A DNA stretch of 64,000 bases from Vibrio penaeicida (lineage in GTDB: Bacteria; Pseudomonadota; Gammaproteobacteria; Enterobacterales; Vibrionaceae), in NCBI RefSeq assembly GCF_019977755.1, contig NZ_AP025145.1, positions 558,001-622,000 on the forward strand, in the 5' to 3' direction. Each line of letters starts with the position of its first letter. The first letter of the stretch is position 1. Of the stretch, positions 1-64,000 are shown piece after piece. The notes under the pieces are model-generated. The model was not told the origin of the DNA. It did not search any database and saw only the letters and a program-made list of their open reading frames with translations. The position numbers and the translations under genes were made by a program.

Positions 1-22
1 AAAGGTAAAGGTAACAAAGGAC

Positions 23-487
23 ATGGAGCAATTTACGTTTTCACTGGAAGACTTTCTTCCTTATAAATTGGTTAGAACTGCTGAGCAAGTAGCCGACAGT
101 TTGGCCGAGTTGTACCAAAAGGAATTCGGTATTACACGTCCTGAATGGCGAATACTTGCTAACCTTGGTGCACGTGAAGACGTGATTGCTCGTGACCTAT
201 CTGATGTTACGAATCTAGACAAAGTAAAGGTGTCACGAACGCTTTCTAAATTGGAAGAGAAAGGGCTGATTCAGCGAGAGAAAACCGAGAGCGATCAAAG
301 GGCAACGCACATCCAACTGACCGAAGAAGGTCGTCGGCTATATGAAAAGATGATCCCGCGAGTGCTACAATGGGAGTCGGAAATTCTTGATGGGCTAACA
401 GGCTCTCAATACCGTGACCTATTTCGAGCATTGGATGCGTTGAAACAATCGACAGACGTTGTTTATCAAAAGCACTCGGGTGAATAA
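23..487 (+). CDS. MarR-family transcriptional regulator
   Basis: A 154-residue winged-helix regulator of the MarR family, which usually binds as a dimer to palindromes near its own or neighbouring promoters. The recognition helix lies at about residues 65-79 (LDKVKVSRTLSKLEEKGLI) and is followed by a wing with the family-typical DQR at 91-93. Length matches the family. AAAGGA sits just upstream of the ATG. It converges on the binding-protein gene that ends 8 bp away, so no operon partner is visible. The ligand and targets cannot be read from the sequence. Confidence 0.9.
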   Translation: MEQFTFSLEDFLPYKLVRTAEQVADSLAELYQKEFGITRPEWRILANLGAREDVIARDLSDVTNLDKVKVSRTLSKLEEKGLIQREKTESDQRATHIQLTEEGRRLYEKMIPRVLQWESEILDGLTGSQYRDLFRALDALKQSTDVVYQKHSGE

Positions 488-494
488 CACACCG

Positions 495-1244
495 CTATTG
501 GTATCCATTCAAGTTAAATTCTTTTAGTAAGCGATTGTATGTTCCGTCTTTTCTCATTTGATTCAAGCCTCTGTTGAATGCATGCACGACGTCGTGTCCA
601 TCAAGAATGTTTTTGGATACCAGCAAGTAGAGTGATGATTTACTAAGAGGAGGCTGAATATAGACGACATCCTCTAACTTGCTGTGATTTAAAGAATTGG
701 TCTCGTATTGAAATACGGCAAAAGAAATGGCAATCATGTCAACGCGTTGGCGAAAGAGCTTCCTAACGTTGAGTATTTGATTCGATGCTTCCTCTTTGGT
801 TAAGTAATCCGCTTCATCAAACTCTTTTCCATTTGCCCAGCCTAGGCTTACACCAATTCGATATGGCGTCAGATCTTGCAACGAATCATAGCGGCTAAAA
901 CCGAGTTCTTTTAAAGCCACTAGCCCCACATCAACATCAAATATTGGGTCGCTATACAAATATTTCTCTGCGCGAGCATCTGTGTAATACCCTCCCATGA
1001 CGGCATCGTATTCCCCGTTCTCCACTAAAACTAATGCACGTTTCCATGGAATAAACCGAATTGTGCTTTCGAGATCAGAACGTCGAAGCGCTTCTTGGAC
1101 AATGGCTGTGACAACGCCATTTTTTTCTAGCTCAGAACTGTAGAACGGAGCCCAGTCTACGGTGACCATATTGATGGTTCGGGACTGAACGTTAAAAGAC
1201 ATGAGTATGAATAAGATAGGGAGTAAACGTATCATGATTTTCAT
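495..1244 (-). CDS. Periplasmic amino-acid-type solute-binding protein (SBP family 3)
   Basis: About 249 residues. The N terminus (MKIMIRLLPILFILMSFNVQS) is a signal peptide, followed by a type-II periplasmic binding fold like polar amino-acid receptors (early VDWAPFYS segment, then YDAVMGGYYTDAR and the hinge region). The ATG at 1244 is preferred over an in-frame TTG six bases upstream. No permease or ATPase gene adjoins it, so it is an orphan receptor; orphan Vibrio proteins of this kind are often stand-alone binders or sensor-like. The ligand is unknown. Confidence 0.8.
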   Translation of the reverse strand: MKIMIRLLPILFILMSFNVQSRTINMVTVDWAPFYSSELEKNGVVTAIVQEALRRSDLESTIRFIPWKRALVLVENGEYDAVMGGYYTDARAEKYLYSDPIFDVDVGLVALKELGFSRYDSLQDLTPYRIGVSLGWANGKEFDEADYLTKEEASNQILNVRKLFRQRVDMIAISFAVFQYETNSLNHSKLEDVVYIQPPLSKSSLYLLVSKNILDGHDVVHAFNRGLNQMRKDGTYNRLLKEFNLNGYQ

Positions 1245-1457
1245 TGCCAACTTCGTTATTTGTTTTTTTAAGTATAGAGCTCTTAACAGAAGTGAGAGAA
1301 AAACTAACTTGCGTTTTACAGGAGGTAAAGGTAAATCTAATGTATCAATAACCTCTGAATAGAAAGCGCATAAAGTTCAGCTTTCAGTGAATTCAATGAG
1401 CTATGCTGTTTCTTATCCAAAGCTGAGGTTGAATAAACACCATACTGGGAGGTGTGA

Positions 1458-2231
1458 ATGCAAGATGTTCCGCACGGACTAACAAGAGGTGAGGTTACTC
1501 AACGCATTGATTGGACGGAAAACGTCTTCACGATTCAAGTGAATGCGAAAATTGAGCCGTATACCGCAGGTCAGTTTACCAAGTTAGGTTTAAAGGTTGA
1601 TGACGATGACTGGGTACGTCGAGCCTATTCGATGGTCAATTCTCCCAATCAATCGCAAGGTCCCGATTTTTTGGAGTTTCTGATCATTTCAGATTCCGAT
1701 GGTCAACTTTCCCCTAAACTTCACGAGTTGCAAGTTGGCGATTCCGTCTACGTAGGTAAGCAGCCATCTGGGTTTATGGTTATTGATGAAATCCCAGAGT
1801 ATGCCAAGGAGCTATGGTTTCTTTCTACAGGAACCGCTGTAGGGCCATTTTTAGCCATGCTGGAAGAACATGAATCTTTCGAAAAGTTCGACAAAGTTGT
1901 GCTGGTGCATGCCGTAAGAACGTCGCAAGAACTCATTTATCAAGAAAAAATCACCTCGTACCAAGAAAGGTATCAATCTAAATTCCAATATGTGCCTGTG
2001 GTGTCGCGTGAAGACAACCCAAATGCGCTCAAAGGTCGAATTCCTGAATTGCTTTTAAATGGTGAGTTGCTTGAAATAACTGGGCTGAATTTGGATTCTA
2101 ATAAGAGTTTCTTTTATCTGTGTGGTAACCCAGCAATGGTTAAAGATACGCAAGAAACTTTGAAAAAACTGGGCTTTGATAAACACTTGCGCCGTAAGCC
2201 CGGGCATTTTAGTTTTGAAAATTACTGGTAA
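1458..2231 (+). CDS. fpr: Ferredoxin/flavodoxin-NADP(+) reductase
   Basis: A 257-residue FAD enzyme moving electrons between NADPH and ferredoxin or flavodoxin in the cytoplasm. RAYS at residues 55-58 is the FAD-binding signature, STGTAVGPF at 123-131 is the nucleotide-binding loop, and CGNPAMV follows near 223. The C terminus ends in FENYW, like the aromatic-capped tail of enterobacterial Fpr (subclass I). Length agrees with the family (about 248-260). A GGAGG sequence precedes the ATG. The hypothetical gene at 2265 follows in the same direction after 33 bp and may be cotranscribed. Confidence 0.93.
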   Translation: MQDVPHGLTRGEVTQRIDWTENVFTIQVNAKIEPYTAGQFTKLGLKVDDDDWVRRAYSMVNSPNQSQGPDFLEFLIISDSDGQLSPKLHELQVGDSVYVGKQPSGFMVIDEIPEYAKELWFLSTGTAVGPFLAMLEEHESFEKFDKVVLVHAVRTSQELIYQEKITSYQERYQSKFQYVPVVSREDNPNALKGRIPELLLNGELLEITGLNLDSNKSFFYLCGNPAMVKDTQETLKKLGFDKHLRRKPGHFSFENYW

Positions 2232-2264
2232 GCCAACGTTGTAGAATGTGGCTAAGGATAGCGT

Positions 2265-2888
2265 ATGAACATTAATCGGTTAAAAGCTGCTGAAGAAGAT
2301 TTCTTAATTCGAGTACCGGGTGGATTTAATAGCCCTGAAATGATCGAGATCGGTAAAAAGCACAAGATGGATCAAATGATCACTCAGACCCAAGACGCAT
2401 TCAGTGAAGAGAAGTTCACGGATGCGCAAGGTGCGGCAGAGATGATGACGAAACTGGTCAGCCGATCGTCGATGGTTTCTATGTTTGAAAAGCCTAAATT
2501 CCGTGATTATGTAAAAGGTATGACGCATCAGGAAAGGGAAGGGTTAGCTTACTCCTTAAAAGATATGTTGCATGGCGACCAAGAGTACGGATTCAACACC
2601 ATGCTTGATTTACTGCGACCAGCGAAATTAGCTAAGTGGTCTCTAGTCACCATTCTCCCTAACTATTATGCCCCGTTAGACGAAGTTTTCGTTAAACCGA
2701 CAACAGCCAAAGGGGTGATCAAGTTTTTTGAATTGAACAACCTTGAATACAAACCGTCACCGACATGGGCTTTTTATCAAGAGTATCGCGCGCAAATTTT
2801 AGAAATGCGCAAACACGTTAGCCAAGATCTTTCCCCAAATAATGCAGCGTTTTGTGGGTTTCTCATGATGACGATGTCTCCCGAATAG
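2265..2888 (+). CDS. Conserved hypothetical protein, 207 aa
   Basis: Not assigned to a family. The product is soluble, with no signal peptide or membrane segment, and mixed helical in composition. Charged N-terminal residues are followed by a central segment with HQEREGLAYSLKDML and a C-terminal stretch rich in Pro, Tyr and Phe. It starts 33 bp after fpr in the same direction, so it may share that transcript, and converges on the Crp/Fnr-type gene. Codon use looks like the neighbours, which supports a real gene. No catalytic motif is visible. Confidence 0.7.
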   Translation: MNINRLKAAEEDFLIRVPGGFNSPEMIEIGKKHKMDQMITQTQDAFSEEKFTDAQGAAEMMTKLVSRSSMVSMFEKPKFRDYVKGMTHQEREGLAYSLKDMLHGDQEYGFNTMLDLLRPAKLAKWSLVTILPNYYAPLDEVFVKPTTAKGVIKFFELNNLEYKPSPTWAFYQEYRAQILEMRKHVSQDLSPNNAAFCGFLMMTMSPE

Positions 2889-2909
2889 CCATAAGTGAAA
2901 GCGTCCGGA

Positions 2910-3590
2910 TTAGCGAGCGAAAATATCGGGTGACAAATCAACCTGCTCGCAGAGCTCTGGGATGCTATTAATCTCAATCCAGTGACCAGTTTCTTTAATT
3001 AACCCACTCTCTTTTAACCGAGTTAAGGTTCTGGATAACGTTTCCGGTGTCATACCCAATTGAGTTGCCATCAACTTTTTAGAAACCGGAAGAGGGACTT
3101 TACCATCGTATTTTTCGGCTTCTTGGCGGTACACCTCTGCCAATTTCATGACTAACCGTTGAGGTGCACTGACTTGGGTCAGGATATCCACCGTATTCAT
3201 CAATTGATGTATTCGATTTCCCATGAATTGCATGGTTCGAATGGATATTTCCGGTGTGCTACTAAAGATTCGAGAAACATCTGAATGGTGAAATCGCGAT
3301 AGGGTAGAATCTTGATCCAAGCGAGCACTCATCGGGTAAGTTCTTGGCTCCATGAACATGGCCATTTCCGCAATCCACCCACCAGACATAAAAACTTTGA
3401 ACAGCTTTTCATCGCCATTTGGCATCAATCGAAACAACGACACCTTGCCTTTTTCTACACGATACATGTGTGTAGCAGGGTCACCTCGGTGAAATAGATT
3501 TTTCCCTGAGGGGTAATGTTTTTCTACTCTACAAGATAGAAGCTGTGCTTTTTCTTCCTCATTAAGCAAAGAGATTATGGATTCCTTCAT
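2910..3590 (-). CDS. Crp/Fnr-family transcriptional regulator
   Basis: A 226-residue regulator with an N-terminal cyclic-nucleotide-binding-type beta-roll (HRGDPATHMYRVEKGKVSLF onward), a long dimer helix and a C-terminal HTH (ATQLGMTPETLSRTLTRLKE). The recognition helix has E-x-x-S-R, the pattern FNR uses to read TTGAT half-sites. The four N-terminal Fe-S cysteines of FNR are absent, so the signal is not a [4Fe-4S] cluster of that type and may be NO, redox or a small molecule. The ATG at 3590 is chosen over the TTG at 3593 because GAGGAAG lies at the right distance. A matching palindrome (3606-3619) lies directly upstream. Confidence 0.88.
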   Translation of the reverse strand: MKESIISLLNEEEKAQLLSCRVEKHYPSGKNLFHRGDPATHMYRVEKGKVSLFRLMPNGDEKLFKVFMSGGWIAEMAMFMEPRTYPMSARLDQDSTLSRFHHSDVSRIFSSTPEISIRTMQFMGNRIHQLMNTVDILTQVSAPQRLVMKLAEVYRQEAEKYDGKVPLPVSKKLMATQLGMTPETLSRTLTRLKESGLIKETGHWIEINSIPELCEQVDLSPDIFAR

Positions 3591-3605
3591 CAATACTTCC
3601 TCATC

Positions 3606-3619
3606 TTGATAATGGTCAA
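3606..3619. promoter_or_regulatory. FNR-like box upstream of the Crp/Fnr-type gene
   Basis: TTGATAATGGTCAA differs from the FNR consensus TTGAT-N4-ATCAA at one position. It lies 16 bp upstream of the regulator start codon, where binding would fit negative autoregulation. The downstream regulator carries the E-x-x-S-R helix expected to read this site. Confidence 0.5.
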
Positions 3620-3743
3620 GCGCTGAAATTCTTTAGTAACTTTATCATGTAAATAAGAATCATTACCTACACGAGCATCAATCAGCAAAACTGTGTGCCT
3701 GAAAAAATGCTTGTGAGTAGGTTGCAAACTAGGAGACGTCGTT

Positions 3744-3827
3744 ATGGACGGACGAAGCCCCGCATTTCAGTGGATTGCCAGCGTAACCTTCGGATTTATG
3801 CTTATTTCTATCATAGTTTTTGCTTAG
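3744..3827 (+). CDS. Possible 27-residue single-span membrane protein
   Basis: A short reading frame starting MDGRSPAFQW and continuing into about 18 hydrophobic residues ending in FA, consistent with one membrane helix. AGGAG at 3731-3735 is 8 bases before the ATG. It lies in the otherwise empty interval between the Crp/Fnr-type regulator and the methyltransferase, reading toward the latter. The size resembles small subunits of respiratory oxidases and other tiny inner-membrane proteins, but no family is recognised. The good SD and hydrophobic run argue for a real gene; the size keeps confidence modest. Confidence 0.45.
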   Translation: MDGRSPAFQWIASVTFGFMLISIIVFA

Positions 3828-3930
3828 GGTCTGTGTGCCTTTTAAACAATTGAGCCTAGAAAGACCAACATATACCAGCAATACATAGAGACCAGTAGCA
3901 CTTAGAGACCAGCAACACTTGGAGAATAGT

Positions 3931-4746
3931 ATGTCAGATAATAAGGCTATGCCGGGTGAAAATAGATCGGTTGCTAAAATGCCTGGGCATTGGGTTCTAG
4001 CAAGGTTAGGTAAGAAAGTCTTGCGACCCGGTGGAAAGGCGTTAACCGAAAAAATGATCCATGCACTGAAAATAGATGAGCAAGATTCTGTGGTGGAGTT
4101 TGCGCCAGGTATGGGGTTCACTGCACAGCTTTGCTTGGCGAGATCGCCTTTAACCTACACTGCAATTGAGCAAAATGAACAAGCCGCTAACATCGTTCGT
4201 CAGTATTTAAACTCTGAGAGTCAGACTTGTGTTGTTGGAAATGCTCAGGAAACGGGGTTAGAGGAAGCAACGGCATCGGTTGTGTATGGTGAAGCGATGC
4301 TTACTATGCAGCCGGAGGTAAAAAAAGCCGATATTATTGGTGAGGCATCACGTATTTTGAAAGTGGGTGGTCGCTATGGCATTCATGAGCTGTGTATCGT
4401 CCCTGATGATATTGACGAGAAGATAAAACGCCAAATCCAAAAGGATATCGCGCTAGCGATTCAAGCACCGGCAAAGCCTATAACCCCAAGTGAATGGGCT
4501 ACACACTTACAACAAAATGGGTTTGAAGTACAAACCACTCATCTCGCACCTATGCACTTACTAGAACCCAAAAGAATGGTGGATGATGAAGGCTTTTTAG
4601 GTTTCTTGAGGGTGGTTAAAAACCTACTCATTGACAGAGAAGCACGCACCCGTGTGATTGGGATGAGAAAAGTTTTCCGCAAGCACCGAAAACACCTCGG
4701 TGCCATTAGCTTGGTTGCGGAAAAGCGGAGTTACGAAAACGTTTAG
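3931..4746 (+). CDS. SAM-dependent class I methyltransferase
   Basis: About 271 residues. Motif I of Rossmann-fold methyltransferases is visible (VVEFAPGMGFT, residues 54-64), followed by an acidic residue after the next strand (AIEQNEQAA) and a GGRYGIHELCIV strand later. The substrate is not evident. The ATG at 3931 is chosen because GGAG at 3921-3924 sits 6 bases before it; an upstream in-frame TTG has no ribosome-binding site. The gene follows the Crp/Fnr-type regulator in divergent orientation and converges on the DUF3179 gene. Confidence 0.82.
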   Translation: MSDNKAMPGENRSVAKMPGHWVLARLGKKVLRPGGKALTEKMIHALKIDEQDSVVEFAPGMGFTAQLCLARSPLTYTAIEQNEQAANIVRQYLNSESQTCVVGNAQETGLEEATASVVYGEAMLTMQPEVKKADIIGEASRILKVGGRYGIHELCIVPDDIDEKIKRQIQKDIALAIQAPAKPITPSEWATHLQQNGFEVQTTHLAPMHLLEPKRMVDDEGFLGFLRVVKNLLIDREARTRVIGMRKVFRKHRKHLGAISLVAEKRSYENV

Positions 4747-4747
4747 T

Positions 4748-4782
4748 AAAAAAGAAACGGGCTACTTGGGTATATCACCCGT
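4748..4782 (-). terminator. Rho-independent terminator of the DUF3179 gene
   Basis: On the minus strand an ACGGG/CCCGT stem is followed by TTTCTTTTTT. The stem overlaps the DUF3179 stop codon. Its loop contains a TACCCAAGTAG half of the dispersed Vibrio palindrome, so a repeat fragment seems to have been adopted as a terminator. Confidence 0.55.
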
Positions 4783-5704
4783 CGTAAAGTTCGGTCTCTG
4801 GGTAAAAAGCTTGCCATGCAAACCAAAACACCATCACTGATGGGACAAGTTCGCCATTTTCGTCTTTCACCTGAGGGTGTCTTGCGTCTTTTTGGTAACT
4901 CACGGTTAATTTTTTCGAGCCTATCGTATCTTCAAAATGAGGGTTTCCTTCGAGCTCAGAAACTGGGTACGCCTTGGCTTTTCCATCGACAATGACACCT
5001 ACCACCCAGTCCTTTTGAGGTAGCTCATTCCTGTTTTCTGGTACTGGAAACATCGGCGCGTCCGACGCAAAATATCGCGCATATGCCTGACCAAAATAGT
5101 CTCGTTTGTATCCCGTATCTAGAGATAGTACTTCGCCATTTGGGTTGGCTGCTTGCCATGCGTTCCACGTCATGTGTTTTGAAGGCATCCAAGTTAAGCG
5201 CTTTCCAGTCTCTAAACCACTGACGGAAGTGAGACCGAGTTGCGTCCATAGCGATTCAGTTTCTCTGTCGTACATGAGGACGTCACTTCGATAGAGCAAT
5301 CCAGACACACCAAACGTTTTAGCCTTACCATCTACTCGTGCATCGAACACCATGCCAGTTCCACAAAGTGGGCAGTAAGTGACGGTAAATGGTGTGTTCT
5401 TGATGCGATCGTTAACGATCTCGTGCCAAACCAAAATCCGCGTTGGATACGCTCTGGCAACGCCATTCACTTCCACACCTATGACAATGTCATCTTTTTG
5501 TAAATAGTCGACTTTGCTCGCAGGGATGAATTTTGGTTGATCGATTGACGGTATTCCATCCCGTGGCGGTCCCCCGTGCAGAATCTCACTGGAATCAATA
5601 GTTGCTCCGGCTAACTCAAAGCCATTCAATGAAAGGGAATATGCTTGAAAACTTAACAATAACAAGCATGTATATAACAATCCATTACGTCTATAAAGCC
5701 TCAT
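4775..5704 (-). CDS. DUF3179 domain-containing exported protein
   Basis: A 309-residue protein with a signal peptide (about residues 1-23, YTCLLLLSFQAYS). The DUF3179 hallmark TYCPLCGTGMVFDA is present, with its two conserved cysteines in a CPLC arrangement that could bind metal or form a disulfide. The domain fills the rest of the chain, including VGVIVDGKAKAYPVSEL repeats of a strand-rich fold. The family's biochemical function is not established. The gene is transcribed away from the metallophore operon, with 208 bp between the two starts, so the shared upstream region could regulate both. Confidence 0.85.
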   Translation of the reverse strand: MRLYRRNGLLYTCLLLLSFQAYSLSLNGFELAGATIDSSEILHGGPPRDGIPSIDQPKFIPASKVDYLQKDDIVIGVEVNGVARAYPTRILVWHEIVNDRIKNTPFTVTYCPLCGTGMVFDARVDGKAKTFGVSGLLYRSDVLMYDRETESLWTQLGLTSVSGLETGKRLTWMPSKHMTWNAWQAANPNGEVLSLDTGYKRDYFGQAYARYFASDAPMFPVPENRNELPQKDWVVGVIVDGKAKAYPVSELEGNPHFEDTIGSKKLTVSYQKDARHPQVKDENGELVPSVMVFWFAWQAFYPETELYDG

Positions 5705-5779
5705 AACCGTATCCTTTACGCTATTTCATCAAACTAGATAGACCGTACAAATGACGGTGAAATTTCGTGATTTTTCCTA

Positions 5780-5808
5780 TTGATAATTACTCTCAATTCG
5801 ATTATTTT
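5780..5808 (+). promoter_or_regulatory. Predicted sigma-70 promoter of the metallophore operon
   Basis: TTGATA (5780-5785) and TATTTT (5803-5808) are separated by 17 bp. Transcription would start near 5815, leaving a leader of about 100 bases before the binding-protein ATG. The -35 region is overlapped by the Fur-like box and the start region is followed by the Zur-like box. Confidence 0.5.
5781..5795. promoter_or_regulatory. Fur-box candidate
   Basis: TGATAATTACTCTCA matches the 7-1-7 Fur consensus TGATAAT-N-ATTATCA at 12 of 14 defined positions. It lies over the predicted -35 element of the importer/metallophore operon, where iron-loaded Fur would block RNA polymerase. Confidence 0.6.
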
Positions 5809-5820
5809 GCCCGCCATTGT

Positions 5821-5839
5821 GATGTTATACAGTTACAGT
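5821..5839. promoter_or_regulatory. Zur-box candidate
   Basis: GATGTTATACAGTTACAGT matches the gammaproteobacterial Zur palindrome AATGTTATA-N-TATAACATT at about 13 of 18 positions; the left half is nearly perfect and the right half degenerate. It lies just downstream of the predicted transcription start. Zur control would fit a zinc-scavenging opine metallophore. Confidence 0.4.
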
Positions 5840-5912
5840 TTAATCAGTAAAAGCTAATTAAAAAAGCTGACTCGGTAAAAAATTAATCAAAAAAACGCTT
5901 TGGAGAATAATA

Positions 5913-7022
5913 ATGAAAAGACGTTTGTTAAAGGCTATAGGTGTGCTGTCGGTTGCAATTGGCAGCATGAGCAGTGCGGTGGCAGATATTCACTTTAAAG
6001 ATGTGATTGGCCGTGATGTTCACCTTGAAAAACCAGCCGAAAGTATATTCCTCGGTTTTTATTTTGAAGACTACTTGGCAATTGCGGGACCAGATGCTTA
6101 CAAGAAAGTGTCCATTTTCCCTCGCCACTCATGGAAAGACTACCGTTTATCTCAGTGGGAAACGTACAGCAAAATCATCCCAGAGATCGAAACCATTACA
6201 GATTCAGGATCCATTTATACGGGAACCTTTGATTTTGAAAAATTACTAGCGACTAAGCCAGATGTCGCTTTAGTAGCTGCGTGGCAGTATAAATCACTTG
6301 GCGACAAAGTTGAGATTCTGGAAAAAAGCGGCATCAAAGTTGTGGTCGTTGATTTCAACGCTCAGACACTTGAAAAGCACGTCACCAGCGCGCGTGTTAT
6401 TGGCAAAGTAATGGGTACAGAAGAGCGCGCCGAAGCCATCGCTACTGAGTATGAAAATACCGTCAAAGATGTACAAAACCGCGTTGCAAAGTATCTGAAA
6501 AGTAACGAGCCACGCCGTGTTTATGTAGAAATTGGTACCGGTGGTCCAAACGAGTACGGTAAATCATACTCGAACGCGATGTGGGGGAATATCCTGAACA
6601 TGGCGGGTGCTGATAACATTGCTAACGGTAAATTCAAAGGCTCTGCACACCTAACGCCAGAATACGTATTGAGCAAAAACCCAGAAGTTATTTTTGTTTC
6701 AGGTGCGCACTGGGCGAAATACAGCGACAGCGCTTTACTCGGCTTTGGCACTACGGCGCAAGAAGCCCAATCACGTTACCGCCCATATCTAGAAAGAGCG
6801 GGTTGGAAGCAGCTAACTGCAGTGAAAAATGGTGATGTTTACGGCATGTACCATTCCGGAACACGTACGATTTACGATCATGTTTTCTTGCAGTATTTGG
6901 CGAAGTCAATTTACCCAGAAGCGTTTAAAGACATTGACCCTGTTAAGTCTCACCAATCTTTCTTCGACAATTACATGCCGCAGAAACTGGACGGTACTTT
7001 CATGATCAAAGTAGAAGGCTAA
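5913..7022 (+). CDS. ABC importer substrate-binding protein (BtuF/FepB type), likely for the metal-opine complex
   Basis: A 369-residue periplasmic protein with a signal peptide (residues 1-24, ending SSAVA), then a helical-backbone (cluster A, Peripla_BP_2) binding fold beginning IHFKDVIGRDVHLEKPAE. TKPDVALVAAW and LSKNPEVIFVSGAHW are the lobe motifs of siderophore and corrinoid receptors. GGAGAATAATA gives a good ribosome-binding site. It is the first gene of a compact operon with a FecCD permease, an ATPase, CntL, CntM and an EamA exporter. The inferred ligand is therefore the metal complex of the opine made by the downstream genes. Known staphylopine import uses an Opp/Nik-type receptor (CntA), so this receptor class is unusual. 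Confidence 0.85.
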   Translation: MKRRLLKAIGVLSVAIGSMSSAVADIHFKDVIGRDVHLEKPAESIFLGFYFEDYLAIAGPDAYKKVSIFPRHSWKDYRLSQWETYSKIIPEIETITDSGSIYTGTFDFEKLLATKPDVALVAAWQYKSLGDKVEILEKSGIKVVVVDFNAQTLEKHVTSARVIGKVMGTEERAEAIATEYENTVKDVQNRVAKYLKSNEPRRVYVEIGTGGPNEYGKSYSNAMWGNILNMAGADNIANGKFKGSAHLTPEYVLSKNPEVIFVSGAHWAKYSDSALLGFGTTAQEAQSRYRPYLERAGWKQLTAVKNGDVYGMYHSGTRTIYDHVFLQYLAKSIYPEAFKDIDPVKSHQSFFDNYMPQKLDGTFMIKVEG

Positions 7023-7026
7023 TGTC

Positions 7027-8097
7027 ATGAGCGAAGCAGTCAAATCGCCATTGCCTTCAAACGTTTCTGATAAACGTCCTGGCATTTACCAGCAGTTGCA
7101 AAAGCGCCGTTTGAAAGTGCTGCTTGCAACGGTTGTGGCGATGAGTATTTCTGTTCTATTTGATATTGGTACAGGATCTTCTTGGCTGGGTGTTGATCAG
7201 GTGATCGAAGCGCTTGTTGGTGGACCGTCGGGAGACAGTCTATCAACAACTATTGTGTGGCAGCTTAGGCTGCCCGTTACGCTGACGTGTATCGTTGTTG
7301 GAGCCTCTCTAGGCTTGGCTGGGGGACTTATGCAAACGTTGCTCGCCAACCCGCTGGCGAGCCCCTATACACTAGGCATTTCGGCGGCAGCAGGATTTGG
7401 TGCGGCACTGGCACTGCTCACTGGCTTTTCTATTTTTGGACTGCATTGGCTCGGTGTGCCATTTGCGGCATTTGTGTCATCAGGCTTAGCCAGTATGGCT
7501 ATTTACACGATTGGTCGCAGCCGTAACATGGATGCCAAAGTACTGATTCTTGCGGGTATTGTGGTGCTGTTTTTCTTCCAAGCTTTGCAGTCATTGGTTC
7601 AGTATTTAGCCTCACCTGAAGTGTTACAGCAAATCGTGTTCTGGTTGTTTGGTAGCCTACTTAAAGCGAGCTGGCTGTCATTCTTTGTGTCTGGCGCAAT
7701 ATTGTTGGCAGGCTTGGCGATTGCTTTACCAAAAGTGTGGGCGTTAACGGCTTTGTCTTCAGGAGAAGAGCGCGCTCAAGCATTGGGCATTAATACTCGC
7801 CGATTGCGCCTACAAATGTTCTTGCTTTGTTCGCTGCTGACTGCGGGTGCTGTTTCGTTTGTTGGCACCATTGGGTTTATAGGATTGGTTGCGCCGCACC
7901 TTGCACGAATGTTGGTAGGGGAAGATCAGCGCTTCTATTTGCCTTTAGCAACCTGTATGGGGGCGTTATTACTTTGCGCGTCGTCTTTGGTCGCGAAACT
8001 CATTGTACCGGGTACGATTATTCCAATTGGCATTGTTACGTCGCTAGTGGGCGTTCCTTTCCTATTGTATTTACTCGTTAGCAAGAGGTTTAGTTAA
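7027..8097 (+). CDS. FecCD/BtuC-type ABC transporter permease
   Basis: A 356-residue inner-membrane permease of the FecCD family. About ten hydrophobic segments begin near residue 30; TIVWQLRLPVTLTCIVVGASLGLAGGLMQTLLANPLASPYTLGISAAAGFG is the family's conserved N-terminal block, and GTIGFIGLVAPHLARMLVG near residue 285 is the coupling-helix region that contacts the ATPase. It starts 4 bp after the binding-protein stop and its own stop overlaps the ATPase start by one base, so translation is probably coupled. It should work as a homodimer with the ATPase at 8097. Confidence 0.92.
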   Translation: MSEAVKSPLPSNVSDKRPGIYQQLQKRRLKVLLATVVAMSISVLFDIGTGSSWLGVDQVIEALVGGPSGDSLSTTIVWQLRLPVTLTCIVVGASLGLAGGLMQTLLANPLASPYTLGISAAAGFGAALALLTGFSIFGLHWLGVPFAAFVSSGLASMAIYTIGRSRNMDAKVLILAGIVVLFFFQALQSLVQYLASPEVLQQIVFWLFGSLLKASWLSFFVSGAILLAGLAIALPKVWALTALSSGEERAQALGINTRRLRLQMFLLCSLLTAGAVSFVGTIGFIGLVAPHLARMLVGEDQRFYLPLATCMGALLLCASSLVAKLIVPGTIIPIGIVTSLVGVPFLLYLLVSKRFS

Positions 8098-8855
8098 TGA
8101 AACAGTTATTGATTCAAGATCTCGCGCTTAAGGTTGGCCGCAAGCAGGTACTTAAACGAGTAGATGCCCAGTTTAAGGCTGGGGAGTTCTCTGCGATTTT
8201 GGGGCCAAATGGCGCTGGAAAAACCACGCTACTTAAGGCGGTGATGGGGATATTACCCTACAGCGGAAACATATCGGCAACGGATAAAAACGGTAGCGCA
8301 TTACCCCCAACGTCTTTTTCTTATCTTTGTCAGCTTAATAAATCGCCGAGTCAATTGACCGTGATTGAAGTGGTATTACTTGGCTTGGTTCATCAGCTTA
8401 ACTGGCGCATTTCAGAAGAGCAGGAGCAAAAAGCAGAAAATATGCTGCGAGAGCTAGGTTTGATTGACATAGCCACGCGACCGTTTTCTCAGCTCAGTGG
8501 AGGTCAGCAGCAGTTGGTTTCACTAGCGCAAGCATTGGTTTCGCAACCTGATGTCCTTTTACTGGACGAGCCAACCAGTGCGTTGGATCTAAAACACCAA
8601 GTGCAAGTATTGGATCTCGCGCGACATTACACGCTGGCAAACAACACAATTACCATAGCAGTGCTCCATGATTTATCTCTTGCTGCTCGTTACTGTGATC
8701 ATTTGATATTGCTGAATGATGGAGAAGTTCAGCACAGCGGTTCTCCAGACTGCGTTTTAGAACCCGAAAAGCTCAGCCAAATCTATCAAGTTCAAGTTGA
8801 TGTTGGCTGTTGCATTCATGGTCACACCCACGTTACTCCCGTCCGACCGCTATAA
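8097..8855 (+). CDS. FecE/BtuD-type ABC transporter ATP-binding protein
   Basis: A 252-residue ATPase. Walker A is GPNGAGKT (36-43), the signature LSGGQQQ (133-139), Walker B VLLLDEP (153-159), with the D-loop SALD and the H-loop in VLHDLSLAARYCDH. It powers the FecCD permease encoded directly upstream (one-base overlap). The C-terminal tail ends with Cys/His-rich VGCCIHGHTHVTPV, an uncommon extension that could bind metal. cntL begins 31 bp downstream in the same operon. Confidence 0.93.
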   Translation: MKQLLIQDLALKVGRKQVLKRVDAQFKAGEFSAILGPNGAGKTTLLKAVMGILPYSGNISATDKNGSALPPTSFSYLCQLNKSPSQLTVIEVVLLGLVHQLNWRISEEQEQKAENMLRELGLIDIATRPFSQLSGGQQQLVSLAQALVSQPDVLLLDEPTSALDLKHQVQVLDLARHYTLANNTITIAVLHDLSLAARYCDHLILLNDGEVQHSGSPDCVLEPEKLSQIYQVQVDVGCCIHGHTHVTPVRPL

Positions 8856-8886
8856 GCGGATTAGGACGTTTTCAAAGGATGTCATT

Positions 8887-9672
8887 ATGACGATGACTAA
8901 CAGGCACTACCAACTATTAGTAGCCATCTCTACATTTGAATCCCAAATACATGCATTGACTCAATACAGCGCAGAAAGCTGCGACTGCTTTACACTACTG
9001 CAGGTGAAACTGGATGAGCTTTGTGCGTGGATATTGCAGGAAAAACAACAAACCATCAGTGATGAATTGGGTTATAACCCAGAGTATGACAGGCAACTGA
9101 AAAAACTGCGTGAAACGGCAGTTAAGGCCTTGTGCATACTAGAAAAGCACCAATCTCAGTGTGCTCAGAATCACAGCTTAAGTGTTAGCGACTATTTGTG
9201 TCAGTTGTCTGAAAACACTCAAATTGAGCTAAGAAATGCAGGAATTGAAAACGACTCAAGAGTACTTTTTGTTGGTTCGGGTTCCTACCCACTTTCTGTT
9301 TTTACTATTTCTCAGCTAACAGGTGCAATCGTACACGGAGTGGATATCGATGAGCAGGCTGTTGCCATGGCAAATCAGTTAAAAACATCCAATTTGAGTA
9401 CGACATTTGGCTGCCAAGACTTGGTCACAGAGTTTGAGACATTTCGCCCGACGCATATTGTTGTGGCGTCACTGGTTGAACATAAGTGGGAGCTTTTAAA
9501 CCAGTTAAAACCGTATTTGGATAGCACGCATAAAGTGATGGTGCGATTTGGAAATGGGTTGAAGTCCGCTTTCAACTATCCATTTAACCCAAATTTGATG
9601 GAAGGGTGGCAAACCGAACTGATCCAAAATAAAGCAGCGGTTTACGATACTGTTTTAATGGGAAGGGAGTAA
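8887..9672 (+). CDS. cntL: Nicotianamine synthase-like opine metallophore enzyme (CntL family)
   Basis: About 261 residues, close to CntL of Staphylococcus (about 270). The family joins the aminobutyrate part of S-adenosylmethionine to histidine, the first step of staphylopine/pseudopaline synthesis. Visible motifs: VLFVGSGSYPLS (126-137), equivalent to the NAS segment FVGSGPLPL, and HGVDIDEQAVAMAN (150-163), equivalent to NAS YDIDxxAN. Helical N terminus of about 120 residues. The ATG at 8887 is preceded by AAAGGA at 7 bases; a longer frame from 8797 overlaps the ATPase gene and lacks a site. cntM follows after 3 bp. No histidine racemase (CntK) gene is nearby, so L-histidine is the likely substrate, as in Pseudomonas. 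Confidence 0.87.
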   Translation: MTMTNRHYQLLVAISTFESQIHALTQYSAESCDCFTLLQVKLDELCAWILQEKQQTISDELGYNPEYDRQLKKLRETAVKALCILEKHQSQCAQNHSLSVSDYLCQLSENTQIELRNAGIENDSRVLFVGSGSYPLSVFTISQLTGAIVHGVDIDEQAVAMANQLKTSNLSTTFGCQDLVTEFETFRPTHIVVASLVEHKWELLNQLKPYLDSTHKVMVRFGNGLKSAFNYPFNPNLMEGWQTELIQNKAAVYDTVLMGRE

Positions 9673-9675
9673 CTC

Positions 9676-10974
9676 ATGTCATTCTCGTTAGGACGAACGT
9701 TAATTATTGGAGCGGGTCCGGCAGCATTTCAAACGGCAAACCTTATCGCCTCATATTGCGAAACGATTGCGCTTGCGAGTCGACAATCTGTTCGTTGGAA
9801 TGAGCGCTACGCTCTGCTTGAACAAAGTCGCGTTGCCACGTGTGAAGCGGCAAAGCCTTCACTAGAGCCTCTTTCAGGGCAAGTGAAATTCGATCACGTG
9901 TTTCCAGATCTAACAGCAATTACGGGACGTTGGGATACGCTGGTTCTAGCTACCCCTTCTCACGCTTATAAAGAAGCATTGCTCGCGCTGCCCGAGAATG
10001 CCCTTAACGATGTTAAGCAGGTAGTGCTGATATCTTCAATGTTTGGTGGGCATCAGTTAGTGAATGGATTTTTCCATTCAAAAGATCTATCACCAAACAT
10101 TACCGTTTTTTCCAACTACTATGCAGCGACGAAATTCTCTGTATGCGGTAATACGGATGATGTGCAAACAGCTGGTGTAAAAGTCATCACTAAGGCTGCA
10201 AAAAAGCGAGTGTATGTCCATGAAAAGCAAAAAGGTGGTGACGCCGTGTCAACCTTTGTACATGTGCTTGGCAACGTCGGGATTGATGTTGTTGAAATGG
10301 ATAACGCGTTCAGTGTAGAAGGCCGAAATATCACTGCCTATGTTCATCCCGCTTTTTTCATCACGCCTTTTTCGCTGAAGCATATTCTCAGTCAAAATGG
10401 CGACAAAAAGTACATGTATAAGCTTTTCCCTGAAGGTCCAGTTACTCAATCTGCCATTAAAACGCTAGTTGATCTTTGGCGGGATATATCCACCTTGATA
10501 TCACATCACTCAGGTACACCCATTAATTTGCTCCAATTTCTTAATGACGACAATTACCCTGTCCATGAAGAAACCATATCGCGAGAACAAATTAATGGAT
10601 TCAGTAATCTCTCGCCTATTGAGCAGGAATACCTGATATACATCCGCTATACAGCGATATTGATTGACCCATTTTCAACACCGGACAGGCAAGGTCGATA
10701 TTTTGATTTTTCCGCTGTGCCTTATGCAAAAGGGGAAGTGAAAGATGGAAAATTGATACTGCCTCGTGTGCCGCTGGAAGACCTACAAACTTTGTACTGG
10801 ATTCAAGCGTTAGCAACACACTCTAAGCTGCGTTTACCTGCTGTAGAGCGAATCTTAGATATTTTTGAGTCGTGGCTACATGACAATAAACTGCCCGCTA
10901 CGGTGGTTGAACAACTTCAATCTCAAGCACAGGAAAACTTGTGTTGGGTTACTAAAGGAAATACATCATTATGA
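9676..10974 (+). CDS. cntM: Opine dehydrogenase (CntM family; staphylopine/pseudopaline-type synthase)
   Basis: A 432-residue protein, matching the about 430 residues of CntM. It begins with a Rossmann dinucleotide motif (LIIGAGPAAFQTANL, 9-23); Arg36 after the second strand fits NADPH use. The family reductively condenses the CntL product with a 2-oxo acid (pyruvate gives staphylopine, 2-oxoglutarate pseudopaline). Conserved C-terminal-domain stretches include YVHPAFFITPFSL and LNDDNYPVHEE. A GGGAG site precedes the ATG. The YYAATK segment (148-153) appears to align with the position reported to govern oxo-acid choice, suggesting 2-oxoglutarate, but this rests on recalled alignment only. The gene overlaps the exporter gene by 4 bases. 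Confidence 0.9.
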   Translation: MSFSLGRTLIIGAGPAAFQTANLIASYCETIALASRQSVRWNERYALLEQSRVATCEAAKPSLEPLSGQVKFDHVFPDLTAITGRWDTLVLATPSHAYKEALLALPENALNDVKQVVLISSMFGGHQLVNGFFHSKDLSPNITVFSNYYAATKFSVCGNTDDVQTAGVKVITKAAKKRVYVHEKQKGGDAVSTFVHVLGNVGIDVVEMDNAFSVEGRNITAYVHPAFFITPFSLKHILSQNGDKKYMYKLFPEGPVTQSAIKTLVDLWRDISTLISHHSGTPINLLQFLNDDNYPVHEETISREQINGFSNLSPIEQEYLIYIRYTAILIDPFSTPDRQGRYFDFSAVPYAKGEVKDGKLILPRVPLEDLQTLYWIQALATHSKLRLPAVERILDIFESWLHDNKLPATVVEQLQSQAQENLCWVTKGNTSL

Positions 10975-11849
10975 ACAAAGGTGTGGCACTCGCCATATTT
11001 TCAGCGTTTATTTTCAGTGTAATGAATGCATTGATCAAAGCGGCAAGTTTAACCATTCCAAGTGCGGAAATTGTGTTCTTTCGAAGTGCGATTGGTACTG
11101 TCTTGATCCTCGGATTAATGTGGCAGGCAAAGGTGAGGTTTTCTACAACAGGTGTCCCTTTATTGGTTTTAAGAGGGCTATTTGGGGCGGCTTACTTGTT
11201 GGCATTCGTGTATACCATTGCTCACATTCCATTAGCGGACGCCGCCATACTTGCGTATCTGTCTCCCTTCTTTGTGATTCTTTTATCAAGCGTCGTACTG
11301 GGTGAAAAGTTACCGAATAAAGCCGCTATCTTGCTTCCTACGGTATTGGTTGGTGTCGCACTGGTTGTGAATCCATTTAATTTTGACTCCTTTAATGTGT
11401 ATGCGCTTGCTGGTGTAGCCAGTGCCGTCTTTGCCGCGGGAGCATCGATTACCATTCGCCATCTGAGTAAAAAGCATCACACCTACGAAATCGTCTTCTA
11501 TTTCCTTTTCACCGCCATGCTTGTTTCTGCTTATTTGATGAAAGATGAGTTTGTGATCCCTCAAGGAATTGCGTGGGTGTATCTGATCGCGATTGGTGTC
11601 GTTTCTCTTATTGGGCAAATTTTCCTAACAAAGGCATTCACTCACGAAAACGCAGCCGTTGTTGCAGTCACTCGCTATATTGGGCTGGTTTTCAATGTGC
11701 TTTGGGGGGTTATTTTCTGGCAAGAAATTCCAGATTGGATGACGGCATTAGGTGGGGCAACAATTGTAGTCGCTTGTATCGCGCTATCTTGGAAAAGCAC
11801 ACCTAAAAAAGCGAACCCAGACCCGATGCCTAAGCCTACGAATTCTTAA
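10971..11849 (+). CDS. cntI: EamA/DMT-family exporter, likely of the opine metallophore (CntI-like)
   Basis: A 292-residue inner-membrane protein with about ten hydrophobic helices in two EamA repeats (FSAFIFSVMNALIKAA and later GVASAVFAAGASITIRH). It overlaps cntM by ATGA, indicating translational coupling. In Pseudomonas aeruginosa the cntO-L-M-I operon ends with an EamA protein required for pseudopaline secretion, and the position and family here are the same. The C terminus is polar (KKANPDPMPKP). It could be a general metabolite exporter, but the operon makes metallophore export the best inference. Confidence 0.82.
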   Translation: MNKGVALAIFSAFIFSVMNALIKAASLTIPSAEIVFFRSAIGTVLILGLMWQAKVRFSTTGVPLLVLRGLFGAAYLLAFVYTIAHIPLADAAILAYLSPFFVILLSSVVLGEKLPNKAAILLPTVLVGVALVVNPFNFDSFNVYALAGVASAVFAAGASITIRHLSKKHHTYEIVFYFLFTAMLVSAYLMKDEFVIPQGIAWVYLIAIGVVSLIGQIFLTKAFTHENAAVVAVTRYIGLVFNVLWGVIFWQEIPDWMTALGGATIVVACIALSWKSTPKKANPDPMPKPTNS

Positions 11850-11915
11850 TGGGGTTCTGACTGTTAAACCATTTGAACATCGTATATCTTTGTTTTATCG
11901 GATTTCGAAACAGAG

Positions 11916-12332
11916 ATGGCAATGAAAATAGTTGAATTAGATTGGACGCAAACTATTCCTGTCAGGCATGAGGTGCTTTGGCCCGATATGCCTGAAGATT
12001 TTTGCCATGTGCCTGGTGATGAAGATGCCAGGCATTACGGTGTGGAAGTTGATGGAGAAGTCGTTTGTGTAGCATCAGTGTTTATTGATGTAGAAGCGAA
12101 ATCAGCAAGGCTAAGAAAGTTTGCTACGGTACTTGAACATCGCCATCTTGGGTACGGTTCATCAGTGGTGGAGCATATTCTCAAGCAACTCCCAGAAATT
12201 GGAATTGAGTATTTTTGGTGCGATGCCCGAGAGTCTGCAATGGATTTCTACCATAAATTCGATATGAATGCAGAAGGCGATGCGTTTTATAAATCAGGAG
12301 TGGAGTATTACAAGATGGGGCGACATTTATGA
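11916..12332 (+). CDS. GNAT-family N-acetyltransferase
   Basis: A 138-residue GNAT protein. The acetyl-CoA pyrophosphate loop is degenerate (LEHRHLGYGSSVVEHIL, about 74-90) and the fold ends with AMDFYHKFDMNAEGDAFY, typical of the last beta-hairpin. The substrate is unknown. It follows the exporter after 66 bp on the same strand and overlaps the next gene by 4 bases (ATGA), so the two are translationally coupled. Whether both belong to the metallophore transcript is unclear, since no terminator was found between 11849 and 11916. Confidence 0.85.
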   Translation: MAMKIVELDWTQTIPVRHEVLWPDMPEDFCHVPGDEDARHYGVEVDGEVVCVASVFIDVEAKSARLRKFATVLEHRHLGYGSSVVEHILKQLPEIGIEYFWCDARESAMDFYHKFDMNAEGDAFYKSGVEYYKMGRHL

Positions 12333-12769
12333 CCGACAATTCATTGCACGAAAGCTACATGAGACAAGCGTTCGAGCTGTCAAAAAGTGCACTGCCAGGC
12401 TGTCGGCCAAATCCGCCTGTTGGTTGTGTGTTTGTAAAAGATGGTGAGGTTGTAAGCTCCGGCTATTCTCAACCTCCGGGCAATCATCATGCCGAAGCGG
12501 GCGCAATCGCCGCTTATACGGGGAGCTACGATGGGTTAGTTGCGTATGTGACGCTAGAACCCTGTTCATTCCAAGGAAGAACGCCTTCTTGTGCCAAAGC
12601 TTTAGTAAGGGTTAGACCAGAAAAAGTGTATGTCGCGATTCTTGATCCAGATACTCGTAACAGCGGCGCAGGAATAAAAATTCTTGAGGATGCGGGTATT
12701 GATGTTGAGGTTGGGTTACTTGGGGAAGAAGTGGCTTCCTTTCTGAATCCCTATCTAATTAGAAATTAA
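12329..12769 (+). CDS. Stand-alone RibD-type cytidine/deoxycytidylate-like deaminase domain
   Basis: A 146-residue zinc deaminase domain resembling the N-terminal half of RibD (diaminohydroxyphosphoribosylaminopyrimidine deaminase). HAE (54-56) supplies one zinc ligand and the catalytic Glu; PCSFQGRTPSC (78-88) supplies the two Cys ligands. RPNPPVGCVFVKDGEVVSSGY is the RibD-like start. The RibD reductase domain is absent and no riboflavin genes adjoin it, so it may deaminate another heterocycle. It overlaps the GNAT gene by 4 bases and is followed by a strong terminator. Confidence 0.85.
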   Translation: MTDNSLHESYMRQAFELSKSALPGCRPNPPVGCVFVKDGEVVSSGYSQPPGNHHAEAGAIAAYTGSYDGLVAYVTLEPCSFQGRTPSCAKALVRVRPEKVYVAILDPDTRNSGAGIKILEDAGIDVEVGLLGEEVASFLNPYLIRN

Positions 12770-12786
12770 CGGATATTTTTCATTTG

Positions 12787-12815
12787 AGCCCGCAGCGAAA
12801 TTTGCGGGCTTTTTT
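12787..12815 (+). terminator. Rho-independent terminator
   Basis: AGCCCGCA and TGCGGGCT form a GC-rich 8-bp stem with an 8-base loop, followed by a run of six T. It closes the GNAT/deaminase unit. Confidence 0.85.
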
Positions 12816-12855
12816 GTACCCTAAGTATTTTTAATAGCGATATACATAGGTTTAC

Positions 12856-12878
12856 ATAATATATGATTCGTATATTAT
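12856..12878. promoter_or_regulatory. Candidate operator of the ParD-like/map operon
   Basis: ATAATATA-N7-TATATTAT is a perfect 8-bp inverted repeat ending 21 bp before the ParD-like ATG, within the likely core promoter. Ribbon-helix-helix antitoxin-like proteins commonly autoregulate through such AT-rich palindromes. Confidence 0.35.
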
Positions 12879-12899
12879 TTGTATTCAAAGAGTATATTT

Positions 12900-13106
12900 A
12901 TGGGAATTGTGAAAATTGGTGACGAGCTGCATGAAGAGATACGTCAATTCAGTAGTGTGATGAATCGCTCGATAAATGCACAAGCTGAGTTTTGGATAAA
13001 AATGGGGCGGTTGGCCGAGCTGAACCCAACCAAAACATTTCAAGAGTTGATTCTAGAGCAGATGAAAAGCGTGCCCTTGGCTCAGGAAGAGGCTGCGAAT
13101 GAATAA
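12900..13106 (+). CDS. ParD-like (ribbon-helix-helix antitoxin-type) protein
   Basis: About 68 residues, starting MGIVKIGDELHEEIRQFSSV, with RSINAQAEFWIKMGRLAELNP following. This is the ParD-like antitoxin domain family, whose members carry a beta strand and two helices for DNA binding. An upstream in-frame TTG at 12879 is less likely because it falls in the palindrome. No ParE or other toxin gene is present. Instead the gene overlaps a type I methionine aminopeptidase gene by 8 bases. It therefore looks like a small regulator of map rather than a toxin-antitoxin component. The overlap suggests translational coupling. Confidence 0.8.
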   Translation: MGIVKIGDELHEEIRQFSSVMNRSINAQAEFWIKMGRLAELNPTKTFQELILEQMKSVPLAQEEAANE

Positions 13107-13869
13107 GGTGCCGATTAAGTCTGCTCAAGAGATCGAATGGATGAGAGAATCTGGTCGCTTGTTAGCTCAGGTCTTTACCTACTTGAATACCAAGATAGAG
13201 CCCGGAGTGAACACATTTGATATTAACGAGTGGGTAGAAGAATATATTTTTGAAGAACTGAAAGCACGCCCCGCAAGTATTGGGCAGTATGATTATCAAT
13301 ACGCGGTGAACAGTTCGATCAACCATGTGGTGTGTCACGGCATTCCCGATGAGCGAGATATTCTCAAAAATAGCGACATCGTTAACATTGACATAACGCT
13401 AGAAAAAAACGGCTACATTGCCGATTCCAGTAAAATGTACGTTATGCCAGAAGCCTCACCACAGGCTCGACGATTGGTTCAATCAACCTACGACGCTATG
13501 TGGCAAGGGATTCGGGCAGTTAAGCCCGGAGCGACACTTGGGGACGTGGGTTATGCCATACAAAAGCATGCCGAAACCCATGGATACAGTATCGTGCGTG
13601 AGTATTGTGGGCATGGCATAGGCAAAGAAATGCACGAAGAACCGCATGTGCTCCATTACGGGCGACAAGGTGCTGGAGTCAAACTTAAAGCGGGCATGAC
13701 GTTCACAATAGAACCTATGGTGAATCAAGGAACGCACAGAACTAAGCTTAAATCGGACGGTTGGACCGTTGTGACCAAAGACAAAAAGCTGTCGGCCCAG
13801 TGGGAACATACGGTTTTAGTGACAGATACGGGGTTTGAAGTGCTTACACTTCGTCCCGACGAAAAGTGA
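13099..13869 (+). CDS. map: Type I methionyl aminopeptidase
   Basis: A 256-residue pita-bread metallopeptidase that removes N-terminal Met in the cytoplasm. All five metal ligands are visible: D98 and D109 (NIDITLEKNGYIADSSK), H172 (GHGIGKEMHEEPH), E205 (FTIEPMV) and E236 (QWEHTVLV); H80 in VVCHGIP is the substrate-binding His. Length fits Map. The housekeeping copy in Vibrio normally sits near rpsB/tsf, which are not here, so this is probably a second, accessory Map controlled with the overlapping ParD-like gene. Confidence 0.93.
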   Translation: MNKVPIKSAQEIEWMRESGRLLAQVFTYLNTKIEPGVNTFDINEWVEEYIFEELKARPASIGQYDYQYAVNSSINHVVCHGIPDERDILKNSDIVNIDITLEKNGYIADSSKMYVMPEASPQARRLVQSTYDAMWQGIRAVKPGATLGDVGYAIQKHAETHGYSIVREYCGHGIGKEMHEEPHVLHYGRQGAGVKLKAGMTFTIEPMVNQGTHRTKLKSDGWTVVTKDKKLSAQWEHTVLVTDTGFEVLTLRPDEK

Positions 13870-13916
13870 AGCGCGTAATGGTAGCCGCCTATATACCTGA
13901 GCGTGATTCGAATAAA

Positions 13917-13980
13917 AAGAGAGGTTTCAAATACGAACCATAGGCTCGTTCTTCAATGAAGAAATTTGAAACCATCTCTT
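13917..13980. terminator. Long hairpin between convergent map and rsgA
   Basis: AAGAGA + GGTTTCAAAT (13917-13932) pairs with ATTTGAAACC + TCTCTT (13964-13980), with one bulged base. The 16-bp stem between two convergent genes, with T-rich flank on both strands, fits a bidirectional terminator. Confidence 0.55.
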
Positions 13981-14010
13981 TTACTGATTTACAGAGCTAC
14001 CAAGTTGACG

Positions 14011-15054
14011 CTAGTCAGATGACTTTATATTCCGTCGGTGGCTTTGAACATCCCGATACATCTTGGTCAGAGACTTATATTTCTGCTTTTGCTCGGCGAG
14101 GCTTGCGCCATTGCGGGCTTGCTCTCGCAAAAGCTTGAAATAGTTTTTCAAACGCCGTTCTGCTAAGTTGCCTTCATCTATGGCTTTTTTAACAGCACAA
14201 CCTGGCTCAGACTCATGTTGGCAGTCTCCAAATCGACATTCGAGTGCCAACGTTTCAATGTCGGAGAAGGTGCTGCTTACGCCTTGTGAACAATCCGGGA
14301 GTTGCAGCTCGCGCATTCCGGGGGTGTCTAAAATTAACCCTCCATCGGGGATAATGTGCATGGAACGAGACGTGGTAGTATGGCGTCCTTTATCGTCGTC
14401 TTCTCTTATCCCTCCGGTTTTTTGTAACTCGCTTTGAGTCAGAGTATTGATAAGCGTGGATTTACCAACACCAGAAGAGCCGATAACACCCGTCGTTGTT
14501 CCAGATTTACACCAAGGCTTGATCTGAGCGACGCTGTCGATATCCAACCCATTGATGCTAATCACAGGTAGAAGTGGATCTATCGCTTGTACTTGCTCAA
14601 CGAAATCGTCTGTATTTTCACACTGGTCAGATTTAGTTAAAACAATGACAGATTGAATATTGCTCTCTTTCGCTAGGGTTAAATAACGCTCGACTCGGCT
14701 GAGATTAAAATCGTCATTCAATGAGCTGACGATAAGTAACGTATCCAAATTCGCGGCAATATGCTGCTCTTGTAACTTACTGCCGGCGGCTTTGCGTGAT
14801 ATGAGTGTGGAGCGTTCTAGGTGACGAGAGAAACGCCCATTTCCATCTAGCAAAATCCAATCCCCAACCGTTAACTCTGGCAGTTTGGAGGTGATGGGCA
14901 ATGCTATTTTGCCTTGTTCGGTCCAAAGCTCATATTGGGAGCGATGGTGCGCAGAAACACGTGCAATATGATGGTGTTCGTAATCTTCTAACGTCAGTTG
15001 TTGTTGAAAGTAAGGTTGCCAGCCAAGTTGTGGCAAAGTGAAACTAGAATTCAT
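14011..15054 (-). CDS. rsgA: Ribosome small subunit-dependent GTPase A
   Basis: About 347 residues. This circularly permuted GTPase matures the 30S subunit. In order: an OB-fold N terminus, the G4 motif LTKSD, the P-loop [10 protein letters not shown]3 DTPG ([11 protein letters not shown]), then a zinc knuckle [14 protein letters not shown], all diagnostic. The ATG at 15054 is chosen; an in-frame upstream extension of 12 residues lacks similarity to the family start. Upstream lies a roughly 295-base structured leader with a small peptide frame. E. coli rsgA sits elsewhere and is constitutive, so the leader is of interest. Confidence 0.94.
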
Positions 15055-15362
15055 TTGTCTTCCCCAGACAACGCGCACAGAAATGCGCAATACATAAAAA
15101 GTATTGGGGTCGAAATTCGTTTAGATGTGCGTCGAGTTAGACGCGAGACCCCGGTTTAGATACACCGGGCAATAGAAAGGGATTCGCTGGTAAGAAAATT
15201 GGGTTGCTAGCGAGTAACGATTTCTTTTGCCGGGCGGTTTTTTAATACAATCATGTTGACTCCTTATAGGCGGCTTATTCGATAGGAATGGCTATGTACA
15301 GCCAGACCAGTTGCGAAGAATCCAGTTTGACAATAGAGGCTAGATTCTTCGCTGGTATTATA
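15055..15362 (-). promoter_or_regulatory. Structured leader and promoter region of rsgA
   Basis: On the minus strand TATAAT (15357-15362) with a weak -35 TTGCTC (15379-15384) would give an RNA starting near 15350. The leader then holds the left half of a 10-bp inverted repeat (15313-15322 / 15343-15352), a peptide frame (15207-15254), and three successive hairpins: 15150-15169 (ACCGGG/CCCGGT), 15129-15144 (GCGTC/GACGC) and 15073-15088 (GCGCA/TGCGC). The last ends 19 bases before the rsgA ATG. Attenuation or translational control is an inference. Confidence 0.45.
15207..15254 (-). CDS. Putative 15-residue leader peptide upstream of rsgA
   Basis: The frame encodes MIVLKNRPAKEIVTR and a TAG stop. 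AAGGAG lies 5 bases before the ATG, an excellent ribosome-binding site. It precedes three hairpins in the rsgA leader. No matching family is recognised. Four of the 15 residues are Lys or Arg plus one Pro, codon types often read by stalling leaders, but no regulatory ligand can be assigned. Confidence 0.45.
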   Translation of the reverse strand: MIVLKNRPAKEIVTR

Positions 15363-15385
15363 CTCAATAAATGTTAATGAGCAAC

Positions 15386-15850
15386 TTAGTGTTTATGCTT
15401 GTGCTTCATTCCAGACATGACTTTTTTGATCGGTGCTTTCACGGTTTTTTTATCGCCGTTTGCGAACGTTAAATTAATGTCGACAGATTCGCCTTCTTTC
15501 AGCGCTTGTTTTAGGTCGAAAAGCATAATATGCAATCCGCCAGGCTTTAATGACACGTCGCCATTTGCTGGTATTTCGATCGTATTGACCTGACGCATTT
15601 TCATTACTTCGCCTTCAGTAATTACAGTGTGAAGTTCCACACGACCCGCAGCAGGTGTTGTTGCTGAAACAATCGCACGATCTTTATCAGAGCCGTTCAT
15701 GATATGCATGAATGCGGCACTGGTTGGTGCATTAGGTGGAGTTGCACGGACATAAGGCTCGTGAATCATTAGATCTTTTGATTCATGGTGAGCTGCGCTA
15801 ACAATAGGGGCTAATGTTAGAGCGGCAAGTAGAAGAGCTTTACGTTTCAT
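15386..15850 (-). CDS. Periplasmic copper chaperone PCu(A)C (DUF461)
   Basis: A 154-residue exported protein (signal MKRKALLLAALTLAPIVSAA). The copper site follows the family pattern of spaced His and Met: HIMNGS near residue 48, MKMRQ near 85 and GGLHIML near 107. The tail MSGMKHKHKH adds three His. PCu(A)C works with SCO proteins to metallate the CuA or CuB site of cytochrome oxidase. The SCO gene lies 4 bp upstream in the same operon, supporting that role. Confidence 0.9.
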   Translation of the reverse strand: MKRKALLLAALTLAPIVSAAHHESKDLMIHEPYVRATPPNAPTSAAFMHIMNGSDKDRAIVSATTPAAGRVELHTVITEGEVMKMRQVNTIEIPANGDVSLKPGGLHIMLFDLKQALKEGESVDINLTFANGDKKTVKAPIKKVMSGMKHKHKH

Positions 15851-15854
15851 GTTG

Positions 15855-16463
15855 TTATCCTTGGTTATTTTGAGTTTTAAGAATATCTTTCATCGCGGCT
15901 AAAACCGGAGCCGGTGAAAGCGCATGCGGAACCTTAGTAATTAAGCTTCCATCGGGCTTCAAAAAGTAAAAGTAAGAGCTGTGATCCAAGGTGTATTGCA
16001 AGGCAGAGTCAGCTAGTTCCGTTTTCCGGAAGATAACACCGTACTTACTTGCAAGAGGCTTGGTTGTATCGAGTGGCGCAGACAGTCCCTCGATATCTTT
16101 ATGAAAATAGGCAGCATATTCGCTGGCGAGTTCAGGCGCATCACGTTCAGGATCAAGCGATATGAACATTGGGCGAAATTGCATTCTTTGTTCATCTTCA
16201 AGCTGATTAAGTGCACCAGCCATCATAGCGAGAGAAGTTGGGCACACATCAGGGCATCGCGTAAAACCAAAATAGACCACCCGGACTCTGGAGTCGGCGA
16301 GATCGTTTAAGTTAACAGGTGTGTTGTCGGCACCAAATAAAGTCACAGGCGCGCTGCTGCTTTCACTCGCCACTGACAAGGTATTTTGTTGGTCGAAATA
16401 CATCTTCACTGAAATACCAAGTGCGAATGCTACAGCAAGTGCTAGAGCCCAATTTTTATTCAT
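15855..16463 (-). CDS. SCO1/SenC-family copper-delivery protein
   Basis: A 202-residue membrane-anchored thioredoxin-fold protein. An N-terminal helix (WALALAVAFALGISVKMYF) anchors it; the copper site FTRCPDVCPTS has the CxxxC cysteines, with the third ligand His in YTLDHSSYFY. It overlaps the upstream 146-residue gene by 8 bases and is followed 4 bp later by PCu(A)C, forming a copper-insertion operon for a terminal oxidase. The cytochrome oxidase structural genes are not in this window. Confidence 0.92.
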   Translation of the reverse strand: MNKNWALALAVAFALGISVKMYFDQQNTLSVASESSSAPVTLFGADNTPVNLNDLADSRVRVVYFGFTRCPDVCPTSLAMMAGALNQLEDEQRMQFRPMFISLDPERDAPELASEYAAYFHKDIEGLSAPLDTTKPLASKYGVIFRKTELADSALQYTLDHSSYFYFLKPDGSLITKVPHALSPAPVLAAMKDILKTQNNQG

Positions 16464-16896
16464 GTATCGTCCTCATTTTTACTGCCGTTTGAACTTCTTG
16501 TTGTCCATCGCTCAGTTGTCCGTACCATGTCATCGTATCGACGGTGCAAACAGGCAGCATAAGCTCGCCTTCATAATGACCATTTCCTTGACCTTCGAGA
16601 CGAAATTTCACAACCCCCATATCCATTTCCAATCCTTCCATTTCTAACGTCAAAGATTGAGCTTGGCTTTCTGGCCAAACAACGAATACTCGAGTAGGCT
16701 CCAAAGGTTGTGTTGAATCATGCTCCATCACAATGGTTGTACCGTCGCTTTTGCAAGGCGTGGTCGAAAGCATGCAGTAATCATCTAAATCGACAGCTTG
16801 AGTATCTGATTGAATTGCGTCTAATAAACTTGGGGTAAAGTAACCCGCTAAAAGCGCGAAAAATATGAATGTAACAGGCAATAATTTTTGCAACAT
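16456..16896 (-). CDS. Membrane-anchored hypothetical protein of the SCO operon
   Basis: A 146-residue protein with one N-terminal membrane helix (LLPVTFIFFALLAGYFTP) and a soluble, mostly beta domain facing the periplasm. Cysteines fall at DYCMLSTTPCKS and LPVCTVD. The stretch MEGLEMDMGVVKFRLEGQGNGHYEGELMLP resembles the FixH/YtkA-like small beta domains found beside oxidase assembly genes, but the match is loose. It is the first gene of the operon with SCO (8-bp overlap) and PCu(A)C, so a role in copper delivery or oxidase assembly is a context inference. Confidence 0.7.
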   Translation of the reverse strand: MLQKLLPVTFIFFALLAGYFTPSLLDAIQSDTQAVDLDDYCMLSTTPCKSDGTTIVMEHDSTQPLEPTRVFVVWPESQAQSLTLEMEGLEMDMGVVKFRLEGQGNGHYEGELMLPVCTVDTMTWYGQLSDGQQEVQTAVKMRTIHE

Positions 16897-17022
16897 TTTT
16901 TATGATAAATCACTAATTTATAAACAAAGGAATGCTAGCACATAGCGCTGTATGCGTAACGGTTTTTGCGTCAGAGTGTGACTGCTGTAATTTTGATGTG
17001 GGCTGTTGATGGGGAGTTAAAA

Positions 17023-17051
17023 GTAAAGGAGCCCAATATAGGCTCCTTTAC
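17023..17051 (-). terminator. Rho-independent terminator of the DUF368 gene
   Basis: GTAAAGGAGCC and GGCTCCTTTAC form a perfect 11-bp stem with a 7-base loop. On the minus strand it is followed by TTTTAA, placing it 40 bp after the DUF368 stop. Confidence 0.75.
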
Positions 17052-17090
17052 GGCGTATTGTGCTAAACGCGAGGGTTGGCTTTCCCAAAA

Positions 17091-18011
17091 TTAAGAATCT
17101 GAACGAGAACCAAATTTTTCCAATCCCCAAACCAGTCCAATTCCCGCGACCATCATGATAATGGCAAGAGTTAATTGAGAAGGCTGCTGAATCACCGTTT
17201 CAAATTCAAATGGTGACAAGTTGTGTTGTACAAGAGGAACTTGCTCGCCTTTAGAATTGGTACGCCAAGAAATGGTTTCTTTCCATGGCCAAATTTTTGG
17301 CAATGTTCCTAGCATCAAACCCGTTAGGAAAGTGAGCGTGAAGTCTCGGAAACGTTTCAGAAGCCAAGATAGTACATGCGAGAAACTCAGTATGCCTACA
17401 ACACAACCGAGCATAAATAGCATCAATACGTCGATATGTAGCCCTTTTGCTGCCGCTAGGATAGGGGCGTACATGCCTAAAAGAAGAAGAATAAAACTGC
17501 CTGAGATTCCGGGAAGGATCATCGCACAGATCGCAATCATACCTGCGATGAAGATATTCAAGCTTGTGTCAGCCATTTGCAACGGGCTTAACACGGTGAT
17601 GGTGTAAGCAAAACCGACACCTAATAGTAAAAATAGACCGGTTACGACATTCTTCTTTTCGACTTGCTTAAGAACATGAACAACGGAAATAAGAATCAGG
17701 CCAAAAAAGAACGACCAAAGCGGAATGGGATGGGTAACCAGCAACCACGAAATCAGTTTTGCTAGCGTGAGGATACTTAAGATGATCCCACTGAACAGAG
17801 TAATAAGGAACAAGCCGTTGATGTGTTCAAAGGCAGCCTTAAAGCCTTCTTTTCGCCATATGCCTATAATAGATGGGTTAACACGACGGATACTTTCCAA
17901 CAATGTATCGTAAATTCCCGTAATGAAGGCGATGGTACCACCTGACACACCAGGTACGACATCTGCCGCGCCCATGGCAATACCTTTAAAAAAGGTTTTC
18001 AAAAGATTCAT
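17091..18011 (-). CDS. DUF368 family undecaprenyl-phosphate transporter (PopT type)
   Basis: A 306-residue polytopic inner-membrane protein with about eight to nine helices. The DUF368 start FFKGIAMGAADVVPGVSGGTIAFITGIY is intact and the internal repeat AGMIAICAMILPGISGSFILLLLGMY recurs near residue 158, the two inverted-repeat PGxSG loops of the family. DUF368 proteins (PopT) and DedA proteins were shown to recycle undecaprenyl phosphate across the membrane for envelope synthesis, and in Vibrio the family matters under alkaline conditions. It stands alone, divergent from qrr downstream of its start. Confidence 0.85.
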   Translation of the reverse strand: MNLLKTFFKGIAMGAADVVPGVSGGTIAFITGIYDTLLESIRRVNPSIIGIWRKEGFKAAFEHINGLFLITLFSGIILSILTLAKLISWLLVTHPIPLWSFFFGLILISVVHVLKQVEKKNVVTGLFLLLGVGFAYTITVLSPLQMADTSLNIFIAGMIAICAMILPGISGSFILLLLGMYAPILAAAKGLHIDVLMLFMLGCVVGILSFSHVLSWLLKRFRDFTLTFLTGLMLGTLPKIWPWKETISWRTNSKGEQVPLVQHNLSPFEFETVIQQPSQLTLAIIMMVAGIGLVWGLEKFGSRSDS

Positions 18012-18228
18012 TAAAGTCGTTCATTTTCTTCGATAAAAGGTGAGGCGATTATGATATAGAATGCTATTGAATGAAAGTAACAACTTGTACAGACGCAGTT
18101 GTCCCCGTGACGTTAGGTCTGGCTCGATAGTAAACAACCTTTTTAAGGTAGGGGCATGACCATTATGCTGTATTAATTCTGCGTTTCTTTTTGCTTGATT
18201 TGAGCGCATTTGAAAATAATGACAAAAG

Positions 18229-18245
18229 TTGGCACACCCATTGCA
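18229..18245 (+). promoter_or_regulatory. Sigma-54 promoter of qrr
   Basis: TGGCAC-N5-TTGCA matches the -24/-12 consensus, with GG at 18231-18232 and GC at 18243-18244 exactly 10 bases apart. The start of the Qrr RNA falls 12 bases downstream. Vibrio qrr genes require sigma-54 and phosphorylated LuxO. Confidence 0.9.
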
Positions 18246-18255
18246 ATATTACTTG

Positions 18256-18363
18256 TGACCCTTATTAAAGCCGAGGGTCACCTAGCCAACTGACGTTGTT
18301 AGTGAACCCGATTTGTTCACAAAAAATATAAGCCAATCGCCATTTGCGGTTGGCTATTTTTTT
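18256..18363 (+). ncRNA. qrr: Qrr quorum-regulatory small RNA
   Basis: An approximately 108-base Hfq-dependent small RNA. TGACCCTTATTAAAGCCGAG begins the first stem-loop, then comes the core GGTCACCTAGCCAACTGACG through GTTGTTAGTGAA, the invariant segment that pairs with luxR/hapR, aphA and luxO mRNAs. The terminator is AGCCAATCGC/GCGGTTGGCT (18331-18355) with a T run. The full-length 5' loop resembles Qrr2-Qrr5 rather than the shortened Qrr1, and luxO/luxU are not adjacent. Which numbered copy it is cannot be decided. At low cell density it represses the master regulator LuxR/HapR. Confidence 0.95.
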
Positions 18364-18519
18364 ACCTGCTGTTTGCCCTTCCTAATATAACTAATTGTAA
18401 ATTATAGATATTAATCTCGTGTGTTCTATGGAGTTATTGCGCTGTCTTTATGTGAGAATAGTCAATAAAACACGTGCAACGCCTGACAATTCAATCAATA
18501 TTATATGCGTTTTGTTTTA

Positions 18520-18560
18520 CATTTTGCATCTATTTGCAAAATGGGATTTGCAAAATGCAA
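18520..18560. promoter_or_regulatory. LuxO-type binding sites downstream of qrr
   Basis: TTGCAAAATGCAA (18548-18560) is a perfect match to the LuxO consensus TTGCA-WWW-TGCAA, and TTGCATCTATTTGCAA (18524-18539) beside it is a longer-spaced variant inside a CATTTTGCA/TGCAAAATG inverted repeat. Both lie about 160-200 bp after the qrr terminator, in a stretch (18364-18685) with no gene. No equally good site was seen upstream of the sigma-54 promoter. Confidence 0.45.
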
Positions 18561-18685
18561 AATATGGGATAAAAATGTGTTTTATAGCTCAAAAGAGCCA
18601 AATATGACAACTAGATTTTGATCACAAATCTATATTCTAGAAGAGGTTTCTTTGGGGCTTATAAATGCGAGTGAATTATAGGAAA

Positions 18686-19375
18686 TTAGAGATTCTTAAA
18701 AGCCCAAAGATAGGCGTTGTAAATAGCTTCTTTCGCGTCTCCTTTCTTCATTATACCTGTGCTCGACAATATGTGGTTTGCCGGCCAAGTTAGCACCTCT
18801 TGTACTGAGGCTCGCAATAAAGAGGTCTTGTTAATTTGTACTCTATCCCATATTGGTAAGCTCATCGCGTAAGATGCACCATTTAGAATTGCGTAGAGCC
18901 GCTGGCTTAAGGGCTGATGGGGCTGAGACATAACCAGTATATCCGGCAGTAATAGGGTGCGACTGATAGGGTCACAGAATAGAACTTTCCTAGGCTGGTC
19001 AGATCCAAGTATTGAAGCTTGAAAGACTTCTCCTTTTAGAAAAGGATGCGTTGATGAAGACAACGCATCGTCGAAGTTAAGATCGGAGCGCGTTTGAATG
19101 ACGGTTGGGGTCGCTAGAAAATACGCATCTGAATACGCCAACCACCATTCCGAAAGAGCATAATGGTAGCTTGGTGATGATACTATTACCTGACCTACCA
19201 TGCCGATCTCAGAAAGGGACAGTTGCAGCTGCGTGGTTAACTCTACAGGGTTGATGACTATCAACATCCCGTCACCTCTTTTTATAACAAACATTCTATG
19301 TATGTTGGTTATGCCGAAATGTCGGGTTTTGGTATCCCAGTACCATAGGCGATCAGAGTGCCATTCGATTAACAT
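18686..19375 (-). CDS. DUF4336-like (degenerate metallo-beta-lactamase-fold) protein
   Basis: A 229-residue soluble protein. The pattern of an initial strand pair (GDGMLIVINPVELTTQL), then QVIVSSPSYHYALSEWWLAYSDA and later KVLFCDPISRTLLLPDILVM resembles DUF4336 proteins, which keep the metallo-beta-lactamase-like fold but lack the HxHxDH metal motif. Enzyme activity cannot be asserted. It reads away from malT's start region, ending toward qrr. The neighbours do not suggest a pathway. Confidence 0.55.
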   Translation of the reverse strand: MLIEWHSDRLWYWDTKTRHFGITNIHRMFVIKRGDGMLIVINPVELTTQLQLSLSEIGMVGQVIVSSPSYHYALSEWWLAYSDAYFLATPTVIQTRSDLNFDDALSSSTHPFLKGEVFQASILGSDQPRKVLFCDPISRTLLLPDILVMSQPHQPLSQRLYAILNGASYAMSLPIWDRVQINKTSLLRASVQEVLTWPANHILSSTGIMKKGDAKEAIYNAYLWAFKNL

Positions 19376-19462
19376 CAGACCTCCATGTCTGTTGTGTTAG
19401 CGACCATTCAAGCTATATATACCCAAGTATCGAGTACACCTATTGTCTTCTCGCCGTACGCT

Positions 19463-22174
19463 CTAGACGTAACCCATTAGGTGAAGAAGATTTTCGGCAG
19501 TTTCTACTGCTTCCTTTCTATTTGCAATAGCCAATTTTTGATACAAGTTTCGAATGTGTGTCTTGATGGTAGTACCTGCAACATCCAGCTCATGAGAAAT
19601 TTGCTCGTTACTTAACCCTGCATATATTAACCCAAGAACCTGCCATTCCCTTTGGGTTAACGGGCTGGTTTTGACCAATTCGGGGACATCAGGGTGATTG
19701 ACTAATTTCTCGATCAGTTGTTCATCAAAGTGAACTGAGCGATTACGATGTTTATTGCTTATCTCTTTAAGCAACTGCTGAATGCTATGCTTTTCAATAT
19801 CCCCCACGCTGGTCTTAGCCAACAAGTTTGTTAGTGGGCTAAGCAGTCGCTCTCCATCAACTAAGTAATAACCTATAAAGCCTGTTTGTAAGGTCAATTT
19901 CATTGCTTTTTCGAGCGCATCTTCTGCGTTTTCTTGCTCATCCATTAAGATATGAATGTTGGCTTCCAATACGAGATTTCTATTTTGATCGGTGACCAAA
20001 CAAGCACTTATGGCTTCATCTTGCAAAAATGCCATGGTTTCTTTAGCTTGTTCAACCATATTTAAACTGAGGTAAGCTCGGCAAATATTGCGCCATTGGA
20101 GCTGGCTGAAGTGATTTCGTGCGGCAGTAGGGCGTTGAACTGCACCTAACCAATGTTCAATTTCTGACGACATCCCCTTAGCTTGCCAATACAGCAACAG
20201 TGAAAGTGATGCGTTGGCACTCCAATCTATGTGATAGTCCGAATGTTGGATTAGGTGCTGAATTTGTTCAACATAGCGTGCCGCTTTATCCAATTCTCCG
20301 CGACCGATGGCAATTCGAGCCAACATAGAGTAGCCAAATAAATGGTTACTTTGATCGTGCTTTCCAAGAACATCCAGACCACGGAATGCACAATCTTCTG
20401 CTTCGTCTAACTTGTTCCATCCCCAAAGGACTTGAGCGCGAATTCGAAGCAGAAATTCATGGAGAGGAAGTTGGTTTAAATGCTGTTCTTGTACTAGGCG
20501 GAATGCTTTGTCTTGAACCTCATATGCTGATTGTACAAGCCCTTGTGCAATCAAAATCTCGCTTTGTTGCAATAGTGCCCACAATGCTTGAGGGACAATT
20601 TGGTATTGGCGCGCCAACTTTTCTGTTTGCTGCATCAAAGGCAGAGCACGATCCAAATGACCCAGAACATGGTTGACTTCTCCCATGACAGACGTCGCAA
20701 CAATTCGGCTACGGTAAGTGGTGGGGTTGAGTTGGCTAAGCGCAAGTTCCGCTAATTTTTGTGCACGTTCAGGTTCATTTTGATTAATAGCAACCTGTGC
20801 CAATAAAGCGTTTACTTGCCCTTGGTCATTATTCGTTAGCTCTATTTCTTTGAGAGCGAGTTGCTTACCCGCCTCATCCAGCAATGCTCCTACTCTGTCG
20901 TATTGGTGCTGACTTTGAGCTATCCACGCTCGTAACAGTGCTAAGCTTGGCTGGCTGAATCGCTGGTCGAGAGGCAAAAACTCCAAAGCACGCTCCAATA
21001 ATGCGAGCTCCCCTTTGTTGAACATTGACCACCCGTGCTCATTTAAAATATGAATCACGAGATCGCCGTCTTTCGATTTTAAGGCGTGATTAAGAGCTTG
21101 ATCGGAATTCTGGTGATGCAGCCAAGCCTTTGCAGCTGCTTGATGAAGAGAGGTGTCTTGATTCGGTAAGTGAGTTTGCCTTTCATGCGCTAGGAATTCA
21201 CCGAATAAATTGTGGAAGCGATACCAGTTTTGTTCACCTTCTAATGGATAGATGAACAAACCAAACCGGTTAAGGTTTTCTATCATACTCAACGAGTCTT
21301 CTCTGCCTGTTACTTGGACCGCGAGTGCGTCGTTAAACATATCGAATACCGAACATTGCATTAAAAAATGCCGTGTTTCTGAATCTAACAAGTCGAACAC
21401 TTCTTCAACCAGATAATCCCAAAGATGACTATGATTGAAATCCGATATGGTTGCCGCGGATTGGCTTAGCGTTCTTTTTTGATGCTGTGCTTGTAAAGCA
21501 AAAAGTTGAAGGGCAGAAGGCCAACCTTCTACGTATTGGCAAAGCATGTCTGCGGTAGAATCATCAATACCGTCGGTGACTCTTAAATTAAAGAATCGGG
21601 TCGTTTCGTCTTTATCAAATGCCAGCGACTCGTTATCGACTTCAATCATTAAATCACGAACGCGCAAGTTGGCAGCGCCTAAAGGGGGAAGAGCACGGCT
21701 AGTGACAACTAAGGTGATGTTTTCCGGCAAATGTTTTAGGAAAAATCGTAACCCGTCGTGAATCTCTTCATTGACGATGCAGTGATAATCATCCAGCACC
21801 AAATAGCAGGTGTCGGTGGTTTGGCTTATTTCAGAAAAGAGTTCACTGAATAAAGATTTGAGCGAAGAAAACTGTCTTTTTTCAGCCAGAGCGAGAGACT
21901 TCTTACAGGCGTTGCCCGTCGCGTTATTGAGTGCTCGCAAAAAGTAGTTAACAAACCGGAAAGTTTCGTTATCCGTATCGTCAATACTGAACCACCCAAC
22001 ATTAGACTGCTCAGTCAGCCATTGTGCTGCCATGGTTGTCTTCCCATAGCCAGCAGGTGAGCGAAACAATATCAGTTTACAGAAGGGTGCTTGTTTGAGC
22101 AGCTCTAGCACTCTTGGTCTGAGAATAGCGTTGTGTAGGCGTTTAGGACGAGTAAGCTTAGAAGGGATCCACAT
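19463..22174 (-). CDS. malT: MalT, ATP-dependent activator of the maltose regulon
   Basis: A 903-residue STAND-family activator (E. coli MalT is 901). Walker [10 protein letters not shown] at 39-47, then the NOD module ([10 protein letters not shown] with Walker-B Asp), a long tetratricopeptide-like helical region (about 400-800), and a C-terminal LuxR-type HTH ([27 protein letters not shown], then [13 protein letters not shown]). ATP and maltotriose cause oligomerisation and activation. It is divergent from malP, separated by 720 bp that contain MalT-box-like sequences. The malT-malP order with malQ and glgB is as in V. cholerae chromosome II. Confidence 0.96.
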
Positions 22175-22577
22175 GGTTATACTTCTAGTTATTGGTGAAT
22201 TCTAGCTTGGATACTACGAGGAGCCGTTCTCACCTACATTGATCGATCTCTTAAATCCGGGTTTGTGGCGAATAACGGGGCGTCTACGCCCTAAAAATGT
22301 GATTCAAGTCCCATTGATTCATGGGTCAGAATAGAAAATAGGTTAAGAAAGCACGAATTTGGAGTGCGTATAAACAATTTGTCTTGCCCATTTGTAGTGC
22401 AGTAGTGAGCGTGATTAGGCTTAAAACCCGAATATCGTCATTGTATTTCCGGCCCGATTACTTGTGTTGCAAAAAAACATGAATTTGATCACCTTAGGCG
22501 TTTATGCTGTGCGTCATTTGAGTGATAGCTCACCACGTTGATGCATTTCTCAACCCTACGCCCTCTTTCCTCCTCCT

Positions 22578-22612
22578 TCTCATCCCCTAATCAGGATGAT
22601 GTTTTCATCCCT
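22578..22612. promoter_or_regulatory. MalT-box-like cluster upstream of malP
   Basis: TCTCATCCCC (22578-22587) matches the complement of the MalT box GGGGATGAGG at 9 of 10 bases. AGGATGATG (about 22593-22601) and TTTCATCCCT (22603-22612) are weaker copies (7 of 10) that form an inverted pair. The cluster lies about 290 bp upstream of malP. The rest of 22175-22897 holds a GCTGCAC/GTGCAGC hairpin (22660-22685) and no supportable gene, leaving an unusually long malP leader. Confidence 0.5.
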
Positions 22613-22897
22613 AATTAAGCGGAACATAGCCATGCTACCCAAGCGGTTTTTGTTAGATGGCTGCACTTGTTTCGTTAGGTGCAGCTCAAAACGATGTTTG
22701 CTGTGAGTATTAACACCAGAATCGATACTACTGGCTTGTTTCTCAAAGCTTATTCACCGCTTGGTTATCGTCCCAAGTATGCTTTTTGTGCTGAGTTTTC
22801 GTCCGTTAATGGCTTGCCTAATAAGAGTCAACTGCGTTTGGTAGTCTATCGCATAAGGTTGTTTGGGGTTATGGAGAACCAACAATGAGAATTCCAA

Positions 22898-25375
22898 ATG
22901 AAGCCTAATAAGCAATCAAATATAGAAAAACAAAAGAATTTTAATAAAGAAGAGTTCAAACAGTCCGTAAAAAAACATTTGGCAGCAACTTATGCAACAA
23001 CCGTTGAAAACGCGTCTGAAAGAGCTTGGTACTTAGCAACAGGTCGTGCGTTGGCAGAGCTTACAACTTTCGACTTGCTTGAAACTGAAAACGATCCAAA
23101 TATCAAAAACGCTCGGAGCGTCAACTACCTATCCCTTGAATTCCTTATTGGTCGATTAACGGGCAACAACCTAATTAGTATGGGGTTGTATGAAGCTGTC
23201 GATGAAGCTGTAAAAGAGTTAGGTCAGAACCTAACAGACATCCTCGAAGAAGAACGGGACCCAGCCTTAGGAAATGGTGGCTTGGGGCGTTTGGCTGCTT
23301 GCTTTATGGATTCTTGTGCCGCCCAACAGTACCCAACTGTTGGCTATGGTCTTCACTACGAATATGGATTATTTCGCCAATCATTTGAAGAATGCCACCA
23401 AAAAGAAGCGCCAGATGCGTGGGCAGGTGTTGAGGGATATCCGTGGGAAATTGCGAGACCAGAATTTGCTCAACAAGCGGGATTTTACGGGTTTGTCGAG
23501 ACGTACCTCAATGATGCAGGTGTAGAAAAACGCCGCTGGAAACCGGGCATGTTTGTTCAAGGGATGCCGTGGGACATGCCAATTGTGGGTTATCAAAGTC
23601 GAACCGTTTACCCACTGAGACTGTGGGAATGCCGCGCCATTGCGCCATTTAGCTTGGCAAGCTTTAACAACGGTGACTATTTTGAAGCACAGCATGCTCT
23701 TATTGATGCCGGTAACGTAACAAAAGTACTGTACCCGAACGACAATCACGAAAAAGGAAAAACGCTGCGTCTGATGCAACAATACTTCCACGTACGTTGT
23801 TCCATGGCGGACATTTTACGTCGCCATACAGAAAATGGTCACGCGCTAGAGAAGCTCCCAGAATACGAAACCATTCAGTTAAACGACACGCACCCAACAG
23901 TCGCTATCCCAGAGCTGATGCGTATTCTAATCGATGAGCACAATTACGAATGGGATGCAGCGTGGCAGATATGTTCCAGTACCTTTGCGTACACCAACCA
24001 TACCTTGCTACCGGAAGCGTTGGAAACATGGAGCGAAGCTTTGCTTCAGCGTTTACTTCCACGCCATATGGAAATCATTTACCAAATTAACCACTTATTC
24101 CTTCTTGAAGTGAAAGAGAAATGGCCCGGTGATGTCGACAAGATGCGTAAGCTTTCCATCATTGAAGAAGGGACTCACCGAATGGTGCGAATGGCGAATT
24201 TGTGCGTTGTTGGTGCCTATGCTGTCAACGGGGTAGCAGCGCTTCACTCTTCCCTAGTTAAGAAAGATCTGTTCCCGGAATTTCATGAAATGTTCCCTAC
24301 GCGATTACAGAACGTAACCAATGGGGTAACACCAAGGCGTTGGTTGAAGTTTTGTAACCCTGAGCTTTCGAACCTTATCACCAGTAAAATAGGTGAGGAT
24401 TGGATCGCCGACTTAGATGAACTAAGAAAAATTGAGTCGTTTGCGACAGATACCGAGTTCCAAGCTGATTTCATGCGTGTGAAACAAGAGAACAAGCAGC
24501 GCTTGGCGAACTGGGTCAAAGACAACATGGATATTGAGTTAGACACCAATGCCATATTCGATGTCCAGATCAAACGTCTGCATGAATATAAGCGTCAGCA
24601 TCTAAACTTGCTGCACATTCTTTCTCTGTATCACAGGCTACTCAACGAGCCTTCGTTTGACATGGTGCCTCGTGTCGTTTTCTTTGCCGCCAAAGCCGCT
24701 CCTGGTTACCACTTGGCTAAGGAGATTATTTATGCCATCAACAAAGTGGCAGAGAAAATCAACAGTGATAATCGCGTTAATCACAAACTTAAAGTGGTGT
24801 TCATGCCTGATTATCGCGTCAGCATGGCGGAAATCATCATCCCGGCAGCGGATGTATCTGAGCAAATATCTACGGCAGGTAAAGAAGCATCCGGTACAGG
24901 TAACATGAAACTCGCGCTCAACGGTGCTCTGACTATTGGAACAATGGACGGTGCAAATGTCGAGATTCGAGAAGAAGTTGGAGACGACAACATTTACATT
25001 TTCGGTTTAGAAGTGGATGAAGTTACGGCTCTGCGTGAAAAAGGCTATAACCCGTATGATTATTACCATGCTGATCACCTTCTAAAAGCATCGCTTGATC
25101 TCCTTCTTGGCGAAGAATTTACGCCAGGGGAACCCGGTCGTTTGGCGGCTACTTACCACAGTCTGTTGGATGGGGGAGACCCATATCTGGTTCTCGCTGA
25201 TTTCGCGTCCTACGTAAAAGCACATGAAGATATGGACGTTCAATATCGAGACCAACAAGGTTGGGCGAGAAAAGCGATTATCAATACCGCTTTGGTTGGG
25301 AAATTTAGCTCGGATAGAAGTATCCGTGACTACGTGAACAACATTTGGAAACTGAAAGCGGTTAAGCGTCAGTAA
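22898..25375 (+). CDS. malP: Maltodextrin/glycogen phosphorylase
   Basis: An 825-residue GT35 phosphorylase that releases glucose-1-phosphate from the ends of alpha-1,4-glucans. The pyridoxal-phosphate lysine lies in EASGTGNMKLALNG, followed by TIGTMDGANVEI. NYLSLEFLIGR and GNGGLGRLAACFMDS near the N terminus are also family-invariant. Length fits MalP/GlgP (797-830). With MalQ and GlgB downstream and MalT divergent, maltodextrin breakdown is the probable main role, although glycogen turnover is possible. It is followed by a GCCCTTA/TAAGGGC hairpin (25386-25408) without a T run, then malQ after 141 bp. Confidence 0.95.
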   Translation: MKPNKQSNIEKQKNFNKEEFKQSVKKHLAATYATTVENASERAWYLATGRALAELTTFDLLETENDPNIKNARSVNYLSLEFLIGRLTGNNLISMGLYEAVDEAVKELGQNLTDILEEERDPALGNGGLGRLAACFMDSCAAQQYPTVGYGLHYEYGLFRQSFEECHQKEAPDAWAGVEGYPWEIARPEFAQQAGFYGFVETYLNDAGVEKRRWKPGMFVQGMPWDMPIVGYQSRTVYPLRLWECRAIAPFSLASFNNGDYFEAQHALIDAGNVTKVLYPNDNHEKGKTLRLMQQYFHVRCSMADILRRHTENGHALEKLPEYETIQLNDTHPTVAIPELMRILIDEHNYEWDAAWQICSSTFAYTNHTLLPEALETWSEALLQRLLPRHMEIIYQINHLFLLEVKEKWPGDVDKMRKLSIIEEGTHRMVRMANLCVVGAYAVNGVAALHSSLVKKDLFPEFHEMFPTRLQNVTNGVTPRRWLKFCNPELSNLITSKIGEDWIADLDELRKIESFATDTEFQADFMRVKQENKQRLANWVKDNMDIELDTNAIFDVQIKRLHEYKRQHLNLLHILSLYHRLLNEPSFDMVPRVVFFAAKAAPGYHLAKEIIYAINKVAEKINSDNRVNHKLKVVFMPDYRVSMAEIIIPAADVSEQISTAGKEASGTGNMKLALNGALTIGTMDGANVEIREEVGDDNIYIFGLEVDEVTALREKGYNPYDYYHADHLLKASLDLLLGEEFTPGEPGRLAATYHSLLDGGDPYLVLADFASYVKAHEDMDVQYRDQQGWARKAIINTALVGKFSSDRSIRDYVNNIWKLKAVKRQ

Positions 25376-25516
25376 TAGGTAAAACGCCCTTAGGTAAAGC
25401 TTAAGGGCTCAGTTGGCTAGTTCTGATAAGCAGAAGTGGGTGAATTTGGCTAAAGCATTCCCCCTTTTGCGTCAGAGATACAGGAAGGTAGGAAACGTCG
25501 ACCTCCGGAGAGCGAT

Positions 25517-27706
25517 ATGAAAGAAGCAAATAAGACCACACCAGAAGCAATAAAACGCGTTGCTTCTATGGCAAATATTTCGGAACACTACATTAATGCT
25601 ATGGGAGAAGAAACAGATGTCTCCGCGGCAACTGTCGAGTATTTACTGTCGTCCTTGGGCTACGACGTTTCGAATGATAAAGCACTGTTAAAATCGGCCG
25701 AGAAAAAGCACAAGAAGCCTGTTTTACAATCTATGTTGGTACTGACGGATGACGAAGATGTGCATGTAGACTTGCACCTTGGGGCGAGTGCGCGCGAGAG
25801 CGAATTCAGTTGGCGTTTAGAGACAGAAGAAGGTGATGTACTTGAAGGTTACCTGCAATCTCAGATAGTGAGTGATCGCCGCAAAGCAGGTGGACCTCTT
25901 ACTTTTTCTTTGCCTAATAATCTTCCTTGGGGATACCACAAACTCACATTGACGCGTAAGCGCCGAAAAGCTCCTTATGAAATGACGTTAGTCATCGCCC
26001 CTAAAAGTTGCTACAAACAAGAACCCCTGCAGTGTGATGAGAAAATGTGGGGACCGAGCATTCAGCTATACACCTTACGCACATCTCATAACTGGGGCAT
26101 GGGTGACTTTGGAGACTTAAAGCAACTTGTTGGAGAAGTCGCAGAAAGGGGAGGGGATTTCATTGGGCTCAATCCAATCCATTCCTTGTTTCCTGCGAAC
26201 CCAGAAGGTGCAAGCCCTTATAGCCCATCGTCTCGACGTTGGTTAAACATACTGTATATCGATGTAAGTTCCGTCCCTGAATTTGCACTGAGTAAGGAAG
26301 CACAAGCCCGAGTGGGCAGTTCTGAGTTTCAACAGCGCTTGCATCAAGCACGAGAATCCCATTGGGTGAACTACAGTGAAGTGTCTGCTCTGAAAATGAG
26401 TGTGCTACCGACACTCTACCAAGAATTTAAGCGCCGGCATTTGGATAACAATACCGATAGAGCGTCAGAGTTCATGCGGTTCGTTGATAATGGCGGACAA
26501 AGCTTATTGCAACAAGCAACATTCGATGCACTGCATGCCCACTTACGCGAGCAATATGATGACATTTGGGGCTGGCCGGTATTCCCTGAAAAGTACCAAA
26601 AATATCATAGCCCATCAGTGCGCAAGTTTATTGTTGATGAGGAAGATTCCATCCAGCTACATCTGTATTTGCAGTGGATTGCGGACAGTCAGATCCAAGA
26701 AGCTCAGCTATTGGCCGAAGAAAAAGGCATGCAAATAGGGTTGTACAGAGACCTAGCGGTTGGGGTTTCCGATGCGGGTTCAGAAACGTGGGCGGATACT
26801 GGAGAGCTGTGTCAGGATGTGAGCATTGGCGCGCCGCCAGATATTCTAGGGCCACTTGGTCAAAATTGGGGGCTACCTCCGCTCAACCCGCAGGAGCTTC
26901 AAGCAAGGTCGTACAAGCCATTTATCGATTTGATTCGAGCAAATATGAATCACTGCGGAGCGTTGCGAATTGATCATGTTTTAGGGTTACTTCGCCTTTG
27001 GTGGGTACCAAAGGGTCAGAATGCGTCTGAAGGTGCTTATATTTACTATCCAGTAAAAGAGCTTCTTGCATTGCTGGCACTTGAAAGCCACCGCTACAAG
27101 TGCTCAGTCATTGGTGAAGACTTAGGTACGGTGCCGGATGAAATTGTCGAGTTACTTTCCGATGCGGGCATTCATTCTTATAAAGTGTTCTTTTTTGAAG
27201 TGGCTGAAGATGGTGGCTATTACTCTCCGGAGCATTATTCACAACAGTCTATGTCGGCACTTTGTACTCACGATATGCCGACCTTGAAAGGCTTTTGGCA
27301 TTGTGATGATTTAAAGCTTGGACAGGAACTCGGGCTATACCCGGATGAAGCACAGTTAAATAAACTGTTTGACGATAGGCTAAGAAGCAAGCAAGAGATT
27401 CTTAACAGTGTCGCTTGGCACGGATATCTGCCAGAAGGCATCGGCCGGGATGCAGCAACCGTTCCAATGGATAGGCACTTAAGTGAAGCTCTTCAGTTGC
27501 ATTTAGCCGCCGGTAACAGTGCGTTATTTAGCGTGCAATTAGAAGATTGGCTTGAGATGGATAACCCAGTCAATATTCCAGGTACCGTTGATGAGTATCC
27601 TAACTGGCGGCGTAAGCTTTCAGTTAATTTGGATAATATTTTTTCTAACGACAACATTCACAGTCTAGCCGAGCAATTAACGGCACTTAGGAAAAATCGA
27701 GCTTAA
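25517..27706 (+). CDS. malQ: 4-alpha-glucanotransferase (amylomaltase)
   Basis: A 729-residue GH77 enzyme transferring 4-alpha-glucan segments between maltodextrins. Catalytic residues are visible: nucleophile Asp in LRIDHVLGLLRLWWVP, acid/base Glu in GEDLGTVPDE and stabilising Asp in CTHDMPTLKGFW. The N-terminal about 140 residues form the extra domain of the long (E. coli MalQ-like, 694 aa) class. GGAG precedes the ATG. It converts short dextrins into longer chains for MalP, so malP-malQ form a functional pair. Confidence 0.95.
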   Translation: MKEANKTTPEAIKRVASMANISEHYINAMGEETDVSAATVEYLLSSLGYDVSNDKALLKSAEKKHKKPVLQSMLVLTDDEDVHVDLHLGASARESEFSWRLETEEGDVLEGYLQSQIVSDRRKAGGPLTFSLPNNLPWGYHKLTLTRKRRKAPYEMTLVIAPKSCYKQEPLQCDEKMWGPSIQLYTLRTSHNWGMGDFGDLKQLVGEVAERGGDFIGLNPIHSLFPANPEGASPYSPSSRRWLNILYIDVSSVPEFALSKEAQARVGSSEFQQRLHQARESHWVNYSEVSALKMSVLPTLYQEFKRRHLDNNTDRASEFMRFVDNGGQSLLQQATFDALHAHLREQYDDIWGWPVFPEKYQKYHSPSVRKFIVDEEDSIQLHLYLQWIADSQIQEAQLLAEEKGMQIGLYRDLAVGVSDAGSETWADTGELCQDVSIGAPPDILGPLGQNWGLPPLNPQELQARSYKPFIDLIRANMNHCGALRIDHVLGLLRLWWVPKGQNASEGAYIYYPVKELLALLALESHRYKCSVIGEDLGTVPDEIVELLSDAGIHSYKVFFFEVAEDGGYYSPEHYSQQSMSALCTHDMPTLKGFWHCDDLKLGQELGLYPDEAQLNKLFDDRLRSKQEILNSVAWHGYLPEGIGRDAATVPMDRHLSEALQLHLAAGNSALFSVQLEDWLEMDNPVNIPGTVDEYPNWRRKLSVNLDNIFSNDNIHSLAEQLTALRKNRA

Positions 27707-27781
27707 TCCTTTTTATGCAAGTGATTTCATTTTTAAGTTGAGATGATAGACTGAATTGAAGATAGAAGTGTCTATATAAAA

Positions 27782-27812
27782 CCTGCACTGGTTAAAAATG
27801 AACTGGTGCAGG
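27782..27812 (+). terminator. Inverted repeat between malQ and glgB
   Basis: CCTGCAC (27782-27788) pairs with GTGCAGG (27806-27812), continuing inward through GTT/AAC around a two-base mismatch. Only GTTTG follows, so termination may be weak, allowing some readthrough into glgB. Confidence 0.35.
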
Positions 27813-27894
27813 GTTTGTACTCTGCTTATGCAGATCAAACATCAAATATTTCAAAAATATTATTTAGCTAACAACGTTCTTAGGGGACAAGGCA

Positions 27895-30069
27895 TTGAAT
27901 AAAAAAAGACAACCTAAACGCGCCTATGCCCAACTTTCTCAAGCTGCATTTTCCGATCCATTTTCTTTTCTAGGTCCATACAGTCAAGAAAGTGGTATCG
28001 CGTTAAGAATCTGGATTCCGGGTGCAGACAATGTTCAGTTGGTATTAGACGACAATACTCGCCTTGATCTCGAAAGAGAGGAAGCGAGCGGCTTTATTCT
28101 AAAAGGTGATCTAGATTTAACACACATTCATTATCGCTTGGCTGTCGATTGGTCGGGTACAGAGCAGATAGTTGATGACCCTTATCAATATCATGGGCTC
28201 TACGCCGAATACGATGATTTGCATACCCCCAAGCAAATGTACCAACAGATGGGAGCGCAATTCGTTACCATGAACCGTGGTAGTGAAAAAGTGAGTGGTA
28301 CTCGGTTTTTAGTTTATGCCCCACATGCTTCAGCAGTCAGTATTATCGGTGCTTTTAACCATTGGGATGGGCGTAGAAACCCATTACAAAAGTTGGATTA
28401 TGGAATTTGGGGGTTGTTTGTTCCCGATCTACCGGAAGGCACTCAATACAAATTTGAAATGAAAGGACCAGATGGGGAAGGTTTACCTCATAAAGCGGAT
28501 CCATGGGGATTTCACTCAGAACAACACCCGTCGTTTGCTTCACTGACGTACAATCACCAGCGATACGAATGGGCAGACAGCGCATGGCAAGAGCGTCCAA
28601 TCACAGAAAAACGTAAAGAAGCCCTTTCTTTTTATGAGCTCCATGCGGGTTCGTGGAAGCGCAATGAAAACGGTGATTTCCTCAATTACCGAGAATTAGC
28701 CGAGCAACTGATTCCTTACCTCAAAGACTTGGGATATACCCATGTCGAATTGATGCCCGTTTCAGAACACCCATTTTACGGTTCTTGGGGTTATCAACCT
28801 GTTGGTTTGTTTGCACCGACGAGTCGCTTTGGATCGCCAGATGATTTTAAGTACTTTGTTGATCAGTGCCATCAGGCGGAAATTGGTGTGATACTTGATT
28901 GGGTCCCTGCGCACTTCCCGTCGGATGACCATGGGTTGGCAAACTTTGACGGTACACCACTTTTCCACGACCCCGATCCACGCCGTGGCTGGCATCAGGA
29001 TTGGAATTCATTTATCTATGATATGGGACAAGAGCACGTCCGCCGATTCTTGGTCTCGAATGCTCTTTATTGGTTTGAACAGTTCCACATCGATGGAATC
29101 CGAGTGGATGCCGTCGCTTCAATGATCTACTTAGATTACTCTCGCAGCCATGATCAATGGGTTCCTAACATCGATGGAGGAAACGAGAACTACGAAGCTA
29201 TCGCGACGCTTAAATGGATGAATGAAGAGGTCTACCGACACTTCCCGAACGCGATGACCATCGCCGAAGAGTCAACGGCATTCCCTGGTGTATCTGCGCC
29301 AACCTTTATGGGAGGGCTTGGTTTTGGGTTTAAATGGAATATGGGTTGGATGCACGATAGCCTCTCTTACATAAAAGAAGATCCCGTCCATCGAAAATAC
29401 CATCACGACACCATCACCTTCCCACTTGTGTACGCGCACAGTGAGAACTATGTGTTGTCGCTTTCTCATGATGAAGTGGTTTATGGCAAAGGTTCAATCC
29501 ATAACAAGATGCCCGGTGATGAATGGCAGCAAACCGCTAACCTGCGAGCTTACATGGGGTACATGTATGCTCAACCGGGTAAGAAGTTGAACTTTATGGG
29601 CGCAGAGTTTGGTCAGACCGCGGAGTGGAATCACGATGATCAATTGCAGTGGTTCTTACTTGATTTTGAGCGGCACCAAGGTGTTCGAGATCTCACACGT
29701 GATTTAAATTTCCTGTATCGCAATGAAAAAGCATTACACGATCAAGACAGTCACCCGAATGGGTTTGAATGGCGCTTGCAAGATGCGAAAGAGGCGAGCG
29801 TATTAGCTCACGAGCGTATTGCTGAGAATGGTGATCGTATACTCATAATCAGTAATTTTACACCTGTGCCTCATGAACGTTTCCGATTAGGTGTGCCAAA
29901 TTGCGGAACGTACACGTTGCTTTTGAATACGGATGATGTTGGTTACAGCGGCAGTGGCTTTAAAGTTTATGAGTCGGCAGAAACTGAACGTGTTGTTAGT
30001 GAAGGCTTAGATGACTCTTTATTGTTGAGCATTCCACCGTTATCGACGGTGTTTTATAAGCTTCAATAA
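27895..30069 (+). CDS. glgB: 1,4-alpha-glucan branching enzyme
   Basis: A 724-residue GH13 enzyme adding alpha-1,6 branches to glycogen. The order is an N-terminal domain, a CBM48 module ([27 protein letters not shown]), the barrel with [19 protein letters not shown], nucleophile Asp in [17 protein letters not shown], acid/base Glu in [12 protein letters not shown] and Asp in [14 protein letters not shown]. The start is TTG at 27895, with AGGGG 8 bases upstream; no in-frame ATG occurs nearby. It follows malQ by 188 bp. The rest of a glycogen-synthesis operon (glgC, glgA) is not in the window. Confidence 0.95.
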
Positions 30070-30116
30070 TTATACGTCCTAAAAACTAACATCGTAACCA
30101 TAATCGAAATCAAAAA

Positions 30117-30153
30117 AAGAGCGAGCCGTGTAAACGGCCTCGCTCTTGTTTTT
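30117..30153. terminator. Bidirectional terminator between glgB and a chemoreceptor gene
   Basis: AAGAGCGAG and CTCGCTCTT, extended inward by CCGT/ACGG, form a strong stem. A runs precede it and T runs follow, so it can serve glgB (plus) and the converging chemoreceptor gene (minus). Confidence 0.85.
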
Positions 30154-30209
30154 ATACGAACACGGCTACTTTGTAGAGACTTCGATTATGGAGAACTGCT
30201 CGATTTCCA

Positions 30210-32168
30210 TTACACTCGGAACTGACCGAGTAACTTACTCACTTGGTTACCGACTTGGTTCAAGCTTTCAGCAGACTCAGTAGTCTCAATAGATTGAGAC
30301 ATTGTTTTGTCTGAGATATCGGACATGGTATTCACGTTGATGGCAACTTCATCCGCTGCAGTTGCCTGTTGACCCGCTGCACTTGAAATCAATCCAATCG
30401 AGTCGTTGATTTGAGCAATAAATCCATCAATTGACGTTAACGCTTCTTCGGCTGACTGCACTTGTGCTGCGGTTTCTTCAGCGTTAGAACGACTCTTCGT
30501 CATTGCTTGGCTAGCGCTTTCTGAGCGTTGCTGCAAGCTAACGATGATATTTTGAATTTCTTCTGTTGATTCCTGAGTTCTCGATGCCAATGAACGAACT
30601 TCATCAGCTACGACCGCAAACCCACGCCCTTGTTCACCGGCACGTGCTGCCTCAATCGCCGCGTTCAATGCCAACAAGTTAGTTTGTTCTGCGATGCTTC
30701 GAATAACATCCAGTACCGTACCAATTTGTTCACTGTCAGAGCGAACTTGCTCTACCGTGTCACTGGCATCAGATATTTGCTGAGACAAGCTCTGCATGGC
30801 GGTTGCTGCGTTTACAACAACTTGAGTACCTTGTGTTGCCGCATCGGCTGTCGATTGAGACAATTCAGCAGCTTGAAGTGCACTGTTGCTGACTTCTTGT
30901 GCACTAGCAGACATTTGCGTCATTGCCGACGCCGCAAGTTGCGCCTGAGATTGCTGTTCGCGGACTTCTTGTTGAGTGCCGCTGGCTTTGACTGTTAATT
31001 CCTGTGCTGACGATAGCATGCTAGAAGACGCAGTATTTAATTGACCCACTGTCTTCTGAAGTTTCTCTGCGAAGGTATTGTAATTTGTCGCCAGCTTAGC
31101 AAGTTCATCGGTACCAGCAACTGGGATGCGAATGGTCAGGTCACCCTCTCCTTGGGCAATATCACTTAACACATCATTAGTAGACTGGATCTTACTCGTG
31201 ATGGCTTTTGTGGCAAAGAAGGAAACGACGATACCAACGATAATCGCAACAGCCACAATCATAAACAGGAATGATGTAGAGGTTTCGGTATTGGCTTTCG
31301 CCTCATTGGCCGCTTCACGCATTGAACCACTGATTGATGCACGTAACTCCGCAATCGCTGTAGCGATTTTAGGCCCGACGGTATCCAGTGTTTTGATACC
31401 TTCATTACGGTCATAAATCATGGTGACAACACTGTTTGCAGCTGTGTTGTATTGGTCAAGCAGCTGTTTTGCTTCAGAGGTAAGTTGACGCCTTTCAGGG
31501 TTTTCTAACGTACCCAACAAGGTGTTAATTTCTTTCTCTGATGCATCAAACTCTTTGTTAAAGCGCTCAACCTGAGCGGGTTGATTCTCTACCAAAAATT
31601 TCGATACGTAAAGACGTGAAAGCAAAAGTGCACGTATCGCTCTACCGGCATGGTACGCAGCAACAACATCTCCATCGCGCTTTGCGGTATCCATAACTTT
31701 GGTAAGTTTACGCTCAATTTGAGGTCCATTTGCGTTTAACGTTCCATTTACTAATTCGTTCCGGCTATTCATGTTTGTCACAACCGTTCCAGTAAAGGTT
31801 GTCATGTATGTTGCCTTCATTGCCTCAATTTCTTTCAACATTTTCACTCGAGCAGGATTTTGAATTTCCTTATAAGAGCGTGTCATGTCTTCAGTCCAAA
31901 GAGCCGCTTGTTGATTGAATTTTTCAACAAACTCAGGTTTCCCTGTTTTTATAAAGTTCTTAACGGTTAAGCGCAGTCCGTACACACTATCAGTAACTTC
32001 TGCTGCTAGCTCAGTATCCGGTGCTAAATCAAAAGATATCTTATTCATATCTTGTGATAATCCATTTAGCAAATTCGAGCTCACTACTGCAACAGCGATT
32101 AAGATAGCGATCAGAACGGCTGGCGATATTGATAATTTTTTTGAAATGGAAATATTGTCCAAACCCAT
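30210..32168 (-). CDS. Methyl-accepting chemotaxis protein
   Basis: A 652-residue chemoreceptor. The first membrane helix is at about 12-32 ([20 protein letters not shown]), then a large helical periplasmic sensor of about 260 residues, a second helix ([19 protein letters not shown], about 299-317), HAMP, and the signalling coiled coil with the hairpin tip [35 protein letters not shown]. The periplasmic region has helical-bundle (HBM-like) character. The ligand is unknown. The gene is monocistronic, ending at the bidirectional terminator. Confidence 0.93.
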
Positions 32169-32849
32169 TGTCTTTTCTCCATAAAAGATAAAGCCGCATT
32201 TTTTATTTTTCTATTAACTAAAGTAGCAAAGAATGAAAGACTAAACAGAAAATAGATTAAATAAATATTTGATTATGGAATAAGTGTCTACATATCATTG
32301 GGTTATGATATTGCCTTTGTTCATTAATTCTCATTAGTTTGAAAAAAATCTCAAATAAGCTACACGTGGTTTAATTTCAAATAAAAGTACTTGCTTTGAT
32401 AATATGAAAAAATATGAACAGAATTAAAGATTTTTTATTGAGAGTGTTTGTTAGAAATAGTATGCATAAAAGAGTCAATTAATATGAGTTTAGATGAATT
32501 TTCAATCATTTATTGATGATAATTATCATTAAGATTGATTCTAATGCACTTCTTTACTTTAAAGTTCATATATGGCTTATTTATAAAATTGTTATTAGTG
32601 ATAGCGTGATGATTTAAATAACACAAGATAAAAAATAGATCTCATATTCAAATGATTCGAACTTGCTAAGGCTATTCTATAATCTTTTGTCGACCTTCAA
32701 TTTAACCTCCAAGTATCTGAAATTGGTCGGTCATTTCGCTGCTCCTTTTCCTTGAACTATAACAAAAGATAGCGCTTTGAATCCTGCATCTTAGAGTGAC
32801 TTGAGTATAATGGTGTGACTGGATAGAAGGATAAGAGCTGATAAAAGAT
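32169..32849. other. AT-rich 680-bp intergenic region
   Basis: No convincing gene was found on either strand. The sequence is strongly AT-rich with scattered stops. It holds one strong Fur-like palindrome (32516-32529) and a TATAAT (32806-32811) near the ABC transporter start, without a good -35. It may contain an unrecognised small RNA or the remains of a lost iron-responsive gene. Confidence 0.5.
32516..32529. promoter_or_regulatory. Orphan Fur-box candidate
   Basis: ATGATAATTATCAT is a perfect 14-bp palindrome matching the core of the Fur consensus. It is about 320 bp before the ABC transporter ATG and 350 bp before the chemoreceptor ATG, so the target is uncertain. Confidence 0.55.
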
Positions 32850-33749
32850 ATGGAATTTCAATTAGAAGCAGTATCACTGCATAAACGCTTTAAATCAGTT
32901 GTCGCTGTGGATGATGTGAGTTTTGGGGTAAAGGAAGGAACGTGCTTAGGGTTACTTGGACCAAATGGAGCCGGAAAAACCACAACGTTGGAGATGCTTG
33001 AAGGGATCATGGAACCGACAAGTGGGTGTATCCTATATAAAGGTCAACCCATAACAAAAGAAGTTTATCATCGGCTAGGAATACAGTTTCAAAATACTGC
33101 TCTGCAAGATTACCTTACTGCGAAAGAAACGCTCAAGATGTTCCAATCTTTTTATAGCCATTCTATGCCTTATGATGAATTGGTAACGCTGTGTCAGCTC
33201 GGTGATTTTTTAAATCAAGATCACCGAAAACTGTCAGGAGGTCAAAAACAGCGCCTATTGCTGGCGTTAGCGCTGATAAACGATCCCGAGTTAATTTTTC
33301 TCGATGAGCCTACAACAGGGTTAGATCCTCACAGTCGTCGACTTTTCTGGGATTTGGTTAATACCATCAAGGCAAATGGAAAAACCGTTTTATTGACGAC
33401 ACATTACATGGATGAAGCGGAATATTTGTGTGATGAAATAGCGATAATGAATAAAGGAAATATTATTGCTCAAAATACACCTACCCATTTGTTAGACGAA
33501 CATTTTTCTGGGGCGTTAATTAGTTTGCCAGAATCTCAAACTAGCAATGCTCACCTCAATGGCGAAGTTGTGCATTACTCTGAGGGACGTTGTTTTATTC
33601 AATCTGAAAATGTTGAAAATACACTGACTAACTTAATGACTTCCAATATTTCCTTGGAAGGTCTGCAAGTTAAATCCGCAAATCTCGATGATCTATTTTT
33701 GAAGTTGACCGGGCATGCTTTGATAGAAGAGGAAAGTCAAAATGTATAG
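32850..33749 (+). CDS. ABC-2-type exporter ATP-binding protein
   Basis: A 299-residue ATPase of the DrrA/NodI-like group. Walker A is LLGPNGAGKTTTLEML, the signature LSGGQKQRLL, Walker B LIFLDEPTTGLDPHSRR, and the H-loop LLTTHYMDEAE. A C-terminal domain of about 80 residues follows, as in exporters of this kind. It overlaps the permease gene by 8 bases. Such two-gene systems export antibiotics, polysaccharides or lipids; nothing nearby identifies the cargo. Confidence 0.92.
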   Translation: MEFQLEAVSLHKRFKSVVAVDDVSFGVKEGTCLGLLGPNGAGKTTTLEMLEGIMEPTSGCILYKGQPITKEVYHRLGIQFQNTALQDYLTAKETLKMFQSFYSHSMPYDELVTLCQLGDFLNQDHRKLSGGQKQRLLLALALINDPELIFLDEPTTGLDPHSRRLFWDLVNTIKANGKTVLLTTHYMDEAEYLCDEIAIMNKGNIIAQNTPTHLLDEHFSGALISLPESQTSNAHLNGEVVHYSEGRCFIQSENVENTLTNLMTSNISLEGLQVKSANLDDLFLKLTGHALIEEESQNV

Positions 33750-34749
33750 TCGATTCTTGGCTGTTTTAGTTGCGAGAAATTATGAATTCATGCGAGACAG
33801 AAGTGCATTGGGTTGGAATCTGGTGTTTCCAATCTTGATGGTGATTGGATTTGCGTTCGTTTTTTCTGATGACAATAAAGTCCTTTATAAGGTTGGTGTG
33901 ATGAACACAAAACAAGAGGCGAGCCAACCGTTTCAGGATTTACGTCATCTTGAGTTTGTTGAGTATGCTGATATGAGCACAGCAGAGCTTAAGTTACAGC
34001 AACATAAGATTGATATTTTAGTCGACTTTAAAGCGAAATCTTATTGGGTCAATCAATCGTCTGCGAGCGGCTATATTGTTGAAAAGCTATTTCTAGGGCA
34101 GCAGCCTGACTTTGTAAAATTCACCATTGATGGAAAAGCGATACGTTATTTGGATTGGGTTGTGCCTGGAATCCTCGGTGTAAACATGATGTTTTCCTGC
34201 TTATTTGGTGTTGGTTATGTCATTGTACGCTATCGTAAAAACTCGGTATTAAAAAGGCTGAATGCCACACCGCTTAGAGCGATCGAGTTTCTATCAGCTC
34301 AAGTGTTGTCTCGTTTAGTGATTGTCATGATCATTAGTTCTGGGATCTTTGTCGCCTGCAACGTTGTGTTTGATTTTTATATGCTAGGCAATTATTTCAC
34401 ATTATTGCTAGTGGCGTTTCTAGGGACTTCTTCCATTATTTCTTTGGCGTTGTTGATCGCTTGCCGATCCGAGTCGGAAGAGTTTATCGGCGGTATGCTT
34501 AATCTGATTTCCTGGCCGATGATGATGTTATCTGGTGTTTGGTTTTCGCTGGAAGGTAGCCCAGAGTTTATTCAGCAACTGACTAAAGTATTTCCGCTAA
34601 CTCATATGTTGGAGTCTGCACGAGCCGTAATGTTGGATGGCGCTGGGTTATCCGATATCTGGGGGCATTTAGTGACTCTTGCTTTAATGACCGTTGTTTT
34701 CTTACTGGCAGGTTCTTATTTCTTTAAGTGGCAAGGCGAAGCTCGATAG
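33742..34749 (+). CDS. ABC-2-type exporter permease
   Basis: A 335-residue permease. One membrane helix near residue 24-43 (GWNLVFPILMVIGFAFVF) is followed by a soluble stretch of about 110 residues, then five helices (WVVPGILGVNMMFSCLFGVGY onward), ending VFLLAGSYFFKWQGEAR: the ABC-2 (NodJ/YadH-like) plan with an extended extracytoplasmic loop. It begins within the ATPase gene (8-bp overlap) and is followed by a strong terminator. Confidence 0.9.
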   Translation: MYSRFLAVLVARNYEFMRDRSALGWNLVFPILMVIGFAFVFSDDNKVLYKVGVMNTKQEASQPFQDLRHLEFVEYADMSTAELKLQQHKIDILVDFKAKSYWVNQSSASGYIVEKLFLGQQPDFVKFTIDGKAIRYLDWVVPGILGVNMMFSCLFGVGYVIVRYRKNSVLKRLNATPLRAIEFLSAQVLSRLVIVMIISSGIFVACNVVFDFYMLGNYFTLLLVAFLGTSSIISLALLIACRSESEEFIGGMLNLISWPMMMLSGVWFSLEGSPEFIQQLTKVFPLTHMLESARAVMLDGAGLSDIWGHLVTLALMTVVFLLAGSYFFKWQGEAR

Positions 34750-34804
34750 CGTTTTTGCGTGTTCGAAAAATAAATCTTTGCTCCGAGCAAACCGCTATTC
34801 GTTA

Positions 34805-34838
34805 AAAGAGCGCCGATACATTGTATGGCGCTCTTTTT
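34805..34838. terminator. Bidirectional terminator
   Basis: AAAGAGCGCC and GGCGCTCTTT form a 10-bp stem that continues inward through ATAC/GTAT, followed by T runs. It lies between the converging ABC permease and acyltransferase genes. Confidence 0.88.
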
Positions 34839-34851
34839 ATCATGAATAAAA

Positions 34852-35883
34852 CTATCGAAATAGAAGGCGCTTCAGTGGGGTTTTCGACACTCCCCAAACA
34901 AACAGAACGCTTGAAATTATTGTCCCAGATAGCACAGCAATATCTCTTGAATATCCTTCTAGCCCATTAAATCTCACAACGTTGTCGACCAATATCTGCA
35001 AAGGCAAATGCGCCACATAGATACCTAAAACCAAGCCAGATAAATTGAAGCCCCAAGGCTTGTTTCCCCAGTTTGGTTTCGCTAATAGAAGAAATAGAAT
35101 ACCCGACGCCCAAATTGGTGTCGCGGCCAAAAAGTCATGGCTGTTAAAGGCAGTTCCATATTGCGCTAGGATTTCGGCTTCACCTAAATGCAAACTGAGC
35201 CCTATTAACGCCATAATGGTTGCATTCAACGTAGGAACTGAGAGCTTTAATCGACGTATTTCAAATCCTATTAGCACCATTAATGTGCTGAAGAAAGGAC
35301 CGTTTCGAGTAAAGATAGGGGCTTCCCAATCGGTTAGAACGTTGTAGCTTCCCGCTAGTACTCCGTAGACATAAAGGCTCCCAGCGACAATGACCAAACC
35401 TTTAGACAGCTTAAAATGTACGCCTAGAGCAATAATAGCGACGGCACACAGTAAGCCAGGAATAAACCACAAATGTACTAAACCACCCTCAAATAAAGTG
35501 TTTAATGGGTTTTGTAGCAACCAATTCCAGTAACCGCTTCTTTCCGCAATGAAACCTTCCGTTAAAAACTGATACCAGTTAAACGGCATCAGTAGGCAAA
35601 TAACACTCCAAACTAACCATATTTTTAGCAAAGGAATGCTGTAATTTTTGAGTGTGGAAAGCGGGTTGGAACAAAGCTTGGGCTGGATTAGATACCCAGA
35701 TATTAAGAAAAACAAAGGTACTGCAAACCGTGTTAACTGGTTTAGAACGTACCCAACCCACTGCATCTCACTACTTAAAGAGGAATGAGTTAATACTTGG
35801 CTATGCAATAGCATAATAGCAAACATAGCGATAACGCGGCCGAGCTCTAAGCTGGCGATTTTATTGGTATGGTTAGAAGGCAT
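34852..35883 (-). CDS. Acyltransferase family 3 membrane protein
   Basis: A 343-residue protein with about ten membrane helices. The family-3 acyltransferase start is visible: ASLELGRVIAMFAIMLLHS, with the conserved R-x10-H spacing, then FAVPLFFLISGYLI. Such enzymes O-acylate cell-surface polysaccharides, including O-antigen, exopolysaccharide or periplasmic glucans. The acceptor is unknown. The gene is isolated, ending at the bidirectional terminator. Confidence 0.88.
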   Translation of the reverse strand: MPSNHTNKIASLELGRVIAMFAIMLLHSQVLTHSSLSSEMQWVGYVLNQLTRFAVPLFFLISGYLIQPKLCSNPLSTLKNYSIPLLKIWLVWSVICLLMPFNWYQFLTEGFIAERSGYWNWLLQNPLNTLFEGGLVHLWFIPGLLCAVAIIALGVHFKLSKGLVIVAGSLYVYGVLAGSYNVLTDWEAPIFTRNGPFFSTLMVLIGFEIRRLKLSVPTLNATIMALIGLSLHLGEAEILAQYGTAFNSHDFLAATPIWASGILFLLLAKPNWGNKPWGFNLSGLVLGIYVAHLPLQILVDNVVRFNGLEGYSRDIAVLSGTIISSVLFVWGVSKTPLKRLLFR

Positions 35884-36025
35884 GTAGGGCTCACAGAGAA
35901 CAGAAATTCAAGAAGGCAGTTTATCTTTTAATTCAATATTTTATGTTGAGATGTGTCATGAATTTATAAGGGTAAGATTAAGAGTTTTTAATCTAATTTG
36001 GATTACCTTTTGATAAGAGGCTCAC

Positions 36026-36973
36026 CTAGATAAGGTTAAAGCTAGACAGAAATGCTATTCCGAGTGAGCACGTTAACAGTGATACGACGGTAGTTAATGC
36101 AATAACGTTTGCTGCCAGTGTTGGATTTCCACCCATCGAACGAGCCATAACATAACTTACCGCTGCTGTAGGAGATGCCGTCATAGTGAACAGCAGCCCG
36201 AGTTCTAATCCTCTGTAGCCCATTAAAACACCGCCACCCACAATAACAAGAGGACAAAAAATGAGCTTTAGCGTTGTAGCAAACCAAGCACTGTTTTTTT
36301 CTTGTTTTAAGGAGCGAAGGTTCAGTGATGCACCTGTACATAAAAGAGCAAGGGGTAGCGTCATATCCGCGAAATACCCTCCTGCGTGAGTCACTATTTG
36401 CGGAATGGGGACGGATAACCCGTAGCAAACAAACCCGAGTGAGATTGCAATAATTAAAGGGTTCTTGGTGATCGTTTTACCGATCAAAGTCAATGCTTTT
36501 AAATGTGACGATTGCTGCTTAGGGCTTAACGCTATTACGGCAAGAATATTATAAAGCACCGTGGTTGCAGCAACGTAGAGAGCGGCACTTGCAACACCTT
36601 GTTCGCCATATAGGTTTGCAGTGTAGGCTAGCCCTATAATCGCGGTGTTTGCGCGAAACCCACCTTGAATAATAACGCCTTGATCGCTTGAAGATGGGAA
36701 AAACGTTTTGGTAGAAACCACCGAGATTATGAAGAAAGTCAAGTTGGCGGCAAGCCCATACATCACAAAAGGAAGGCTGCTTTTTAAATCATAGTCAGAC
36801 TGAACAATGCTCAGAAACAGCAGGGCTGGTAATGTCACCTTAAACACCAGCTTTGACCCAGTATCTATAAAGCTTTCATTGAGCACATTCGTTCGTTTTA
36901 AAAAGACACCCAATACCAGCATCAAACAGATAGGTCCTGTAATACTAAAGGAAAACGCGAGCTGTTCTAGCAT
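36026..36973 (-). CDS. AEC-family (auxin efflux carrier-like) permease
   Basis: A 315-residue permease with about ten helices in two five-helix repeats (FSITGPICLMLVLGVFLKRTNVLNE at the N terminus). AEC proteins move organic acids or malonate-like anions. GGFRANTAIIGLAY matches a conserved pore segment. It is divergent from the TetR-type gene, with 239 bp between the starts, suggesting TetR-type control. The substrate is unknown. Confidence 0.87.
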   Translation of the reverse strand: MLEQLAFSFSITGPICLMLVLGVFLKRTNVLNESFIDTGSKLVFKVTLPALLFLSIVQSDYDLKSSLPFVMYGLAANLTFFIISVVSTKTFFPSSSDQGVIIQGGFRANTAIIGLAYTANLYGEQGVASAALYVAATTVLYNILAVIALSPKQQSSHLKALTLIGKTITKNPLIIAISLGFVCYGLSVPIPQIVTHAGGYFADMTLPLALLCTGASLNLRSLKQEKNSAWFATTLKLIFCPLVIVGGGVLMGYRGLELGLLFTMTASPTAAVSYVMARSMGGNPTLAANVIALTTVVSLLTCSLGIAFLSSFNLI

Positions 36974-37011
36974 GTGGAAACCTGTGTCGTGAGTGGGAAG
37001 ATACTGAACCT

Positions 37012-37035
37012 AGCACCTTGAGGTTACTTGGGTAT
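37012..37035. repeat. Vibrio palindromic repeat, right half
   Basis: CACCTTGAGGTTACTTGGGTATA, a half-copy of the dispersed palindrome, in the AEC/TetR intergenic region; a second fragment ATGCCCAAGTGTAC lies at about 37056. Confidence 0.5.
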
Positions 37036-37212
37036 ATGGTGTCATGAAAATCAATTATGCCCAAGTGTACTCTACTCGAGTGATGTTTCTTATGGCACAA
37101 AATCAAAGATTGCAAAAAAGAACGACTGTGCTATTAATATAATGCGAGTTGCAGAGTTGATTAGATTCTATTTAAATAGCGGTCAGTGAATCTCAGTTAA
37201 ACAGAGTGTTTA

Positions 37213-37800
37213 ATGAACAAAGGCAAGGCAACAAAAGAGAACATTTTGAAAACGGCTTTTAATGTGGCAAGCCAAGATGGGCTCGAAAGCCTGACATTTG
37301 GTGTGTTAGCGCGGCATTGCGGTTTATCAAAAAGTGGACTTTACGCCCATTTTAACTCGAAGGAAAACCTTCAGGTTATGGTCGTTGAGTATGCCAACCT
37401 GAAATTCATTGAGCGAGTATTACAGCCAGCGCGTGATCAATTTTCTAATGATCTTGAATCCAAAATCAGGTCGCTATTAGAAAATTGGTTAAACTGGAAC
37501 CACTCTTTTCAAGGCAGCTGTATGTTCCTTGATGCGTGGCGCAGTGATGCAGATGAAGACAATACTGTGCAGCAAAGCCTGATCAAAGGGAACAATAAGT
37601 GGATCCGTTATATGGAAATCCAGATAGAAAAAGCCAAACATACAGGGGTTTTTTCGGTAGAACTGGATACCAAACAAGCGGTTTACCAGATTTATGGTGT
37701 CTACTTAAGTAGTCAACTGTTCTATGCCATTGATGGTGAAGACGAAAGCCGAGAAAGGTTTTGGAAGAGCATTGATTTTTTGTTCCAGCATTGGCGCTAA
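37213..37800 (+). CDS. TetR/AcrR-family transcriptional regulator
   Basis: A 195-residue regulator. The N-terminal HTH is clear: LTFGVLARHCGLSKSGLYAHFNSKENL (about 29-55). The C-terminal ligand domain has WLNWNHSFQGSCMFLDAWRSDAD, the TetR_C subtype often seen with hydrolases or efflux genes. It is divergent from the AEC permease and followed by the hydrolase gene 141 bp later, either of which it may regulate. Confidence 0.9.
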   Translation: MNKGKATKENILKTAFNVASQDGLESLTFGVLARHCGLSKSGLYAHFNSKENLQVMVVEYANLKFIERVLQPARDQFSNDLESKIRSLLENWLNWNHSFQGSCMFLDAWRSDADEDNTVQQSLIKGNNKWIRYMEIQIEKAKHTGVFSVELDTKQAVYQIYGVYLSSQLFYAIDGEDESRERFWKSIDFLFQHWR

Positions 37801-37941
37801 CAGTACATTGTGGCAGCCTTAAACAGTTAGGCTACCAAGAGAAGGTGAAACGGCATAATAAAAGCTGGTGAGTACGTATCATCAGCTCATTTTTTAAATA
37901 CAAATAGCACGAGCGTTCTATTTTTAAAGAGAGTAACGACC

Positions 37942-38790
37942 ATGAGCGAGAAGATTTACTTCAATGCATCAAACAAGTTCAGCTTAAAACGCAGTTTGGT
38001 GAATTGCACCACGCGTTTGCATCATACGCTAGCGCCTAATCATGCTGTGAAAACAGCGAGAAAACTATTGCTGACTCCTGCACGTCTAAAACCAAAAAAT
38101 ACGGCACCTAAAGAGTTGGTAAAAGGGTCTGTTCAAACCAGCCATGGTGCTCTTTCTACGTTCTCATTAGGTGAGGGCCCAGTATGGGTGCTCACTCATG
38201 GTTGGTCGGGGAGTTCAAACCAGTTTTACCCGTTAATGGAGCACATTGCTTCCAAAGGCTATCGCGCCTTGGCTTATGATCACCCAGCACATGGAGAAAG
38301 TGATGGAGATGTAGGGCATATTCCAGCATTTGTGGAGGGTTTAGATGCCGTTTTAGATAGTGTCGATGACTTAGCCGGTATTATTGGTCATAGCATGGGA
38401 ACAGCGTCAGTATTAGAAAGCCGACATCAAAAAGCCGAATGCTGCCCGATCATCTTAATTGCTCCTGTGCTGAATTACATCGAAAACTTGTTTTCGAGTA
38501 TTCGTCGCTCTGGGTATTCCATGAAACTATTTAAAGAAGTGGTAGGGGAAGTGGAACGCCAATATGAATTTCCACTGAAGTCGGTTGATCCATACCGCCG
38601 TCTGATGGAGCGGAAATCAAAGTGCATTATTGTTCATGATAAAGACGATAAATTTACGTCTTATTCGGTTTCTGAAGAAGCGGATAAAGAAGGTGACAAT
38701 GTCGAGCTAATTACGACCGAAGGTCAAGGTCATGGTCGAGTGATGAAGTCGTCTGCTGTTATGGGGGCGTTCGACAAATTCTCATCATAA
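37942..38790 (+). CDS. Alpha/beta hydrolase
   Basis: A 282-residue serine hydrolase. The oxyanion strand is VLTHGWSGSSNQF, the nucleophile elbow GHSMG (GIIGHSMGTASV), and the catalytic His lies in EGQGHGRVMKS; an acid candidate is in IVHDKDDKFTS. There is no signal peptide. The first 55 residues are basic. The substrate is unknown. It follows a TetR-type regulator in the same direction, a common arrangement. Confidence 0.88.
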   Translation: MSEKIYFNASNKFSLKRSLVNCTTRLHHTLAPNHAVKTARKLLLTPARLKPKNTAPKELVKGSVQTSHGALSTFSLGEGPVWVLTHGWSGSSNQFYPLMEHIASKGYRALAYDHPAHGESDGDVGHIPAFVEGLDAVLDSVDDLAGIIGHSMGTASVLESRHQKAECCPIILIAPVLNYIENLFSSIRRSGYSMKLFKEVVGEVERQYEFPLKSVDPYRRLMERKSKCIIVHDKDDKFTSYSVSEEADKEGDNVELITTEGQGHGRVMKSSAVMGAFDKFSS

Positions 38791-38855
38791 TGAGGCTTGC
38801 ACATTTTTACAGAACGGGGTAAAAACAAAAGGTAATTCAATCACAAGGAAGAAAA

Positions 38856-39137
38856 ATGATTACCGAAAATACCTATTTCGAAGGTGGGGTTAAGTCTCTA
38901 GCGTTCGTTCAGTCAGAACAAGAAGTGAGCGTAGGCGTTATGGCTGTAGGTGAATACACATTTGGTACCAATGCACCCGAAAAAATGACTGTCGTAAAAG
39001 GCGACTTAACTGTTAGGCTCAAAGGTGCAGAAGAGTGGGTGACTTACGCCCCTGGTGAGTCGTTTAATGTTCCTGGTAATTCACATTTCGACGTAAAAGT
39101 GGAGCAAATTACTGCTTACTTGTGTGAATACTTGTAG
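38856..39137 (+). CDS. ppnP: Pyrimidine/purine nucleoside phosphorylase
   Basis: A 93-residue single-domain cupin (formerly DUF1255, YaiE). The family signature is evident throughout: YFEGGVKSLAF, VGVMAVGEYTFGTNAPEKMTVVKGDLTVRL and FNVPGNSHFDVKV. The E. coli homologue (94 aa) splits uridine, adenosine, guanosine and other nucleosides with phosphate. AAGGAAG precedes the ATG. It is monocistronic. Confidence 0.93.
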   Translation: MITENTYFEGGVKSLAFVQSEQEVSVGVMAVGEYTFGTNAPEKMTVVKGDLTVRLKGAEEWVTYAPGESFNVPGNSHFDVKVEQITAYLCEYL

Positions 39138-39169
39138 TTATACCTGAGATTGCTAAACCCGATATAGTT

Positions 39170-39201
39170 GTACCCAAGTATATTGAGACCATTTGGGTAT
39201 A
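39170..39201. repeat. Vibrio palindromic repeat
   Basis: TACCCAAGTATATTGAGACC then ATTTGGGTATA: the outer TACCCAA/TTGGGTA arms pair, 33 bp after ppnP. Confidence 0.6.
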
Positions 39202-39271
39202 TTTAAAAAAATGCCACAAAGACAAGTGGGATACATTAACGAGTCCATGTGGCAAAAACAAATAAAGATCG

Positions 39272-39318
39272 AAACCTGATACGCTCGCAATGGCGAAATG
39301 GATCAGGTTTTTTTTATT
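39272..39318 (+). terminator. Rho-independent terminator downstream of ppnP
   Basis: AAACCTGAT (39272-39280) pairs with ATCAGGTTT (39302-39310), followed by eight T. Confidence 0.7.
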
Positions 39319-39340
39319 GTCGGCGATACTAATGAAATTA

Positions 39341-39717
39341 GGGTCTGTTGATCTTTCGCGGTTAAATTTTGTTCGACTTCTATGCACTTTAATCGCGGCG
39401 CAAGGTGTGTAGCCTATTTTTTTAAGAACAAAGCATTTCTAAGCAAATACCTTGCAACAAAGAGTAAAGTGCATAGAGCATAGAGCATAGAGCATAGAGC
39501 ATAGAGCATAGAGCATAGAGCATAGAGCATAGAGCATAGAGCATAGAGCATAGAGCATAGAGCGGGGACGCCTAGTCGAACCCTTCGGGCAGCATTTGTG
39601 GCCTATTTCTACTGCGTTATCGCCTATTGATGTAGAGCGACTACACCGAATAAGCTCTGCCTTGTATAAATCACCCACAAATTGCTGCAAAAATCATCTC
39701 GAAAGATCAACAGACCC
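39341..39717. mobile_element. 377-bp MITE-like element with 18-bp terminal inverted repeats
   Basis: The element is bounded by perfect 18-bp inverted repeats, GGGTCTGTTGATCTTTCG at 39341-39358 and its complement at 39700-39717, each flanked by TA as a probable 2-bp target duplication. It has no transposase. Nested inverted repeats fill it: CTATGCACTTTA (39380-39391) with TAAAGTGCATAG (39465-39476), GCAAGGT/ACCTTGC inside those, and GCAGCATTTGTGG with CCACAAATTGCTGC in the right half. A heptanucleotide array sits in the middle. The end sequence resembles that of the IS5-type remnant near 53.9 kb, suggesting mobilisation by that family. Confidence 0.85.
39471..39563. repeat. Tandem repeat, about 13 copies of GCATAGA
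   Basis: Uninterrupted, apparently perfect 7-bp repeats over 93 bp within the MITE. On the minus strand they would read as a repeating SMLYALC heptapeptide, which is incidental. Such arrays vary in copy number by slipped-strand mispairing. Confidence 0.95.
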
Positions 39718-40379
39718 TATACTCTATTTTTTAACGCCAGCGTCATTGAATACGCTAGTGCTGCGAAAAACGCCAATAGTGCGGGTATTAACAGTGCCTT
39801 GAATTGCCACACGCGGAAGAGGTAAGCCCCAGCGAATCCTCCTAACACAAAGCCTGCTACGACAGCTAAGAGTAAACTCACTTTTCTTTTGTCGGCGCGC
39901 TCTCCTCGCAAATAGGCTCCGATCATGATTCCTAAATCTGTGATGATCCCTGTCATGTGAGTTGTCCTTACGACTGCGCCGCTGTATGTCGTTACCATTG
40001 CATTTTGCAATCCGCATGCAGCTGAAGCCAAATAATGTCCGGAAATCGAACCTCGGGTTAACGTAATTCCTGCCGCTGTTAACAATACGCTTTCGAGAAT
40101 CAAAGCGGTACCGTAATGCCGACCAAGTTTTAGCGCTGTACTTTGGATGATATAACCGCTAATGGCGGAACCAACCATAAAGCTAAGAAGAATAAAGATG
40201 ATATGAATCAGCTGAGAATCAGGAGAAAGTAAGCCAGCGCCAAGCAGTGTGATGGTTCCAGAAAGATGAGAAACAGACTGGTGCTGAAATCCTAGTAAAC
40301 CTATTGCGTTAACGATCCCTGCAATTCCTGCAAGGCAAAATGCACCATATTCAACCCAGCGAGGGAGCTTAGTAAGCAT
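39717..40379 (-). CDS. DUF1275 (YoaK-family) membrane protein
   Basis: A 220-residue inner-membrane protein with six predicted helices. The family pattern is seen in FCLAGIAGIVNAIGLLGF, SHLSGTITLLGAG and GLQNAMVTTYSGAVVRTTHMTGIITDLG. The function is unknown, although members are found in many bacteria as small transporters of unknown substrate. The TAG stop is made of the TA target duplication plus the first base of the MITE terminal repeat, so insertion of the MITE defined the present C terminus (ALKNRV). Confidence 0.85.
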   Translation of the reverse strand: MLTKLPRWVEYGAFCLAGIAGIVNAIGLLGFQHQSVSHLSGTITLLGAGLLSPDSQLIHIIFILLSFMVGSAISGYIIQSTALKLGRHYGTALILESVLLTAAGITLTRGSISGHYLASAACGLQNAMVTTYSGAVVRTTHMTGIITDLGIMIGAYLRGERADKRKVSLLLAVVAGFVLGGFAGAYLFRVWQFKALLIPALLAFFAALAYSMTLALKNRV

Positions 40380-40517
40380 ACTGGAACCAAAACAAGGAGA
40401 GAATGAGGCGATATTCTATTCCTTGTTTCTGAATTGATCATCTGCAAACGCATCTCTTATTGATCTCTAGCAAAAGCAAACGTTTCGCCATACTTTAGCG
40501 GAACTCGGTTTAAGGTG

Positions 40518-41387
40518 TTATCCACCTTCAGTAACTTCAGAAGGGCGGGAGGTTTTTCTCTGAGCGTTCAGGTTAATGATATTTCCTGTGAGCATCAGAA
40601 TCCCGCCGAGCAGTACCCACCAATCTAACGCTTCGTTGTATAGCCACATACCAACCACGGCGATAATGGGCAAGCGGAAAAAGTCGAGCGACACGACTAC
40701 ACCAGCATCTGCGTAGAGCATAGCTCTTGCAATACAAAAGTGAGCAGTCAACCCACATACCCCTACCACGAATAAATAAAACCACTCTATACCTGTTGGT
40801 ACTTGCCAATCTTGATAAGAAAAAGCGAACCCGATGGGTAATTGAATTAAGCACATTAGGAAAATAATGACTAAAGGCGGCTCGGTTTCTGCCAAATATT
40901 TTGTACATACATAGGCGGTTGAAAAACTGATTGCCGCTAAGATGACGACAAAAGAAGCAGGGTCGAATATATCGGCACCAGGTTTTACGATGACAAGAAC
41001 GGCAATGAATCCAAGGAATAAAGAAATTACTTTTGTTTTAGTGAATGCTTCGTTTAGAAACCAACAGGCGATGAGAAGTGTCCATAATGGCACAGTAAAT
41101 TCGAGCGCAAATACATTGGCCAAAGGCAGAAGTGAAATCCCTAAAAACCAAGAATACTGACCAACAAAGTTAATAAGGTTTCTCCCCACATGTATATGCA
41201 TTTTCGGGGATTTAACTAAGTGAAACTGACCAAAATAAGCCAATAATATAGAGACAAGCACCAGTCCAACTACGCTGCGAGTAAACACCAATTGAAAAGG
41301 CGTGTAGTTATCACCCAATTCTCTTGCTGTGATCGCCATAAACGTAAACGAGGCGAGTGTTCCCATCATCCATAAAACGGCTTTCAT
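40518..41387 (-). CDS. EamA/DMT-family transporter
   Basis: A 289-residue permease with about ten helices in two EamA repeats (VLWMMGTLASFTFMAITARELG; then FVVILAAISFSTAYVCTKYLAETEPP). It differs from the metallophore exporter at 10971 in sequence and context. The substrate is unknown. A palindrome (41426-41441) lies just upstream of the start. Confidence 0.88.
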   Translation of the reverse strand: MKAVLWMMGTLASFTFMAITARELGDNYTPFQLVFTRSVVGLVLVSILLAYFGQFHLVKSPKMHIHVGRNLINFVGQYSWFLGISLLPLANVFALEFTVPLWTLLIACWFLNEAFTKTKVISLFLGFIAVLVIVKPGADIFDPASFVVILAAISFSTAYVCTKYLAETEPPLVIIFLMCLIQLPIGFAFSYQDWQVPTGIEWFYLFVVGVCGLTAHFCIARAMLYADAGVVVSLDFFRLPIIAVVGMWLYNEALDWWVLLGGILMLTGNIINLNAQRKTSRPSEVTEGG

Positions 41388-41425
41388 TCACTTTCCTTGT
41401 GAGAGTTCAAAGAGTTGTACAGACC

Positions 41426-41441
41426 ATCGCAATATTGCAAT
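41426..41441. promoter_or_regulatory. Palindrome upstream of the EamA gene
   Basis: ATCGCAATATTGCAAT is a near-perfect 16-bp palindrome about 40 bp before the EamA start codon, a position suitable for an operator. No regulator can be named. Confidence 0.3.
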
Positions 41442-41503
41442 GATGTCTACCGAGGATTTATTGACCATATAGTAAATTGGTAATCAAATCACTTATACAA
41501 AGG

Positions 41504-42013
41504 TCATAACGTCGCATGTTGGCTGCGATATAGCCTGAAAATAGTGATGGCGTTAATGATCGCAAAGGTACTTTCCATTAGTACGCCCCCAATAGAGCCC
41601 AGCACAATGTTATGCAGTAACCAACAAAGTGTATTGAGAAGAACGGTTGCGCGCATGGCAAGCCCTTCTAATTTGTACATACCCCATGTTGCGACCGATG
41701 TGCTGAATAAAGTAAGGAATTGATGGGGTTCAGATGCGTTAGGCAACCCTAAAACCCATATTAATGTGATAAAAAACCACATTAGGTAGGAAGATTGCGT
41801 TTTAGTAGAGAAATAGATCCTTAATACACTTACTGCACATATGGTTGCAGCCGTTATTGCCCCCATCAAAACAAAATGTAGAACGAGTAATATTTGGAAT
41901 AAAGAAAGGTGAATACGCATCCGATAGCTGCATTTATGAGCAAAAGCCGCAGAGCCAAAAAGAAACGCAAGCAAGCCTACTAGCTGAGGAATATCATTAA
42001 AAACAGACAACAT
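41504..42013 (-). CDS. YgjV-like inner-membrane protein
   Basis: About 169 residues from the ATG at 42013, with five to six helices. It matches E. coli YgjV in plan: an N-terminal QLVGLLAFLFGSAAF, central AVSVLRIYFSTKTQSS and the C-terminal block LNTLCWLLHNIVLGSIGGVLMESTFAIINAITIFRLYR. The function is unknown. A longer frame begins with GTG at 42094, but that extension lacks similarity to YgjV and would cover the VarA-type box of csrB, so the shorter start is preferred. Confidence 0.82.
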   Translation of the reverse strand: MLSVFNDIPQLVGLLAFLFGSAAFAHKCSYRMRIHLSLFQILLVLHFVLMGAITAATICAVSVLRIYFSTKTQSSYLMWFFITLIWVLGLPNASEPHQFLTLFSTSVATWGMYKLEGLAMRATVLLNTLCWLLHNIVLGSIGGVLMESTFAIINAITIFRLYRSQHATL

Positions 42014-42077
42014 GATTATTTTTGTGAGCCAACGCAATATGACGTAACGGGCATGATAATAAAAATCGGAAACTTGA

Positions 42078-42095
42078 TGTAAGAAATCTCTCACA
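42078..42095. promoter_or_regulatory. VarA/GacA/UvrY upstream activating box of csrB
   Basis: TGTAAG-AAATCT-CTCACA differs by one base from the TGTAAG-N6-CTTACA consensus for GacA/UvrY/VarA. Its centre is about 170 bp upstream of the predicted CsrB start, the distance typical for these sites. Confidence 0.8.
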
Positions 42096-42256
42096 AATAC
42101 TGTAGGAAATCATGATACTTTTCGATACGTTATTATATTAGTCATGCCTTATCTTATTGAATGTGATACAAAAAATTGGTTGTTATTTTATGGTTATCAA
42201 AAGGTTTTTTAAAAAATATAGTCAAAAAGCCGTTATCTAGAACTAATATTATCCAT

Positions 42257-42595
42257 GTCGACAGGATACGACGCTACCCTAAGGAAAGGGTGGTAAGGAT
42301 TTATAAGCAAAGGCACTGCTTAACAAGGACAATGCTTCGAAGGATTGAAGCGCAAAGGAATAGTGTAAAGGACGCGCATGGACGGATTGGATAACACCTA
42401 AGGATTAGGTTTTTCCTCTACTAGGACTGAGGAAAGGAGGGATTCGTAAGGACACCGCTTCGGAAGGCGCGTAAAGGACAGGCAGCAGGAAGTTGCAACA
42501 TTTATGGATTATCAACGTAGGATGCGTTAAGTAGCTGGAACGCTGCCAGAAAAATGATTTACCCCAACACATTTGTGTTGGGGTTTTCTTTTTTG
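42257..42595 (+). ncRNA. csrB: CsrB-type CsrA-sequestering small RNA
   Basis: About 335 bases. It begins GTCGACAGGA, like enterobacterial CsrB (GTCGACAGGGA), with TATTAT at 42247-42252 as -10. Twenty-two GGA motifs occur between 42263 and 42535, many as AAGGA or AGGA in hairpin loops, which is the signature of CsrA-binding RNAs. It ends with the stem CCCCAACACA/TGTGTTGGGG (42562-42583) and a T-rich tract. By titrating CsrA, CsrB/C/D RNAs alter carbon storage and, in Vibrio, feed into LuxO-dependent quorum sensing. The letter among CsrB, CsrC and CsrD cannot be assigned. No protein gene lies in this interval. Confidence 0.93.
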
Positions 42596-42653
42596 GGTAT
42601 AACGATATTGGCTTCAGTACGAGCAGATATTTGATACGGAAATAAGGCGCCAA

Positions 42654-44216
42654 TTACAGTTCTGAGCATATGTAGAATTGATTTTTACCATTGCGTTTCG
42701 CCATGTACATTGCGTTATCTGCTTGGTTAAGTGTCTGCTCAAATTCGTTAATTTTTCCCTTAGTCATAACCACCCCAATGCTTGCTGAAACGGGATGCTC
42801 TTCGCATCTGTGCTCGCCACATGAACACGCATGTTCAATTTTAATCAGTAAATCCTGCAGAATTCCACCAACCTGACTCATTGAATCTAACTCAGTCAAC
42901 ATAAACACAAACTCATCCCCACCAAGGCGGGATGTTATGCCGATACCATCAAAGTGCTCGCTGATGACGCCAGCTATTTGCTTGAGGAATTTGTCCCCTT
43001 GCTGATGCCCAAATTGGTCATTGATGTGTTTGAAGTTGTCAAGGTCAAGAAGGCAGAGTGCGGTGAGCTGATCATCCGATAGGTTTAAGCTTGCGACTTG
43101 CTGTTGCAGACTTAGGCGATTGACTAAGCCTGTTAAAGGATCTTTCATGGCTAAATCTTGGAGCACTTCTTTTTGTCGTCGGAGTTGCTCGTTGGTATCG
43201 GAAATAACGGATGTTTTATAGAAGCTATAAACCATGGCACTGAGAATAACAAAAGTGAGAGCGGAAAACGCAAAGAGAACCAAGTAAGGGATCCAAAGAA
43301 TTGGCATCGTTTGGGTAAAATGAATATCAAGTTGCCAAGTTCTTCCCGGCAAAGTGAGTGGGAAACTATACGAAAGGTGTCCGTCAGGGTCTGCTAGATA
43401 CTGAGGGAAGATACGGAGATGATTTTCTCTCGTAACATCGCTAAGAATAAAGTGAATATGCTCTCGGTTCGCCAAATTACTCAGTAGTAATCTTTCTGGC
43501 TTAAGAAGCATGATCACATAGCCTTTAAGGTCATCTGGCGGAAAGTACTTCTCGTTAATGGCGTTATGCCTTTCGTGATCATCAAATACAGGAAAATAAA
43601 TCGCCGTTGCGAGTGGTCCATCAGGGTCTTGCACGGTAGAAAATGGGCTGGTGGCGTGAACTCGCTTATCAAGAGCGGATTTTCTAATTGCCTGTTGATT
43701 GAATGGTCTTTGAGTTAATTCTAAACCAATGGCATCTTTGTTCGGTTGTAGAGGTTCCGTAAACATAATAGGAAAATAAACGGGGTTTTTAGGAACCGAA
43801 AGTGTTTTTGATGCCTCTGAATTAGTAGTGAAAAAACCCGTCGGGGCATAGCCTTCTTGTTTTAAGTGATACTCGACCAATGTACGTTCAGTTTGGTGGA
43901 TCTTTGGCGCCCACTGTATGGCGAGTATGTTGTACTGCGAGCGGAGCATCACATCAGAAAAACTTGCAAACTCATCACGAGAAACCTGTTCTGAAGCAGA
44001 AAACAACGCACCATACGACTCTAGTAAACCCGATACGTCATCAAGTAAATACTGCGCTTTTAATGCTTGTGTATAGGCGATTTCATAAAGGCTTGTTTCA
44101 ACATTTTGCTTTTCTACAGTCGCGGCGATGCTATAGGCAAACCAAGAGCCTAGACTTCCTAAACAAGTTGTAAAAATAACAAGCAAAGCCTGTATGCGAG
44201 TAAGTCTAACCAACAT
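42654..44216 (-). CDS. CHASE-domain diguanylate cyclase (GGDEF)
   Basis: A 520-residue inner-membrane enzyme that would make c-di-GMP from GTP. The first helix is at about 9-28 (ALLVIFTTCLGSLGSWFAYS), followed by a periplasmic CHASE sensor (including SRDEFASFSDVMLRSQYNILAIQWAPKI), a second helix near 308-330 (WIPYLVLFAFSALTFVILSAMVYSF), and a C-terminal GGDEF domain with DPLTGLVNRLSL and the active-site loop SRLGGDEFVFML. The inhibitory RxxD motif expected five residues before GGDEF is replaced by DGIG, so product inhibition is probably lost. It lies directly downstream of csrB, converging on it. Confidence 0.93.
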   Translation of the reverse strand: MLVRLTRIQALLVIFTTCLGSLGSWFAYSIAATVEKQNVETSLYEIAYTQALKAQYLLDDVSGLLESYGALFSASEQVSRDEFASFSDVMLRSQYNILAIQWAPKIHQTERTLVEYHLKQEGYAPTGFFTTNSEASKTLSVPKNPVYFPIMFTEPLQPNKDAIGLELTQRPFNQQAIRKSALDKRVHATSPFSTVQDPDGPLATAIYFPVFDDHERHNAINEKYFPPDDLKGYVIMLLKPERLLLSNLANREHIHFILSDVTRENHLRIFPQYLADPDGHLSYSFPLTLPGRTWQLDIHFTQTMPILWIPYLVLFAFSALTFVILSAMVYSFYKTSVISDTNEQLRRQKEVLQDLAMKDPLTGLVNRLSLQQQVASLNLSDDQLTALCLLDLDNFKHINDQFGHQQGDKFLKQIAGVISEHFDGIGITSRLGGDEFVFMLTELDSMSQVGGILQDLLIKIEHACSCGEHRCEEHPVSASIGVVMTKGKINEFEQTLNQADNAMYMAKRNGKNQFYICSEL

Positions 44217-44374
44217 GAAAATTGCAACACCGATTGGAGATAATAAACCTATATTTGCATATGCTAATTTATTTAATAAGTGGCTCAGTTAAATTATTGT
44301 GAATTCTTGACGCAGTATCACCGAGTTCCGTACTTTTTTCATAATGAGTGTTTACATTGGTTAGATAAAAAGAC

Positions 44375-44983
44375 TTATTTTTCAATAACATGTCTAAATG
44401 TAAGGTTAATTCGAGTGTTTACAGCTTTTTTCGTTTTTGGAATGGCGTGATACCAGTATTGCTGTGTTTCTCCTGCCATAATAAGCAGGGCGCCGTGCCC
44501 AAGTATAAATTCTTGTTTTTCATTAGAATCTTTATGTTTTAGGACGAAGCGCCTAGGTTCGCCAAGCGATAGAGATGCAATAATGGGGTGAGGTCCGAGT
44601 TCCGGTTCACTATCTTGATGCCACCCCATAGAGTCATTACCGTCGCGGTACATGTTTGCGAGAACGGAATTGAAGCGTTGACCGGATATTTCCGCACATC
44701 TTTTCTCTAAAGCTCGAAGTTCCTCTGTCCAAGGGTGCGGATGCATCGTTAACCCTGAATAAGTATAGGAAGCGTTGCCATGCCATGCTTGCAGGCGAGG
44801 TTGCAGTACTTTTCTTCCAAACATATTGATAGATTCTTGTTGCCAAGGAAGAGTATCGGTGAGCTTTTGAAATAAACTATTGGCATATGACTCAGTAAGA
44901 AAGTTTGCGTCCCAGTAAATTAAGCTATTTTGGAAGGTTAGCCATTTTCCTGTTTCTTCTTCAAACAAATCGTAATTCTGCAC
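44375..44983 (-). CDS. AlkB-type 2-oxoglutarate/Fe(II) dioxygenase
   Basis: A 202-residue oxygenase resembling ALKBH2/3-type AlkB proteins, which oxidatively remove alkyl groups from nucleic-acid bases. The iron triad is visible: HQD (GWHQDSEPELG) and the distal His in YWYHAIPKT; Arg in RINLTFR binds 2-oxoglutarate. ASLSLGEPRRFVLKHK is the family strand block. It is monocistronic and divergent from the 116-residue hypothetical gene. Confidence 0.9.
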   Translation of the reverse strand: MQNYDLFEEETGKWLTFQNSLIYWDANFLTESYANSLFQKLTDTLPWQQESINMFGRKVLQPRLQAWHGNASYTYSGLTMHPHPWTEELRALEKRCAEISGQRFNSVLANMYRDGNDSMGWHQDSEPELGPHPIIASLSLGEPRRFVLKHKDSNEKQEFILGHGALLIMAGETQQYWYHAIPKTKKAVNTRINLTFRHVIEK

Positions 44984-45049
44984 TTAATGATTCCTCGAAT
45001 CGCCACATGGGTATAAAATACGCCCTTTCCCATACAAGGTAAAAGAAGA

Positions 45050-45400
45050 ATGCAACAACAAGAGTTTGAAGCCCTAGTAAAATCCCTATGCACGCAAGAA
45101 TCGCTTCCAAAAGCGCTGGAATTGTTGAAAATCTCTGAAGAAAAAGAAGTTGCAGATGCTGCTGAATCTCTCTCTGGTCAGTTTGCGCTAGCAGAAGTGG
45201 AAGGTGAATCTCGAATTTATCACGTTACACTTCAAGAAAATGAGCAAGGCGAAGAACAAGAGTTTGTAGAGCACGTGATGAATGAAGGAGATGACATAAT
45301 AAAATTTGTCGCTTGGTTCTTCTTTAGTATGTTTGAAATTAAAGAGCGAGATACATATCAAGCAGCAGGGAAGACTTATCAGCAACCTAAGCGAGGCTAG
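45050..45400 (+). CDS. Conserved hypothetical protein, 116 aa
   Basis: A small acidic soluble protein (MQQQEFEALVKSLCTQ...). It is rich in Glu, with a hydrophobic FVAWFFFSMFEI segment near residue 85. No motif or family is recognised. AAGAAGA precedes the ATG at short distance. The gene is divergent from alkB, and the next small gene follows about 120 bp later on the same strand. Confidence 0.6.
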   Translation: MQQQEFEALVKSLCTQESLPKALELLKISEEKEVADAAESLSGQFALAEVEGESRIYHVTLQENEQGEEQEFVEHVMNEGDDIIKFVAWFFFSMFEIKERDTYQAAGKTYQQPKRG

Positions 45401-45521
45401 GTATATTCGTCCTTTATGATCATCGATTTACTTTTGTTGCAATGAAAATGTGATCTATGTATTGCTTCTAATCTGGTTAAGAGTAAACTGTGACTCAGTT
45501 CACGTTATAGGAGTGCTCAAA

Positions 45522-45668
45522 ATGGGATTAGATTTAGGATCGGTATACGTTGCCAACCAAATGGCTAAGAAGATGGTGGAAGAGAAGCTCTATGGGCAGC
45601 CATCTTCAAAAATCGAAAGACCTTCTTTATTTCGCCGACTGGCTTCGAAGGTTAAAAAAACAGAGTAA
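45522..45668 (+). CDS. Small hypothetical protein, 48 aa
   Basis: It starts MGLDLGSVYVANQMAKKMV and ends with a basic tail (RRLASKVKKTE). The ATG at 45522 is preferred over an upstream in-frame start because AGGAG (45509-45513) lies 8 bases before it. The composition suggests an amphipathic helix. No family is recognised. It is followed by a terminator, which supports a transcribed unit. Confidence 0.5.
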   Translation: MGLDLGSVYVANQMAKKMVEEKLYGQPSSKIERPSLFRRLASKVKKTE

Positions 45669-45702
45669 GGGAAGTTATGATGATCGAAGGAACGAATCAA
45701 AT

Positions 45703-45733
45703 GCCCAATCATAAAATTGGGCTTTTTCTTTTT
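45703..45733 (+). terminator. Rho-independent terminator
   Basis: GCCCAAT/ATTGGGC stem (45703-45722) followed by TTTTTCTTTTT. Confidence 0.8.
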
Positions 45734-45754
45734 ACATCCAAGCTACTTGGGTAT
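45733..45754. repeat. Vibrio palindromic repeat, short copy
   Basis: ACATCCAAGCTACTTGGGTA contains inverted CCAAG/CTTGG arms with a short loop, directly after the terminator. Confidence 0.5.
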
Positions 45755-45761
45755 AAATGAG

Positions 45762-46379
45762 TTAACTTGCGTTTTTCGATTCCATCTCTACCACATTGTC
45801 CGGAACTGGGCGCAATCCATTTGTTCCAATATGCTCTTCAAGTTTATCAAACCCCCCCACATAATTGCCGTCTAGCCAAATTTGAGGCACGGTGACTGGC
45901 GTTTTTTCGCCAATGATGGCTTTCACTTCTGGAATCATCCGATAAAGAGTAGAACTGTCTTTGACGACATCGTGGTACTCATAGTTTATACCTAATTCAT
46001 CTAACAAGCGCTTTGCTTTAACACAGTATGGGCAGGTTGCTTTCCCGTACACAATGTTTCCCACGAGTTTGCTACGTTTAGCCCACTGTTGAATAACCGA
46101 CTGTACTAACACCCCTCGGTTTAATGCTTCACCTTGGCTAACGACTTTACCTTCAACTACCAGAATAGGCGCGTGAAAAGCGCCGTATTTTAGCGGCTCC
46201 CACCAATGCGATAACCAATCTTTTATTTCTAAATCAATGGGAATGCCATCCAATTCGTTTTCAAAGGTGTCCTGAAGAATATCTTTAGTTAGTGTGCATT
46301 CTCCACAAGGAATGTTCACCTTGAATGGACCCCAACTACCACCCCAGCGGTATAATGTGATCTTGATCGGATTTGCCAT
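45762..46379 (-). CDS. Glutaredoxin-domain protein with two thioredoxin-fold halves
   Basis: A 205-residue cytoplasmic protein. The C-terminal half is a glutaredoxin: active site ATCPYCVKAKRLLDELG, cis-Pro loop TVPQIWLDG and GG loop YVGGFDKLEEH. The N-terminal half is a divergent thioredoxin-like domain with IPCGECTLTKDIL, a second CxxC, and ILVVEGKVVSQGEAL. Vibrio proteins with this arrangement are annotated as glutaredoxins, but the N-terminal domain's role is not known. It is monocistronic. Confidence 0.85.
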   Translation of the reverse strand: MANPIKITLYRWGGSWGPFKVNIPCGECTLTKDILQDTFENELDGIPIDLEIKDWLSHWWEPLKYGAFHAPILVVEGKVVSQGEALNRGVLVQSVIQQWAKRSKLVGNIVYGKATCPYCVKAKRLLDELGINYEYHDVVKDSSTLYRMIPEVKAIIGEKTPVTVPQIWLDGNYVGGFDKLEEHIGTNGLRPVPDNVVEMESKNAS

Positions 46380-46955
46380 TGATGTTTCCTCATAAAGTGT
46401 ATTGATTTAATAGATCCGGATAACGAAAAAAATCTTTCATCCATTAAAAATATTTTTATCTAGCGTGTGAGAGTGTGGTCGTAAACAAGGTTAGATGGAA
46501 TCTTAAAATTATAGCAAACAGGGAAAAATCAAGGTTTTCATTGAAGGCTCAAATTGTTTGCTGGAAGGCTCGTCTTTTAGCTTCATTTTTTTTAAAAAAA
46601 ATTAAGCCTTAATTAAATTCGTATATGCTCACATAAATGTGAGCGATTCAATAAAGAACTTGATCAAAATTGTGACCCTTTATGATTTGAATAAAAAAAG
46701 TCTATTAGAAAAGTATTCCATTATATATGTCTTGCTTTCACTAGAATCAGTAAAGAAAGTGCTCTTTATAATAAAATTTAAAAGACAGTTAATATGTAAT
46801 TCGTTTGAATATTTATTGAGCTGTGAGCGATAGCACATTTATTGTCTTTCTTTGTGTTAATGTAACCAAAATTATTAATATTTTTGTATATATGAAACCG
46901 GTTTATATTACTCCTTGGTTTCATTTTTGGGTGAATATATTAGGGACTATATATT
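46380..46955. other. AT-rich intergenic region with two palindromes
   Basis: No supportable gene. GCTCACATAAATGTGAGC (46627-46644) is a perfect 18-bp palindrome. AAACCGGTTT (46895-46904) is a perfect 10-bp palindrome of the kind used by LacI/PurR-type regulators, lying about 50 bp before the chemoreceptor ATG. Regulator identities are unknown. Confidence 0.4.
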
Positions 46956-48701
46956 ATGGGCAGGCTAAGCTTTAAATTAAAAGTGATAATTCTGATTTCT
47001 CTTTCAGTATTAATCACTATTGTTACTTCTTATTTTAGTGTTAATTACTATATCAGCGAGTATATTTATAAGTCGGATGTCCAAAAAATTGAGCATAATA
47101 CAAAGTTGCTCAATGAGCGTATTGCCGATGAAATGAAGAATGTCGTTTCGTTAGCTGTCAGTTCCAATATGATGATAGACACGCCTGAAGAAGTAAAAGA
47201 GTCCACCATGTTTGTTAAGGTAGTAAAAGTGGTTTCTGGTGTTATAGCTGTTGGTGACACGGGGCGGTTAGAAGGCGAAGAGAGAGACAAGTACATTAAC
47301 TTAGCTCGCGCAATGGAATCGCGTATTGTGGATGTGAGCAAAGCTGAATTGATAGATGGAAAATTATACTCAACTATTTCTGTAAATAGAGATGGAGGTT
47401 CAGCTGACTTTTATACTGTCGATTTAGCGATATTTTCTGAAATTATTAAAAAATATTCTGTGAATGGAAGTTATATTGAACTAATTTCATCCTCAAATCA
47501 GACAATATATTCAGACAAGATTAACGGTGACTTGAAAACCTTAAGCTCGACCATTGAAATGGATGGGATAAATTGGTCTCTGAACAGCTATGTCGACCTT
47601 CAAAGCATAAGGGATAATACTGCTACTCTTAATAATGAGATAACTATAGTTCTGGTGCTAATTGGTCTCATTGTTATCGCATTTAGTACCTTAATGCTTC
47701 ACCAAGCATTTAGACCATTACTGTCATTGAAGAATATGGTGGCAGAATTATCTAACGGGACCGGAGATTTAACTCAACGCCTTACGGTGAAGTCTAAAGA
47801 TGAAATTGGCAACATATCTTCTTCAATCAATATGTTTATTGAAAAGTTACAAGAGAACTTTATCGACGTTTCCACGTCCACAAAAAACATAGATAAAGCG
47901 ATTGAAAAACTCAGCCATCAATCTCAATCGAACTTGAGTACGCTTGACGGACACACGCAAGAAACTGAGCAAGCGATCAGTGCAATAAGTGAAATGAGCG
48001 CGACGGCAGATGCAATTACAGACAGTGCAGTAAAAGCCGCAGAACTTACCGATATCACCAATATGAATGCCAATACATCGAAGAAAACGGTACAGCAAGC
48101 CGTAGAAAATGTATCTGCGTTAATCAATGAAGTCGGCTCAATGTCGACGTCCATTAGTACAATGAGCCATGATACAGACCAAATTAATTCAGTTCTTCAG
48201 GTGATTGGAGACATAGCTGAGCAAACGAATTTATTAGCGCTTAATGCCGCTATTGAGGCAGCACGAGCGGGCGAGCAGGGTCGTGGCTTTGCTGTTGTAG
48301 CGGATGAAGTCCGTGCACTAGCGGCCAGAACACAAGAGAGCACATCGCAAATTAATGAAATGTTAGGCAAGCTTCGAAGTGCGACTGATAATGTTGTTAC
48401 CGCTATGGAATCGACCCGTTCAAGTTGTGAAGAAACTGCGCAAAGTACTAATGAAGTAATGGAATCCTTGAATCTTGTTACGGATTCCGTTGTGGAAATT
48501 AATGAAATTAATGCACTCGTAGCAACGGCAGCGAAAGAACAAAGCCAAGTTACGGACGAGGTTAGCAAGAACATGGTCGCGATACAGGATATTGTTCATC
48601 AACTAAATGACAACGCATCCGATACACTTACCATCAATGAAGAGTTGAGTGGGACGTCTAACAGTCTAGGAGATGTTGTTGGCCGATTTAAAGTGAGTTG
48701 A
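46956..48701 (+). CDS. Methyl-accepting chemotaxis protein
   Basis: A 581-residue chemoreceptor. Helix 1 is at about 8-30 ([20 protein letters not shown]), then a sCACHE/Cache-3-like periplasmic sensor of about 180 residues, helix 2 near 228-247 ([20 protein letters not shown]), HAMP ([21 protein letters not shown]) and the signalling domain with the tip [35 protein letters not shown]. The ligand is unknown. A long AT-rich upstream region and a terminator mark it as a single-gene unit. Confidence 0.93.
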
Positions 48702-48725
48702 TTTGTCAGAACATCTGTGGAAACA

Positions 48726-48747
48726 GGGCGCCTTGGCGTCCTTTTTC
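48726..48747 (+). terminator. Rho-independent terminator
   Basis: GGGCGCC/GGCGTCC stem with a TT loop followed by TTTTTCTTT, 25 bp after the chemoreceptor stop. The remaining roughly 250 bp to the next small gene show no other gene. Confidence 0.75.
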
Positions 48748-49005
48748 TTTGTATATTAGTAGGTTAATCAATATGTGGAACTCTGAATATTTTCTTTCAT
48801 CAACGCTCTTTTTCCGGAGCGATATTAACCTTTCATTTAGCTCGAATATATGCGTGATTTCTCATAAAACTTATGTATAATCCCCCCGCTCACAGCATAA
48901 ATGGAATGCGATCCTGTAATTTTTTCGTAAAATGAAGCTTCGCAATTGAAAACTGGTAAGTAATCAAGGAAGAGCCATTGTTAACAACTGAGGTGATTCA
49001 GACGT

Positions 49006-49227
49006 ATGATTACGTTATTTTCATTACTGAAATGGGTGGTGCTTTTTGCTTTGGTTAAGGCGGGGATCATTGAAAAGTCGACAGTAGAAAAGATAGCCAA
49101 AGGAACGTTTAGGTTATTCAAAAATGTTTTTTTGATCGCAATATCTACTCTCTTTCTCTTTGAAAACCAACCTCTTGTTCACCATCAAGTATATTTCGAG
49201 AGAAAATTCAAAGAGTTTTCTCGATAG
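49006..49227 (+). CDS. Small hypothetical membrane protein, 73 aa
   Basis: It begins with a membrane segment (LFSLLKWVVLFALVKAGII), then a basic stretch, a second hydrophobic run (NVFLIAISTLFLF) and a polar tail. GAGGTG lies about 10 bases before the ATG. No family is recognised. The GNAT gene starts 110 bp downstream on the same strand. Confidence is limited by size and by the lack of recognisable homologues. Confidence 0.45.
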   Translation: MITLFSLLKWVVLFALVKAGIIEKSTVEKIAKGTFRLFKNVFLIAISTLFLFENQPLVHHQVYFERKFKEFSR

Positions 49228-49337
49228 CCAGTTGAAGATCGAAGCGTGTAATGACTGAGCTTTGCTATAGTTTTAATTGCAACGATGTAATGTTGCCTCT
49301 CACCACTTCGCACTCATGCTTATCTAAAGGAAATCTT

Positions 49338-49841
49338 ATGGTAGAAACGGAACACCTTATCCTTGTGCCAACATCACACAGTGATTTGGATATCTATAAA
49401 GAACTGCTTTCCAGTGCCATAGTGACGCGCTATTTACCATCTGGTAAACCTTACACAGATAACCAAATTCAAACGAACATAAAAAATCGCGAAGCACATT
49501 GGCTAAAACATGGCTTTGGCACTTTTACCGTTTGTCAAAAATCGGATCGCAGCAAGAAGTTAGGTTATGTTGGAGTGGAAGAATCTCCTGAACCTAACGT
49601 ATTTGAGGTTCGGTATGCCATTGTTCCAGAAGCTCAAGGCCACGGTGTGGCTCAAGAAGCGGCGCGTGCATGTTTAGATTTTACCTTTCAAACCAGTAAG
49701 TTGAGCAAGATTTATGGTGTTGCTGTTAACGAAAACTATCCCTCTATAAAAGTAATAGAAAAGCTCGGGATGCAACCAGAGCCTGACGCGCATTTCTATG
49801 ACTTTAATGAACTTCTATATTATTCCATTTCGCGCCACTGA
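49338..49841 (+). CDS. GNAT-family N-acetyltransferase (RimJ/RimL type)
   Basis: About 167 residues from the ATG at 49338, where AAAGGAAA gives a good ribosome-binding site; a longer frame from 49251 has no site. The start LILVPTSHSDLDIYKELL and the block VFEVRYAIVPEAQGHGVAQEAARACLDF hold the acetyl-CoA loop (QGHGVA). The end SIKVIEKLGMQPE is typical of RimJ/RimL-like enzymes. The substrate may be a protein N terminus or a small amine; not determinable. Confidence 0.88.
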   Translation: MVETEHLILVPTSHSDLDIYKELLSSAIVTRYLPSGKPYTDNQIQTNIKNREAHWLKHGFGTFTVCQKSDRSKKLGYVGVEESPEPNVFEVRYAIVPEAQGHGVAQEAARACLDFTFQTSKLSKIYGVAVNENYPSIKVIEKLGMQPEPDAHFYDFNELLYYSISRH

Positions 49842-50047
49842 TTTTCGAGTTATTGAGCGAACAAATATTATTTATAAAAATATCCATATAACTTGTCCGT
49901 GTTTGTGAAAAGCGCTCTCAGCTATACTCCTGCGTCTCGAATCGCTCTCTTTGGATTGTCACTACGCTAAAAGAGGTAATGCGATTTTGAATCATACAGT
50001 AATCAACAGCTCTGGATTTACGATCCAGCTCGCTAGAAGGAAAAAAA

Positions 50048-51028
50048 ATGTCTGAGTACGTAGTATGCGCTCTGTATAAATTTGTGCGTCTAGAAAATTA
50101 TGTAGAACTCCGAGACCCTTTAAAAGCTTTGATGGAAAAGCACGAAGTTCGCGGAACGTTATTGCTGGCAGAAGAAGGCATCAACGGCACAGTTGCTTCT
50201 AAGAGAGAAGGCATCGATGCACTCCTTGCATGGTTTAAACAAGACCCTCGTTTAGCTGAGATTGTCTACAAAGAATCTTTCGATGCAGTCCAGCCTTTCA
50301 ATCGCACAAAAGTAAAACTCAAAAAAGAGATTGTGACACTTGGTGTTGAAGGTATCGATCCTCGTCATGTTGTTGGCACCTATGTTAAGCCTCAAGACTG
50401 GAACGATCTTATTGCTGATCCTGAAGTTTTTGTTGTTGATACCCGCAACGATTATGAAATTGAAATCGGCACATTCCAAAACGCTGTGAACCCTAAAACA
50501 GATACTTTCCGTGAATTCCCTGAGTATGTTGCTCAAAACATGGACCCAGAGAAACACAAGAAAGTGGCTATGTTTTGTACCGGTGGTATTCGATGTGAAA
50601 AGTCGACCGCTTATATGAAAGAGCAAGGCTTTGATGAGGTTTATCACCTAGAAGGTGGCATTCTAAAATACCTTGAAGAAGTACCTGAAGAAGAAAGTAT
50701 GTGGGAAGGCGACTGCTATGTTTTTGATGGGCGAGTTGCGGTAAATCATCAGCTTGAAAAAAGCGGCTATGAGATGTGTAACGCATGTCGTTTACCTATC
50801 ACAGAGCAAGATATGGCATCTGATGCGTTCGAAAAAGGGGTAAGCTGCCCTAAATGTATCGACAAACATTCAGAAGAGCAAAAAGCCCGTTTTCGCGAGC
50901 GTGAAAAACAAGTTCAACTTGCCATTGAGCGTGGAGAAACTCACGTAGGTGGTGAAGCCGACAAAGTGATAGCTCAGCGTCGACAAGAAAAAATCTCACG
51001 CAAAGAGCAGCAACGTCAGCAAAAGTAA
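50048..51028 (+). CDS. trhO: tRNA uridine(34) hydroxylase (rhodanese type)
   Basis: A 326-residue protein equal to E. coli TrhO (YceA, 350 aa), which hydroxylates U34 of several tRNAs without oxygen. An N-terminal acylphosphatase-like domain ([17 protein letters not shown]) precedes a rhodanese domain with [13 protein letters not shown] and the active-site loop [11 protein letters not shown] cysteine-rich region, CNACRLP and CPKC, follows and may bind zinc. The C terminus is highly basic. It has its own 206-bp leader and a terminator. Confidence 0.95.
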
Positions 51029-51045
51029 GCTGACCAATATTTTTG

Positions 51046-51080
51046 AAAGCCCTTAGACACCTTGTGTTTGAGGGCTTTTT
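51046..51080 (+). terminator. Rho-independent terminator of trhO
   Basis: AAAGCCCT/AGGGCTTT, extended by ACAC/GTGT around the loop, followed by TTTTT. Confidence 0.85.
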
Positions 51081-51128
51081 AATGCCTTTTTGGTGATAAT
51101 GCATCTTGCTCACTATTGACTAATTTAA

Positions 51129-51173
51129 GATTACCTCATAACATGTATTTAAAATGCATGTTATGAGGTAATC
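51129..51173. repeat. 17-bp-arm inverted repeat overlapping the ribosome-binding site
   Basis: GATTACCTCATAACATG (51129-51145) and its exact complement (51157-51173) are separated by 11 bases, several of which also pair. As RNA this forms a stem of about 20 bp. GAGG (51165-51168), the SD for the ATG at 51178, lies in the right arm. It could be an RNA switch or a large operator. Confidence 0.85.
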
Positions 51174-51177
51174 AGGT

Positions 51178-51396
51178 ATGGATTTTAAGAGAGTCAGCGA
51201 AATTGGTGGTACGGTCATGGTCGTTTCTTTGTTGGTGATGACTACTACGTTGCTAATCAGTTTTCCCTTAGCGGACCGATTCAGCATTATTCAGCAGGCA
51301 ATTGCTCATATCGGAACTATTGTGTTTGCCGGTGTATTCAAAGTGGGTTATGTCGCCTTTATTGTTGGGCGATACGAAAGAAACCTGTCGTTTTAA
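51178..51396 (+). CDS. Small two-helix membrane protein, 72 aa
   Basis: MDFKRVSEIGGTVMVVSLLVMTTTLLISF... with two hydrophobic helices (about 12-29 and 44-63) and a C-terminal RYERNLSF. No family is recognised. Its start is preceded by the inverted repeat that holds its SD, so expression is likely restricted. A 30-residue membrane protein is encoded 13 bp later, and the two probably form a mini-operon. Confidence 0.6.
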   Translation: MDFKRVSEIGGTVMVVSLLVMTTTLLISFPLADRFSIIQQAIAHIGTIVFAGVFKVGYVAFIVGRYERNLSF

Positions 51397-51408
51397 AGGA
51401 TGGTTATT

Positions 51409-51501
51409 ATGAATTTTGCGTATTTTTACTATTTAGGACTTGCTGCGTTTCTTGGGCTAGTTGCCCCATTTCTCGTTTTGTATTTGGCGGTTATGAATTG
51501 A
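51409..51501 (+). CDS. Tiny membrane protein, 30 aa
   Basis: A 30-residue frame starting MNFAYFYYLG and continuing as one hydrophobic helix ending in AVMN. AAAGGA is 7-9 bases before the ATG. Its last 11 bases overlap the end of the convergent AbrB-family gene. Very hydrophobic 30-mers of this kind often act as accessory subunits in membrane complexes, but no homologue is recognised. Frame, SD and pairing with the 72-aa gene are the support. Confidence 0.55.
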   Translation: MNFAYFYYLGLAAFLGLVAPFLVLYLAVMN

Positions 51502-52522
51502 GCTTTTTGAGTAAAACGTAAACAGCAGGAGCCAGTTGAAGCACACTCAAGCGTATGACGTGGTGCAGTATTATAAACATCACGTCAAAGCCATTAGCTA
51601 GCGCAACAACGACAACGCTTTCCAGTGCTCCCGGTGCATAGGCGAGCGCAACGGATGTTATTGGAACATCAAATATTGACACCGATAAAACCGTAAAGAG
51701 GGCGGTGATTGCAAGGACGAGTACAAAGCAGATACATCCCGCTCTCGTGTATTTTAATGCATCACTTCCAGTTATCCCGCCAAAACGTGATCCTATTAAA
51801 AGACCAAGAACAACAATCGCGGCGTCCATAAGCCAATTCGGTACCGTGAGTCTTTCGATTGGAAGAACTGGCGAGAAAATAAGGCAAGAAAGCATTGATG
51901 TTAATAGATAAGGTGCAGGTACGTTCCATTTTTCAAGCCAACGACCGGAAATCATCGAAATAACCGCAAGAAGTATAAATGTGCTAATAGATTCAAAAGA
52001 ATAGTGCAGTTGTTCCTCTTCTAAAGAATCATATCCATCTGGAATAAAGAAGCTAGCAAAGACAGTCAGCAATACCAGTCTAAATAAATGGACAAATATG
52101 ACGCTGGCTGACGCGTTGTTTTTGTCTATCACATCCAATACAGCTGCCATTGCCCCCGGATATGCAGCAAGTATACTGTCCAATTTTGACCACTTTTCGT
52201 GTTTACGGAGCCACCAAAAGCCCACCCCGACTTGAACGATTAGACAAGCCAAAAGAACCAAAAGGCTAGGGAGTAGGTTTAAAAATTGCGTTAGTGAATA
52301 CTCGACCAGTTGAAATCCTGCCGAAAACCCTAGCACCAACTGAAGGAACACACTGTCCTTTTTACTTGTCTTTGCGTTAGGTATAAATCGAACGGAGATG
52401 GCAGCGCCTAATAAAGTCCCTAAAAGCAATCCGTGTGGAATGGCGAGTTGCTGAAATATAATCCCGACAGCCAAGGAGAAAATGAGTAATTTAACGTATT
52501 GCACAGACTCTCCTTTTAACAT
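51491..52522 (-). CDS. AbrB-family membrane protein
   Basis: A 343-residue polytopic protein of the AbrB (ammonia monooxygenase-like, Gate-type) family with two repeats of about five helices. The repeat starts IPHGLLLGTLLGAAIS and VPAPYLLTSMLSCLIFSP, and AAYPGAMAAVLDVI / AYAPGALESVVVVALANGFD are the conserved PG loops. E. coli AbrB has been linked to aidB regulation, but the family is probably transport-related. GGAG before the ATG supports this start; a GTG six codons in with AAAGGAG is an alternative. Confidence 0.87.
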   Translation of the reverse strand: MLKGESVQYVKLLIFSLAVGIIFQQLAIPHGLLLGTLLGAAISVRFIPNAKTSKKDSVFLQLVLGFSAGFQLVEYSLTQFLNLLPSLLVLLACLIVQVGVGFWWLRKHEKWSKLDSILAAYPGAMAAVLDVIDKNNASASVIFVHLFRLVLLTVFASFFIPDGYDSLEEEQLHYSFESISTFILLAVISMISGRWLEKWNVPAPYLLTSMLSCLIFSPVLPIERLTVPNWLMDAAIVVLGLLIGSRFGGITGSDALKYTRAGCICFVLVLAITALFTVLSVSIFDVPITSVALAYAPGALESVVVVALANGFDVMFIILHHVIRLSVLQLAPAVYVLLKKLNS

Positions 52523-52558
52523 GGATACTCCAATTTACTTTGCTTGCAGGAACGAAAT

Positions 52559-52909
52559 CTAAAGTAAATCTACACCGAAAGTGCGTGCTATCCAGACAAT
52601 AATGCCAAACGATACCATGGTGATGACAATGCCGATTCCAAGTGATACAAAAAAGTGAAATCGCTGCATGAGCATAGGGAAGGCGAGAAACATCGGCAGT
52701 GTGGCCACAACATACCAAAATGTGTAAAACGCATGATTGGCGAGCTTCTCTTTCGGTTGCCCTTCAAAATGAAGCCAAATCAATGCTAATACTGTCACTA
52801 AGGGAAGAGACGCCAAAAGCGCACCAAGTTTATCGCTACGCTTTGCGAGCTCAGAGACTAAAACAATAATGGTCGCGGTGATGAAAAACTTGGTGACAAT
52901 CCATGCCAT
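52559..52909 (-). CDS. DUF3147-type small membrane protein
   Basis: About 116 residues from the ATG at 52909, four membrane helices (ITATIIVLVSELAKRSDKLGALLASLPLVTVLALIWL onward). It fits the DUF3147 pattern, which has no known function. A longer frame from 53041 adds 44 residues without hydrophobic or family character, so the shorter start is preferred. It is cotranscribed with, and 37 bp upstream of, the AbrB-type gene; the two small/large membrane proteins may act together. Confidence 0.78.
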   Translation of the reverse strand: MAWIVTKFFITATIIVLVSELAKRSDKLGALLASLPLVTVLALIWLHFEGQPKEKLANHAFYTFWYVVATLPMFLAFPMLMQRFHFFVSLGIGIVITMVSFGIIVWIARTFGVDLL

Positions 52910-53104
52910 AAAAAATTCCAATTGATTGAGCAGAGGATAGCGTTCCGAAATCCTGCTCCTTGAGGTGGTTTGAGTATAACATAGCATAATTGTCATACCG
53001 CGCCTTGACTTAGGGAGATAGCGGGCATGCACCAACGTCATATTTTTAAGGAAAACACAGAGGTTGGTGCAGTGTTAGAAAATCAGAGTATAAAGAATGG
53101 GGGC

Positions 53105-53575
53105 TTATGTTGTTGGGGTAACGCCAATGTAAATTTCAACTTCATCCTCGCTTTTGTATTTTTCAAAATCCGTACAGTACGCTCGTTCATACTCACAACC
53201 TTCGGCAGAAAAGAATGCCCAAATTTGCTGCCAAAGCTCCACGACCATACTCGGCATGCTTCCCCTGTTACTAAAAACTAAGTACTCGCCAGATTCGACT
53301 AGAGATACTTCTAGCGTGCTTTGATCACTTAGCTTATTTTGAACCTGTAAATGAGTGGCTCCCGCCGTTACATCAAATTCACCAAGATGATCCGACTCGT
53401 ACTGGTGATAGATTCCAAAGACTTCAGATTCAGTTTGAAGGTTTGGGGCAATATTAACGTAGAAATCTTGCCAAAGAGCTCCAATTTTTAAGCCGGATGT
53501 TTTCATTTCATCATGATTGTTTGTACGGATAGTTAATCCGTGAACTGCAAATTGTTCGATTTTTTCCATGCGCAT
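53105..53575 (-). CDS. GyrI-like/AraC effector-binding domain protein
   Basis: A 156-residue stand-alone effector-binding domain (MEKIEQFAVHGLTIRTNNHDEM start, KIGALWQDFY and YHQYESDHLGEFDVTAGA in the middle, ending VEIYIGVTP). There is no DNA-binding domain. Such proteins bind small aromatic or cationic molecules, and SbmC/GyrI also binds DNA gyrase. Its ligand is unknown. GGAG precedes the ATG at a suitable distance. Confidence 0.87.
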   Translation of the reverse strand: MRMEKIEQFAVHGLTIRTNNHDEMKTSGLKIGALWQDFYVNIAPNLQTESEVFGIYHQYESDHLGEFDVTAGATHLQVQNKLSDQSTLEVSLVESGEYLVFSNRGSMPSMVVELWQQIWAFFSAEGCEYERAYCTDFEKYKSEDEVEIYIGVTPTT

Positions 53576-53693
53576 ATTCGAGCTCCTGTCGCTAAACTGA
53601 CGTGTGTAGCCTTTAGCTTAAAGAGCGCGAATGACAGATTGTGTCAGGAGGGCAATTTAAGGTGTCTTCATGTATTTGTTGTTTAAAAGTTTC

Positions 53694-53720
53694 TATACCC
53701 AATCAACTTGAAGATGCTGG
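53694..53720. repeat. Vibrio palindromic repeat, partial
   Basis: TATACCCAATCAACTTGAAG begins this copy, which covers the 3' end of the IS5-type transposase fragment. Confidence 0.55.
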
Positions 53721-53858
53721 CTTGAAATCCTGAAAATTATCATCTATCCAAAACGTAACTGAACCACGTTTACGGAGAGCTTTGTTGTATTCTGCCCTGT
53801 TAGTTATCTTCTTTTTTGCTTTACCTATGCCACTACAAACACACTTCAAGTTAGCCAT
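53703..53858 (-). pseudogene. N-terminal fragment of an IS5-family transposase
   Basis: The minus-strand frame begins MANLKCVCSGIGKAKKKITN and continues REYNKALRKRGSVTFWIDDN-like (NRAEYNKALRKRGSVTFWID), the N-terminal signature of IS5-family transposases, then ends after 51 residues at a stop in the palindromic repeat. The catalytic DDE part is missing. GACCTTTCGAGGTGATT (within 53881-53901) upstream resembles the inner end of the MITE terminal repeat, and is probably the surviving left end of the element. The interval 53576-54042 otherwise holds no gene. Confidence 0.7.
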
Positions 53859-54042
53859 GAAAGCTTTCTGTTTCTTGTCTGAATCACCTCGAAAGGTCAG
53901 CTACCTCGAAAAGACGTATATAGTTTGTATGTAGAAGTATTCGCAGTAACTTAAAAATTTATCAATAAGATGCATATTTATATCGAAGTTTTGTTGGGTC
54001 TTTGTTAATTTGTAAAGGAAATTTAAATATGAGGTTGGTGTA

Positions 54043-54747
54043 ATGAAAGTAATAGGGATGATTGGCGGCATGAGCTGGGAATCGACAACCAGTTACTACC
54101 AAGCTCTAAATACACTGACCAACCAGCGATTAGGCGGGTTTCATTCTGCTAAAATTTGCTTGTACAGTGTTGATTTTGCTGAAATTGAAGCACTTCAGCG
54201 TGCAGGTGAATGGACTAAAATGGCAGCTATCCTTTCTAATGCAGCGAAATCTCTACAAGCTGCTGGGGCTGACTGCATTCTGATTTGCACAAACACAATG
54301 CACAAAGTAGCACCAGAAGTTCAATCTTCTGTTTCCATACCTCTTCTTCATATTGCTGACCCAACGGGAAATGCTCTGGTTTCAAATGGAGTTACAAAGG
54401 TAGGGCTTCTTGGAACACGTTTCACAATGGAACAAGCTTTTTATCGTGAACGTATAGAAACGAATTTTGGTATTTCCGTTGTTGTGCCTAACGAAAAACA
54501 GCAAGCGGAAGTACACCGGATCATTTATGAAGAATTGTGCCATGGGCAGATTTTAGATTCGTCCAAAGCGACGTATCTAGATGTCATTGGTTCGTTAGCA
54601 GAGCAGGGTGCACAAGCCATAATTTTAGGTTGCACTGAAATAGCATTACTGATTAAGCCTTCCGATACCGTTACTCCTCTTTACGACACGACACACTTAC
54701 ATGCGCAACACGCCGTTGAATTTGCTTTGGTTAGGATTAAAAAATAA
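54043..54747 (+). CDS. Aspartate/glutamate racemase family protein
   Basis: A 234-residue PLP-independent racemase. The start MIGGMSWESTTSYYQALN is diagnostic, with catalytic Cys pair CTNTMHK (about residue 84) and LGCTEIALL (about 196). Substrates in this family are Asp, Glu or hydantoins; the precise one is not determinable. It overlaps the next gene by one base, so a three-gene unit with a VOC protein and a GST is likely. It is too distant from the cnt genes and from a different family than CntK. Confidence 0.9.
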   Translation: MKVIGMIGGMSWESTTSYYQALNTLTNQRLGGFHSAKICLYSVDFAEIEALQRAGEWTKMAAILSNAAKSLQAAGADCILICTNTMHKVAPEVQSSVSIPLLHIADPTGNALVSNGVTKVGLLGTRFTMEQAFYRERIETNFGISVVVPNEKQQAEVHRIIYEELCHGQILDSSKATYLDVIGSLAEQGAQAIILGCTEIALLIKPSDTVTPLYDTTHLHAQHAVEFALVRIKK

Positions 54748-55115
54748 TGACACATAATCTTAACACTGTAGATATTAAGGTTTTTATCCCTGCAGTAAAT
54801 TATGAATTGTGTAAAGCCTTTTATATCGACTTAGGGTTTGAGTTAAAAAACGACATGGGTGATCTTGCGTTCTTTTCGCTTGGGCATACCAATTTTCTAC
54901 TTCAGGACCTCGCAGAAGCAAAGCACACCAGCGAGTTGATGATGCACCTCCAAGTAGAGGATGCTAAAGCATGGCACCACGCAGTGACTGAAGGTCAAAT
55001 TAAAGAAAAATATGACGTAAATGTTTCTCCTTTAATTGAACAACCTTGGGGAATGCTAGATTTCACTGTGACAGATCCAAGTGGCGTCCTGTGGCGTATT
55101 GCTCAAAATATTTAA
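54747..55115 (+). CDS. VOC/glyoxalase-fold protein (bleomycin-resistance type)
   Basis: A 122-residue vicinal-oxygen-chelate protein: an initial strand with FIPAVNYELCKAFYIDLGFELK, and a C-terminal WGMLDFTVTDPSGVLWRIA with the typical metal-region Glu/His pattern incomplete. Single-domain members bind or sequester toxic compounds or act as small isomerases. It begins within the racemase stop codon and the GST starts directly after. Confidence 0.88.
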   Translation: MTHNLNTVDIKVFIPAVNYELCKAFYIDLGFELKNDMGDLAFFSLGHTNFLLQDLAEAKHTSELMMHLQVEDAKAWHHAVTEGQIKEKYDVNVSPLIEQPWGMLDFTVTDPSGVLWRIAQNI

Positions 55116-55124
55116 GTGGTCACC

Positions 55125-55784
55125 ATGATTAAGTTATACGGACGTAAAACCTCTTTTAATGTACAGAAAGTACTTTGGTTTTTGGAAGAGCTTAGTCTCG
55201 ATTTTTCATTGGTTGAGCTAGGCGGGCGATTTGGTGGTTTGGATGACCCTGAGTTTTCTAAGTTGAATCCGATGAAGAAAGTCCCCGTATTAGTGGATGG
55301 TGATAAAGTAATTTGGGAGTCGCACTCTATATTGCGGTATCTAGCGAGCGAATACGGTGAACTGCAAACGCCTTATCAACGTTCTGAATATGAAAGATGG
55401 ATGGATTGGTCTCAAGTGATTTTTCAACCCGCGTTTATGGGAACGTTTTGGGGTTTCTACCGCATGCCTGAAAGCAAACGGGATATACGCCAAATAGATA
55501 GAGATTTAAGCACATGCGTGGGCGCACTAAATTTGGTTGAATCGACGCTGCAGCGCTCACCTTTGGAAAGTTCAAACCGAGAATATCCAGTTTTGGTTGG
55601 CACTAAACTTTCTCTTGCCGACGTGTGTGTAGGGGCGATCCTCTATCGATTAACCGAGCAAGGGCTTGATATCAAGCTACCTCCAAGAGTAAATGAATGG
55701 TATCAAGCGTTAAAGCAGCGAGTAGGATACCAAAAATGGATCATGAGCGATTTCACTGAACTTAAAGCAAGAGAAGATTATTAA
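55125..55784 (+). CDS. Glutathione S-transferase family protein
   Basis: About 219 residues. The N-terminal thioredoxin-fold domain has KLYGRKTSFNVQKVLWFLEEL (Ser active-site candidate), cis-Pro MKKVPVLVDGD and the glutathione Ser motif ESHSILRYLA. The C-terminal helical domain ends KLKAREDY-like. The ATG at 55125 is preferred over the GTG at 55116. It likely forms an operon with the VOC and racemase genes. The electrophile handled is unknown. Confidence 0.9.
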   Translation: MIKLYGRKTSFNVQKVLWFLEELSLDFSLVELGGRFGGLDDPEFSKLNPMKKVPVLVDGDKVIWESHSILRYLASEYGELQTPYQRSEYERWMDWSQVIFQPAFMGTFWGFYRMPESKRDIRQIDRDLSTCVGALNLVESTLQRSPLESSNREYPVLVGTKLSLADVCVGAILYRLTEQGLDIKLPPRVNEWYQALKQRVGYQKWIMSDFTELKAREDY

Positions 55785-55803
55785 AAGCGATGATGTTATC
55801 GCT

Positions 55804-55836
55804 TATACCCAAGCATCTTGCGGTCACTTGGGTATA
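55804..55836. repeat. Vibrio palindromic repeat, full copy
   Basis: The 33-bp element has TATACCCAAG and CTTGGGTATA arms around a CATCTTGCGGTCA-like centre. It is the clearest copy in the window and lies 17 bp after the GST stop. Confidence 0.8.
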
Positions 55837-55966
55837 ACAGTTAGGGGAAAGGAACGATGGGGTCTAGGGTTATCAGGCCTTAGACGCCAACAAACCCCAA
55901 TATCTAAGCCAATACTCAATAAATAGGGTAAGAGCTTAATAAAATTTGTATCCAGCTTTGTACGTT

Positions 55967-55988
55967 TATATCCAAGCATCTGGGTATA
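55967..55988. repeat. Vibrio palindromic repeat, short copy
   Basis: TATATCCAAGCATCTGGGTA; 130 bp after the full copy, suggesting local duplication. Confidence 0.55.
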
Positions 55989-56019
55989 GTTAATGGATAC
56001 TTTGTGAAGGAGTATATAG

Positions 56020-56349
56020 ATGTCGTTAATTTCAAACACACCAGAGCCTCCGTATTACGCGGTGATCTTTAGCTCAGTAAAAGGTCCACATGATGAAGGT
56101 TATGGCGATACAGCGAACCGAATGCTGGAGCTAGCAGAGCAGCAATCGGGTTATTTGGGTGCAGAATCCGCACGGGAAGAACTGGGCATTACGGTATCTT
56201 ATTGGCGAGATTTGGACTCAATCAAACAATGGAAATCCAATGCTGAACATCTTGAGGCGCAAAAGCTCGGTAGAAAGCAATGGTACCAGTCTTACAAAAC
56301 ACGAATTGCAAAAGTAGAGCGTGATTATAGTTTTGAGGAGGACATATGA
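56020..56349 (+). CDS. Antibiotic biosynthesis monooxygenase-type (ABM) protein
   Basis: A 109-residue ferredoxin-fold protein: YYAVIFSSVKGPHDEGYGDTANRMLELAEQQSGYLGAES is the ABM start, with SYWRDLDSIKQWKSNAEHLEAQ as the second half. Homologues are heme- or quinone-related monooxygenases or of unknown function. GGAG precedes the ATG. It overlaps the following GNAT gene by 4 bases (ATGA). Confidence 0.87.
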   Translation: MSLISNTPEPPYYAVIFSSVKGPHDEGYGDTANRMLELAEQQSGYLGAESAREELGITVSYWRDLDSIKQWKSNAEHLEAQKLGRKQWYQSYKTRIAKVERDYSFEEDI

Positions 56350-56810
56350 TTCTGATCCGACACTATACCGAGCAAGATGCTAGAGCGACTTGGAAGTTGT
56401 TTTTCCACACTGTACGCAAAGTGAATTTAGGCGACTACAGCGAAGATGATGTAAAAGCATGGGCACCTGAACGTTTCGAACTGGCACGATGGCAAAAGCG
56501 AATGAACAGCATAGAGCCATACATTGCAGAACTGAATGGTAAAGTTGTCGGCTATGCTGATTTACAAAAAGACGGCTTAATCGATCACTTCTTTTGCCAC
56601 CACCTATACCAAGGGAAAGGCGTTGGAGCGGCATTGATGAACCATATTTTCTCTGTCGGCAAAGCGAAAGGCATAAATCGATTTTATTCAGAAGTGAGTA
56701 TTACGGCAAAGCCGTTTTATGAACATTTTGGGTTTGAAGTTGTACAGCGACAAGAAATAGAGCTTCGGGGCAGAACATTAACCAACTTCTTGATGGAAAA
56801 ACACGCTTAG
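56346..56810 (+). CDS. GNAT-family N-acetyltransferase
   Basis: A 154-residue enzyme with the acetyl-CoA loop YQGKGVGAALMNHIF (about 97-111) and the terminal hairpin AKPFYEHFGFEVVQRQEIELRG, typical of YafP/PA4866-like GNATs. The start RHYTEQDARATWKLFFHTVRKV is conserved in that group. The substrate is unknown. It is translationally coupled to the ABM gene and closed by a strong terminator. Confidence 0.9.
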   Translation: MILIRHYTEQDARATWKLFFHTVRKVNLGDYSEDDVKAWAPERFELARWQKRMNSIEPYIAELNGKVVGYADLQKDGLIDHFFCHHLYQGKGVGAALMNHIFSVGKAKGINRFYSEVSITAKPFYEHFGFEVVQRQEIELRGRTLTNFLMEKHA

Positions 56811-56828
56811 ATTGATGACCTTACCTTG

Positions 56829-56857
56829 AAAAAAACTCACCAGCTGGTGAGTTTTTT
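56829..56857. terminator. Bidirectional terminator
   Basis: AAAAACTCACCAG joined directly to CTGGTGAGTTTTT: a perfect palindrome with A and T runs, between the converging GNAT and desaturase genes. Confidence 0.9.
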
Positions 56858-56878
56858 GGTTTTAGTTCGTTTGAAAGC

Positions 56879-58009
56879 TTACGCGTATTGTGCGACCAAT
56901 CTGTCCCAACTTTTTTGCTTGGTTTTCAGTGTCGCACGCACTTGTTGGTAGCGAACCTTGAGCAGCGACGCCTCATACTTACGAGTCAGGTCGGTTTTTT
57001 TCGCTTCCATAAGCTGCTTTTTGACTTCGTAATACTCCTGCATTTGTTTCCACAAAGCATCATATTCAGATTGTAGAGAGTCGATTACGGTTGCACCTTG
57101 GGGTTTGTTTTGAATATTTTCCTTTGCTTTACGGAGCTGCATTTGTATCCGAGCACGTTCAATCCTAATGGCAGGGCATCGCGTCAGTTTGCTGGCCAAG
57201 CCAACCAAGGAAAATAACCGAATCATCCATTTGGTTGGATCGTACTGCCACCAATGAATGCCATTACGGTAGTCATTTTCAAAGATATGGTGATAGTTGT
57301 GGTAGCCTTCGCCAAACGTTAGAAATGCTAAAAATCCGTTGTCCCTTGCCGTATTCTTGTCCGTGTAAGGCTGGGAACCCCAAATGTGAGCCAATGAATT
57401 GATAAAGAAAGTCGTATGATGGTTTAGCACTAACCTAACGGCTCCAGTGACCAGCAACATTCCCCAAATATCCCCATGTAAAAGACCTAGTAGTACTGGT
57501 ACGCCAACATTCATAACGATAGCAAGCAGTAGGTAGTGCTTATGCTGCCACATGACGATGGAGTCTTTTTGAAGATCTCGGCAGTTTGAATAATCGGAAT
57601 AAGTGGTCTTGTTGTAATGCCTTAGCATCCAGCCAATGTGTGAAAACCAAAAGCCCTTCTTAGCTGAGTAAGGGTCTTTGTCGTTAACATCAACGTGTCT
57701 ATGGTGAACTCGGTGATCAGACGACCAATGCAGCGCACTGTTTTGAAGAGCGAAAGCCCCACCCAAAGCGTAAACAACCCGAATGATGGGGTGTGCTTCA
57801 TAGGCCTTGTGTGCCCAAAGACGATGGTAACCAGCAGTAATAGAAAGGTTGCAAAAACTGAATGTGACGACCAGCCAAATCAGGTGTTCCACTCCATACC
57901 CAAATTGATATCCGTACCAGGGGGCAACCAACACCGCCAAAAGCATACTGATAGAAAATACCCCAATATTAAGCCAGATGAGGGGGGGCTTTTTTTCGGT
58001 GTCGACCAT
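56879..58009 (-). CDS. Acyl-CoA/fatty-acid delta-9 desaturase
   Basis: A 376-residue membrane di-iron desaturase. All three histidine boxes are present: HRLWAH, HRVHHRH and HNYHH, with four membrane helices around them. It inserts a cis double bond into saturated acyl chains, which helps Vibrio adjust membrane fluidity to temperature. A C-terminal coiled-coil extension of about 110 residues (SEYDALWKQMQEYYEVKKQLMEAKK) is longer than the usual enzyme. It is monocistronic. Confidence 0.9.
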   Translation of the reverse strand: MVDTEKKPPLIWLNIGVFSISMLLAVLVAPWYGYQFGYGVEHLIWLVVTFSFCNLSITAGYHRLWAHKAYEAHPIIRVVYALGGAFALQNSALHWSSDHRVHHRHVDVNDKDPYSAKKGFWFSHIGWMLRHYNKTTYSDYSNCRDLQKDSIVMWQHKHYLLLAIVMNVGVPVLLGLLHGDIWGMLLVTGAVRLVLNHHTTFFINSLAHIWGSQPYTDKNTARDNGFLAFLTFGEGYHNYHHIFENDYRNGIHWWQYDPTKWMIRLFSLVGLASKLTRCPAIRIERARIQMQLRKAKENIQNKPQGATVIDSLQSEYDALWKQMQEYYEVKKQLMEAKKTDLTRKYEASLLKVRYQQVRATLKTKQKSWDRLVAQYA

Positions 58010-58103
58010 TTTTTGTTCATTCCATTTTTCAGCTTACACATGTTCACTCAAAGATATTCAGCGAACATGTGTAAGTCAATAGTTAAGTTGTAATAATGTT
58101 GTT

Positions 58104-58135
58104 GATATCCAATCATCTTGAGCTCTCTGGGTATA
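58104..58135. repeat. Vibrio palindromic repeat
   Basis: GATATCCAATCATCTTGAGC then TCTCTGGGTATA; a degenerate full-length copy between the divergent desaturase and amylase genes. Confidence 0.6.
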
Positions 58136-58287
58136 AATTAATCCTAGCAGTGCTCGGGGGGAAGGGGAGGCATTTTAATACGGGTAGACTTAACGGGCTG
58201 AATCTTTGAGGGAATGGTTGCATTTGAATCGTCTTGCTTATTAAGATATTGACTGAACCATCTGGGGAATGTGGAGCCATTTAAAGA

Positions 58288-59628
58288 ATGTTACAAAATC
58301 AAGGGCGTTCAAATGTGATACTGCATGCGTTCGACTGGAAGTACAGCGAAATTGCTGAGCACGCAACCAAGATAAGCCGACTAGGCTATCGTTCGGTATT
58401 GGTATCGCCCCCATTAAAATCATTGAAAGAAGGCAAGGGTCAATTTTGGTGGCAGCGATATCAGCCACAAGATTACAGGATCATCGATAACCCTTTAGGT
58501 AACACCAACGATTTTAAACACATGATGCAAGCACTTATGGCGCATGACATTTGGGTATATGTCGACGTCGTTTTTAATCATATGGCCAACGAATCGGATG
58601 TAAGATCCGATCTACAATTTCCTGCACAATCCGATTTGGACACCTACGAATCGAGCACTGAATATTATAATGAACTGAAATTGTTCGGCGACCTTTCGCA
58701 ACCATTGTTTGAGAAGGAAGACTTTGTCGAGCCGTTTGGCATTGTTGATTGGCGTAACAAGTGGGAAGTACAAAATGGTCGAATCAGCAGTGGTCCAGCA
58801 GACCCAGGTTTACCCACCCTTAAAGACAACGAGCATGTGGTTGAACAACAAAGACATTACTTGAAGGCATTAAAGCAATTGGGAGTGCGTGGGTTTCGGA
58901 TCGACGCAGCCAAGCATATGAGCTTGCAGCACCTAGAAAAAGTGTGGGGTCCGGATATTACGGAAGGTATGCATATCTTTGGTGAAATCATTACGGATGG
59001 CGGGGCAACTAAGCAAGAATACGAACTCTTTCTTAAACCTTATTTAGAAAAAACAGAACTCGCGGCATACGACTTTCCGCTGTTCAATACCTTGTTTAAA
59101 GCCATGAAACCGGAAGGAACACTGGAATCATTAGTCGACCCTTATGCTTTAGGTATGGCTCTATCCAACCCTAGAGCCGTCACATTCGCCATTACTCATG
59201 ACATTCCCAACAATGCCGTATTCAACGATTTAGTAATGGATGAAGCCAGTGAATGGCTAGCCTATGCTTATTTATTGGGGCGAGATGGCGGGGTGCCACT
59301 CATTTATGCAGAACCACCCGCTAGAGCAATGGCGCACCAACCCAACATCAACCGTTGGGGATACAGTTGGCAAAGTGAAAAATTAAAAGCACTGTTGGAA
59401 TTCCACAATAAAATGTACGGTGAAAAAATGATATTTCATTTTATAAGTAAAGACGTCATTTTATTTTCACGTGGAACGAAAGGAATTATGGGTATCAATA
59501 AAGGAAAATACACACAACCTATTTCTTCACTGTACCCAAACCTTCAAAATATGGAAAATAGCTCAAACTGGAATATCGAACATCTTGAAATAAAACCAAA
59601 TGACTATTTAATCCATTGTTTTAATTAA
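58288..59628 (+). CDS. Intracellular GH13 alpha-amylase-family enzyme
   Basis: A 446-residue glycoside hydrolase. Region I is VYVDVVFNHMANE, region II GFRIDAAKHMS (nucleophile Asp), region III FGEIITDGG (acid/base Glu), region IV ITHDIPNNA (stabilising Asp). There is no signal peptide, so the enzyme probably acts on cytoplasmic maltodextrin or glycogen, fitting the malP/malQ/glgB genes at 23-30 kb. Exact chain specificity is unknown. Confidence 0.9.
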   Translation: MLQNQGRSNVILHAFDWKYSEIAEHATKISRLGYRSVLVSPPLKSLKEGKGQFWWQRYQPQDYRIIDNPLGNTNDFKHMMQALMAHDIWVYVDVVFNHMANESDVRSDLQFPAQSDLDTYESSTEYYNELKLFGDLSQPLFEKEDFVEPFGIVDWRNKWEVQNGRISSGPADPGLPTLKDNEHVVEQQRHYLKALKQLGVRGFRIDAAKHMSLQHLEKVWGPDITEGMHIFGEIITDGGATKQEYELFLKPYLEKTELAAYDFPLFNTLFKAMKPEGTLESLVDPYALGMALSNPRAVTFAITHDIPNNAVFNDLVMDEASEWLAYAYLLGRDGGVPLIYAEPPARAMAHQPNINRWGYSWQSEKLKALLEFHNKMYGEKMIFHFISKDVILFSRGTKGIMGINKGKYTQPISSLYPNLQNMENSSNWNIEHLEIKPNDYLIHCFN

Positions 59629-59921
59629 CCTAATCCGTCCTGTTTTCTTTAGCTCAAACTCTAAGTGTATATCCTTTAATTCTATGTGGTTATATTTAAT
59701 GACTATAAAATATAACCACTCTATACAAAGGGTTATTGGTGGAGTTTACTAACCTACTGCATTTTTATTATGTAACCCATTACATTCTGTACCAAACTTA
59801 AAGCTGATAGAGCAATAAAAAATTAAAACATATAAAAGTCAGCAGGCTGTCGCTAATTTCTATTTATGTGGAATTTACCGCCGATAGAAATACACAATAA
59901 GAAAGCTGATAAGGTTATAAA

Positions 59922-62234
59922 ATGAAGATCGCAACTAAAATTATTCTCGCTTGTTCTTCTCTCTGCGCGATTGGGGTTATCGTCAGCGGAAACTTCGTAG
60001 CCTGGAGAGCGTCGGATTTATCCGAGCAAGCAATTTACGATAGAGCCATTAGTCAATTAATTTCAGTCCGAGAGATAAAAAAACGGGAAATCGAAAGATA
60101 CTTTGAACAGATTCAGTTTCAGTTAGAAACGTTAGCAGATGATATTTCGACCCAAGCGGCACTAAGAGATTTCTCTTCAACATTCAACGAGTACCCAAAA
60201 GAAAAGGTGAGCTCTGCGGATGTGAATGCACTTAAAAGTTATTACAGCGACGGATTTGGGCAAACGTACCGAGACAGCAATGGTAACAAGTCGGGTAATG
60301 AGTTAAGCCGTTTGAGCCAGATAAGTGATGTAGGTACTGCACTCCAAGCGCGTTACATTGGCGTTAATCCGAATGTGCTTGGTGAGAAGCACCTCTTGAA
60401 GTCTGATACATTGAATACTCCGTATGATAAAGCGCACAAGCTGTACCATCCTCCCATCAAACACTTCCTTGAATCGTTTGGGTATTACGATATTTTCTTG
60501 GTAGACAATCAAGGAAACATCGTCTATTCCGTCTTCAAAGAATTGGACTATGCAACCAACCTTCTTTCTGGCCCTTACAAAAACAGTGGCCTAGCGGAAG
60601 CGTTTAATGGCGCAAAATCTAAAGCCAAAAACGACTTTTTCTTGGTTGATTTCAAGCCATACTACCCATCCTATGAAGCAGCGGCTTCATTTATGGCGGC
60701 GCCAGTATTCGAAGATGGTAAAAGACTCGGGGTGTTGATTTTCCAAATGCCAGTTGATGCCATCAATAGCATCATGACCTACGATGGAAAATGGGCAGAT
60801 GCAGGGCTTGGTACAAGTGGAGAGACTTATTTAGTCGGTCAAGATAGCTTACTCAGAAGCCAGTCTCGTTTCTTACTTGAAGATAAGCAAGGTTATATGC
60901 AAGCGCTGACATCCGCTGGAATTTCTGCCCGTGTGGTTTCTGAAATTGGCGACAAAGACAGTGCAATTGGTCGTCAACCAGTAGATACCAAAGGCAGTAA
61001 AGCAGCGCTTAGTGGTCAAGTGGGTAGCGAAATCATTTTAGATTACCGTAATGTTCCTGTGCTATCCGCATACTCGCCGATTACAGTGGCAGGGTTGAAG
61101 TGGGCGATTCTCAGCGAAATAGACGAAGCAGAAGCTTTGGCAGATGTTGGACGCTTAAACAGTGCTGTGTTTGCAACAGTAGGTATTAGTACTGTTGTGT
61201 TACTCGTGTTATCTGCGATAGGAGCATCGGTAGTCGGAGGGGGAATCGCTCGACCTATTAAAGCCGCTGCACAGCAAATATCTCATATTAGCAGTTCTAA
61301 GGATCTTACTGCGAGGCTCGATAACAAAGGTAAAGACGAGATGTCTGATCTCGCCACAGCCCTGAATGATTTATTTAAACAGTTACAAGGCATAATTAAA
61401 GAGTTTAGTAGCGCGACAAATGAGTTGACTGAAAATAGCCAAACAATGTCAACGGCTATGGGTGATACACGCAATGCTGTGAGTGAACAGCACAACAAGT
61501 CGGATTCTGTTGCGGCAGCTGTAAACGAATTGAGTGCGTCAGTATCGGAAGTGGCGCAGTTTGCCAGCCGAGCCGCTGAGTTCGTGAAAAATGCGAATGA
61601 CACAGGGCAACGCAGTGCCACCATAGGACGCGCGCTTGGTAACGAGATGGGGCAGTTGACCGATCAAATGAAACAAGCCAATCAAGCAATTGAAAGGCTG
61701 TTAAAAGAAAGCAATTCAATTGGTGAAGTGCTCGATGTTATTCAGTCGATTGCCGAGCAAACGAACCTCTTGGCTTTGAATGCTGCGATTGAAGCTGCGC
61801 GAGCAGGAGAGCAAGGTAGAGGCTTTGCCGTCGTAGCGGACGAAGTTCGCTCACTCGCAAGCCGGACTCAAGCTTCAACTGAAGAAATTCGTGGCAAAAT
61901 TGAGGCGTTGCAAGGAGAAACCCAAGCAGTTGCTGACGGCATCACTAACGCGAATTCGTCCGTAGAGCGAGGAACGGAAAGTTGCCGACAAAATACGGAT
62001 ATGCTTGATCAAATCACAAACATGCTGACTGAATTGAACGACATGAATTTGCAGATAGCAACGGCTGCCAATGAGCAGTCTTCCGTTACGGATGAGATCA
62101 GTAGTAGCATTACGTCCATTGCCGATGCATCGATGCAGGTATCAAATCAGACCAATGAAATAGATAACGTTGTCTCTGGATTGTCTGGTCAAGCGACAGA
62201 ATTGAACAAGAAAGTTGGGCAGTTCCGTTACTAA
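59922..62234 (+). CDS. Methyl-accepting chemotaxis protein with dCACHE-like sensor
   Basis: A 770-residue chemoreceptor. Helix 1 is at about 6-28 ([22 protein letters not shown]), then a long periplasmic region of about 380 residues with double-Cache features ([35 protein letters not shown]), helix 2 near 407-430 ([20 protein letters not shown]), HAMP, and the signalling domain with [35 protein letters not shown]. Large sensors of this type bind amino or organic acids. The 293 bp before it show no other gene. Confidence 0.93.
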
Positions 62235-62252
62235 ACTCCACAGATACAAACG

Positions 62253-62288
62253 AAAAAAGCAGTGCTGATAGCCCAGCACTGCTTTTTT
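62253..62288 (+). terminator. Rho-independent terminator
   Basis: AAAAAAGCAGTGCTG/CAGCACTGCTTTTTT, a 9-bp GC-rich core with A/T flanks, 19 bp after the chemoreceptor stop. Confidence 0.9.
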
Positions 62289-62509
62289 GTTTCTCAGATA
62301 TCACATTCAACTTACGTAAACCGATAAAATACTCGCCTAATCGTTCGTTTATTAGCAAGAAAGCTTTTAGTCAGAGAGCTTTTAGCAATAGAGCTTTAGG
62401 GGAGCTGCATACTCCACCAGTTGGCATCTATCGAATAGAAAGCCCTAATTTGAATCAGGAATAGGGTTATGAGTACATAATGGCTTGTCAGCTTCGCTAA
62501 TATTGAGTG

Positions 62510-63595
62510 TTAAGCGGCATCATCAAAGAAGTCATAACAATTACCGCCATTGGATTTTGCGTGATACATGGCAATATCTGCCGATTTTAGAATATCGACC
62601 CAAGATGCTTGGTATTCACTGTCTAAACAAATACCTATACTGACTCCAACCTTACAGTCTATTGAGCCAACACGTATAGGTTTCGATAATGTTTCAATAA
62701 TGCTTTCTGGCAACAATTGAGGCTCTGTCTGGCTTTGTTTTACAATGGCAAACTCGTCGCCACCTAAACGTGCGATAAACTCTGTGTCATTGCAGGTTTC
62801 TTTGAGACGGGCGCTGATTTTTTTCAACAAATGATCACCAACATCGTGACCATAAGTGTCATTGACGAGTTTGAACCCGTCGAGATCCAATAACAAGACG
62901 GTAAACTGTGCTTGATTCTGGTGTTTTAAGTCTTTGAGTTTGTTTTGTAAAGCGGCTCGGTTTGCTAGTCCTGTTAAAGAATCGTGGTAGGCTAAGTGGC
63001 TTATCTTTTGGCGATCTTTCAGCGTCACGTACAATAGAAAGCCTCCACATAGGGCTAGTCCTGCGTAGCTGTACCCCATAATACTGTTTAAACGAACCAG
63101 TTCGTAATCACGCAGGTAATTATTTTCTGCTACACGTTGGAATTCTTGATTCATCAACGCGTTAATTGTTTCGGCCGTTTGTTGCCCTTTCGCCAAATAT
63201 TGTGAGAAATGAATGGCATTAAATGAATCAGAGGTTGGATCCAGTGTTTTAAATGATTCAAAAGTACCAACAATAATCTCTAATCGACCTTGCTTTTCCA
63301 TCAGGTTAGCCGATTCCGACCCAATTAGTAGAATTTCAAAAGCGGACCATGTTAAATCATAGCTGGTAATTAGGTCGTCAATATTGGTTGTTCCTCTGAA
63401 ATAATCTTTAGCAGCCGTCAGATATTCTTGATGCAGCAACATGAGTTGCACTAAAGCTCTTCCTGTTGAGTGTTCGTTTACCGCTAATAGATCCAAACTT
63501 TTCACTATTTGGGTAACGCTGACCATCGCACATAACAAAAAAAGAACCGCTACAACTATCAATACTGGGGTTTGAAAACGGCTGGGTAGGGGCAT
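62510..63595 (-). CDS. Membrane-bound diguanylate cyclase (GGDEF)
   Basis: About 361 residues. Helix 1 is at about 8-28 (TPVLIVVAVLFLLCAMVSV), a helical periplasmic sensor of about 140 residues follows, then helix 2 (SYAGLALCGGFLLYVTL), and a GGDEF domain with DSLTGLANRAAL and the active loop ARLGGDEFAIV. NDTE replaces the RxxD inhibitory motif, so feedback inhibition is likely absent. The ATG at 63595 has AAGGAG 8 bases upstream; an in-frame TTG at 63601 overlaps the upstream gene's stop. It is cotranscribed with the PruR-like gene at 63598, which suggests that protein senses a periplasmic ligand for the cyclase. Confidence 0.92.
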   Translation of the reverse strand: MPLPSRFQTPVLIVVAVLFLLCAMVSVTQIVKSLDLLAVNEHSTGRALVQLMLLHQEYLTAAKDYFRGTTNIDDLITSYDLTWSAFEILLIGSESANLMEKQGRLEIIVGTFESFKTLDPTSDSFNAIHFSQYLAKGQQTAETINALMNQEFQRVAENNYLRDYELVRLNSIMGYSYAGLALCGGFLLYVTLKDRQKISHLAYHDSLTGLANRAALQNKLKDLKHQNQAQFTVLLLDLDGFKLVNDTYGHDVGDHLLKKISARLKETCNDTEFIARLGGDEFAIVKQSQTEPQLLPESIIETLSKPIRVGSIDCKVGVSIGICLDSEYQASWVDILKSADIAMYHAKSNGGNCYDFFDDAA

Positions 63596-63597
63596 TA

Positions 63598-64000
63598 TCA
63601 AGGCTCCTTCGAAAACACTTCGACATTAATCAGTTGCCACACCATATAGTCGTTAAATATTTGAGGTTGGAGTTCTTCATGGTGATCTTTCGGTAAAATA
63701 AGCCACAATGGGCCTTTTCCACGAACCGACATTTTTTTACCGTTGTCTTCCCAAGCTAATATCGGGGCAAATTGACGAATGTGTTCGAAATCAAGCGTTA
63801 CTTCGTACTTGTCGAGTGCTTTCAAAGTCAGCCACGTACCTTTTGCTTTGGCATCGTTTAGGATGTCTTCTAGTTTAGGTCCTTTATAGGTATGGGCTTC
63901 ATTCGTCCATGGCGTGTTGGTGGTAATTAATAATTGAGGAAATGATTTTATGTTTTCTAAAGTATAACTGGCAGGGTTTTCAACGTCACCAGTAACAGTT
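63598..64000 (-). CDS. SUOX-fold (oxidoreductase molybdopterin-binding-like/PruR-like) protein, C-terminal part
   Basis: The frame runs off the window, with 134 codons visible. TNTPWTNEAHTYKGPKLEDIL and the end KGPLWLILP with MVWQLINVEVF match the C-terminal half of the sulfite-oxidase (SUOX) molybdopterin-binding fold, in the small form without the molybdenum-ligand Cys visible here. In Agrobacterium the small SUOX-fold protein PruR binds pterins in the periplasm and controls the diguanylate cyclase/phosphodiesterase DcpA. The gene's last bases lie within 5 bp of the cyclase start, so the same partnership is inferred. The signal peptide and start are outside the window. Confidence 0.75.
   Translation of the reverse strand, partial: TVTGDVENPASYTLENIKSFPQLLITTNTPWTNEAHTYKGPKLEDILNDAKAKGTWLTLKALDKYEVTLDFEHIRQFAPILAWEDNGKKMSVRGKGPLWLILPKDHHEELQPQIFNDYMVWQLINVEVFSKEP

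Follow-up and report, generated by a model that had tools for sequence, protein, structure and literature searches.

How a metal-loaded opine metallophore crosses the inner membrane is a question raised by a six-gene operon in a 64,000-nucleotide stretch of Vibrio penaeicida DNA (hereafter the window), in which genes for a metallophore synthesis pair adjoin those for an ABC importer. According to the accessible part of PMC12890022, the inner-membrane fate of pseudopaline was still unsolved in 2026. Here, we have analyzed the genes, upstream sites, and distribution of this operon, and we consider it highly probable that its six genes respond to zinc starvation and serve a pseudopaline-type opine metallophore with FecCD-type re-import.

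Operon organization and predicted product

The operon occupies positions 5913-11849 of the window, with all six genes on the forward strand in the ORF listing. They encode a periplasmic binding protein similar to YiuA and Veillonella 4mo9 (5913-7022; PF01497 Peripla_BP_2, 88 bits), a FecCD-family permease (7027-8097; PF01032, 288.5 bits), an ABC ATPase (8097-8855; PF00005 ABC_tran, 105.4 bits), a CntL-like aminobutyryl transferase of the nicotianamine synthase type (8887-9672; NAS, 33.6 bits; PDB CntL, E = 1.3e-18), the opine-metallophore dehydrogenase CntM directly downstream of it (9676-10974; Staph_opine_DH PF10100, 401 bits; PDB pseudopaline dehydrogenase, E = 9.7e-78), and an EamA/DMT transporter predicted to be a CntI-like metallophore exporter (10971-11849; EamA, 106.5 bits), which is 60% identical to the Pseudomonas aeruginosa PA7 gene product adjoining cntM. 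All six Pfam scores exceed the respective family cut-offs (25 bits for PF10100), and the cntL start was taken as the ATG at 8887, within a longer TTG ORF listed from 8797. An earlier sequence-only reading had proposed that these genes make up an opine metallophore operon in which a FecCD-type importer accompanies an EamA exporter, and this proposal is supported. PF01497, PF01032, and PF00005 genes stand together, as in a FecCD-type ABC importer, and the ORF coordinates bear out the six same-strand genes that it described, with successive gaps of 4, -1, 31, 3, and -4 bp. As it had also stated, neither a TonB receptor nor a CntK racemase is found among the six genes by ORF and Pfam analysis.

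An Rfam scan of positions 5600-12500 returned no match, and neither promoter-like sites (7 vs 10.8 in shuffles) nor terminator-like sites (7 vs 7.0) exceeded shuffled sequences. An acetyltransferase gene downstream (11916-12332) was rejected as an operon member, since its ORF overlaps the next one by 4 bp and since, of the loci compared, the window and L010-L012 alone have it next to the operon.

Judged by their sequences, CntL and CntM are homologues that fall below the staphylopine equivalog cut-offs of NCBIfam: the best model for CntL is NF033601 (101.5 bits vs a cut-off of 350) and that for CntM is NF033600 staphylopine_DH (311.4 vs 675). At the alpha-keto-acid position, corresponding to Asp150 of Staphylococcus aureus, CntM of the window carries Ala, the alpha-ketoglutarate type; a pseudopaline-type product is therefore predicted. 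Ala was present in 17/17 aligned rows of cluster-type CntM (16 distinct loci, as L016 and L186 are identical) and Thr in the single CntM2, a pattern that agrees with the accessible part of PMC7438024. Because no histidine racemase is linked to the operon, L-histidine is the probable substrate of CntL.

Importer identity

The BtuF-type label in the sequence-only reading proved too specific. The binding protein scored 44.6 bits on the NCBIfam BtuF model (cut-off 234) and the permease 176.5 and 179.4 bits on BtuC models (cut-offs 334 and 461), so a BtuCDF (vitamin B12) importer was rejected. For the ATPase, none of the best 25 of 191 NCBIfam matches passed its cut-off; those at the top were to models of the heme, F420-0, corrinoid, and FecE types. 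An AlphaFold model of the binding protein improved from pLDDT 63.5 to 94.0 with a deeper alignment, and its nearest solved relatives in Foldseek were 4mo9 (query TM 0.89) and YiuA 9if3 (0.79), with BtuF 5ysc at 0.56; Helicobacter pylori CeuE with Ni-His was likewise matched (0.58). On this model, the fold is of the YiuA class. The YiuA binding proteins of Yersinia share the fold (TM 0.73-0.80 and 25-27% identity among the matches listed) but differ in that YiuA was solved with an iron-catecholate ligand, according to the structure title.

Distribution of the operon

Among 329 Vibrionaceae genomes, 19 have an importer orthologue, 18 have a cluster-type CntM, and 16 have both (Fisher p = 2e-22, uncorrected for shared ancestry). 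The conserved link between enzymes and importer that the sequence-only reading had named as its test thus held in this family, the importer being found in 16 of the 18 genomes with cluster-type CntM. The same six-gene order with homologous genes also occurs in Motiliproteus (L014) and in the clostridium Tepidibacter (L017), and recruitment of the importer by this lineage, as had been suggested, is therefore not supported. The importer trio adjoins CntM in only 8 of 41 named CntM loci, namely those from Vibrio, Motiliproteus, and Tepidibacter, and outside this group such an arrangement is not the rule. A class-wide binding protein search in 369 genomes (E<=1e-90) matched solely the protein of the window itself; nevertheless, the binding proteins of Motiliproteus, Marinomonas, and Spartinivicinus are 71-85% identical to it. 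In addition, two genomes of the genus Photobacterium among the 329 keep cntLM and EamA and lack the importer, and three keep the importer and EamA and lack cntLM. EamA is retained in all 21 Vibrionaceae loci (16 full, 3 without cntLM, and 2 without the importer).

Candidate upstream regulatory sites

Two candidate regulatory sites precede the operon on the forward strand. The Fur-like box TGATAATTACTCTCA (5781-5795) matches 12/14 positions of TGATAATNATTATCA, which we take to be the Fur box consensus (p = 0.010 from 300 shuffled versions of the 200 bp preceding the operon), and the Zur-like box GTGATGTTATACAGTTAC (5819-5836) matches 13/18 positions of GTTATGTTATAACATAAC weakly (p = 0.030). The latter is the second-weakest among 20 orthologous regions and was not found by a consensus scan allowing three mismatches. 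Across orthologous importer loci, Zur-like boxes were detected in 19/20 upstream regions (p<0.05), the exception being G006 (p = 0.16), as well as in 2/2 importer-less loci, and Fur-like boxes in 13/20 (p<=0.05). In the genome as a whole, the Zur consensus with up to three mismatches showed no excess, occurring at 9 places just as its reversed control did, and a copy of GTTATGTTATAACATAAC with one mismatch precedes a gene identified by eye as encoding an L31-type ribosomal protein. In the proposed regulation, the operon would be repressed by Zur in response to zinc and, in many members, by Fur in response to iron.

Loci lacking the synthesis genes

The three genomes lacking cntLM (G036, G049, and G144) lie on three separate branches, and such genomes may belong to natural takers of metallophore made by other cells. 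We infer that EamA re-exports the metallophore after metal release, and we tentatively propose that the FecCD importer and EamA may form a self-standing uptake-recycling module: cntLM would have been lost independently in at least three lineages, with the importer, EamA, and Zur-like box kept, leaving zinc-starvation-controlled takers that pirate opine metallophores of others. EamA would then be a recycling exporter that every opine importer needs to clear emptied chelator from the cytoplasm, besides exporting the cell's own product. It is also quite possible that the remaining genes at these three loci are relics in early decay and constitute no working uptake module. Such decay would fit G049, where, in a draft assembly, the reading frame is broken within the binding protein and close to the beginning of the ATPase, and where EamA has a long branch. 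In contrast, all four remaining ORFs are intact in G036 and G144, with ATPase motifs kept; Zur-like boxes persist at all three loci with scores reached by 0/300 shuffles; EamA of G036 has a dN/dS of 0.058 relative to its sister (both branches pooled) on a branch no longer than the sister's; and the EamA reading frame of G144 runs in frame into the start of cntL, all of which speaks against decay.

Proposed uptake route

In the proposed pseudopaline-type pathway, CntL would join an aminobutyrate unit from S-adenosylmethionine to L-histidine, and CntM would condense the product with alpha-ketoglutarate into the chelator, which EamA would pass out through the inner membrane. Once loaded with metal, the chelator may re-enter through an unlinked receptor or porin. 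The FecCD-type importer with its binding protein would deliver it to the cytoplasm, after which EamA probably recycles the emptied chelator.

No outer-membrane receptor for the operon was identified in the six of 16 full-operon genomes that were searched. This search covered PF00593 matches, 10 in the genome of the window and 38 (one under the cut-off) in five other CntM-positive Vibrio genomes. None of the 10 had a match of at least 50% identity in all five genomes; L092 came closest, at 50-67% in four of them but 29% in the fifth, G056. No Zur-like box of 14/18 was present upstream of the 48 receptors, and L129 of G006 has one of 13/18, equal to the window's own site; only 27 bp upstream of L140 were scanned, and the true start of L096 lies outside the scan because a transposase-like ORF interrupts this gene. 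The best CntO match in the genome (C1:2827626, 29% identity, 214.6 bits) was rejected, as its locus resembles a hydroxamate-uptake set by eye and has a Fur-like box. CntO scores of CntM-positive Vibrio (178.5-234.7 bits in six genomes) overlap those of CntM-negative Vibrio (up to 266.1), and hence no CntO-type TonB receptor is recognized in the operon or by best genome match.

Two other roles for the importer were weighed. The metal might be stripped from the chelator in the periplasm, one of two models for Pseudomonas, leaving the FecCD system to carry something else; this is unlikely, because 16 Vibrionaceae genomes couple cntLM to an importer that has a binding protein, although periplasmic release is left open for pseudopaline in the accessible parts of PMC12890022 and PMC11481552 and the importer is absent from the two Photobacterium loci. 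Still less probable is that the importer serves a different chelate, either an iron siderophore or a xenosiderophore, and is only a neighbour of cntLM, for the catecholate found with its relative YiuA and the Fur-like box are outweighed by its co-occurrence with CntM, the shared gene order in a clostridium, and the wider conservation of the Zur-like box.

Relation to known systems and implications

The supposition that this is an undescribed system did not survive comparison with the literature. Vibrio cluster 6 of PMC7438024 (Morey & Kehl-Fie 2020), in the part accessible, already comprises a NAS-type CntL gene immediately followed by that for CntM, along with EamA and FecCD-type permeases, with no difference in kind from the present operon, and FecCD importers are also reported there in clusters 3, 8, 9, and 10. 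Of the Vibrio cluster 6 examples in that paper, 4 have a PF13673 acetyltransferase and 2 have a PF13649 methyltransferase gene upstream; proteins matching both families, the methyltransferase below the family cut-off, are encoded near the operon in the window. In the accessible part of the same paper, Zur/Fur boxes, loci without cntLM, and plasmid-borne copies in Vibrio go unmentioned. The co-occurrence counts, the cntLM-less and importer-less loci, and the retention of EamA throughout in our survey of 329 Vibrionaceae genomes are new.

The cntOLMI (zrmABCD) cluster of P. aeruginosa, which is under Zur control (PMC5719457, in part), resembles the Vibrio operon in its CntL-CntM-EamA order, in the Ala that its CntM carries at the keto-acid position, and in lacking a racemase. 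In Pseudomonas, however, the outer-membrane receptor CntO is present and no inner-membrane importer is known, whereas Vibrio has an importer and no recognizable receptor. The staphylopine cluster cntKLMABCDFE of S. aureus, with dual Fur and Zur repression (PMC7594338, in part), presumably shares the CntL/CntM chemistry and differs in its racemase CntK, Asp150 (pyruvate), Opp-type importer, and MFS exporter (PMC7438024, in part).

The Vibrio operon is thus a candidate for the inner-membrane step of pseudopaline uptake that is unsolved in Pseudomonas, and because its inner-membrane importer is encoded together with a synthesis pair of the pseudopaline type, this step becomes directly testable. 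Siderophore cheating in Vibrionaceae is described as well studied in the accessible part of PMC12709192, and the natural cntLM-less relatives would allow testing of its counterpart, zinc metallophore piracy, as well as of the recycling role of EamA.

The operon and its published relatives

The opine-metallophore operon comprises six genes on the forward strand of the window (5913-11849; gaps of 4, -1, 31, 3 and -4 bp by ORF calling), in the order periplasmic binding protein, FecCD permease, ATPase, CntL, CntM and EamA. Each product exceeds its Pfam cut-off, and these coordinates and matches bear out the content and spacing given by the sequence-only reading. CntL and CntM are clearly homologous to the staphylopine and pseudopaline enzymes in sequence comparison; neither reaches its NCBIfam equivalog cut-off. 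The assembly is a Vibrio genome of 6.78 Mb in three contigs, the 2.36-Mb one carrying the window. Two records named Vibrio penaeicida encode CntM proteins that share 97% and 92% identity with the one in the window. Divergent from the operon lies a DUF3179 protein gene (4775-5704, reverse strand), also seen in the compared loci L010 and L012 and not detected in L011. At 11916-12769, just after EamA, a GNAT acetyltransferase gene shares 4 bp with the deaminase-like ORF that follows it; of the loci compared, L010-L012 and the window alone have the acetyltransferase beside the operon.

The sequence-only reading had taken the system for undescribed, a claim that fails. PMC7438024 (Morey and Kehl-Fie 2020), a survey of 387 CntM sequences, sets out a general type without racemase and with EamA and FecCD. 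In its Vibrio cluster 6, CntL immediately precedes CntM and is accompanied by an EamA exporter and an importer of FecCD type; the survey also lists FecCD importers for clusters of Yersinia, fusobacteria and clostridia, and it names CntM2, a second Vibrio dehydrogenase. In addition, a related V. lentus plasmid record is already annotated with 'nicotianamine synthase family protein' and 'opine metallophore biosynthesis dehydrogenase'. The operon class is known and the earlier observation of it right; no experimental study of a Vibrio opine-metallophore system was found among the titles and abstracts listed in searches of openly licensed literature.

The importer trio stands beside cntLM in the same order in eight of 41 named CntM loci, namely six from Vibrio, one from Motiliproteus (L014) and one from the clostridium Tepidibacter (L017), and is absent beside CntM in the other 33, mostly from Bacillota plus P. 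aeruginosa. Because Motiliproteus and Tepidibacter share this order, the proposal that the importer was recruited by this lineage has to be given up. Modelled with AlphaFold (76-sequence alignment; pLDDT 94.0), the binding protein is nearest, among the matches listed, to the solved Veillonella fold 4mo9 (TM 0.89), followed by the Yersinia YiuA folds (TM 0.73-0.80), with corrinoid-class BtuF farther away (TM 0.56). CntM relatives of 56-58% identity occur on three Vibrio plasmids, of which V. lentus p1 is typed as conjugative.

Predicted product and outer-membrane passage

The window CntM has Ala aligned with S. aureus Asp150; in an 18-row alignment all 17 cluster-type rows (16 distinct loci) have Ala here and the one CntM2 has Thr, as PMC7438024 reports. 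By the published rule, this residue predicts alpha-ketoglutarate as substrate and hence a pseudopaline-type product. L-histidine would be the other substrate, since the operon has no linked racemase.

Beside the operon, the loci and neighbouring genes listed showed nothing resembling a receptor gene. In six genomes, none of 48 matches to the TonB receptor family PF00593 had a Zur-like box of at least 14/18, and none of the window genome's own ten PF00593 matches had a counterpart at 50% identity or more in each of the five others. Match scores to CntO, the P. aeruginosa receptor, were no higher in CntM-positive genomes than in CntM-negative ones. As the opine is small, passage through porins is possible. 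One TonB receptor gene of the window's genome (L096 5707-8893, G000:C2) is broken by a transposase-like ORF.

Distribution in Vibrionaceae

Among 329 Vibrionaceae genomes, scored for their best candidates only, an EamA orthologue (E<=1e-60) was found in 21, a binding-protein orthologue (E<=1e-100) in 19 and PF10100 in 20, or 18 after two CntM2-only genomes were set aside. Every one of the 19 importer genomes, and every one of the 18 with cluster-type CntM, also has the EamA orthologue; importer and CntM co-occur with a Fisher p of 2e-22, a value that ignores shared ancestry. Inspection of the gene neighbourhoods at all 21 EamA loci revealed the six genes at 16 (in one of them, G275, the cntM frame is broken), importer and EamA without cntL or cntM at three, and cntLM and EamA without importer at two. 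With 16 full loci among the 18 cluster-type-CntM genomes, the expected link of the importer to CntL and CntM held within Vibrionaceae. The importer-less loci of G143 and G152 (L193 5896-8966; L194, reverse complement, 5940-9007) carry a Zur-like box, and directly before cntL they have a gene that, by eye, precedes the importer in the related genome G177.

In the two CntM2-only genomes (G351 and G358), CntM2 shares 91% identity with that of G056 and carries Thr in place of the cluster-type Ala; the flanking 1.5 kb on each side contain neither CntL nor EamA nor an ATPase. In G056 and G011 a distance of about 13 kb separates CntM2 from the main cntM (L053 6087-7373; L055 4945-6096); CntM2 is closer to the cluster there than the label 'orphan' implies.

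Zur- and Fur-like boxes

The 200 bp upstream of each locus were compared with 300 shuffles (p uncorrected), using a Zur consensus drawn up after eight of the tested regions had been viewed. A Zur-like box (p<0.05) was found at 19 of 20 importer loci, G006 failing (p=0.16), and at both importer-less loci, and a Fur-like box (p<=0.05) at 13 of the 20; these counts are not independent, because several loci are closely related. The window's own Zur-like box is weak (13/18, p=0.030). Allowing up to three mismatches, the consensus GTTATGTTATAACATAAC gave no site in the window scan and occurred across the genome just as often as its reversed control (nine places each). This genome has two one-mismatch matches to the consensus. 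One precedes an L31-type ribosomal protein gene (identified by eye); the other lies where a second FecCD-type transporter set begins (ATPase, binding protein and permease by eye; L085 4112-6945, G000:C1:1352134), the gene order of which resembles that of P. aeruginosa PA2912-PA2914. For S. aureus cnt, Fur plus Zur control is reported in excerpts of PMC7594338.

Loss of synthesis with transport retained

The three loci with importer and EamA and without cntLM, in G036 (L155 7936-11867), G144 (L185 5000-8939) and G049 (L156 7955-11843), all retain the Zur-like box. In a phylogeny built from the four transport proteins, these loci occupy three separate branches among full loci, adjoining G025 (G036; local support 1.00), the G020/G275 pair (G144; 0.997) and a group with the plasmid copies (G049; 0.973), so three losses of cntLM are the simplest reading. 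With EamA only, G036 and G144 keep their placements (0.997 and 0.948) and G049 moves, unsupported (0.266). In G036, 94 bp separate the ATPase stop from the EamA start; in G144 the first cntL codons are retained, in frame into EamA. Both have four intact ORFs with ATPase motifs present. Between G036 and its sister G025, dN/dS is 0.109 for the binding protein, 0.076 for the permease, 0.272 for the ATPase and 0.058 for EamA, values that pool both branches and do not fix the age of the loss. The G049 locus looks decayed: in this draft assembly the reading frame is broken within the binding-protein gene and again close to where the ATPase gene begins.

Where no product is made, the retention of EamA is not accounted for by export of what the cell itself produces. 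According to excerpts of PMC5719457, the growth defect of a P. aeruginosa cntI (EamA) mutant is gone once cntL is also deleted, but that organism has no known inner-membrane importer. Putative takers, which would use other cells' opine metallophore, would bring the opine into the cytoplasm and so need an exporter again. Uptake-only cheating is known in Staphylococcus, where S. lugdunensis has staphylopine uptake without synthesis (excerpts of PMC12709192); for opine metallophores in Vibrionaceae, no report of it was found in the literature listings searched. To a known operon class, the present analysis adds the conservation of the boxes, the plasmid copies and a natural loss of synthesis with importer and EamA retained, and in such takers EamA may serve to recycle the opine.
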